DNA of 32,368 nt from Actinomycetota bacterium (GTDB lineage Bacteria; Actinomycetota; Actinomycetes; Actinomycetales; Microbacteriaceae), in the NCBI GenBank assembly GCA_020161315.1, contig JAIUOH010000035.1:1-32368 (forward strand), in the 5' to 3' direction. The notes beneath the pieces are model-generated. The model was given only the letters and a program-made list of their open reading frames with translations. It made no database searches and had not been told where the DNA came from. A program made the translations under genes and the position numbers. Below are positions 1 through 32,368 of this stretch, one piece after another. Position 1 is the stretch's first letter; each line of letters begins with the position of its first letter.

Positions 1-588
1 GAAGCAACGCAGACGGCGCTCGCGAACGGATTCAAGCTGCGCGACCTCTTCGACGCGGTGCGTCGGGTGACCGAGGCCGTCGACACGCCCGTGCTCGTGA
101 TGACCTACTTCAACCCGGTGATGCAGTACGGGGTCGATCGCTTCGCCGCCGACCTCGCGGCCGCTGGGGGCGCCGGCCTCATCACGCCAGACATCACGCC
201 CGATGCCGCCGACGAATGGATCGCTGCGAGCAAGCGCTACGGGCTCGACCGCGTGTTCCTCGCCGCCCCGACCTCGAGTGACGAGCGCCTGCGCATGATC
301 GCACAGGCTGGCACCGGGTTCGTCTACACCGTCTCGACGATGGGCATCACGGGCGAGCGCAGCTCGCTCGATGCCGCCGCGCGAACCCTCACCGAGCGGC
401 TTCGCGCCGCAGAGGCAGAGCTTGCGTGCGTCGGCATCGGTATCTCGACTGCTGACCACGTTGCGGCAACGCTCAACTACGCCGACGGTGCGATCGTCGG
501 CACGGTATTCGTGCGGGCGTTGCGTGATGGGGGAGTCGAGGGGCTCGCCGCCTCCGTGCGCGAACTCGCCGCGGGCACCCAGCGATGA
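1..588 (+). CDS. trpA: Tryptophan synthase alpha subunit, 5'-truncated by window edge
   Basis: The frame is open from base 1, so the window cuts the gene; about 195 C-terminal residues are seen of a family usually near 265. TrpA cleaves indole-3-glycerol phosphate to indole and glyceraldehyde 3-phosphate and passes indole to TrpB in the cytoplasmic alpha2-beta2 complex. Visible family features are the PVLVMTYFNPV strand, the ITPDITPDAADEW stretch corresponding to the PDLP active-site loop, the VYTVSTMGITG loop and the C-terminal phosphate-binding GIGIST and GAIVGTVFV segments of the TIM barrel. lgt follows after about 70-90 bases, as in other actinobacterial trp loci. The call is secure; only the N-terminus is missing. 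Confidence 0.96.
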   Translation, partial: EATQTALANGFKLRDLFDAVRRVTEAVDTPVLVMTYFNPVMQYGVDRFAADLAAAGGAGLITPDITPDAADEWIAASKRYGLDRVFLAAPTSSDERLRMIAQAGTGFVYTVSTMGITGERSSLDAAARTLTERLRAAEAELACVGIGISTADHVAATLNYADGAIVGTVFVRALRDGGVEGLAASVRELAAGTQR

Positions 589-660
589 CCCTCAGCGCAG
601 CCCGATAAGATTGACCCTACGCGTGCCTAGTCGGCACTGATGTGTGTGAAAGTGCAGTTC

Positions 661-1596
661 ATGGTTCTTCCTCTTCCGATGAGTATTCCCAGCCCCGACC
701 TTCAGTTCTTGCAGATCGGCCCGCTGCGAATCTACTTCTACGCGCTGTGCATTCTGACGGGCATCGTCTGCGCAGCAATCTGGACGGGCAGCCGTCTCTC
801 GAAGCGCGGCGGTGAGCGCGGGGCCGTGATCGACTTCACTGTCTGGTCGGTCGTGCTCGGCATTGTCGGGGCTCGCATCTACCACGTGCTCACGCACTGG
901 GGCTTCTACTTCGCCGAGGGGCGCCAGTGGTGGAACCCGTTCGAGCGCGATGCGATCTGGAACATCTGGGACGGCGGTATCGCAATTTTCGGTGCGCTCA
1001 TCGGTGGCGGTATCGGAGTGTGGGTTGCCTCGCGCATCACGGGCATCAAGTTCTGGTCGTTCGCCGATGCGCTCGTGCCGGGCCTGCTGCTCGCACAGGC
1101 CTTCGGTCGCCTCGGCAACTGGTTCAACCACGAACTCTTCGGCGGCCCGACCACGCTGCCGTGGGGCCTTGAGATCGAGAGCGGCAACGCGGCATTTCCG
1201 ATCGGCCTGCCCGAAGGCACCCTCTTTCACCCAACGTTTCTCTACGAGATTCTGTGGAATCTGCTCGGCCTTGTCGTGCTGCTGTGGCTCGAGCGCAAGC
1301 TTCGCCCGCGTTGGGGTAGCTTCTTCGGCATGTACCTGATCTGGTACGGCATCGGCCGATTCTTCATCGAGGGCATGCGCGTCGATCCGAGCCTCATCTT
1401 CCTCGGCCTTCGAAGCAACCAGCTCACCGCTCTGCTCGCGGTGCTCGTGGGCATCGCCATCATTCTGGTGCAGCGCCGCCGCCACGTCGGTCTTGAGAAC
1501 ACGATCTACCTGCCGGGGCGTTCGAACCCCAGCGATTCGAATGAGCGCCTCACGGCGAATCCCGAAGAATACTTCCACGTACTAGGAAAGAAATAG
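661..1596 (+). CDS. lgt: Prolipoprotein diacylglyceryl transferase
   Basis: Integral membrane enzyme that transfers diacylglycerol from phosphatidylglycerol to the lipobox cysteine of prelipoproteins. Several transmembrane segments are visible. The conserved arginine segment GRLGNWFNHELFGG and the HPTFLYEILWN and GIGRFFIEGMRVDPS blocks are typical of Lgt. The periplasmic GG motif reads GGIAIFGALIGGG, with Phe where Escherichia coli Lgt has His103; I recall that actinobacterial Lgt commonly lacks this His. The start is uncertain: in-frame ATGs occur at 640, 661 and 679. ATG 679 (MSIPSPDLQF) matches the usual family N-terminus and 661 is a compromise. The stop lies 3 bases before pyk, and the pyk ribosome-binding site sits inside the lgt end, so the two are probably co-transcribed. 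Confidence 0.95.
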   Translation: MVLPLPMSIPSPDLQFLQIGPLRIYFYALCILTGIVCAAIWTGSRLSKRGGERGAVIDFTVWSVVLGIVGARIYHVLTHWGFYFAEGRQWWNPFERDAIWNIWDGGIAIFGALIGGGIGVWVASRITGIKFWSFADALVPGLLLAQAFGRLGNWFNHELFGGPTTLPWGLEIESGNAAFPIGLPEGTLFHPTFLYEILWNLLGLVVLLWLERKLRPRWGSFFGMYLIWYGIGRFFIEGMRVDPSLIFLGLRSNQLTALLAVLVGIAIILVQRRRHVGLENTIYLPGRSNPSDSNERLTANPEEYFHVLGKK

Positions 1597-1599
1597 AGC

Positions 1600-3075
1600 A
1601 TGCGCCACGCCAAGATCGTCGCCACCTGGGGTCCTGCTGTTTCGAGCTACGACCACACACTTGAACTGGTTCGTGCCGGCGTGAACGTGGCGCGGCTGAA
1701 CATGTCGCACGGCGTGCACAACGTGCACGAGGGCATCTACCGCAACATTCGTCGCGCTGAGAACGAGGTCGGGCGACCGATCGCGGTGCTCGCCGACCTG
1801 CAGGGGCCGAAGATTCGCCTCGGCGTCTTCGGTGACGGCCCGCACGAGCTCGAGGTCGGTGACGAGTTTGCGATCACGACCCGCGATATCGTCGGCGACC
1901 GCACGATCTGCGGAACTACCCACAAGGGGTTGCCCGGCGACGTGCGAGTGGGTGATCCTCTGCTCATCGACGACGGCAAGGTCGGACTGCGAGCTACGCG
2001 CGTTACCGAAGATACCGTGTACACGGTGGTCGAGATTCCGGGCGCCGTGTCAAACAGTAAAGGGATCAACCTGCCCGGCGTCGCGGTGAACGTGCCGGCG
2101 CTCTCTGACAAAGACGAAGACGATCTTCGCTGGGCGCTGCAGCTCGGCGTCGACTACATCGCGCTCTCATTCGTGCGCGACGCGGCAGACGTCACCCGCG
2201 TGCACGAGATCATGGCAGAAGAGGGCATCAAGCTGCCGGTGATCGCGAAGATCGAGAAGCCGCAGGCGGTCGAGAACCTTGAGAGCATCACCGATGCGTT
2301 CGACGGGATCATGGTCGCGCGCGGCGACCTGGGTGTCGAACTGCCGCTCGAGCGCGTACCGCTCGTGCAGACCGAGGCGATCGCGATCGCACGCCGCCTC
2401 GCGAAGCCCGTGATCGTCGCAACTCAGGTGCTCGAGTCAATGATCGAGAACCCGAGGCCCACGCGCGCCGAAGCGAGCGACTGTGCCAATGCGGTGCTCG
2501 ACGGTGCTGACGCAGTCATGCTCTCGGGCGAGACCAGCGTCGGGGCGTTTCCGGTGCAGGCCGTCGAGACGATGGCTCGCATTATCGAGGCAACCGAGGA
2601 TCACGCGCTCGACCGCATCGAGCAGCTCACGGTGCGCCCGCGCACTCAGGGCGGCGCACTGACGCTGGCCGCGGCAGACGTCGCCGAGTTCATCGGAGCC
2701 AAGTTCATCTGCGTCTTCACCGAGTCGGGAGACACGGTGCGCCGGTTCTCGCGCCTGCGCAAGCCGATTCCGATCATCGGGTTCACTCCGAGTCGCTCGA
2801 TTCGCAGGCGCATGGAGCTCACCTGGGGTGCGCAGAGCTTCGAGGTGCCGCGCGTGTTCAGCACCGATGAGATGTTCGAGCAGGTCGACAAGGTGCTGCT
2901 CGATTCTGAGCGCATCGAGATCGGTGAAAAGGTGCTAATCATCGCAGGTTCGCCTCCCGGGGTGATCGGGTCGACGAACACCCTGCGCATTCATCGAATG
3001 GGTGAGACGACCGGTCTGTTGCCAGAGGCCGGGCCTCGGAAACACACCATCGGACGCGGCCACGTTCCGCTGTAA
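1600..3075 (+). CDS. pyk: Pyruvate kinase
   Basis: Glycolytic enzyme converting phosphoenolpyruvate and ADP to pyruvate and ATP in the cytosol. At 491 residues it has normal bacterial length. The N-terminal barrel strand (AKIVATWGPA), NMSHG loop, mobile B domain (about residues 70-165), catalytic segment IAKIEKPQAVENL, the MVARGDLGVELP loop and ATQVLESMIENPRPTRAE are all present, followed by the C-terminal effector domain. There is no PEP-utiliser extension. Ser/Trp occupy positions in the first loop (ATWGPAVSS) where many homologues have ATLGPA. The start ATG 1600 is preceded by AGGAAAG at 1584-1590, inside the lgt 3' end. tRNA-Leu follows 30 bases downstream. Confidence 0.97.
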   Translation: MRHAKIVATWGPAVSSYDHTLELVRAGVNVARLNMSHGVHNVHEGIYRNIRRAENEVGRPIAVLADLQGPKIRLGVFGDGPHELEVGDEFAITTRDIVGDRTICGTTHKGLPGDVRVGDPLLIDDGKVGLRATRVTEDTVYTVVEIPGAVSNSKGINLPGVAVNVPALSDKDEDDLRWALQLGVDYIALSFVRDAADVTRVHEIMAEEGIKLPVIAKIEKPQAVENLESITDAFDGIMVARGDLGVELPLERVPLVQTEAIAIARRLAKPVIVATQVLESMIENPRPTRAEASDCANAVLDGADAVMLSGETSVGAFPVQAVETMARIIEATEDHALDRIEQLTVRPRTQGGALTLAAADVAEFIGAKFICVFTESGDTVRRFSRLRKPIPIIGFTPSRSIRRRMELTWGAQSFEVPRVFSTDEMFEQVDKVLLDSERIEIGEKVLIIAGSPPGVIGSTNTLRIHRMGETTGLLPEAGPRKHTIGRGHVPL

Positions 3076-3094
3076 CCAAAAGTTGCAGTAGGCT
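3065..3094 (+). promoter_or_regulatory. Possible promoter of tRNA-Leu
   Basis: A TAGGCT hexamer at 3089-3094 fits the TANNNT -10 pattern and lies 11 bases before the tRNA 5' end. The matching -35 is weak (TTCCGC at 3065-3070, 18-base spacer). It overlaps the 3' end of pyk. Confidence 0.35.
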
Positions 3095-3105
3095 TGTAAG
3101 TCTGA

Positions 3106-3187
3106 GCCGGATTGGCGGAATTGGCAGACGCGGCGCACTCAAAATGCGTTGCCTTCGGGCGTGGGGGTTCAAGTCCCCCATCCGGCA
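3106..3187 (+). tRNA. tRNA-Leu (anticodon CAA)
   Basis: An 82-base class II tRNA. The acceptor stem GCCGGAT pairs with ATCCGGC (3180-3186) and the discriminator is A3187. The anticodon loop CTCAAAA carries CAA (reads UUG) on a five-pair stem, there is a long variable arm (TGCCTTCGGGCGT region), and the T-arm is GGGGG-TTCAAGT-CCCCC. The CCA end is not encoded. An ORF extending back to 3144 across this gene is an artefact of the downstream regulator frame. Confidence 0.97.
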
Positions 3188-3224
3188 CTCAACAAAATCT
3201 GGGACGGGGAGTAGGGTACTCAAT

Positions 3225-3824
3225 ATGACCGAACAGAACACCGCACGACGCGTAGTCGTAGCAGAAGACGAATCGCTTATTCGCCTCGACATCGTCGAGA
3301 CTCTTCGCGACAACGGCTTCGATGTTGTCGGCGAGGCTGGCGACGGTGAAGAGGCAGTGCGTCTGGTTGAAGAGCTTCGTCCCGACCTCGTGGTGATGGA
3401 CGTCAAGATGCCAAAGCTTGACGGTATCTCGGCTGCCGAGCAGATCAACGCTTCGGGCAATATTGCTCCCGTGGTGCTACTGACCGCGTTCAGCCAGCGC
3501 GAGCTCGTAGAGCGCGCGGCAGAGGCAGGCGCACTCGCGTATGTGGTGAAGCCGTTCACCCCGGCTGATCTGATTCCGTCGATCGAGATCGCGCTCTCGC
3601 GTTTTCAGCAGCTCGTTACCCTCGAGAACGAGGTCGCAGACCTCGCCGAGCGCTTCGAGACGCGCAAGCTTGTCGACCGGGCAAAGGGTATTCTGAACGA
3701 CAAGATGGGCCTCTCGGAGCCCGAGGCGTTCCGCTGGATTCAGAAGGCGTCGATGGACCGCCGCCTCACCATGCAAGACGTGGCTAAGACGATCATCGAT
3801 CAGCTCGGGCCGAAGAAAGACTAA
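3225..3824 (+). CDS. pdtaR: ANTAR-domain response regulator (PdtaR-like)
   Basis: A 199-residue two-component response regulator whose output domain binds RNA rather than DNA. The receiver domain (about 1-125) has the acidic pair E14-D15, phospho-acceptor D59 (VVMDVKMP), T87 (LLTAF) and K109 (YVVKPF). The C-terminal ANTAR domain (about 140-195) shows LVDRAKGILNDKMGLSEPEA and the helix MQDVAKTII. In M. tuberculosis the homologue Rv1626 (PdtaR) is phosphorylated by PdtaS and lies in the same polA neighbourhood; no sensor kinase is visible here. The start ATG 3225 is preceded by a purine-rich GGGGAGTAGGG. An in-frame start at 3144 falls inside tRNA-Leu and is rejected. The gene is convergent with the thioesterase gene. 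Confidence 0.93.
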   Translation: MTEQNTARRVVVAEDESLIRLDIVETLRDNGFDVVGEAGDGEEAVRLVEELRPDLVVMDVKMPKLDGISAAEQINASGNIAPVVLLTAFSQRELVERAAEAGALAYVVKPFTPADLIPSIEIALSRFQQLVTLENEVADLAERFETRKLVDRAKGILNDKMGLSEPEAFRWIQKASMDRRLTMQDVAKTIIDQLGPKKD

Positions 3825-3841
3825 GGCGCTCGGCGCCAGAT

Positions 3842-3890
3842 ACGCACAAACCCGCTCATTTCGACAGGCTCGATGAGCGGGTTTGTGCGT
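3842..3890. terminator. Long hairpin between convergent genes, probable bidirectional terminator
   Basis: A perfect 18-base inverted repeat (3842-3859 with 3873-3890, core CGCACAAACCCGCTCAT) encloses a 13-base loop containing TTCGACAGGCTCG. It sits 18 bases after the pdtaR stop and 55 bases from the thioesterase stop, so it probably terminates both. There is no long T-run. Confidence 0.7.
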
Positions 3891-3933
3891 TCATCAAGCC
3901 CTTCGACAGGCTCAGAGACCCCTGTCGAGATGA
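3859..3933. repeat. Two TTCGACAGGCTC repeats (REP-like element)
   Basis: TTTCGACAGGCTCGA (3859-3873) and CTTCGACAGGCTCAG (3901-3915) are near-identical copies. The second forms its own hairpin: TCGACAGG at 3903-3910 pairs with CCTGTCGA at 3921-3928. I recall CTTCGACAGGCTCAG-type motifs as highly dispersed intergenic repeats in many GC-rich genomes, so this is probably a REP-like mobile repeat and not a gene-specific signal. Confidence 0.6.
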
Positions 3934-3944
3934 ACAACAGCTCA

Positions 3945-4394
3945 CTACTTGACCGTCTTGTAGAGGTTCGTGATGCGCACGGTCGAGCAGCGGCGGCCGT
4001 CTTCTGACGTAATCACGATCTCGTGCACGGTGAGCGTTCTGCCCGCGTGAATGGGCGTGCACACCGCGGTCACCAGACCCTCTGTTGCCGAGCCAGTGTG
4101 GGTTGCGTTGATATCAATGCCGACGCCGACCATGCCCTCGGGGGCGAGATAGTTCGCGTGAATCGAACCGAGCGCCTCGCCCAGCACGGCGTATGCGCCT
4201 CCGTGCATCAGCCCAAACGGCTGTGTGTTGCCCTCGACAGGCATCGTCGCGACGATGCGCTCGGCGCTGCACTCGGTCACGAGAATGCCCATGCGCTCGG
4301 CAAGCGCACCGCGTCGGGGGCCGTTCAGAAACTCGAGGGTGTACTGAGCCTCACGGGTGGGGTTGGTGCCTGCCATCTGATCCTCGTCTCTCAT
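3945..4394 (-). CDS. PaaI-type hotdog-fold thioesterase
   Basis: A 149-residue protein of the 4HBT/PaaI hotdog family, which hydrolyses acyl- or aryl-CoA thioesters in the cytosol; the substrate cannot be read from the sequence. The family signature is the central-helix segment LMHGGAYAVLGEALGSIHAN, with the HGG turn and acidic catalytic residue, followed by the strands VGVGIDINATHTGSA and VTAVCTPIHAGRTLTVHEI. Starts at 4394 (MRDEDQ) or 4376 (MAGTNP) are both plausible; an open frame continues upstream to 4586 but would overlap polA and lacks family similarity. It is divergent from polA with about 75 bases between starts. In mycobacteria a comparable thioesterase gene is also a polA neighbour. 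Confidence 0.88.
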   Translation of the reverse strand: MRDEDQMAGTNPTREAQYTLEFLNGPRRGALAERMGILVTECSAERIVATMPVEGNTQPFGLMHGGAYAVLGEALGSIHANYLAPEGMVGVGIDINATHTGSATEGLVTAVCTPIHAGRTLTVHEIVITSEDGRRCSTVRITNLYKTVK

Positions 4395-4457
4395 GTTGAA
4401 TGTCGGTGTCGTAACTCTCGTGCCCAAACTCGGGTGCCCGATGTCGGTGCGCGCTTG

Positions 4458-4472
4458 TAGGCTAGAAACGTG
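4458..4472 (+). promoter_or_regulatory. Probable -10 element and leaderless start of polA
   Basis: TAGGCT at 4458-4463 is followed by six bases and then the GTG start at 4470. There is no Shine-Dalgarno sequence in front of this start, so a leaderless transcript is the simplest reading. No good -35 is visible. Confidence 0.5.
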
Positions 4473-7112
4473 TCTCAGCCTACCCTCATGATCATCGATG
4501 GCCACTCGCTCGCGTTCCGTGCGTTTTACGCGCTGCGCCCAGAGAATTTTCAAACGGCCTCTGGCCAGCATACGAATGCGATTCACGGCTTTCTGTCGAT
4601 GCTGATCAAGCTGCTTGCCGACGAAAAACCCGATTCGCTCGCGATCGCCTTCGATATCTCACGGCACTCGTTTCGCACCGAGGAGTACCCCGAGTACAAG
4701 GGCACGCGAGGCGAGACTCCGCCCGAGTTCAAGGGGCAGGTACCGCTGTTGCAAGAGGCACTGCACTCGATGGGCATTCGCACCATTGAGAAAGAGAACT
4801 ACGAGGCCGACGACATTCTCGCGACGCTCTCGCTGCGCGCTGCCGAGGCCGGTTACCGCGTGCTCGTGGTATCTGGTGATCGCGACACCATTCAGCTCGT
4901 AGACGACAATGTCACGCTGCTCTACCCATCGAAGCAGGGCGTGAGTGAACTCACTCGATATGACGCCGAGAAAGTGATGGAGCGCTACGGCATTCGGCCC
5001 GAGCAGTATCCAGAGATCGCCGCACTGGTGGGTGAGACGAGCGACAACCTGCCCGGCGTGCCCAAGGTGGGCGAGAAGACCGCGGTGAAATGGATTAACC
5101 AGTTTGGCTCGCTCGATGAAATTCTGCGCCGCCAAGATGAGATCGGTGGCAAAGTTGGCGAAAGCCTGCGCGAGTTCGCACACCTCGCCGAGCGAAACCG
5201 TCGGCTCAACAGGCTTGTGCGCGATGTCGAGCTCGACGTGACCCTCGACGACCTAGTTCGCGGCGATATCGACCTGGCAGCCGTGCAGCAGGTGTTCTCG
5301 AAACTCGAGTTCCGCACCCTGCTGCAGCGCGTGGCCAAGCTCGCGGGCGTCGACGGTGTGGCGGCACCCGAAGCTGCCGCGGCTGTCTCGCTTGCGCCAA
5401 CCAAGCCCGAGGCAAAAAATCTGATCGACGAAGAACTCGGCGACTGGCTCGACAAGGCAGATCGCCCCGCGCTGGTCATCAACGAGGGCCTCGCAGGCTT
5501 CGATGTCGGTCTCGCGACCCCAGATGCGACGGTTATTTTTCAATGGCAGCCGGGAGGGCGCGATTATGCGCTCTTCGAAGCGTGGCTCGCGTCAGACAAG
5601 CCGAAGGTGTGCTGGGATGCCAAGCAGCAGATGCGTCTGGCCGCGAAGGCTGGCGCGTCGCTCGCCGGTGTGAATGGCGATGCCGCGGTGGCGGCCTGGC
5701 TGCTGCGCCCCACCACCCCCGAGAAGACCCTTGCTGACGCGACGTTCCGTTTTCTCGGCGAGCAACTACCAGAGGGCGACCCAAACCAACTGGTGCCCGA
5801 CGAGAACTCGATCGCCGGGCCCGAGGTGCAGGCCTGGTATCTGGCGCGTGTGAACGCTGAGGCCGAGCGTCGCTTTGAGGGGCGTACCGAGTCGGTATAC
5901 CGAGACATTGAGCTGCCGCTCACGCCGGTGTTGCACGCGCTTGAGTCGCGTGGCGTGCAGATCGACCTGCCGCTGCTGCAGGCGCACGAGGCCGAGCTGC
6001 GCGCGAAGGTTGCCGAGCTTGAGCAGCAGGCATTTGCCGCGATCGGCCGCGAGGTCAACCTGTCGTCGCCGAAGCAGCTGCAAGAGGTGTTGTTTGATGA
6101 GCTCGACATGCCGAAGACGCGTAAGACGAAGAGTGGTTACACCACCGACGCGGCGGCGCTTGCCGACCTGCAGGTGAAGAACCCGCACCCATTTCTCGAT
6201 GCACTGCTCGCTCACCGTGACGCGAACAAGCTGCGCCAGATCGTCGAGACGCTCATCAAGGCAGTGCAGTCGAACGGCCGCATTCACACCACGCTGCTGC
6301 AGATCGGTGCGAGCACCGGTCGCCTCGCCTCGACCGATCCGAACCTGCAGAACATTCCGGTGCGCACAGAGGAGGGGCGCCGTATTCGCGAAGCCTTCAC
6401 CTACGCGCCAGAGTTTGAGACCCTGATGACCGCCGACTACTCGCAGATCGAGATGCGCATCATGGCGCACCTCTCGGGCGACCCCGGTCTCATTGAGGCC
6501 TTCAACAAGGGCGAAGACCTGCACCGCTTTGTTGGTTCGCGTATCTTCGGGGTCGAACCAGACCAGGTGACGAGCGAGATGCGCGCGAAGGTCAAGGCAA
6601 TGTCGTACGGTCTCGCCTACGGCCTTTCGGCGTTCGGGCTTGCGAAGCAGCTGAACATCACCGGTGCCGAAGCGAAACAGCTCATGATGGACTACTTTGA
6701 TCGCTTCGGCGGGGTGCGCGACTACCTGCGCTCGGTGGTCGAACAGGCAAAGCAGGACATGTTCACCGAGACGATCTTCGGTCGTCGCCGGCCGTTCCCC
6801 GATCTTGCGAGCCCCAACCGGGTGCTGCGCGAGAACGCCGAGCGAGCCGCACTTAACGCTCCCATCCAGGGCACGGCGGCCGACATCATCAAGATAGCGA
6901 TGACGGGGGTCGAGCGTCGCGTGCGAGAGGCCGGTCTGAAGTCGCGCATGCTGTTGCAGATTCACGATGAGCTCATGTTTGAGGTTGCAGAGGGGGAGTG
7001 GGACCAGCTCGAGGCGATCGTGCGCGAGGAGATGGGTGGTGCCGCAGAGCTTTCAGTGCCGCTCGAAGTGCAGGTCGGCGGCGGCGCGAACTGGAACGCT
7101 GCGGCGCACTAG
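4470..7112 (+). CDS. polA: DNA polymerase I
   Basis: An 880-residue family A polymerase that fills repair gaps and removes Okazaki primers. The N-terminal 5'-nuclease domain (about 1-300) includes DGHSLAFRAFYAL, the acidic ENYEADDILA and VSGDRDTIQLV motifs and the GVPKVGEKTA helix-hairpin-helix. The 3'-5' exonuclease-like domain (about 310-480) lacks the DxE catalytic pair (the strand reads ALVINEGLAG), so proofreading is probably absent, as in mycobacterial PolA. The polymerase domain has motif A DYSQIEMRIMAHLSGD, motif B RAKVKAMSYGLAYG and motif C QIHDELMFEV. The O-helix position equivalent to E. coli Phe762 is Tyr (about residue 713). The start GTG 4470 (MSQPTLMIIDGHS) matches the family N-terminus. 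rpsA follows with its own leader. Confidence 0.98.
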   Translation: MSQPTLMIIDGHSLAFRAFYALRPENFQTASGQHTNAIHGFLSMLIKLLADEKPDSLAIAFDISRHSFRTEEYPEYKGTRGETPPEFKGQVPLLQEALHSMGIRTIEKENYEADDILATLSLRAAEAGYRVLVVSGDRDTIQLVDDNVTLLYPSKQGVSELTRYDAEKVMERYGIRPEQYPEIAALVGETSDNLPGVPKVGEKTAVKWINQFGSLDEILRRQDEIGGKVGESLREFAHLAERNRRLNRLVRDVELDVTLDDLVRGDIDLAAVQQVFSKLEFRTLLQRVAKLAGVDGVAAPEAAAAVSLAPTKPEAKNLIDEELGDWLDKADRPALVINEGLAGFDVGLATPDATVIFQWQPGGRDYALFEAWLASDKPKVCWDAKQQMRLAAKAGASLAGVNGDAAVAAWLLRPTTPEKTLADATFRFLGEQLPEGDPNQLVPDENSIAGPEVQAWYLARVNAEAERRFEGRTESVYRDIELPLTPVLHALESRGVQIDLPLLQAHEAELRAKVAELEQQAFAAIGREVNLSSPKQLQEVLFDELDMPKTRKTKSGYTTDAAALADLQVKNPHPFLDALLAHRDANKLRQIVETLIKAVQSNGRIHTTLLQIGASTGRLASTDPNLQNIPVRTEEGRRIREAFTYAPEFETLMTADYSQIEMRIMAHLSGDPGLIEAFNKGEDLHRFVGSRIFGVEPDQVTSEMRAKVKAMSYGLAYGLSAFGLAKQLNITGAEAKQLMMDYFDRFGGVRDYLRSVVEQAKQDMFTETIFGRRRPFPDLASPNRVLRENAERAALNAPIQGTAADIIKIAMTGVERRVREAGLKSRMLLQIHDELMFEVAEGEWDQLEAIVREEMGGAAELSVPLEVQVGGGANWNAAAH

Positions 7113-7154
7113 TGCTGAGCCGCTCACGGACGGGTGCGAAGCGCCCGATCCCGC

Positions 7155-7184
7155 TTGAATTCTGCCCCCATATCACGATAGGGT
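7155..7184 (+). promoter_or_regulatory. Putative rpsA promoter
   Basis: TTGAAT (7155-7160) and TAGGGT (7179-7184) are separated by 18 bases, in the 193-base gap between polA and rpsA. This would give a leader of about 110-115 bases before the S1 start at 7306. Confidence 0.5.
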
Positions 7185-7305
7185 GGAGTGTCACAACTGT
7201 GGCGACTTAACTATGTCCACGTGGGGCATACATCTGGCAGCAGCCGCTCGGCCGCTGTTCTCGTGTGCTCCGCCTGATTTCTTATCCATCCTGGAGACCA
7301 TTTAC

Positions 7306-8757
7306 ATGACGAACGCAACGACCGGCAAGGCAAGCAAGCAGGTTGCTATCAACGACATCGGCTCGGCCGAGGACTTTCTTGCTGCGGTCGAGAAGACTCT
7401 GAAGTTCTTCAACGACGGCGACCTCATCGAGGGCACCGTTGTGAAGATCGACCGCGACGAGGTGCTCCTCGATGTCGGTTACAAGACCGAGGGTGTTATT
7501 CCCTCGCGCGAACTTTCTATCAAGCACGACGTTGACCCTGATGAGGTCGTCAAGGTTGGCGACAGCGTTGAAGCTCTCGTGCTGCAGAAGGAAGACAAAG
7601 AGGGTCGCCTGATCCTCTCGAAGAAGCGTGCTCAGTACGAGCGTGCTTGGGGCGACGTTGAGCGCATCAAGGAGGTTGACGGCGTCGTTGAGGGCACCGT
7701 CATCGAGGTTGTCAAGGGTGGTCTCATCGTTGACATCGGCCTCCGCGGCTTCCTGCCTGCTTCGCTCATCGAGCTGCGTCGCGTTCGCGACCTCACTCCG
7801 TACCTGGGTCAGAAGATCGAGGCCAAGATCCTCGAGCTCGACAAGAACCGCAACAACGTGGTGCTCTCGCGCCGTGCGCTTCTCGAAGAGACCCAGTCGG
7901 CAAGCCGTTCGTCGTTCCTCGCAGAACTCAAGCCCGGCCAGGTTCGCAAGGGTGTCATCTCGTCGATCGTCAACTTCGGTGCGTTCGTTGACCTCGGTGG
8001 CGTTGACGGCCTCGTGCACGTCTCGGAGCTCTCGTGGAAGCACATCGAGCACGCAAGCGACGTTGTCGAGGTTGGCCAGGAAGTCACCGTAGAGGTGCTC
8101 TCGGTTGAGCTCGATCGCGAGCGCGTTTCGCTCTCGCTGAAGGCTACCCAGGAAGATCCTTGGCAGCTCTTTGCACGCACCCACGCAATCGGCCAGATTG
8201 CACCGGGCCAGGTCACCAAGCTCGTTCCGTTCGGCGCGTTCGTTCGCGTTGCAGACGGCATCGAGGGCCTCGTGCACATCTCGGAGCTGTCGGGTCAGCA
8301 CGTTGAGCTCGCTGAGCAGGTCGTCAAGGCCGGCCAGGAGGTCTTCGTTAAGATCATCGACATCGATCTCGAGCGCCGCCGCATCTCGCTCAGCCTCAAG
8401 CAGGCGAACGAGGGTGTCGACCCCGAGGGTACCGAGTTCGATCCCGCGCTCTACGGCATGACCGCTGAGTACGACGAGAACGGCGAGTACAAGTACCCAG
8501 AGGGCTTCGATCCTGAGACTCAGGAGTGGAAGGAAGGCTTCGAGTCGCAGCGCGAGCAGTGGGAGCAGGAGTACGCTGCTGCTCAGGCTCGCTGGGAGTC
8601 GCACAAGAAGCAGGTCGGCGAGGCTCTCGTCGCACAGGCTGAGGCTCCGGTTGAAGAGGCCGGCGCATCGACCTTCTCAAGCGATTCGGCTTCGGCCGGC
8701 ACGCTTGCTGACGACGCTGCACTCGCAGCTCTGAAGCAGCAGCTTGAAGGCAACTAA
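7306..8757 (+). CDS. rpsA: 30S ribosomal protein S1
   Basis: A 483-residue ribosomal protein S1 with four S1 RNA-binding domains (about 35-105, 120-190, 205-275 and 290-360), recognised by repeats of GTVVKIDRDEVLLDVGYK and FGAFVDLGGVDGLVHVSEL type. S1 helps the 30S subunit capture structured or weak-SD mRNAs. A Glu/Gln/Trp/Ala-rich C-terminal tail of about 110 residues is typical of actinobacteria. The start ATG 7306 (MTNATTGKASK) has GGAG at 7292-7295; an in-frame upstream start at 7183 would add an unlikely extension from the leader. Codons are strongly biased (GTT, GGC, CTC, GAG), consistent with high expression. A strong hairpin terminator follows. Confidence 0.97.
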   Translation: MTNATTGKASKQVAINDIGSAEDFLAAVEKTLKFFNDGDLIEGTVVKIDRDEVLLDVGYKTEGVIPSRELSIKHDVDPDEVVKVGDSVEALVLQKEDKEGRLILSKKRAQYERAWGDVERIKEVDGVVEGTVIEVVKGGLIVDIGLRGFLPASLIELRRVRDLTPYLGQKIEAKILELDKNRNNVVLSRRALLEETQSASRSSFLAELKPGQVRKGVISSIVNFGAFVDLGGVDGLVHVSELSWKHIEHASDVVEVGQEVTVEVLSVELDRERVSLSLKATQEDPWQLFARTHAIGQIAPGQVTKLVPFGAFVRVADGIEGLVHISELSGQHVELAEQVVKAGQEVFVKIIDIDLERRRISLSLKQANEGVDPEGTEFDPALYGMTAEYDENGEYKYPEGFDPETQEWKEGFESQREQWEQEYAAAQARWESHKKQVGEALVAQAEAPVEEAGASTFSSDSASAGTLADDAALAALKQQLEGN

Positions 8758-8781
8758 GCCTGAGCGGCACTAGTCGCTTAC

Positions 8782-8823
8782 AGTCCGAAGGCCCGGTTCT
8801 TTATTGAGCCGGGCCTTCGGCGT
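8782..8823 (+). terminator. rpsA terminator
   Basis: CCGAAGGCCCGG (8785-8796) pairs with CCGGGCCTTCGG (8809-8820). The stem extends inward to 15 pairs with one G-T wobble, leaving the loop TTTATT (8800-8805). The T-tract after it is poor. Confidence 0.8.
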
Positions 8824-8871
8824 TCTCGGGCATAATGGCAGAGGCGAGAATGATGACGGGGGAGAAGCGTG

Positions 8872-9987
8872 GTGCAGCATGACGCAACGCCTGGCCTGAG
8901 CATTCTCATACCCACCTACAACGAAGCAGGCAACGTTGCGGAGCTCGTGAGCCGTATAGAGGCTGCGGTGTGTGCTGACCCCGTTCTCTCGATAGAGTCG
9001 ACCGAGATTCTTTTCGTTGACGACTCGACCGACGACACGCCGCTGGCGGTTGCGCGAGCGGCAGAAGCTGCGTTGTTGCGCATCACTTGCATTCACCGCG
9101 AGGATCGGGCGGGCGGCCTTGGTGGGGCGGTCTTGGTGGGGGCAGCGCAGGCAAGGTACGACCTCTGCCTGGTCATGGACGGAGACCTGCAGCACCCGCC
9201 GGAGAAGATCGCCGAGCTCTACCGAACGGCCCTTGGCTACGAGGCCGATGTCGTCATCGCCTCGCGCTACGCGGAGGGCGGAATGGCGGCGGGGCTCAGC
9301 GGTGCAGCAAGGCATGCCGTGTCACGGGCTTCGATCTTGCTGGTGCGGGCAATGTTTCCGATGCGCCTGTACACCTGCTCTGACCCGATGACGGGGTTCT
9401 TTCTGTTCGATAGGCGCGCAGTCGATCTCGATCAACTGCGACCGCTGGGCTTCAAGATTTTGCTTGAGATGCTTGCGAGACAAAAGCTGCGGGTCGTTGA
9501 GATTCCCTTCGAATTCGCAGGGCGATTCGCGGGGGAGTCGAAAGCCTCGATGCGGCAGGGGCTACATTTCTTGCGACAACTCGGGCAGTTGCGTTTCGGG
9601 CGCATGAGCGGCTTCGCAATGGTCGGCGTGCTCGGGGCTGTGGTGAATGTTGCGCTCGTGTGGCTGTTGGGCCGCCTCGGTGTCGGGGTCGTGCCCGCCA
9701 CCGTGATTGCCGCCGAGACCACTATCGTGGGCAACTTTCTGCTGCAAGATCGCCTCGTGTTCGGCGACCTTCGCTCGCGACACGGGTTTCTTGGGCGCTT
9801 TGTGCGATCTTTTGCGTTCAATAATGTCGAGGCAGCACTGCGAATCGCACTCGTCGTGCAGCTAGTGCATCTTGGCTGGATGAGTGCCGCTGCCGCCACA
9901 GCTGTGCTGCTCGTAGTCGCTTTTGTGCTGCGATACGTCTTTCACGCGCTCGTCGTGTACGCGCCTGCTCGGCAATATAGGGTTTGA
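8872..9987 (+). CDS. GT2 glycosyltransferase fused to a GtrA-like membrane domain
   Basis: A 371- or 372-residue protein with two parts. Residues about 10-225 form a GT-A glycosyltransferase like polyprenol-phosphate mannose/glucose synthases: LSILIPTYNEAGNV, ILFVDDSTDD, LVMDGDLQHPPEKI with the metal-binding DxD, and MTGFFLFDRRAVD. Residues about 240-370 contain four hydrophobic segments of the GtrA/DPMS2 type, with ETTIVGNFLLQDRLVF between them. The likely role is making a polyprenyl-phosphate sugar and helping it cross the membrane for cell-wall or glycolipid glycosylation; the sugar is unknown. Two GTG starts (8869 and 8872) follow GGGGGAGAAG; 8872 gives the better spacing. The gene is inserted between rpsA and coaE, which are adjacent in M. 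tuberculosis as I recall. Confidence 0.88.
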   Translation: MQHDATPGLSILIPTYNEAGNVAELVSRIEAAVCADPVLSIESTEILFVDDSTDDTPLAVARAAEAALLRITCIHREDRAGGLGGAVLVGAAQARYDLCLVMDGDLQHPPEKIAELYRTALGYEADVVIASRYAEGGMAAGLSGAARHAVSRASILLVRAMFPMRLYTCSDPMTGFFLFDRRAVDLDQLRPLGFKILLEMLARQKLRVVEIPFEFAGRFAGESKASMRQGLHFLRQLGQLRFGRMSGFAMVGVLGAVVNVALVWLLGRLGVGVVPATVIAAETTIVGNFLLQDRLVFGDLRSRHGFLGRFVRSFAFNNVEAALRIALVVQLVHLGWMSAAAATAVLLVVAFVLRYVFHALVVYAPARQYRV

Positions 9988-9994
9988 TAGACAC

Positions 9995-10606
9995 ATGAAG
10001 CTTGTGGCACTGAGCGGTGGTATCGCCTCTGGTAAGTCGACTATTGCGCGCAGACTCGCGGAGCACGGCGCGGTGCACATCGATGCCGATCGGCTGGCGC
10101 GTGAGGCGGTTGCGGTTGGCAGCCCCGGTCTCGCCGCCATTGCGGCTCGCTTTGGCACGGGGGTCATCGCCGCTGACGGCTCCTTAGACAGAGCTGCGCT
10201 CGGTCAGATCGTCTTCGATAATGCTGAGGCACTCGCGGCGTTGAACGCGATTGTGCACCCCGAGGTTCGCAGAATTGGGCAGCAGAGGATCGCCGCGGCC
10301 GAGGCCGCGGATCCAAACGCGGTGGTGATTTACGATGTGCCGCTGCTGGTCGAAGCGAAGGTGCAGATGCCCTGGGATCTCGTGGTGATTGCCGAGGCCC
10401 CCGCAGAGGTGAGAAAACAGCGCATGGTGGAGCTGCGCGGCATGTCAGCTGAGGACGCCTCGCGGCGCATCGCGAATCAGGCGAGCGACGCCGAACGTCG
10501 TGCGGTTGCCGACGTGGTAATCGATACGAGTGGCACCGAGGCCTTCACGCTCGAACAGGTCGATGCGCTCTGGCAACGCCTCAGCGGAGCCCCTACATTC
10601 GCCTGA
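9995..10606 (+). CDS. coaE: Dephospho-CoA kinase
   Basis: A 203-residue kinase for the last step of coenzyme A synthesis, phosphorylating the 3'-hydroxyl of dephospho-CoA. It shows the P-loop GGIASGKST (about residues 8-16), HIDADRLAREAV with the catalytic Asp region, LNAIVHPEVR, VIYDVPLLVEAK and the lid arginines EVRKQRMVELRGMSAEDA. It lacks the C-terminal UPF0157-like extension seen in mycobacterial CoaE. ATG 9995 (MKLVALSGGIASG) is the natural start; the longer frame from 9923 reads back into the preceding gene. No clear SD is seen in GGTTTGATAGACAC. Its last 14 bases overlap the convergent VKOR gene. Confidence 0.96.
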   Translation: MKLVALSGGIASGKSTIARRLAEHGAVHIDADRLAREAVAVGSPGLAAIAARFGTGVIAADGSLDRAALGQIVFDNAEALAALNAIVHPEVRRIGQQRIAAAEAADPNAVVIYDVPLLVEAKVQMPWDLVVIAEAPAEVRKQRMVELRGMSAEDASRRIANQASDAERRAVADVVIDTSGTEAFTLEQVDALWQRLSGAPTFA

Positions 10607-11213
10607 ACTCGCCGAACCAATCGAGCTGCACCTGTGCGACCAGCGCAATGAGCACGTAGGTGATGAGAATCAGCACCCATGCCCACGAGTAGAGGCCCGC
10701 GAAGATCTTCTGTGCGCGCTCGGAGTGAGGCACGTCGCCGACCGCGTGGGGGCGAAAAGCGCCGATCCACCAGAGCGGAATCATGACGCTCCAGACCACC
10801 ATGCACCAGGGGCACAGCGTGCCGAGTACGAAAATGCTTTGCGAGGCCAGCCAGAGGATGAAACCGAAGCCGAAGAGTAGGCCCAGCTGGTAGAGCCACC
10901 AGAACCAGGGCGCAAAGCGTGCGCCCGCGAGCAGTGCCACGCCGACCGCTATCGGAGCGACAAACGCGCTCACTCCAATGATGGTGTTGCTGAAACCAAG
11001 AAGTGAGCCCTGCCAGCTATCCATGTTTGGCCCGCACGTCACCAGAATGCTGACCGAACAGTTGGGTACGTACTCGGAGTTTTTCAGTGTCTTGATGTAC
11101 TCGGTGAGCAGTTCGAACGAGGCGAACCAGCCGATGAGGCCTGCCACGATATTGAACAGTGCAAAGGCGAGGTTGCGTGGGCGTGCTGGGGTGACGGTGG
11201 TCATATCGGTCAT
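10593..11213 (-). CDS. Vitamin K epoxide reductase family membrane protein
   Basis: A 206-residue membrane protein of the bacterial VKOR family, which uses quinone to reoxidise periplasmic thiol oxidoreductases (DsbA-like). The active-site CPWC (C134/C137 from this start, in LGTLCPWCMVVW) and the loop cysteines C52 and C60 (NCSVSILVTCGPN) are present, as is the SLLGFSNTIIG segment with the conserved Ser and Asn. At least four hydrophobic helices are seen. There is no fused thioredoxin domain, so a separate DsbA-like partner is expected; none is in the window. Starts at 11213 (MTDMTTV) or 11204 (MTTV) are both possible. It is convergent with coaE (14-base overlap) and divergent from rne. Confidence 0.92.
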   Translation of the reverse strand: MTDMTTVTPARPRNLAFALFNIVAGLIGWFASFELLTEYIKTLKNSEYVPNCSVSILVTCGPNMDSWQGSLLGFSNTIIGVSAFVAPIAVGVALLAGARFAPWFWWLYQLGLLFGFGFILWLASQSIFVLGTLCPWCMVVWSVMIPLWWIGAFRPHAVGDVPHSERAQKIFAGLYSWAWVLILITYVLIALVAQVQLDWFGEFRRM

Positions 11214-11446
11214 GCTACTGGGCGCCGCTGCGAAATCTCTGGCTGAGCGTGGCATAATGTATATCGTTGCCTCGCGTCAGCGTGACGCCCGGCACGACAG
11301 TCTTTTGGTCACGTACGTTGTGGCCTCCGATCAGCAGATGATCGGGTGTGAGGCAACCGCCCCACGCAGCACAGAGTTTGCGGCGAAAATGTCGCACAAA
11401 TAGAGTTCGCCGAGCAAATACGCTCGGCTAGAGGAGTACACCAGCA
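11214..11446 (+). promoter_or_regulatory. rne upstream region with putative -10 and leader hairpin
   Basis: A 233-base region between divergent genes. CATAAT at 11253-11258 is a possible -10 (no clear -35), which would give a leader of about 180 bases. A perfect hairpin, GCCGAGC (11409-11415) with GCTCGGC (11422-11428) around loop AAATAC, ends two bases before the SD GAGGAG (11431-11436). The long leader fits autoregulation of RNase E/G through its own leader, known for E. coli rne; this is inference. Confidence 0.45.
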
Positions 11447-13876
11447 ATGGTGAATGAACCCATTTCCGAAGAGACCGAAGTAACCACCCCCGAAGCATCG
11501 CCCGAAGCGGCAGCCGCCGAGCCCGCTGAGGCAATTGCTACCGTTGACGCGGTTGCAGCCGAGTCAGTTGAAGTGGTTGATGTTGCCGAGTCAGTCGACA
11601 CGGTTGAAGCAATTGAGGCTCAGGTGGAGCCTGAGCAGCCAGCAAAGCCTGAGCTGCCGCAGTTGATTCTTCCGCTTGCCGATATGACCCCGGAAGAGCG
11701 TTTCCGTGCGACCGCTCGCCTGATCTTTCTCGCGCCAGACGTGCCTCCGGTGCAACCGCGCCAGCGCCGCAGCGAATTGCGTCAGCTCGACGATATGCTC
11801 GATCGCCAGTTCTCGCGCGGGCGTGACGGCCGCGACAGCCGTGACGCTCGTGACAACCGTGACGCGCGTGACGACTTCGATGCGCGCGACGAGGACGATC
11901 GCGAAAGCGGATCGAGCCGCCGCCGCAATCGCCGCAGAAACGGGGCCGACACTCAGTCTGAAGACGAGCCGCCGCGTCGAGAGCCGCGTGTGCAGCAGCC
12001 CATTACCGAACCGCAACGTGTAAAGGGTTCCACTCGCCTTGAGGCGAAGAAGCAGCGCCGTCGTGATGGTCGCGAGACCGGTCGCCGCCGTCGCCTGGTG
12101 ATCACCGAAAGCGAGTTCCTCGCCCGTCGCGAGTCGGTCGACCGCGAGATGATCGTGCGCACCACAGCCGACCGCATTCAGATCGGCGTGCTCGAAGACA
12201 AGGTGCTCGTTGAGCACTACGTAGCCCGCTCGAGTGAGAGCTCGCTTATCGGCAACGTCTACCTCGGTCGCGTGCAGAACGTGCTGCCAAGCATGGAGGC
12301 CGCATTCGTAGACATTGGCCGCGGCCGCAACGCTGTGCTCTACTCGGGTGAGGTCGACTGGAGCGAGTTCGAGGGCGCATCTTCGGCTCGCAAGATCGAG
12401 AACGTACTGAAGCCTGGCGACCAGGTACTCGTGCAGGTCACCAAAGACCCAGTGGGTCACAAGGGCGCTCGCCTGACGAGCCAGATTTCGCTTCCCGGTC
12501 GTTTTCTCGTGTACGTGCCAGGCGGTGCCATGAACGGTATCTCACGCAAGCTGCCAGACACTGAGCGCGCGCGCCTCAAGAAGATTCTGAAAGAGGTGCT
12601 GCCGAGCGGCGCCGGAGTCATCGTGCGCACCGCGGCTGAGGGTGCAACCGAAGACCAGGTCACGGGTGACGTGCAGCGCCTGACCCGACAGTGGGATTCA
12701 ATTCAGCAGCGCGTGGCAAAGGGCGGTGGCCCAGTGCTGCTGCACTCGGAGCCAGACATGCTCATCAAGATTGTGCGCGACGTCTTCAACGAGGACTTCC
12801 ATAAGCTCATCATTCAGGGTGACGACACCTACCGCGTGATCGAAGACTACCTCGCACAGGTCGCTCCTGAGCTGCTCGAGCGTGTGGCTCGCTACGAAGA
12901 CTCGCGTGACATCTTTGACGAGTACCGCATTAACGAACAGATTGTGAAGGCCCTCGATCGCAAGGTGTGGTTGCCCTCGGGCGGCTCGCTCGTGATCGAC
13001 CGCACCGAGGCGATGACCGTTGTTGACGTGAACACGGGCAAATTCGTGGGTTCGGGCGGCAACCTTGAAGAGACCGTCACGAAAAACAACCTCGAGGCGG
13101 CCGAAGAAATTGTGCGTCAGCTGCGTCTGCGCGACATCGGTGGCATCATCGTGATCGACTTCATCGACATGGTGCTCGAGTCAAACCGTGATCTGGTGCT
13201 TCGCCGCCTGGTCGAGTGCCTGAGCCGTGACCGTACGAAGCATCAGGTCGCTGAGGTGACTTCGCTCGGCCTCGTGCAGATGACGCGTAAGAAGCTTGGT
13301 CTTGGCCTGCTTGAGTCGTTTAGCGAGCCCTGCGACACCTGCGCCGGACGCGGCATCATTGTGCATCACGAGCCCATCCACAAGCACCGCAGCGAGGCCC
13401 CTTCGCGCAGCAATAGCAGCAAGCGAAAGGGCGGCCCGCAGCAGCAGGCTGCGCCCGCACAGACTCACGCGATCACCGACGAGACTCGGGGTGCTATGGC
13501 CAAGATCGCGGCTTCTACGATTTCGGGTGCCTCAGATCACGCTGAGCACTCGGGGCAGGCCGAGGCCGCCGAGGCGCAGGCCCCGGCAAAGCAGGAGGGC
13601 GGTCGTTCTCAGCGACAGCAGCGGTCACGAGGCGATCGCGCTGATCGCGGTGACCGGACTGATCGCAACGACCGGACTGAGCGTGTGGCAAAGCAGATCG
13701 AGCTTGAGCTGCCACCGGTAAAGACCGTAAGCAAGTCGAGTGAAGCAAAGATGAGCACCGAAGACCTGCTTGGTTCGGTGCTGGATGCGCTTCCGCCTGC
13801 TCCCGAGGCGGGCACCCGCCGCAGGGGTGGTCGTCGTGTAAGTTCGGTGCCGCCGGCCTCGGGGGAGACCCCGTAG
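11447..13876 (+). CDS. rne: Ribonuclease E/G family endoribonuclease
   Basis: An 809-residue RNase E/G that cleaves single-stranded AU-rich RNA in mRNA decay and rRNA/tRNA maturation. It has the actinobacterial layout with the catalytic core in the middle. Residues 1-215 are disordered: an acidic Glu/Ala/Val-rich part, then Arg-Asp repeats (RDGRDSRDARDNRDARD) and Arg-rich blocks. The core has an S1 domain (NVYLGRVQNVLPSMEAAFVD), DNase I-like catalytic aspartates in TVVDVNTGKFVG and GGIIVIDFIDM, and the Zn-link CDTCAGRG. The 170-residue tail again has Arg-Asp repeats (RGDRADRGDRTDRNDRTE). Disordered arms like these scaffold RNA and partner enzymes. ATG 11447 has GAGGAG 10 bases upstream. Confidence 0.95.
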   Translation: MVNEPISEETEVTTPEASPEAAAAEPAEAIATVDAVAAESVEVVDVAESVDTVEAIEAQVEPEQPAKPELPQLILPLADMTPEERFRATARLIFLAPDVPPVQPRQRRSELRQLDDMLDRQFSRGRDGRDSRDARDNRDARDDFDARDEDDRESGSSRRRNRRRNGADTQSEDEPPRREPRVQQPITEPQRVKGSTRLEAKKQRRRDGRETGRRRRLVITESEFLARRESVDREMIVRTTADRIQIGVLEDKVLVEHYVARSSESSLIGNVYLGRVQNVLPSMEAAFVDIGRGRNAVLYSGEVDWSEFEGASSARKIENVLKPGDQVLVQVTKDPVGHKGARLTSQISLPGRFLVYVPGGAMNGISRKLPDTERARLKKILKEVLPSGAGVIVRTAAEGATEDQVTGDVQRLTRQWDSIQQRVAKGGGPVLLHSEPDMLIKIVRDVFNEDFHKLIIQGDDTYRVIEDYLAQVAPELLERVARYEDSRDIFDEYRINEQIVKALDRKVWLPSGGSLVIDRTEAMTVVDVNTGKFVGSGGNLEETVTKNNLEAAEEIVRQLRLRDIGGIIVIDFIDMVLESNRDLVLRRLVECLSRDRTKHQVAEVTSLGLVQMTRKKLGLGLLESFSEPCDTCAGRGIIVHHEPIHKHRSEAPSRSNSSKRKGGPQQQAAPAQTHAITDETRGAMAKIAASTISGASDHAEHSGQAEAAEAQAPAKQEGGRSQRQQRSRGDRADRGDRTDRNDRTERVAKQIELELPPVKTVSKSSEAKMSTEDLLGSVLDALPPAPEAGTRRRGGRRVSSVPPASGETP

Positions 13877-13896
13877 CCGACACGGCGCGCCGCTAT

Positions 13897-13925
13897 TTGA
13901 CCGGTTTGGTTCAATGCGGTAAAGT
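13897..13925 (+). promoter_or_regulatory. rplU-rpmA promoter
   Basis: TTGACC (13897-13902), a 17-base spacer and TAAAGT (13920-13925) form the best sigma-70-type promoter seen in the window. It predicts a leader of about 115 bases before the L21 start at 14047, long enough for ribosomal-protein feedback control. No known leader motif was recognised in it. Confidence 0.7.
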
Positions 13926-14046
13926 TGACCGTTGGTGCCACTCGTTTGTTGGGTGGTAATGCGCGCGGCGAAAGCCAGCGTGCTCATCGGTTTCGGCGGG
14001 GTTCCGCTGGTAGCAGTAGATCGTTTCGAAAGAAAAAGGTAGACAA

Positions 14047-14355
14047 GTGGTTTTCGCAGTAGTGCGCACAAGCGGTCGTCAGGAGAAGGTCGAGGTTGGC
14101 TCGATCATCACCGTGAACCGTGTCTCGGGTGACGACAAGGGCAAGATCGAGCTTCCGGCTGTGCTGCTCGTCGATGGCGATACGGTCACCACTGACCCCG
14201 CAAAGCTTGCAAAGGTGAAGGTTATCGCTGAGGTACTCAACGACCTCCGTGGCCCGAAGATCATCATCCAGAAGTACAAGAACAAGACCGGTTACAAGAA
14301 GCGCCAGGGCCACCGTCAGGACCTGACCCGCCTCAAGGTCACTGGCATCAAGTAA
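14047..14355 (+). CDS. rplU: 50S ribosomal protein L21
   Basis: A 102-residue L21 that binds 23S rRNA. The family pattern is clear from [15 protein letters not shown] through the C-terminal [18 protein letters not shown], which contains the conserved GHRQ. GTG 14047 gives the N-terminus [12 protein letters not shown], close to the usual MYAVIRTGGKQ; AAAAAGGTAGACAA precedes it. rpmA follows 35 bases later in the standard order. Confidence 0.97.
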
Positions 14356-14390
14356 CCCGTTTCGGGCACTTACCTAAGGAGTAGAGACTC

Positions 14391-14645
14391 ATGGCACATA
14401 AAAAGGGCGCGAGCTCGACCCGTAACGGTCGCGACTCGAATGCACAGCGTCTTGGCGTAAAGCGCTTCGGCGGCCAGCAGGTGAACGCAGGCGAGATCAT
14501 CGTTCGCCAGCGCGGCACCCACTTTCACCCTGGCGTGAATGTTGGCCGTGGCGGTGACGACACCCTGTTCGCTCTCGCAGCCGGCGCGGTTGAATTCGGC
14601 GCAAAGGGCGGCCGCAAGGTTGTTAACATCGTCGCTGCTGCGTAA
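14391..14645 (+). CDS. rpmA: 50S ribosomal protein L27
   Basis: An 84-residue L27, located near the peptidyl-transferase centre. It begins directly with [16 protein letters not shown] and has [11 protein letters not shown] and [20 protein letters not shown], typical of the family. The N-terminus lacks the cleavable extension found in Firmicutes. The start is preceded by AAGGAG. A hairpin terminator follows the stop. Confidence 0.98.
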
Positions 14646-14654
14646 GTAGTCGAC

Positions 14655-14693
14655 AACAGCAAGGCGGGCTTCGGCTCGCCTTTTGCTGTTTTC
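14655..14693 (+). terminator. rpmA terminator
   Basis: An outer stem AACAGCAA with TTGCTGTT and an inner stem GGCGGGC with GCTCGCC (one G-T pair, loop TTCG) are separated by a two-base TT bulge. The hairpin ends in TTTT, fitting intrinsic termination. Confidence 0.8.
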
Positions 14694-14702
14694 GGAGGCT
14701 AT

Positions 14703-14720
14703 CGTGGGTTGAGACCCACG
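14703..14720 (+). other. Short perfect hairpin upstream of obgE
   Basis: CGTGGGT (14703-14709) pairs with ACCCACG (14714-14720) around TGAG. It lies between the rpmA terminator and the obgE start, 37 bases before the GTG. It has no T-run, so it may be a leader or mRNA-end structure of obgE. Confidence 0.4.
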
Positions 14721-14756
14721 GCTTTCGAGAACAAATTTCTGAAAAGGGGATGCGGC

Positions 14757-16262
14757 GTGGTTACATTCGTCGATCAGGTGCGCGTGCATCTGCAGGCCGG
14801 TCGCGGCGGAAACGGCTGTGTGTCGGTTCGTCGTGAAAAGTTCAAGCCACTCGCAGGCCCCGACGGCGGCGCCGGTGGTCACGGCGGAGACATCGTGATC
14901 CTCGCCGACCCGCAGATCACGACGCTGCTCGACTATCACCGTCGCGCGCACCGCAACGCCGAGAATGGCGGCTATGGCGCTGGCGGGTACCGCGATGGCA
15001 CCGAGGGTGCCGAGATGGTGCTGCGCGTGCCGATCGGCACCGTGGTCAAGAGCGAGGCAGGCGAGGTGCTTGCCGACCTCACCGAAGCGGGCACGCGATA
15101 CCTCGCAGCAAAGGGCGGCGTCGGTGGCCTCGGCAACAATGCGCTCGCGAGCCCGAAGCGCAAGGCACCAGGCTTTGCGCTCCTTGGCACCGAGGGCAAA
15201 CAGGCCACGCTGACTCTCGAACTGAAGACCATTGCCGACGTCGCGCTCGTTGGCTTCCCCTCTGCAGGCAAGTCGAGCCTGATCGCTGCCCTGAGCGCGG
15301 CCCGACCCAAGATTGCCGACTACCCGTTCACCACTCTGCACCCCAACCTTGGGGTCGTTGAGGTGGGAGATCACCGCTACACCGTCGCCGATGTGCCCGG
15401 TCTCATCGAGGGCGCGAGCGAGGGCAAGGGTCTCGGTCTCGACTTCTTGCGCCACGTCGAGCGCTGCAGCGCACTGCTGCATGTGCTCGATTGCGCAACC
15501 CTCGAGCCAGGTCGCGACCCGCTCTCTGACCTCGAAGTGATTCGCAAGGAGCTCGCTGCGTACCCGGTTCCAGAGGGGCAGACGCCGCTGCTTGAGCGCC
15601 CGCAACTCGTCGCGCTCAACAAGGTTGACGTGCCAGAGGCGCGCGAGCTCGCTGACTTCGTGCGGGCCGACCTCGAGGCGCAGGGCTACCGTGTCTTCGA
15701 GATCTCGGCGACCTCGCACGAGGGCCTGCGCCAGCTGAGCTTTGCACTTGGTGGGCTTGTAGATGCGGCTCGCGCAGAGGCTGCGATCACGCTCGAAGAG
15801 TCGCCGCGCATCGTATTGCGACCCAAGGCCGTGAACGACAGCGGGTTCCGCGTCGCGACTGAGGGTGGCAGCTACGGTACCCTCTACCGTATTCTCGGCG
15901 AGAAGCCCGAGCGCTGGGTTGAGCAGACCGACTTCACGAATGACGAGGCCGTCGGGTATCTCGCCGACCGGCTGCAGAAGATCGGCATCGAAGACGCACT
16001 GGTCAAGGCAGGTGCAACCGCTGGTTCGACCGTCGTGATCGGCCCGGGCGCAGGCGTGGTCTTTGATTGGGAGCCCACGGTAACGTCTGCTGCCGAGGTG
16101 CAGGTGGGTAACCGTGGCAGCGATCCTCGTATCGACGGCTCGGATCGCCGCACCAACCACGAGCGACGTAAGCAGTACCACGAGCGCATGGACGCGAAGG
16201 CTGAGGCTCGTGCAGAGCTGCAGCGCGAGCGCGAGGCCGGCATGTGGAGCGAGGAGCAGTGA
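14757..16262 (+). CDS. obgE: Obg-family GTPase
   Basis: A 501-residue cytosolic GTPase that binds the 50S subunit and links ribosome assembly to growth. The N-terminal glycine-rich Obg fold (about 1-160: [39 protein letters not shown]) is followed by the G domain with G1 [11 protein letters not shown], switch [10 protein letters not shown]3 [16 protein letters not shown] and G4 NKVD. The C-terminal OCT domain (about 360-440) and a charged tail ([17 protein letters not shown]) complete the actinobacterial form. GTG 14757 ([12 protein letters not shown]) has AAGGGGA six bases upstream; the longer frame from 14709 has no such support. The TGA overlaps the proB GTG. Confidence 0.97.
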
Positions 16263-17044
16263 GCGTAGGCGCTGCGCTGCCGCGCTTTGCCGGCAAACGC
16301 GTGGTGGTGAAGGTCGGCTCTTCTTCGGTGAGCGGTGAGAACGCCGCCCAAATTCCGCACCTTGTCGACTCGCTTGCCCGACTGCACGCGGCTGGTAGCG
16401 AAGTAATACTCGTATCGAGCGGTGCGATCGCAACGGGCGTGCCTTTTTTGCGCCTTGGCGAGCGACCCGATGATCTTGCTACTCAGCAGGCGGCGGCGGC
16501 GGTCGGCCAGAACATCTTGGTGAATCGCTACCAGCGTGCACTCACGGTGCACGAGATCATTGCAGGCCAGGTGTTGCTCACCGCGGGCGATATGGAGAAC
16601 GATACGCACCGCATCAACGCGAAGCGGGCACTCGAGCGATTGCTGCAGCTTGGTATCTTGCCGATCATCAACGAGAACGACACTGTAGCGACTCACGAGA
16701 TTCGTTTCGGCGACAACGACCACCTTGCGGCGCTGGTCGCCAAACTCGTCGGGGCAGACCAACTCGTGTTGCTCTCAGATGTCGACGCGCTGTATACGGC
16801 ACCGCCGCAGCTTCCTGGGGCCACAAGGATCGCGCATGTCGCCTATGGAGATGCTCTCGCGGGCGTCGAGATCGGTGCCACCCAGTCTGGCTGGGGCACC
16901 GGTGGTGCGGCCACGAAGGTGCAAGCGGCGCGCCTTGCCGCCGATGCAGGAACCGCAGTGTTGCTGACCGAGACGCGTTTGCTCGCGGCAGTGCTCGACG
17001 GTGAACCGCACGGCACTCACTTCGAGGCGGCACCTCGCCCGTAG
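16259..17044 (+). CDS. proB: Glutamate 5-kinase, AAK domain only
   Basis: The first enzyme of proline synthesis, phosphorylating glutamate to gamma-glutamyl phosphate. The 261 residues cover the amino-acid-kinase fold: [22 protein letters not shown], the [20 protein letters not shown] active-site segment, [11 protein letters not shown] and [17 protein letters not shown]. The C-terminal PUA domain of E. coli ProB (367 aa) is absent, and the stop is clean. The GTG at 16259 overlaps the obgE stop (GTGA), indicating translational coupling. proA follows 20 bases downstream, giving the first two steps of the pathway in order. Confidence 0.95.
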
Positions 17045-17052
17045 TCGGTCAC

Positions 17053-17067
17053 TATGCTTGGTGCATG
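17053..17067 (+). promoter_or_regulatory. Possible leaderless promoter of proA
   Basis: TATGCT (17053-17058) is followed by six bases and then the proA ATG at 17065. This is the same geometry as at polA and the recombinase leader. No SD precedes the ATG. It may add to read-through from proB. Confidence 0.4.
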
Positions 17068-18315
17068 AGCACTGACGCATTTCTCGACAAACTCGCGCGC
17101 GCACGGTCGGCATCACGGGGGCTTGCCACCGCAACCACCGCGCAGAAGAATGCTGCGCTTGCTGCGATTGCCGACGCCATCGAGGGTGCAATTCCCGAGA
17201 TTGTTGCAGCGAACGCACTCGACCTTGAACGGGGGCGTAGCGAACAGATCGGAGACGGCCTGCTCGATCGGCTGCTGCTCGATGAAGCTCGGCTGAAGGG
17301 ACTTGCAAACGCTGTTCGTGACGTCATTGGCATCGCTGACCCGGTCGGTGAGGTGGTGCGAGGCAGCACCCTCGCGAACGGGGTGCAGCTGACCCAGGTG
17401 CGAGTGCCTTTTGGTGTGGTCGGTGCCATCTACGAGGCTAGGCCGAATGTCACCGTCGATATCGCAGCTCTCGCGCTCAAGAGCGGCAACGGTGCGGTGC
17501 TGCGTGGCGGCACCGCTGCCGAGAACTCGAACCGGGTACTTGTCGAGTTGATTCAGCGCGCGATCAGCAGCACCGACCTTGACGGTGACGTGGTGCAGAC
17601 GATCGATGAGTTCGGTCGCGAGGGCGCCGCTCGCCTCATGCGGGCGCGTGGCTACATCGATGTGCTGATCCCACGTGGCTCTGCCGGGCTGATCTCTGCT
17701 GTGGTGCAGGAGTCGACGGTGCCCGTGATTGAAACCGGCTCGGGGCTCGTGCATGTCTTCGTCGATGCGAGCGCCGACGAAGCCAAGGCGCTCGCCATCG
17801 TCAAGAATTCGAAGACTCACCGCCCGAGCGTCTGCAACGCCGCCGAAACGCTGCTCGTGCACCGTGAAGCTGCCGGCCGGCTCCTGCCGAAGCTTGCAAT
17901 GGTGCTGCTCGACGAACAGGTCTCGCTATACGGAGATACCAGATCTCGCTCGCTCGCTGCGGGCATCGCAGAGGCCGCTGATGAAGTGTGGTCGACCGAG
18001 CACCACGCACTCGAGATGGGTGTGAAGATCGTCGACTCGCTCGACGATGCGCTCGAGCACATTGAGCGTTACTCGACCAGGCATACCGAGTCGATTGTGA
18101 CCGAGGACTACCAGAACGCGCAGCGTTTTCTCGCAGAGGTCGACTCTGCAGTGGTAATGGTGAACGCTTCGACGCGGTTTACCGACGGTGGAGAATTTGG
18201 GTTCGGGGCAGAAGTGGGTATCTCAACTCAGAAGCTGCATGCCCGCGGGCCGATGGGGTTGCCCGAACTGACGAGCACAAAGTGGCTCGTGCGCGGCAAC
18301 GGCCAAATTCGGTGA
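17065..18315 (+). CDS. proA: Glutamate-5-semialdehyde dehydrogenase (gamma-glutamyl phosphate reductase)
   Basis: A 416-residue NADPH-dependent reductase that converts gamma-glutamyl phosphate to glutamate semialdehyde, the second step of proline synthesis. It belongs to the aldehyde dehydrogenase superfamily. Visible are VRVPFGVVGAIYEARPNVTV, LRGGTAAENSN, the DVLIPRGSAGLI segment, the catalytic-cysteine region KTHRPSVCNAAETLLVH and TRFTDGGEFGFGAEVGIST near the C-terminus. Length and termini are normal. ATG 17065 (MSTDAFLDKLARARSASRGL) is the only sensible start. Confidence 0.97.
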   Translation: MSTDAFLDKLARARSASRGLATATTAQKNAALAAIADAIEGAIPEIVAANALDLERGRSEQIGDGLLDRLLLDEARLKGLANAVRDVIGIADPVGEVVRGSTLANGVQLTQVRVPFGVVGAIYEARPNVTVDIAALALKSGNGAVLRGGTAAENSNRVLVELIQRAISSTDLDGDVVQTIDEFGREGAARLMRARGYIDVLIPRGSAGLISAVVQESTVPVIETGSGLVHVFVDASADEAKALAIVKNSKTHRPSVCNAAETLLVHREAAGRLLPKLAMVLLDEQVSLYGDTRSRSLAAGIAEAADEVWSTEHHALEMGVKIVDSLDDALEHIERYSTRHTESIVTEDYQNAQRFLAEVDSAVVMVNASTRFTDGGEFGFGAEVGISTQKLHARGPMGLPELTSTKWLVRGNGQIR

Positions 18316-18376
18316 CTCCGGGCGCAGACCGCTAGACTATTGCTATTCAACCAACGTTTTCATTGCAGGGGTATTG

Positions 18377-18586
18377 ATGTCAGTTCTCGCCACGATCGCT
18401 GTTGCTGCTGAAGAAGCGCACCACCTCAACGAGCTGTGGATGCCAGCGCCGCTCTTCGGCGTTGTTATGTTCGCATTCTTCGTTGCCTGTGCTGCCGTTA
18501 CCTTCAGCTTTCGCGATGTAGCAAACAGGCACGCAGAGAAGGCTGAGGCCTACGCCCGTGAGCACGGCGCCCAGCAGCACCACTAA
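18377..18586 (+). CDS. Small single-span membrane protein of unknown function
   Basis: A 69-residue protein with a short N-terminal region containing [14 protein letters not shown], one hydrophobic helix (about residues 27-45, [19 protein letters not shown]) and a charged C-terminus ending HGAQQHH. I do not recognise a family with a known role. ATG 18377 has GGGG at 18368-18371; an in-frame TTG at 18374 is less likely. The end overlaps the nadD start region, so the two are probably translated from one message. Histidines cluster at both ends, which could be chance. Confidence 0.75.
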
Positions 18587-19187
18587 CGCGTCGGCGGCGC
18601 GGAGACGTCGCCTGGGAGTGATGGGCGGCACCTTTGATCCGGTGCACCACGGACACCTGGTGGCCGCGAGCGAGGTAGCCGCAAAGTTTGAGCTCGACGA
18701 GGTCATCTTTGTGCCGACCGGCCAGCCCTGGCAGAAAGCTAACGTCAGTCTGGGGGAGCATCGCTACCTGATGACTGTGATTGCGACGGCATCGAACCCT
18801 CGATTTACGGTAAGTCGCGTCGATATTGACCGCGACGGTCCCACATACACGGTCGACACGCTGCGAGATCTGCGGGCACAGTACCCGCATGACGAGCTCT
18901 TCTTTATCTCGGGAGCAGACGCGGTTGCGCAGATCGTGAGCTGGAAAGACAAAGACGAACTGTGGAATCTCGCACACTTTATCGGTGTCTCCAGGCCTGG
19001 CCATGAGCTCTCGCTTTCGGGATTGTCGGACGAACACGTAAGCTTGTTAGAAGTGCCTGCGCTGGCGATCTCTTCGACAGACTGTCGAAGTCGAGTGTCC
19101 CGCGGACATCCGGTTTGGTACCTGGTGCCAGACGGAGTCGTGCAATACATCGCCAAGCACCGCTTGTACACCGATGGAAGTGACTGA
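18558..19187 (+). CDS. nadD: Nicotinate-nucleotide adenylyltransferase
   Basis: A 209-residue enzyme that adenylates nicotinate mononucleotide to deamido-NAD, a step shared by de novo and salvage NAD synthesis. The nucleotidyltransferase signature [12 protein letters not shown] is near residue 25, [10 protein letters not shown] binds substrate, and [10 protein letters not shown] with [13 protein letters not shown] form the typical C-terminus. The GTG at 18558 overlaps the end of the small membrane-protein gene by 29 bases; shorter starts nearer GVMGGTFDP are possible but would leave almost no N-terminal residues. The next gene starts 3 bases after the stop. Confidence 0.93.
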
Positions 19188-19190
19188 CGC

Positions 19191-20387
19191 ATGACTGATC
19201 TAGATGAGGGTCGCCCGCTGAGCCGCCGCGAAATTCGCCTGCGCGAAATGGCTGCAGCAGGCGTGGTACCCGACGCGACTCCCGCGCCGCAAGAGGCCGC
19301 TGTCGCCGCTAAGCCTGTATCAAGCGAACTGTCAAACGAGATCGACATTCCGCTGTTTGACGAGAATGGCCGGCAACGCAGCCGCCGTGAGCTGCGAGAA
19401 TTGCGTGACCAGGCGATTGCTGAGCAGGCAGAAGCCGCACCGGCTGAAACTGTGCTGCCCGAGACCGTCGCGTTTGACGTGATTGCCGATCAAGAGGCCG
19501 CGAGCGACTTTGATGCGTTGCTGCAGCAAGGTGTGGCTGATGTCGCAGCTGAGGAAGCTGCGGCGGAGGTCGCTGAGGCCGAGGAGACTGAAGCTGAGGT
19601 CGACGCTGAACCCGCCGTTGATTCTCAAGCATCGGTTGAGCCAGAAGCAGAACAAGCCCCAACAGATGATGCTGAGCTCGAAGAAGTTGTAGAAGCTGAG
19701 GCTGAAGCTGAGCTTCACCTTGAGGCAGAAGCCGAAGTCGAGTCTGAGGCTGAAGCAGGCACTGAGCCTGAGGCTGAAGTTGAGTCCGCTGAGGTAGCTC
19801 CCGTAGCAGCGGTGAAGAGCCAGGGGTACTCGTTCCCCGATATTGCTCCTCTTGACGAGGGGCACTCTATCTTCGATGATCCCGCGCTTCGCGTCATGAA
19901 CGCACAGGCAGAACCGAGCGTCGCCGAAGCAGACGGTGGCCGCGACTTTGACGACCTCATCACGCGCGCGGTCGCGCAAGAGGGCGCCGCGAGCACGACG
20001 AACACCTCGGCGCTTATTCTGCCAACCATGCCAGAAGCCGAGGGGCTCTCTGGCCCACTCGGTGAGACTGGTGAACTCTTCGTGACTGGCTCTTTCGAAC
20101 TGCCAAAGTCACTAAGCGAGACGGGTGGGCACGCTGCCCTGCACGACTCGGTTGAGGCAGACCCGCTCGATGAGCTTGGGTTTGTCGAGGCAACGCCGAC
20201 CGGCATGATGGCTCCCGTTTCAGCGTCTCGCGCGATCAGTGCGCGTAGCGAGCAGGGGCCCCTCGTGACCGAGGCGGCAAAAGATAAGAGCAAGATGCCT
20301 GTGGTGCTGATCGCCACGGGTGGAGTATTGGTGCTCGGTGCTGCAGGCCTTATCGTGTGGGCAGCGGCGAGCGGATTGTTTGGATAA
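19191..20387 (+). CDS. Acidic Ala/Glu-rich protein with C-terminal membrane anchor, unknown function
   Basis: A 398-residue protein with no recognised domain. Two basic motifs, SRREIRLRE (11-19) and SRRELRELR (64-72), lie in the N-terminal 75 residues. Residues about 115-210 are an extreme Glu/Ala/Val low-complexity stretch built of short EAEAE-type repeats, probably disordered. About 215-360 is Ser/Gly/Asp-rich. One hydrophobic helix near the C-terminus (about 372-394, VVLIATGGVLVLGAAGLIVW) is followed by only a few residues, so the bulk is probably cytoplasmic and tail-anchored. It sits 3 bases after nadD and 2 bases before rsfS, so it is part of that operon. I recall proteins with SRREIR-type motifs at this locus in relatives but know no function. 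Confidence 0.8.
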   Translation: MTDLDEGRPLSRREIRLREMAAAGVVPDATPAPQEAAVAAKPVSSELSNEIDIPLFDENGRQRSRRELRELRDQAIAEQAEAAPAETVLPETVAFDVIADQEAASDFDALLQQGVADVAAEEAAAEVAEAEETEAEVDAEPAVDSQASVEPEAEQAPTDDAELEEVVEAEAEAELHLEAEAEVESEAEAGTEPEAEVESAEVAPVAAVKSQGYSFPDIAPLDEGHSIFDDPALRVMNAQAEPSVAEADGGRDFDDLITRAVAQEGAASTTNTSALILPTMPEAEGLSGPLGETGELFVTGSFELPKSLSETGGHAALHDSVEADPLDELGFVEATPTGMMAPVSASRAISARSEQGPLVTEAAKDKSKMPVVLIATGGVLVLGAAGLIVWAAASGLFG

Positions 20388-20389
20388 GA

Positions 20390-20797
20390 GTGACTGTAAC
20401 TGACCAGACCCTTGAGAGCCTTCGCATTGCGGTGCGAGCTGCTGACGGCAAGGGAGCAACCACACCGGTTGCGCTGAGCGTAAGCGAGCTGTTTCCGCTC
20501 GCAGACGCATTCTTGATTCTCACCGGTAGCGTCGAGCGCAACGTGCAGGCGATCTCTGATGAGGTTGAAGACGAGCTTAACCGGGCTGGTGTGCGCACTA
20601 TTCGCCGTGAAGGGCGCGAGAGTGGCCGCTGGGTGCTGCTTGATTTTGGCGACCTGATCGTGCACGTGTTTCACCAGGAAGAGCGCGAGTTCTACGGGCT
20701 CGAACGCCTCTGGAAGGATTGCCCTGCGATCGACATCGCATCGATGATCGAGGCCCCCGCGAATTTGCAAGTGTCCGCCCTTGATGGTGTAGAGTAG
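20390..20797 (+). CDS. rsfS: Ribosome silencing factor RsfS
   Basis: A 135-residue member of the RsfS/Iojap family, which binds ribosomal protein L14 and blocks subunit joining in starvation. Conserved features are FPLADAFLILTGSVERNVQAI, RREGRESGRWVLLDFGDLIVHVFH and ERLWKDCPAID. GTG 20390 begins MTVTDQTLESLRIAV, two bases after the preceding stop; AAGAG is a weak SD. nadD and rsfS are neighbours in many bacteria. The antisense reading frame of the downstream integrase runs through the last 200 bases of this gene. Confidence 0.95.
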   Translation: MTVTDQTLESLRIAVRAADGKGATTPVALSVSELFPLADAFLILTGSVERNVQAISDEVEDELNRAGVRTIRREGRESGRWVLLDFGDLIVHVFHQEEREFYGLERLWKDCPAIDIASMIEAPANLQVSALDGVE

Positions 20798-22613
20798 AGG
20801 GGTTGTCGGGGGAGCATTCTTCCGACTTCCACGGGTCTGTGGCGCAGTTGGTAGCGCACCTGCATGGCATGCAGGGGGTCAGGGGTTCGAATCCCCTCAG
20901 ATCCACCCTAGGTGAGAAATTCGAAACTTCTCCCAAACGCACGCCGATTTCGGCGATGATCGAACCTTCGGTCGTCACCGGATCGGCGTTATTTTGTTGT
21001 GTCGCATAGGTTTTTGCGGCGCTCACTGCTTTGGTCGGTTCGTAGCTGATGTTCTCATCTTCGTCGATCACGATTTTCTTGACGACCGCTCGCACCAAAA
21101 TTTGGCGTGCAGAGGGCTCGCACTTGCGATAGAGATCACCCAAATCGGTGATCAGATCAGCAAGCTGATCAAGCCCTTCCCGCGCCTCTGCATAGGTTGA
21201 ACTGAGGCTATCAAGTCGGTGCTTCACCCTATCAAGAGTCCGGGTAATTCGGGCCTGCTCAGTCTTCATGAGGTCGAGCGGGATCGCATCAGCGTAGTGA
21301 GCTTGAACGAGCTTGAGACGCTCGGCTTCAAGCTTCTCGATTTGACCTACGAGTAGCTTCCGTTCGTCGTCGGTGCTTGCTTCGAGCTGGTCAAACACCT
21401 TCCCGAGCACTGCACGAGTCTGGGTTGCTTCTTCAGTGCTCAGGCCATTTTGCCCAAATGTGGCCTCGACCTCACGTTCGATCCGGTCGATCATTATTGC
21501 GGAGCGCGTGCAGCCGTTCTTTTTGCGGCGACCAGAGCAGGTGAAGTATTCGTAGCGTTCGCCCTGCTTGTCTCGTGGGCACTCGATCATGAGCTTCGCG
21601 CCGCATGAGCAATACACGCTGCCCTTGAGGTAGTGATCGTACTTCTGAGGTCGTTCACCGACGTTGTTTTTCTCGCTGAGATGCATTTGCACACGCAGCC
21701 AGGTTTCCTGATCAACGAGTGGAGTATGTGCACCCTCGTAGGTGACGCCTCGGAACACGACGGTGCCCTGGTAGTAGGGGTTCGTGAGAATCTTGTGAAG
21801 CGCGGTCGTTGACAACGGCTTTGCAGCGCGGGCAGGTGTTGGCCGGGAAGTGAGCCCACGGGTTTCCAACACCTTTGCGAGGGTGGAGAGCGACCAATCT
21901 CCGGTTGAGTATGCAGTGAATGCGAAACGGATCAGTTCGCTTCTCTCGCGGTCTACTTCGATATCGCGTACTTCGCGGCCTTGATCGTCGGTAGTGCGTA
22001 CGTTCAAGTATCCAAGCGGTGCCATCATCGGGGTGCCACCGATTGACGCCTTCTGGGTCATACCCTTCAATACCTCTTGCGCGAGGTTGAGCGAATAGAA
22101 CTCGGCGATCGATGCGAGAATGCCATGCATGAGCATGCCAGAGGGGGTCTCGTCGATGTTCTCGGTGACCGAGACAAGGCTGATGTTCGCGGCTCGCAGT
22201 GTGGAATGGATAATCGCGTCATCGAGGCGGTTGCGTGCGAGTCGATCAACCTTGTTGATGATGCAGTATCGAACCGGGTTATTGGCAACATAGTCAAGCA
22301 TCTGCTGCAGCGCTCGACGCCGGACTGTCTTTGCTGATTCACCGGGCTCAATGAACTCTTTCACGATTACGGCCCCAAGCTGATCGGCCTTTCGCTGGGC
22401 AGCTTCTCGCTGGGCCGGTATCGAGAGGCCTTCTTCGAGACCGTTTCGCGTAGCCTGATCTTTGGTGGAGACGCGGAGGTAGATGATTGCTGGCACGAGA
22501 TCGCCAAGATCTCCGAGCGCATCTTCCTCAGCGTTTGGGTAGCCGCCGGAGGTCACCGCCATTTTTCTGAGCGTGCCTAGATCAAGGTCTGCAGGTGCGT
22601 CGGAGATCGACAT
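20598..22613 (-). CDS. Large serine recombinase (integrase), C-terminus read through into tRNA/rsfS antisense
   Basis: A 671-codon frame. The resolvase catalytic domain (about residues 38-190) has the serine motif IIYLRVSTKDQ, the RRALQQMLDYV helix, KVDRLARN and the LASIAEFYS segment. A recombinase domain follows (LGYLNVRT, ILTNPYYQGTVVFRG), then a zinc ribbon (CSCGAKLMIECPRD and the later FTCSGRRKKNGC) and a coiled coil (about 395-490). These are the hallmarks of phage/ICE large serine integrases. ATG 22613 (MSISDAPADLDLG) with GAAAGGCGG upstream is preferred over TTG 22637. After about residue 568 the frame reads antisense tRNA-Ala (DLRGFEPLTP) and antisense rsfS for about 100 codons, so the true functional end is probably near the tRNA boundary. 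Confidence 0.9.
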   Translation of the reverse strand: MSISDAPADLDLGTLRKMAVTSGGYPNAEEDALGDLGDLVPAIIYLRVSTKDQATRNGLEEGLSIPAQREAAQRKADQLGAVIVKEFIEPGESAKTVRRRALQQMLDYVANNPVRYCIINKVDRLARNRLDDAIIHSTLRAANISLVSVTENIDETPSGMLMHGILASIAEFYSLNLAQEVLKGMTQKASIGGTPMMAPLGYLNVRTTDDQGREVRDIEVDRERSELIRFAFTAYSTGDWSLSTLAKVLETRGLTSRPTPARAAKPLSTTALHKILTNPYYQGTVVFRGVTYEGAHTPLVDQETWLRVQMHLSEKNNVGERPQKYDHYLKGSVYCSCGAKLMIECPRDKQGERYEYFTCSGRRKKNGCTRSAIMIDRIEREVEATFGQNGLSTEEATQTRAVLGKVFDQLEASTDDERKLLVGQIEKLEAERLKLVQAHYADAIPLDLMKTEQARITRTLDRVKHRLDSLSSTYAEAREGLDQLADLITDLGDLYRKCEPSARQILVRAVVKKIVIDEDENISYEPTKAVSAAKTYATQQNNADPVTTEGSIIAEIGVRLGEVSNFSPRVDLRGFEPLTPCMPCRCATNCATDPWKSEECSPDNPSTLHHQGRTLANSRGPRSSMRCRSQGNPSRGVRARRTRALPGETRARSGRQNQAAPSGHSRALHGE
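20765..20795 (+). promoter_or_regulatory. Possible tRNA-Ala promoter
   Basis: TTGCAA (20765-20770) and TAGAGT (20790-20795) are separated by 19 bases, inside the rsfS 3' end, about 38 bases before the tRNA. The spacing is long, so support is modest. Confidence 0.35.
20833..20905 (+). tRNA. tRNA-Ala (anticodon GGC)
   Basis: A 73-base tRNA. The acceptor GGGTCTG pairs with CAGATCC and includes the G3-U70 alanine identity pair. The anticodon loop ATGGCAT gives GGC (reads GCC), the T-arm is GGGG-TTCGAAT-CCCC, and the discriminator is A20905. CCA is not encoded (ACCC follows). The serine-integrase frame enters from the 3' side, so this tRNA end is the probable attachment site of the element to the right. 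Confidence 0.97.
20880..20945. other. Probable attachment-site junction of the serine-integrase element
   Basis: The left element boundary should lie around the tRNA-Ala 3' half or just after it. The sequence changes here from core genes to an element gene on the opposite strand. An imperfect palindrome centred on TTCGAA (GAGAAATTCGAAACTTCTC, about 20914-20932) follows the tRNA. I saw no second copy of the tRNA 3' end inside the window, so the other att site is outside it or lost. Confidence 0.5.
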
Positions 22614-22750
22614 GAGGTGACCGCCTTTCGGATCCAAAATATTGAGTCGTCTTGGTCAGCTGGCGGTCACGTTAGTTGTAAGAAGGACACTCGCAATGAG
22701 CTTAGAAAGTTTGCCACTGAAGCCGTGTTTGTATTGGTGTAAGCCAAATT
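22614..22750. other. Intergenic gap in the element, nothing recognised
   Basis: A 137-base AT-richer gap upstream of the integrase. It presumably holds the integrase promoter on the minus strand. A 23-codon plus-strand ORF (ATG at about 22694) has no support. Confidence 0.3.
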
Positions 22751-22960
22751 CTATTGCTTTGGTCTGAGTAAGTCACGCAGATGAGCACCGGCCTCACGCA
22801 TCACGTCTTCTTCATCAGCTGCGTGCAACGCGACGCGAATAACGACCTCAGCAATTCGAGAAACATCTACCTCGCTGCGCGGTTCGTAGCGCAAGCGAAT
22901 GCGGCGATCTGCGTCGGCACGGTTGGTTCGGCGCTGGTACGGACGAGGCATTGTGCTCAC
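22751..22960 (-). CDS. Small hypothetical protein in element
   Basis: A 69-residue, Arg/Asp-rich protein with an N-terminal basic block (MPRPYQRRTNRADADRRIRL) and a helical C-terminal half (SRIAEVVIRVALHAADEEDV). No family is recognised. The start ATG at 22960 overlaps the stop of the upstream gene by four bases (ATGA), which supports translation and a linked role. The charged N-terminus could contact nucleic acid; this is speculation. Confidence 0.6.
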   Translation of the reverse strand: MSTMPRPYQRRTNRADADRRIRLRYEPRSEVDVSRIAEVVIRVALHAADEEDVMREAGAHLRDLLRPKQ

Positions 22961-23523
22961 ACCTCGGCGGAACCTAAAGGCTCAACGTCATTTGCTTCGA
23001 TGCTTGCAAAGAAGGCATCTTCTGCGGCTTGGCGGGCCGCGACTTGGTCGAGAACGAACTGCACAAAGTCAGCGTCACGGTCGGTAATGACCTGTTCTGC
23101 AATTTGAGGGGGTTGTTCTTCGCCGGGCCAGGGTGTTTGCCGCGTCGGCCGGTCTCGATCGCGGCGAGTGCCGCTTGCGGCGACCCAGTCGCGCAGCCGG
23201 GCACGAGCGTCAGAGAAGTCGCGGTGCCACCCAAATGGTGCTGACCCGTCTTGCTCCGGGTCATAAGCGCAGAGCCAATGCAGGTGCAGGGCAGACAGTT
23301 CCCAAAGCAGCTCGGGGTGCCGGTGCCACATCGGTGGTATTTCTGACGCTGGCAAGCCGTACTCTGTGCGAAGCCAGTTGATCCAGCGGTTGAGCACCAA
23401 CAGCTCCTGTTCCAGATCGTGCGCGATCAGTAGGTTCCAATTGATTGGGTGCGGCGGCCCGGCGGCTGGCTCGGGAGAAAGGTTGGATTCCGCAGTGTCA
23501 TCGAATTCAGTGTGATCGTTCAT
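22957..23523 (-). CDS. Hypothetical element protein, possibly DUF4913-like
   Basis: A 188-residue protein. The central part (about 35-120) is rich in Trp, His and Leu, with LVLNRWINWLRTEYGLP, PMWHRHPELLWELSALHLHW and GWHRDFSDARARLRDW. This recalls DUF4913, a domain of unknown function common on actinobacterial plasmids and conjugative elements, but the match is from memory only. An acidic N-terminus and an Ala/Glu-rich C-terminal helix flank it. It begins 21 bases after the ssb stop and ends coupled to the next small gene. It is soluble, with no signal peptide. Confidence 0.7.
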   Translation of the reverse strand: MNDHTEFDDTAESNLSPEPAAGPPHPINWNLLIAHDLEQELLVLNRWINWLRTEYGLPASEIPPMWHRHPELLWELSALHLHWLCAYDPEQDGSAPFGWHRDFSDARARLRDWVAASGTRRDRDRPTRQTPWPGEEQPPQIAEQVITDRDADFVQFVLDQVAARQAAEDAFFASIEANDVEPLGSAEV

Positions 23524-23544
23524 GAGAGACGCTCCTATTCCCGA

Positions 23545-24000
23545 TCAACGACCGAGCCCTGGGGCATCGCTACTTGGCCGCTGCCTGGGTGCATCGAAAG
23601 TTCGGCTCTGCCCTCGTGACGGCACGTCGTGCACGCCACTGCGAGAACTGCGATCGACGCTGTACTGCGTGCGAGCGGTGTCGTGCCCGATTTTCTTTGC
23701 GACGAACTCTTCACCTTCGAGGTTTTGCCCTTCGCGTTCGTAGCTGTACGGGTGCAAGTAGCCTTCGGCGACGAAGCTGTCGCCTTTCACGAATCGTTCG
23801 TAGGCCCGTTCGGCGGTGGCGCGGTACATGACGAGGTTGTGAAAACTTGTTTCGAGTTTCGTGAACGTGCCGTCGTTTTCGTGTCGGTAGTTTTCTTGCC
23901 CGAAGCGTGCGTAGAAGCGGGCTTCGCCGCGGTCGGTTTCGGTGAGCTGCGGGTCGCTGGCGATAAAACCAGAAATCGACTGCTGTGTGCGAATAGTCAT
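23545..24000 (-). CDS. ssb: Single-stranded DNA-binding protein (element-encoded)
   Basis: A 151-residue OB-fold SSB. Recognisable segments are QQSISGFIASDPQLT, ARFYARFGQENYRH, VMYRATAERAYERFVKGDSFVAEGYLHP and GEEFVAKKIGHDTAR, in the order of the SSB OB strands. It would coat single-stranded DNA during transfer or replication of the element. The C-terminus is Ser/Arg/Pro-rich and ends DAPGLGR, lacking the acidic DDDIPF-type tip by which chromosomal SSBs recruit partners. ATG 24000 (MTIRTQQSISGF) follows a good purine-rich GACAGGAGAG; the longer frame from 24069 is unlikely. Confidence 0.85.
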   Translation of the reverse strand: MTIRTQQSISGFIASDPQLTETDRGEARFYARFGQENYRHENDGTFTKLETSFHNLVMYRATAERAYERFVKGDSFVAEGYLHPYSYEREGQNLEGEEFVAKKIGHDTARTQYSVDRSSRSGVHDVPSRGQSRTFDAPRQRPSSDAPGLGR

Positions 24001-24082
24001 TGGACTGCTCTCCTGTCTGAGTGAGGAGCCACCAGGCCGGTGACTCCTATCAGGCAGGTGCACGATCACCCCCGCGAAGGAA

Positions 24083-25867
24083 TCAGTCGTCAGAAGCAGG
24101 TTTCAGCAGCAGCGTTTCGATTTCGTTGCGTTCTCGTTGCAGAGCTTTCGCGTCGGGGCGCTTGGGCCACGGATGCAGATCTGTAATGATGGGCGGGGCT
24201 GAACGCAGCAGCACGACACCGGTGCCAAACGGGATCGTACGAATACGGTCGGGCGGCAGAATCGGCACACGACGCACAGAGCGCTGGCTCGTGCGTGAGC
24301 CGTAATCGCCAAAACTTACTGAGTCAGTAAACTCATCCCGTTCACCAATGAGTGTCGAGAGGTCTTGCAAGTCACGCGAATTTGACGCGCCACCGAGCAC
24401 GATCTTTACGATGCTGGCGTCCCAGATGGCGGAGGCCTGATCGTCGCTCCATTTATCTCGTGCCTGCGCGAGTGACTGCAGTACGGGCATTGTTGTGATG
24501 CCCGTACCGCCACCTTCTGCCATCAGCGTCGGCAGCGAAGGCAACGGTGCGAGGTTGCCGATCTCGTCGAGTGCCAACAGCACGGGCGGGTCAAGTCGGG
24601 CACCGGGTGAGCGTGCCGCAATACGACGGCATGTCTCCACAAGATCCTCAACGAGTGCAGCAACCAGTGCGGCGCTATTGCCAGCACCAGCCCCGGTGGC
24701 CAGCAAGTACAGTGTGCCCTTGTTTCGAATGAATACTTCGGGGTCAAACGTTTCATCCTCTGTGGGGCTCACCGCGTCGAGCACGCGTGGGTCAGCCAGG
24801 GCAGCAAGTGCGAGTGAGACACCTTGCCAAATGGAGTCCCGGGTACGCGGGTCTGCTTCGATCATTGCCTCCAGCGAATCTGCCCACCCCGTTGCCGCTC
24901 GCGTGGAGGCGTGCAGAATTGCGACGGCGTCTGCTGCCGCTGACGGGTCGAGAGTCCAACGAAACAGTTCTGCAGGGCTGCGACCATCGAGTGCGGCAGC
25001 GTGCAGCAGTGCTTGAAGTGCGACACGGGTTTTTCCTTCCCAAAACCCTCCACCGTCAACACCGCCGTCGCCAAGTCCGGTGGCTGCAGCGAGCCCGGTG
25101 GCGCGGATCATTGCGGTGAGTGGATCCTCACATCCACGAATTGGCGACCAACGGAGCCCTGCAACTACGCCCTCGGCGAGGTGTTGGGGGTCAAACACCA
25201 TCACCGGGCCGACTTGTTCTCGTGCACGCAGCGTTGCAGTGAGATTATCTGGCCGTGTCGAAGTTGTCACTACTGCACCGGGCGCATCAAGAATCGCCGG
25301 AATCACCACATGTAGCCCTTTCCCTGAGCGGGGTGGCCCGATGAGCAAGATTGAATCTTCAACGCTCGCCCACACGTCTTTGCCCCTAGATTGCCCAAGT
25401 AGGTACCCGATATCTGCTGGTGTCGGGTGTTCGAGCGATGGCCGTAGCGTTCCGGCCCTGAGTACCAGAGACCTCGCAGAGGCCGCGGTGCGCACTTCGT
25501 GAGCTGTCGCAACCCCAACGAGTCTGCGCGGGTCAGTGTCAATCTTGCGCGAATGCCGAGAGCAGAGACTCCACACCCAGACGGTCACAGCACTCAAACC
25601 ACTGAGCATGACAGCTGTAACCACCCAGTAGGCGAACGGGTTCAAATCTTCAGTTCCGAGTGCAGCGCCGGGGTCCCCAGGCGTGAATAGGACGTTCACA
25701 CCACCCGCGATACCGGCCTGTGGCGGGTCGCTGCTCATGATGAATGCGGTGACTGTTCCGGCTGCGCGAAGCACGAGTGCGAGCCCGAAGAGTCCGATGA
25801 GTGTTGCAAGCATGATGTTGGTGAGTTCGTCTCCGAGCGCACCAGTTTGTCGGTTCGTTGGTTTCAT
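24083..25867 (-). CDS. Type IV secretion coupling protein, VirD4/TraG family
   Basis: A 594-residue hexameric ATPase family member that brings the relaxase-DNA complex to a type IV secretion channel. Two N-terminal transmembrane helices (about 17-43 and 80-105) are followed by an ATPase domain with Walker A LLIGPPRSGKG (about 173-183), VFDPQHL, and Walker B VLLALDEIGN (about 430-440) followed by the LPTLMAEGGGTGI motif of the family. The late segments VKIVLGGASNSRDLQDLS and TRPDN-type motif also fit TraG/TraD. The gene is full length. The start ATG 25867 overlaps the preceding gene stop (ATGA). No relaxase or channel genes are in the window, so it may be orphaned. Confidence 0.92.
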   Translation of the reverse strand: MKPTNRQTGALGDELTNIMLATLIGLFGLALVLRAAGTVTAFIMSSDPPQAGIAGGVNVLFTPGDPGAALGTEDLNPFAYWVVTAVMLSGLSAVTVWVWSLCSRHSRKIDTDPRRLVGVATAHEVRTAASARSLVLRAGTLRPSLEHPTPADIGYLLGQSRGKDVWASVEDSILLIGPPRSGKGLHVVIPAILDAPGAVVTTSTRPDNLTATLRAREQVGPVMVFDPQHLAEGVVAGLRWSPIRGCEDPLTAMIRATGLAAATGLGDGGVDGGGFWEGKTRVALQALLHAAALDGRSPAELFRWTLDPSAAADAVAILHASTRAATGWADSLEAMIEADPRTRDSIWQGVSLALAALADPRVLDAVSPTEDETFDPEVFIRNKGTLYLLATGAGAGNSAALVAALVEDLVETCRRIAARSPGARLDPPVLLALDEIGNLAPLPSLPTLMAEGGGTGITTMPVLQSLAQARDKWSDDQASAIWDASIVKIVLGGASNSRDLQDLSTLIGERDEFTDSVSFGDYGSRTSQRSVRRVPILPPDRIRTIPFGTGVVLLRSAPPIITDLHPWPKRPDAKALQRERNEIETLLLKPASDD

Positions 25868-26409
25868 GGCAGTTGCTCGGTGATAATTCGGCCCGAGATG
25901 TTGCCGATCAACAGCACTTCAGTTGCGTACTCGGCCAGTTGGGCGAGATCGATCAGTGCGTGCGCTTCGCCACGGGTATTACTTTCGGCCGAGCTGATGG
26001 TGAGTGCGACGGTGATGTCTTCGCCGGGGATGAACCCGGCCCCGCCAAGTTCGAGCAGCTGTGGTGTTCGGCCCCTGCGTGCGCGCTGTGACGCCGGTGC
26101 TGGCCGCGAAGGCGCTACAGGCAGGTGCGTAGACGTGATTGGACGTTTGGTGTGAATGATGTCAGTGAACACGGTGCCGTCGCTCTCGCGCACCTCAACA
26201 CGAATCGTTCGCGTGCGGTTCACCGTGAGCGCATCGAGCAGCTCACCAAATCGGGCTCGACTCCAGGGAACATCCGATTCGGGTGCTGGAAAATCAGTGC
26301 CATCGAGTGTGACGTGTACATGACCGATCTCACCAACCGTGACAACGGCAAGCGGCAGCTCAATCAACGGCGCTTCGGTGACGTTCGAGTGGGGGTTCTT
26401 TATGCTCAT
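25864..26409 (-). CDS. Hypothetical protein coupled to the coupling-protein gene
   Basis: A 181-residue protein with no recognised family. The first 95 residues look like a beta-rich domain (VVTVGEIGHVHVTLDG, TRTIRVEVRESDGTVF). A basic Arg/Pro linker (SRPAPASQRARRGRTP) joins it to a C-terminal segment (PGEDITVALTISSAES, LAEYATEVLLIGNISGRII). It ends in a four-base overlap with the TraG-type gene, so the two are co-translated and probably act together in transfer. It is the most upstream gene of the minus-strand run, so the operon promoter or missing partner genes lie just to its right. Confidence 0.7.
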   Translation of the reverse strand: MSIKNPHSNVTEAPLIELPLAVVTVGEIGHVHVTLDGTDFPAPESDVPWSRARFGELLDALTVNRTRTIRVEVRESDGTVFTDIIHTKRPITSTHLPVAPSRPAPASQRARRGRTPQLLELGGAGFIPGEDITVALTISSAESNTRGEAHALIDLAQLAEYATEVLLIGNISGRIITEQLP

Positions 26410-26671
26410 GCGACGTAGGTGCGCTTACTTTCCCAGACGGCATTCACCGAGCTGTGTTGCCTGCCGTGGAAGGCTTTGCACTGCAGAAATTGGTGCGTTA
26501 CTGAATCTCTATGCGTTGAAGTTCCCGACCCGGTTCTGTGCCCCAGCGGCCTCGCTTCCCTTGTGGTTGCAAGTTCCCGTCACGCCTGACGCAAAATGAA
26601 AAACCTTCACTCTCAATGACGGTTCGTCGGTACGATTGACGTATGGTCGCCTCTCGTGAACTGCCGGGGTC
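26410..26671. other. Junction between two elements, no gene recognised
   Basis: A 262-base gap. Composition changes here from the moderate-GC minus-strand element to very GC-rich plus-strand genes. It contains a possible promoter and leader ORF for the recombinase at its right end (26631-26675). Small ORFs reading across it are not convincing. The exact boundary is not visible. Confidence 0.5.
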
Positions 26672-26675
26672 ATGA
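26631..26675 (+). promoter_or_regulatory. Putative -10 and 10-codon leader ORF overlapping the recombinase start
   Basis: TACGAT (26631-26636) is followed by six bases and ATG 26643, which opens MVASRELPGS and stops at TGA 26673-26675. That TGA overlaps the recombinase ATG (26672) as ATGA. The layout suggests a leaderless leader peptide coupled to the recombinase. Confidence 0.4.
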
Positions 26676-27751
26676 AGCTCGTCGCGCTGCGTGGCGGCGC
26701 TGCCGACGAGGTGCTGCGGACTGCCCAGGACGCGGAGGACTTCGAGCAGGAGATCGTTGACGAGCACGCGATCGCGATGGCTGCCGCTGGCCTCAGCGAC
26801 GGCCATATCCAGGGCACCCGCCGGATCATCATCGAGTTCGCCCGTTCGCTGACGGGCCCGTTGTGGGAGGCGGGCTGCGCCGACGCGGACGCGTTCCTGG
26901 CCGAGCAGCGGCGCATGGGCCACGCGGTGAGCACGCGGGCGGGCAAGGCCGGGGCGCTGGCGCAGTTCTACGAGTTCGTCATCGCCCGCTATCAGGGCCA
27001 GATTCACCGCATGACCGGGGTGGTGGTCGAGCAGCCCATTGATGACTTCAACCGGCAGTCCGGTGCGTCGCTGGGCAAGGTGCGCGTGCCGCCGTCCGAT
27101 GACGAGGTCGACGCGCTGTTCACGGGCTGGCGGCAGTCGATCCCGGACGCGCGGAAGTATCTCCCGGCCGCGCGTGACTACTTCGCCGCGTCGTTGTGGC
27201 GGCGGGTCGGGGTGCGGATCAACGAGACGGTGATGCTCGACATCCGCGACTGGCGGCCCGACCTCGGCGGGCTAGGGAAGCTGCATGTGCGGTTCGGGAA
27301 GGGCTCGCACGGGCGCGGCTTCAAGGCCCGCCTGGTGCCCGCGATCAACGGGGCCGACCAGCTCATCGACTGGTGGCTGGCCGAGGTGCGTCACCAGTTC
27401 GGCGACGACTGGGTCAACCCGGATGCGCCGATGCTGCCCTCCGAACGGTTCGATGAGGACCTGGGGCGCTGCGCCAGAGTGAGCGACTACTCGCTGCGGC
27501 GCGGCCTGACAATCCAGACCGAGCGGTTCCTGCCCGCGTGGGCGGGCCGGTTGACGCCTCATGTGCTGCGGCATTACTGCGCCTCGTCTCTGTATGGGAG
27601 CGGGATGGACTTGAAAGCGATCCAAGAGCTGCTGGGCCACCAGTGGCTGTCCACGACGTCGGGGTATGTCCACGTGCGTAGCGAGCATGTCGAGCTGGCC
27701 TGGCGCAACGCCAACCAGCGGGTCGAGGCCCGCTTCGCGGAAGAAAGGTGA
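26672..27751 (+). CDS. Tyrosine recombinase, catalytically intact
   Basis: A 359-residue site-specific recombinase. The N-terminal SAM-like DNA-binding part (about 30-125) precedes the catalytic domain, where the full set is seen: R182 (GVRINE), K210 (RFGKGSHGRG), H297 and R300 (TPHVLRHYCAS), H323 (LLGHQW) and nucleophile Y332 (TTSGYVHV). The order and spacing are normal. The start ATG 26672 follows CCGGGG and overlaps a short leader ORF. The HTH gene starts seven bases after the stop. Together with the following two genes it makes a mobile-element module whose sizes resemble TnpA, TnpC and TnpB of Tn554; this similarity is from memory. Confidence 0.92.
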   Translation: MKLVALRGGAADEVLRTAQDAEDFEQEIVDEHAIAMAAAGLSDGHIQGTRRIIIEFARSLTGPLWEAGCADADAFLAEQRRMGHAVSTRAGKAGALAQFYEFVIARYQGQIHRMTGVVVEQPIDDFNRQSGASLGKVRVPPSDDEVDALFTGWRQSIPDARKYLPAARDYFAASLWRRVGVRINETVMLDIRDWRPDLGGLGKLHVRFGKGSHGRGFKARLVPAINGADQLIDWWLAEVRHQFGDDWVNPDAPMLPSERFDEDLGRCARVSDYSLRRGLTIQTERFLPAWAGRLTPHVLRHYCASSLYGSGMDLKAIQELLGHQWLSTTSGYVHVRSEHVELAWRNANQRVEARFAEER

Positions 27752-27758
27752 ATCGCCT

Positions 27759-28085
27759 GTGCAATGGAATTTGAGAATGCGAGCCGCCGAGCGCGGCATC
27801 TGGAAGTCCGCCGAGATGCGCCGCCGCCTCGCCGCGGCAGGACTGGAGATCAGCGCCGGGAAGATGTCGGGCTGGTGGGCCGGAACCCCCGCGACGATCC
27901 GTCTGGAAGAGCTCGACGTGCTCTGCTCGATCCTCGACTGCGCACCCTCTGACCTGATGACTCCCGAGCCCCAGAAGGTTGCGGCGAGGCGTCCGAGACA
28001 GGCCGAGACGGTGGGCGGTGAGAAGGAGGTCGGCCCGACGGTCTCGCCCCGCTTCGGTAAGCCCCGTTCCGAGCCGCCGCTGTGA
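27759..28085 (+). CDS. Small HTH protein between the two recombinase genes
   Basis: A 108-residue protein. Residues about 5-60 look like a Cro/C1-type helix-turn-helix (ERGIWKSAEMRRRLAAAGLE, then SAGKMSGWWAGTPATIRLEE and LDVLCSILDCAPSDLM). The C-terminal 45 residues are basic and probably disordered. The GTG start 27759 follows AGAAAGG and lies seven bases after the recombinase stop. The end overlaps the next gene as GTGA. It may regulate the operon or act as an accessory DNA-binding factor in recombination, comparable in size to TnpC of Tn554. An in-frame ATG at 27666 lies inside the recombinase gene and is rejected. Confidence 0.8.
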   Translation: MQWNLRMRAAERGIWKSAEMRRRLAAAGLEISAGKMSGWWAGTPATIRLEELDVLCSILDCAPSDLMTPEPQKVAARRPRQAETVGGEKEVGPTVSPRFGKPRSEPPL

Positions 28086-29842
28086 GTCCAGCGCCGGGGC
28101 CGGAAGCGCGGCTGCGGGTACCGCCCTTGTGCAACCGCTGCCAGGTCAACCGCGTCGCGTGGAGCAAGCCCCGCATCGACTTCTGCTACGACTGCATGCC
28201 CGGAGGCCCGTTCCCGCCGCCACCCTGCGAGATGTGCGGAACGACCACCGACTACTTCAGCCAGGGCCTGTGCCAGCGCTGCCACCCGCGCAGCCCCCAC
28301 AAGGTCGGCTCCTGCAAGAGCTGCCTCGCGTGGGGCGTGTATCCGCAGCACAACTGGATGTGCTGGTCGTGCCGCTGGTGGCAGACCCACTACCCGAAAG
28401 GGGTCTGCAACTACTGCCATCGCGATACCTGGATCGGTGACCGGGGTGCGTGCCGTCTTTGCCTCGAACAGGCCCGGATGCTCCAAGAGCCCGGCCGCGC
28501 CCTCGACCTCGCGGGCGCGAACAAACACGGCCAGCAGCTCTTCTTCGCGAACATGCACTTTCAGCGCCGCCGTACTCCGCGCCTCAAGCCTGCGAACGGG
28601 TGGAAGACGCCCGGCGGGTGGGGTCGCCCCGGCCCGCCGCCGAAGAAGCTCGCTCTGACCGAGTGGGTGCAGCCCGTCCTCATCGACGTCGCCCCTGACC
28701 CCGAGCTGCTGCTCCAGCGCGCCCTGATCGAGAACAGCGAGCTGACCCGATACTGCAACGCGATCGTGCACGAGCACGCCGAACAGTTCGGCTGGTCTGT
28801 CCGCCAACGCAACGACGTGATCCGTTCCCTGCGCCTGCTGCAGACCCTCCGCGACAGCCCGACCGCGAAGATCCGCGCCTCCGACGTGCTCCAACTCCCA
28901 CGCTATGACGGCAACATCGTCTCCACCCTCGACGTGCTCGACGCCGCCGGGCTGCTCATCGATGACCGGCCCCGCTGGATCGACACCTACTTCGCGAACA
29001 AGACGTCGCTGCTGCCACAGGTGATGCAGGAGCAGCTCGAGGTCTGGGTGAACGTCATGATCGACGGAGCGACGGCCGCGCCCCGGCAGCGCTCCCGCGA
29101 CCCGCTGACCGTGAAAGTCCATATCCACGCCGTCGTGCCGGCCGTGACCGCGTGGGCCGAGGCCGGCCATCAGTCGCTCGCCGAGATCAGCCCCGCTCAG
29201 ATTCGTGACGTGCTGCCCGAGAGCGGGAACCCGCGTGCGCTCATGGAGCGTGGCCTGCGGTCGCTGTTCAAGGTACTCAAAGCTCGCAGGCTCGTCTTCC
29301 AGAACCCCACCCGCGGCATGACGTTCACCAAGGTCAACGGCAACATCCCGATGCCGCTGGACACCGCGCTCATCCGCGAGAAACTGAACTCGCCCCACCC
29401 CGTGATCGCGTTGGCCGTCGCTCTCGTTGCGTTCCACGCCCTGACCGCGAAACAGGTCTCCGAGCTGCTGCTCACCGACATCGTCGACGGGCGATTGAAC
29501 GTCGCAGGCCGGAGCATCCCGCTCGCCGCTCCCGTCCGCGAACGCCTCGCCCGATGGCTCGACTACCGCCAGAACAGATGGCCGAACTCGCAGAACCCGC
29601 ACCTCATCATCCACCAGCGCTCCGCGCCCAGGATGATGGCCGCGAACCGAACCTACCCCTGGCAGCAGGCCGGCATCCGCCCGCAGGCCCTCCGCGAAGA
29701 CCGCATCCTCGCCGAAGCCCACGCCACCCGCGGCGACGCCCGCGCGATCAGCGACCTCTTCGGCCTCAGCATCGCCGGCACCGACCGCTACATCGACACC
29801 CTCGCACACCCCGACCTCACCACCAGCGACCAGCCAGGGTGA
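28082..29842 (+). CDS. Cys-rich zinc-ribbon protein with degenerate tyrosine-recombinase domain
   Basis: A 586-residue protein. Residues 17-127 hold eight CxxC pairs (C17/20, 35/38, 49/52, 64/67, 78/81, 94/97, 109/112 and 124/127), enough for four zinc ribbons. Residues about 330-570 look like a tyrosine recombinase: an N-terminal core-binding-like part and a C-terminal part (TAKQVSELLLTDI, RPQALREDR, GTDRYIDTL). The catalytic set is incomplete: Gln458 replaces the first Arg, Gln535 the first His and Leu562 the second His, while Arg538 and Tyr570 remain. It is probably a non-catalytic partner that binds DNA or targets. GTG 28082 overlaps the upstream stop (GTGA). Confidence 0.8.
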   Translation: MSPAPGPEARLRVPPLCNRCQVNRVAWSKPRIDFCYDCMPGGPFPPPPCEMCGTTTDYFSQGLCQRCHPRSPHKVGSCKSCLAWGVYPQHNWMCWSCRWWQTHYPKGVCNYCHRDTWIGDRGACRLCLEQARMLQEPGRALDLAGANKHGQQLFFANMHFQRRRTPRLKPANGWKTPGGWGRPGPPPKKLALTEWVQPVLIDVAPDPELLLQRALIENSELTRYCNAIVHEHAEQFGWSVRQRNDVIRSLRLLQTLRDSPTAKIRASDVLQLPRYDGNIVSTLDVLDAAGLLIDDRPRWIDTYFANKTSLLPQVMQEQLEVWVNVMIDGATAAPRQRSRDPLTVKVHIHAVVPAVTAWAEAGHQSLAEISPAQIRDVLPESGNPRALMERGLRSLFKVLKARRLVFQNPTRGMTFTKVNGNIPMPLDTALIREKLNSPHPVIALAVALVAFHALTAKQVSELLLTDIVDGRLNVAGRSIPLAAPVRERLARWLDYRQNRWPNSQNPHLIIHQRSAPRMMAANRTYPWQQAGIRPQALREDRILAEAHATRGDARAISDLFGLSIAGTDRYIDTLAHPDLTTSDQPG

Positions 29843-29924
29843 CGCCGCCGCGCCGGGTCGATTCCGGCCCCAGGGTCGTGCTCTCGCGGACGGTCAGGAG
29901 CCAGGTGCAACGGTGGCCGATCCG
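29843..29924. other. Gap between convergent genes
   Basis: An 82-base gap between the zinc-ribbon protein stop and the ATPase stop. I see no strong terminator hairpin or T-run. Confidence 0.3.
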
Positions 29925-31841
29925 TCACAGATCTGCGGTGGCGCGGCTCGTGCGGGCGGCGCGGAGCCCGTTGAGGATGACGATCACCTCAGCGATCTCG
30001 TGCACCAGCACCACCGCGGCCAGACCCAGGACACCGAACAGGGCGAGCGGGAGCAGCACGACGATGATCATGAGCGACAGGATGATGTTCTGGTTCATGA
30101 TGTGCCTGCCGCGGCGGGCGTGAGCGAACGCGCGCGGCAAGAGGCGCAGGTCGTGACCGGTGAACGCGACGTCGGCGGACTCGATCGCGGCATCGGAACC
30201 TGTCGCGCCCATCGCGATGCCGATATCCGAGGCGGCCAGTGCAGGGGCGTCGTTGATGCCGTCACCGATCATCGCGACCGAGCCGTGCCTGCCCAGCTCG
30301 CTGATCGCGGCGGCCTTGTCCTCCGGGCGCAGCTCGGCGCGCACGTCCTCGATCCCGGCCTGCGCGGCCAGCGCGCGGGCGGTGCGGGCGTTGTCACCGG
30401 TGAGCATGGTCGCCCCGACACCCTGGGTCGCGAGGGTGCGCACGACCTCTGGGACCTCGGGGCGCAGCTCGTCGCGGACCCCGATCGCGGCGACCGGGAG
30501 TCCGTCGCGGTGCACGATGACGACGGTCATGCCCTGCTCCTCCAAGCCGGCGACCTGGTCCTTGAGCGTCCCTGCGTCCAGCCAGCGGGGGCTGCCGACG
30601 GTGACCTGGGCCCCGTCGAGGGTGCCTTCGATGCCGTGCCCGGCCTGCTCGGTGACGTCCAAGGCGGCGGGGGCTCCGGGTGAGGCGGCGGTGATCGCGG
30701 CGGCCAGCGGGTGGGTGCTGTGCTGCTCCAGGGATGCCGCCCAGGCCAGGGCCTGCGCCTCGTCCACCCCGTCGGCGGTGAGAACGGCGGTGACGGCGGG
30801 CTCGTTGCGTGTGAGGGTGCCGGTCTTGTCGACGGCGACGTGGCGGATCACGCCGAACCGCTCGAACACGGCACCGGACTTGATGATCACGCCGAGCCGG
30901 CTCGCCGAGCCGATCGCGGCGACGACGGTCAGCGGGACGGAGATCGCCAGCGCGCACGGCGACGCGGCGACGAGCACCACGAGCGCGCGGGTGATCCACA
31001 GCCCCGGGTCGCCCAGCAGCGAGCCGATCAGCGCGACGAGAGCAGCGAGGATCAGCACGCCAGGCACGAGCGGCCGGGCGATGCGGTCGGCCAGGCGGGC
31101 GCGGTCGCCCTTCTCGGTCTGCGCCTGCTCCACCAGCTCCACGATCGTGGTCAGCGAGTTGTCGGTACCCGCCGCGGTCGTCTCGACCTCCAGGGCACCG
31201 GCGGTGTTGATCGCCCCGGCCGACACCGCATCGCCGGGCTCGACTTCCACCGGGATGGACTCGCCCGTGATCGCGGAGGTGTCCAGGCTCGACCGGCCCG
31301 TGCGGACGATCCCGTCGGTCGCAATCCGCTCACCCGGACGCACCAGCATCAGCTGACCAACGGCCAGGTCCTTTGCGGCGACCTCCACGGACGCGCCATC
31401 CCGCCGGATGGTCGCGGTCTCCGGGACCAGCTTGAGCAGCGCCCGCAGCCCGCCGCGGGCGCGGTCCATCGCCTTGTCCTCCAACGCCTCGGCGATCGAG
31501 TACAAGAACGCCAACGCCGCGGCCTCCCCGACGTAGCCGAGGATGACCGCGCCGATCGCGCTGATCGTCATCAGCAGCCCGATGCCCAGCTTGCCCTTGA
31601 GCAGCTTGCGGATCGCGCCCGGGGTGAACGTCGACGCGCCCAGCAGCAGGCCGATCCAGAACGCCACCAGTGCCGGGATCTCCGCCCCTGCCCATTCCAG
31701 GACCAGACCGGTGCCGAAGGCGACGCCGGAGAACACCGGGACCATGACCCCGCTGTCCCGCCACCACGGACGCTCCCGCCCTTCCTCGGCCTCCTCAACG
31801 ATCAGAGTGTCGGGCTCGTCGCAGCCGCACGCCGCGCTCAC
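29925..31841 (-). CDS. P1B-type heavy-metal efflux ATPase (CtpG-like)
   Basis: A 638-residue P-type ATPase that would export a soft or transition metal across the cytoplasmic membrane. It has TGES (actuator), the membrane SPC metal-site motif in VLVAASPCALAISVP, phosphorylation site DKTGTLT, HP locus STHPLA, and GDGINDAPAL. About eight transmembrane helices are visible. There is no N-terminal heavy-metal-associated domain; instead a short CGC motif lies near residues 5-7. The last helix has VHEIAEVIVILNGLR, near the HEGGT-type motif of P1B-4 pumps but divergent. GTG 31841 overlaps the cmtR TGA (GTGA). Pairing with CmtR suggests Cd/Pb or a related metal, as for CtpG of M. tuberculosis; the substrate is not proven. 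Confidence 0.9.
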   Translation of the reverse strand: MSAACGCDEPDTLIVEEAEEGRERPWWRDSGVMVPVFSGVAFGTGLVLEWAGAEIPALVAFWIGLLLGASTFTPGAIRKLLKGKLGIGLLMTISAIGAVILGYVGEAAALAFLYSIAEALEDKAMDRARGGLRALLKLVPETATIRRDGASVEVAAKDLAVGQLMLVRPGERIATDGIVRTGRSSLDTSAITGESIPVEVEPGDAVSAGAINTAGALEVETTAAGTDNSLTTIVELVEQAQTEKGDRARLADRIARPLVPGVLILAALVALIGSLLGDPGLWITRALVVLVAASPCALAISVPLTVVAAIGSASRLGVIIKSGAVFERFGVIRHVAVDKTGTLTRNEPAVTAVLTADGVDEAQALAWAASLEQHSTHPLAAAITAASPGAPAALDVTEQAGHGIEGTLDGAQVTVGSPRWLDAGTLKDQVAGLEEQGMTVVIVHRDGLPVAAIGVRDELRPEVPEVVRTLATQGVGATMLTGDNARTARALAAQAGIEDVRAELRPEDKAAAISELGRHGSVAMIGDGINDAPALAASDIGIAMGATGSDAAIESADVAFTGHDLRLLPRAFAHARRGRHIMNQNIILSLMIIVVLLPLALFGVLGLAAVVLVHEIAEVIVILNGLRAARTSRATADL

Positions 31842-32197
31842 GCGCCCGCTCCCGTCCCGCAGCAGCCCGGCACCGTGCACTCGGCGTCCACGCACGGCGC
31901 GTGCTCGTCCACGGCCAGCGTCACGTCTACCAGCGCCGTGAGCGCCGCCGCGAGGTGCGGGTCGGCGATCTCGTAGCGCGTCTGCCGACCCTCCGGCTCG
32001 GCGACCACGATCCCGCAATCCCGCAGGCACGTCAGATGGTTCGACACGTTCGACCGCGTCAACTCCAGCTCACGCGAGAGCACCGCCGGGTAGCTCGGCC
32101 CGTCCAGCAGGGTCATCAGGATCCGGGAACGCGTCGGATCCGCCATCGCCCGACCCAGCCGGTTCATGACATCAAGACGCGAAGCAATAGTCAGCAT
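31838..32197 (-). CDS. cmtR: ArsR/SmtB-family Cd(II)/Pb(II) sensor, CmtR-type
   Basis: A 119-residue winged-helix repressor that should release DNA on binding metal. The body closely follows M. tuberculosis CmtR as I recall it: LGRAMADPTRSRILMTLLDG, the recognition helix LTRSNVSNHLTCLRDCG and EGRQTRYEIADPHLA. All three CmtR ligands are present at the same numbers: Cys57, Cys61 and Cys102. The tail adds Cys107, Cys112 and Cys113. The start ATG 32197 has no SD and sits seven bases after a TATAGT -10, suggesting a leaderless message. The TGA overlaps the ATPase start, so the sensor and pump are translationally coupled. Confidence 0.93.
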   Translation of the reverse strand: MLTIASRLDVMNRLGRAMADPTRSRILMTLLDGPSYPAVLSRELELTRSNVSNHLTCLRDCGIVVAEPEGRQTRYEIADPHLAAALTALVDVTLAVDEHAPCVDAECTVPGCCGTGAGA

Positions 32198-32233
32198 GTA
32201 CTGAACTATACAGTAAGCACTGAACTATTATCG
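32198..32233 (-). promoter_or_regulatory. cmtR operator/promoter with repeats
   Basis: On the plus strand, TACTGAACTATACAGTA (32199-32215) is an inverted repeat of TACTG with CAGTA. ACTGAACTAT occurs twice in direct orientation (32200-32209 and 32219-32228), 19 bases apart. The minus-strand -10 TATAGT (plus ACTATA, 32205-32210) lies inside the first copy, so repressor bound here would block cmtR transcription. Confidence 0.65.
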
Positions 32234-32368
32234 ATGATGGTGAACCATGCACCCGCGACCCAGCAGCGGCACTCCCGCCCCCGCGGAGCCCTCACGACAC
32301 CCGCACCGGCGGGCGCGGTACAGTCGCAGAGGAGGCAGTTCCTCGAACATCCACCCGCACCCACACCA
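32234..32368. other. Right edge, no gene assigned
   Basis: A 135-base GC-rich stretch upstream of cmtR. A plus-strand frame from ATG 32237 stays open to the window end but is Pro/Arg-rich without a recognised motif. GAGGA (starting about 32331) with TCCTC forms a small hairpin near the edge. A divergent gene may start here or just outside. Confidence 0.3.

Follow-up and report, generated by a model that had tools for sequence, protein, structure and literature searches.

A tyrosine recombinase, an HTH protein and a zinc-ribbon pseudo-recombinase as the probable core of a site-specific element at T4SS ATPase 3′ ends in actinobacterial conjugative DNA

The three genes, their neighborhood and their cargo

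The window, by which we mean the whole stretch of DNA analyzed (32,368 bases), is one entire contig. Its right-hand part holds a compact set of three plus-strand genes, here called the triad, in which a 7-base gap separates the recombinase gene int from the gene of a small HTH protein, and the latter overlaps the third gene by the letters GTGA at 28082–28085. The first-pass annotation had described this arrangement, with first and third products of 359 and 586 aa, and its coordinates hold. The features relevant to the analysis are as follows.

20598–22637, minus strand: large serine recombinase (Resolvase E 2e-28, Recombinase E 2e-11)
24083–25867, minus strand: VirD4/TraG coupling protein of the host conjugative element (TraG-D_C E 1e-27)
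26504–32368, plus strand: mobile element; left side complete; going by locus L056, the right end lies ~60 bases beyond the contig
26504–26671, plus strand: left terminus (AATCTCTA...) and int leader; similar starts in other loci
26672–27751, plus strand: int, catalytic tyrosine recombinase, 359 aa (PF00589 E 8e-16)
27759–28085, plus strand: small HTH protein, 108 aa, GTG start at 27759 (PF13443, HTH_26)
28082–29842, plus strand: zinc-ribbon pseudo-recombinase, 586 aa; A3 family, profile leading to XerA/XerC-like structures
28130–28462, plus strand: eight CxxC pairs, residues 17–127 of the third protein (16 Cys columns in 45 sequences)
29925–32030, minus strand: cargo, heavy-metal P1B-type ATPase (TIGR01512, a cadmium family model)
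31838–32197, minus strand: cargo, ArsR-family repressor, 119 aa (HTH_5 E 1.4e-13)

The full catalytic set ascribed earlier to the first protein proved invariant. All of the 22 aligned homologues share R182, K210, H297, R300, H323, and Y332, and by this R-K-H-R-H-Y set the first gene belongs to the tyrosine recombinases. The assignment of the second gene to HTH_26 was obtained with a longer ORF as the query (E 6e-14), and neither the HTH protein nor the zinc-ribbon third protein has a match in PHROGs.

The third protein carries eight CxxC pairs that presumably form four zinc ribbons, and all eight, already seen in the single sequence, are kept in 45/45 gene-3 homologues, the one exception being a Cys replaced by Arg in one sequence. 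A recombinase-like C-terminus had also been proposed, with catalytic positions replaced by Q458, Q535, and L562. The gene-3 family profile agrees, matching XerA (5hxy; E 9.2e-5) and a XerC-like structure (E 2.8e-4), and the substitutions are family-wide. Among the 45 homologues, position 458 is Gln in 37, Glu in six, Arg in one, and Asp in one; position 535 is Gln in 37, Arg in seven, and Met in one; and position 562 is Leu in 29, Ile in 12, Val in three, and Met in one. Residues R538 and Y570 are retained in all 45. The catalytic R-I is Arg in only one of the 45 third proteins, and the H/W position is catalytic in none of them (0/45). The XerC model is matched by 19/45 members at E ≤0.1, with a best value of 4.2e-9. 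By these profile matches, the C-terminus of the third protein is related, in degenerate form, to the tyrosine recombinases. A role of the pseudo-recombinase as a target reader, or targeting subunit, is plausible. Pfam has no family for the window's own third protein; over the 45 members its matches are much weaker than those to XerC, namely the zinc ribbon DZR_2 in 5/45 (best 0.0054), Phage_int_M in 4/45 (best 0.0082), and Phage_integrase (PF00589) in 1/45 (0.064). Direct profile comparison of the third protein with the first gave a probability of only 0.9%; the local alignment nevertheless paired the expected residues.

The window's genus is very probably Leucobacter, as G652, a genome of the own genus, and the Leucobacter sp. 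7(1) genome (G670) yield the same hit coordinates. The left 14 kb of the window looks chromosomal, encoding Lgt, pyruvate kinase, DNA polymerase I, an S1 protein, and RNase E/G. The large serine recombinase is probably the integrase of the host conjugative element, to which the VirD4/TraG protein also belongs; VirD4 homologues among the loci compared all lie left of the triad, in antisense. The arrangement looks nested, with the triad element inside a conjugative element inside the chromosome.

To the right of the triad, the metal ATPase scores 490.7 bits against a TIGR01512 cutoff of 313.5, and its DNA is common to the window and loci L050 (the same place as L021), L046, L048, and L056. A Microbacterium relative has other genes adjoining the triad: trxB, trxA, and arsC, together with ArsR-family regulators. 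Comparison of such loci shows variable cargo around a stable three-gene core.

Recurrence and ends of the element

The idea that the three genes form a conserved unit, recurring with varied cargo, is borne out. The recombinase gene lies beside gene 3, on its upstream side, in 75 of 79 genome loci, and the HTH gene in 76 of 79; these loci are not all independent, as they include 10 pairs with gene-3 proteins at least 97% identical. Gene 3 has no recombinase gene next to it in L084, L086, L101, and L111, and no HTH gene in the first three of these. A set of 23 loci from plasmids and relatives, which the 79 genome loci partly overlap, contains the third gene in 23/23 (one a fragment) and the first and second genes in 22/23 each, one of the 22 first-gene finds being only a fragment. 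Bare copies of ~3.4 kb on circular Arthrobacter plasmids consist of the three genes and nothing else, and with cargo the element reaches up to ~16 kb. Degraded copies occur as well (L010/L014/L015, L037, L101, L111, and L122). The triad is uncommon, being present in 11 of 199 genomes of a family-wide sample and in 3 of 396 genomes of a phylum-wide sample at E ≤1e-20, the own genome included in both counts.

The left end is marked by the copy in Leucobacter sp. cx-328 (L056), which is 99.898% identical to the window across 26504–32368 (5865 bases). This alignment begins at 26504; outside it, on the left, the sole match between the two is a separate VirD4 stretch of 68% identity. Because near-identity begins at base 26504 beside different DNA, we place the left end of the window's element there. 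Of eight near relatives set against the window, seven show contiguous similarity from 26501–26504 onward and the remaining one from 26596. Copies in a Ruaniaceae and a Propionicimonas genome are 94–95% identical to the window element. Most loci compared share a TCTCTA-type start ~167 bases before int, with differing flanks outside; the left-end sequence of distant relatives is unlike this pattern. Locus L071 is a 3473-base contig whose start and finish resemble the bare element of plasmid pZXY23 (L016). The sequence of the right junction comes from L056, and a search of the own genome turned up no further piece of it. A survey covered 63 genome loci, the window, and 22 other loci that coincide in part with these; at four of them a motif resembling the element end lies immediately outside the left end, which fits the expectation of tandem insertions. 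At the level of sequence, these comparisons show the triad to be the core of an element with defined ends.

Insertion position and mobility

In 48 of the 79 genome loci, a T4SS ATPase gene lies in antisense at the right end of the element with its 3′ end turned toward it, within 140 bases of gene 3 in 18 and beyond the cargo in 30. An ATPase match in sense orientation or on the left side was found in none of the 79. At least 9.9 kb of right flank is available in 11 of the remaining 31 loci, and an antisense ATPase lies ~9.9–12.7 kb to the right in 10 of these 11, a figure judged from coordinates on the assumption that the contig numbers denote the same records; the exception, L079, has no ATPase near the right end. 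The other 20 loci have less than 9.9 kb of right flank, among them L101 and L129, where almost 10 kb contains no ATPase near the right end.

The position is fixed to the base. One group of these ATPases matches HerA-like DUF87, and the other matches conjugation ATPase models below cutoff. Their C-terminal alignment has a conserved Thr in 47/48 loci, the 48th (L095) having an alignment gap there. The TTC of the element end starts exactly 30 bases past this Thr codon in all 47 alignable loci, and a motif search finds the same +30 spacing in 48/48, L095 included. At the right junction, 18 bases of target are followed by 6 bases and then by the element end; in 21 of 48 loci the junction supplies a stop at the ninth codon past the Thr.

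The TTC is missing from 5/5 plasmid ATPase genes that have no triad beside them. Of 30 own-genus ATPase loci, 12 lack TTC at +30 and 18 have it, and at least two of the 18 have the triad (L135/L188, and L160 in genome G211). Loci L186 (the same as L140), L187 (L139), and L189 (L162) have TTC at +30 and no triad between ATPase and VirD4; in these loci the TTC could be a scar or a half-site native to the gene. An ORF opposite the ATPase region of L187 has no recombinase or zinc-ribbon pattern recognizable by eye. A palindromic end-like sequence stands at +30 in six own-genus ATPase loci (L137 and L139–L143). The more distant relatives L025–L028 occupy other places, which are Tad pilus loci in two cases.

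A Paenarthrobacter ureafaciens plasmid (L053) is empty where plasmid pZXY23 (L016) is occupied: the two flanks are 99.3% (1420 bases) and 99.7% (1333 bases) identical, both alignments join at base 5524 of L053, and apart from one ambiguous base no target sequence is duplicated. L153 is a further empty site, to which the left flanks of L121 (97%), L109 (89%), and L127 (89%) align. The first two carry one element lineage and L127 another, and the matches to L153 begin within one base of each other.

Recombinase identity and ATPase identity vary almost independently of each other (r 0.24; 39 loci, 741 pairs). Loci L066 and L119 have recombinases 96% identical beside ATPases 30% identical, and the +30 spacing holds even there; loci L102 and L123 have recombinases 64% and ATPases 96% identical. 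As far as sequence comparison reaches, these data show that insertion is fixed to a single position and orientation, that the target is not duplicated, and that different host elements carry the same element.

Were the triad a resident part of the conjugation module, serving for example plasmid dimer resolution or transfer-gene control and merely inherited along with it, the same place beside T4SS genes in 48/79 loci and in related Arthrobacter plasmids would be expected. However, a near-identical conjugation region exists without the triad (L053), the divergence of L066 from L119 and the low overall correlation run against common inheritance, and the same element sits in different flanks, some distant relatives lying in Tad loci. 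Residence as the sole explanation conflicts with both the empty site and the incongruence, and we consider it very unlikely. It is extremely improbable that the triad is the integrase module of a whole ICE and not of a passenger within it. The chromosomal loci are indeed flanked by conjugation genes, with VirD4 on the left and the ATPase on the right, but the ~3.4 kb bare copies lie inside circular plasmids, the right end maps between cargo and ATPase, and the window's conjugative element owns a separate large serine recombinase. The triad is, very probably, the recombination core of a site-specific element that inserts in one orientation near T4SS ATPase 3′ ends of actinobacterial conjugative plasmids and ICEs.

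Proposed mechanism and relation to known systems

In the mechanism we propose, the active recombinase would cut and join around a 6-base core located 18 bases past the conserved Thr codon. The inserted element would give the ATPase gene a replacement end, so that the conserved part of the ATPase would be retained. The zinc-ribbon pseudo-recombinase would take part in the recombination complex without a catalytic function of its own, helping to read the target, and the HTH protein could be a regulator or a directionality factor. As the element resides in conjugation operons, it and its metal-resistance cargo would be carried by conjugation. We give about an even chance to a broader proposal, in which such elements are obligate hitchhikers: the pseudo-recombinase would recognize the conserved end codons of diverse T4SS ATPase genes, insertion would be confined to conjugative DNA, and diverged subfamilies would have been re-aimed at export machines such as Tad pili. 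The element would be an aimed route for metal-resistance genes into conjugative plasmids and ICEs that needs no self-transfer genes of its own. It would also offer a clean system for studying, at base resolution, target reading by a tyrosine recombinase that has a dead paralogue as partner, and the right-end signature would ease annotation of occupied, empty, and scarred conjugation operons.

ICE and phage integrases acting at gene 3′ ends likewise supply a replacement end; their usual targets are host tRNA or housekeeping genes, whereas the target of the triad is a gene of another mobile element. The target of Tn554 is att554, in radC, in contrast to the T4SS ATPase 3′ end used by the triad. 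Tn554 has two catalytic recombinases (TnpA and TnpB) and the triad one; the third protein of Tn554 is TnpC, and gene 2 of the triad encodes an HTH_26 protein. Tn554 has a 6-base donor footprint, with which the 18 + 6 base spacing at the triad's right junction would be compatible.

The first-pass annotation had called the locus Tn554-like. The likeness stands in that Tn554 too leaves no target duplication (according to a title cited in PMC10214605), but membership in the family does not, given the single catalytic recombinase, the HTH_26 protein, and the different target. In the part of Van Houdt 2012 used here (PMC3414803), actinobacterial Tn554-like pairs have a potential catalytic motif in both recombinases; the sets occur on plasmids and chromosomes of Actinobacteria, some with a small third protein, and share with the triad a tyrosine recombinase beside a large recombinase-related protein. 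Table 2 of that paper does not list the triad plasmids FB24 2, FB24 3, and pTC1; it does list pNOCA01, which also holds the distant triad L025. In the pair on FB24 plasmid 1, the large protein passes PF00589, unlike the window's third protein. The suggested kinship of the third protein to such a large recombinase found no support, the best match to the FB24 plasmid 1 protein (E 0.037) joining unrelated stretches; the first proteins have one 46-residue stretch in common (E 1e-6). Plasmid pFRP1-2 holds both a relative of the FB24-type large recombinase and a triad, at different places. That the triad is a genuine Tn554-family transposon whose gene order has changed would fit the absence of target duplication, the trio of a small, a medium, and a large gene, and the literature class with 6-base footprints; the single catalytic recombinase, an HTH_26 protein apparently in place of TnpC, the other target, and a third protein with neither a Pfam match nor a significant match to the FB24 protein make this reading very unlikely. 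Resident conjugation set, ICE integrase, and Tn554 member were each tried as identities for the triad and rejected.

Two further classes of elements resemble the site-specific element proposed here. As described in the part of PMC10214605 drawn on, SEs of Gammaproteobacteria have target specificity, a 6-base footprint, and an operon with two catalytic recombinases, a Srap protein, and Tfp, a recombinase-fold protein without a catalytic motif; zinc ribbons and an HTH_26 protein are features of the triad absent from that description. GInts, in the corresponding part of Bardaji 2017 (PMC5385486), are site-specific elements with a recombination operon, variable cargo, and flanking imperfect direct repeats; of their four genes, three encode integrase-like proteins, and GinC is without the first catalytic Arg. 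With both classes, so far as these sources describe them, the triad appears to share a catalytically degenerate recombinase-related subunit in its operon. It differs from them in that SEs and GInts have a second catalytic recombinase and Srap or GinD, whereas bare triad elements hold three genes only. We found no description of the triad among the open-licence PMC papers listed by literature searches, judged by titles and abstract openings. In its gene content and insertion pattern, the triad element is one that appears to work like Tn554, SE, and GInt elements, but it has a single catalytic recombinase, accompanied by a degenerate zinc-ribbon protein and an HTH_26 protein, and it is aimed at a conjugation gene.

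ATPase target sites and the host element

An end-like sequence occupies the target position at the 3' end of the T4SS ATPase gene in loci L186 (same locus as L140), L187 (as L139), L189 (as L162), L137 and L141–L143, all from the contig's own genus. The triad is absent between the ATPase and VirD4 genes in the three loci that were followed (L186, L187 and L189; 3/3), where the end-like sequence may be either a scar or a native attachment half-site. In L186, this interval contains two genes, the second resembling, as we judge by eye, a DprA/Smf protein:

L186 13423–16434, minus strand: surface-protein-like gene, 1003 aa
L186 16504–17517, minus strand: DprA/Smf-like gene

The conjugative element hosting the triad probably uses as its integrase the following product:

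window 20598–22637, minus strand: large serine recombinase, 679 aa

Relatives in other bins and loci

Relatives of the zinc-ribbon pseudo-recombinase (gene 3) are found in bins labelled Maritimibacter and Acidobacteriota (L086, L087), whose contigs are possibly actinobacterial and misbinned. Distant triads, with ~36–37% gene-3 identity, reside within Tad pilus gene clusters (L025, L026), which suggests that triad subfamilies with other targets exist.
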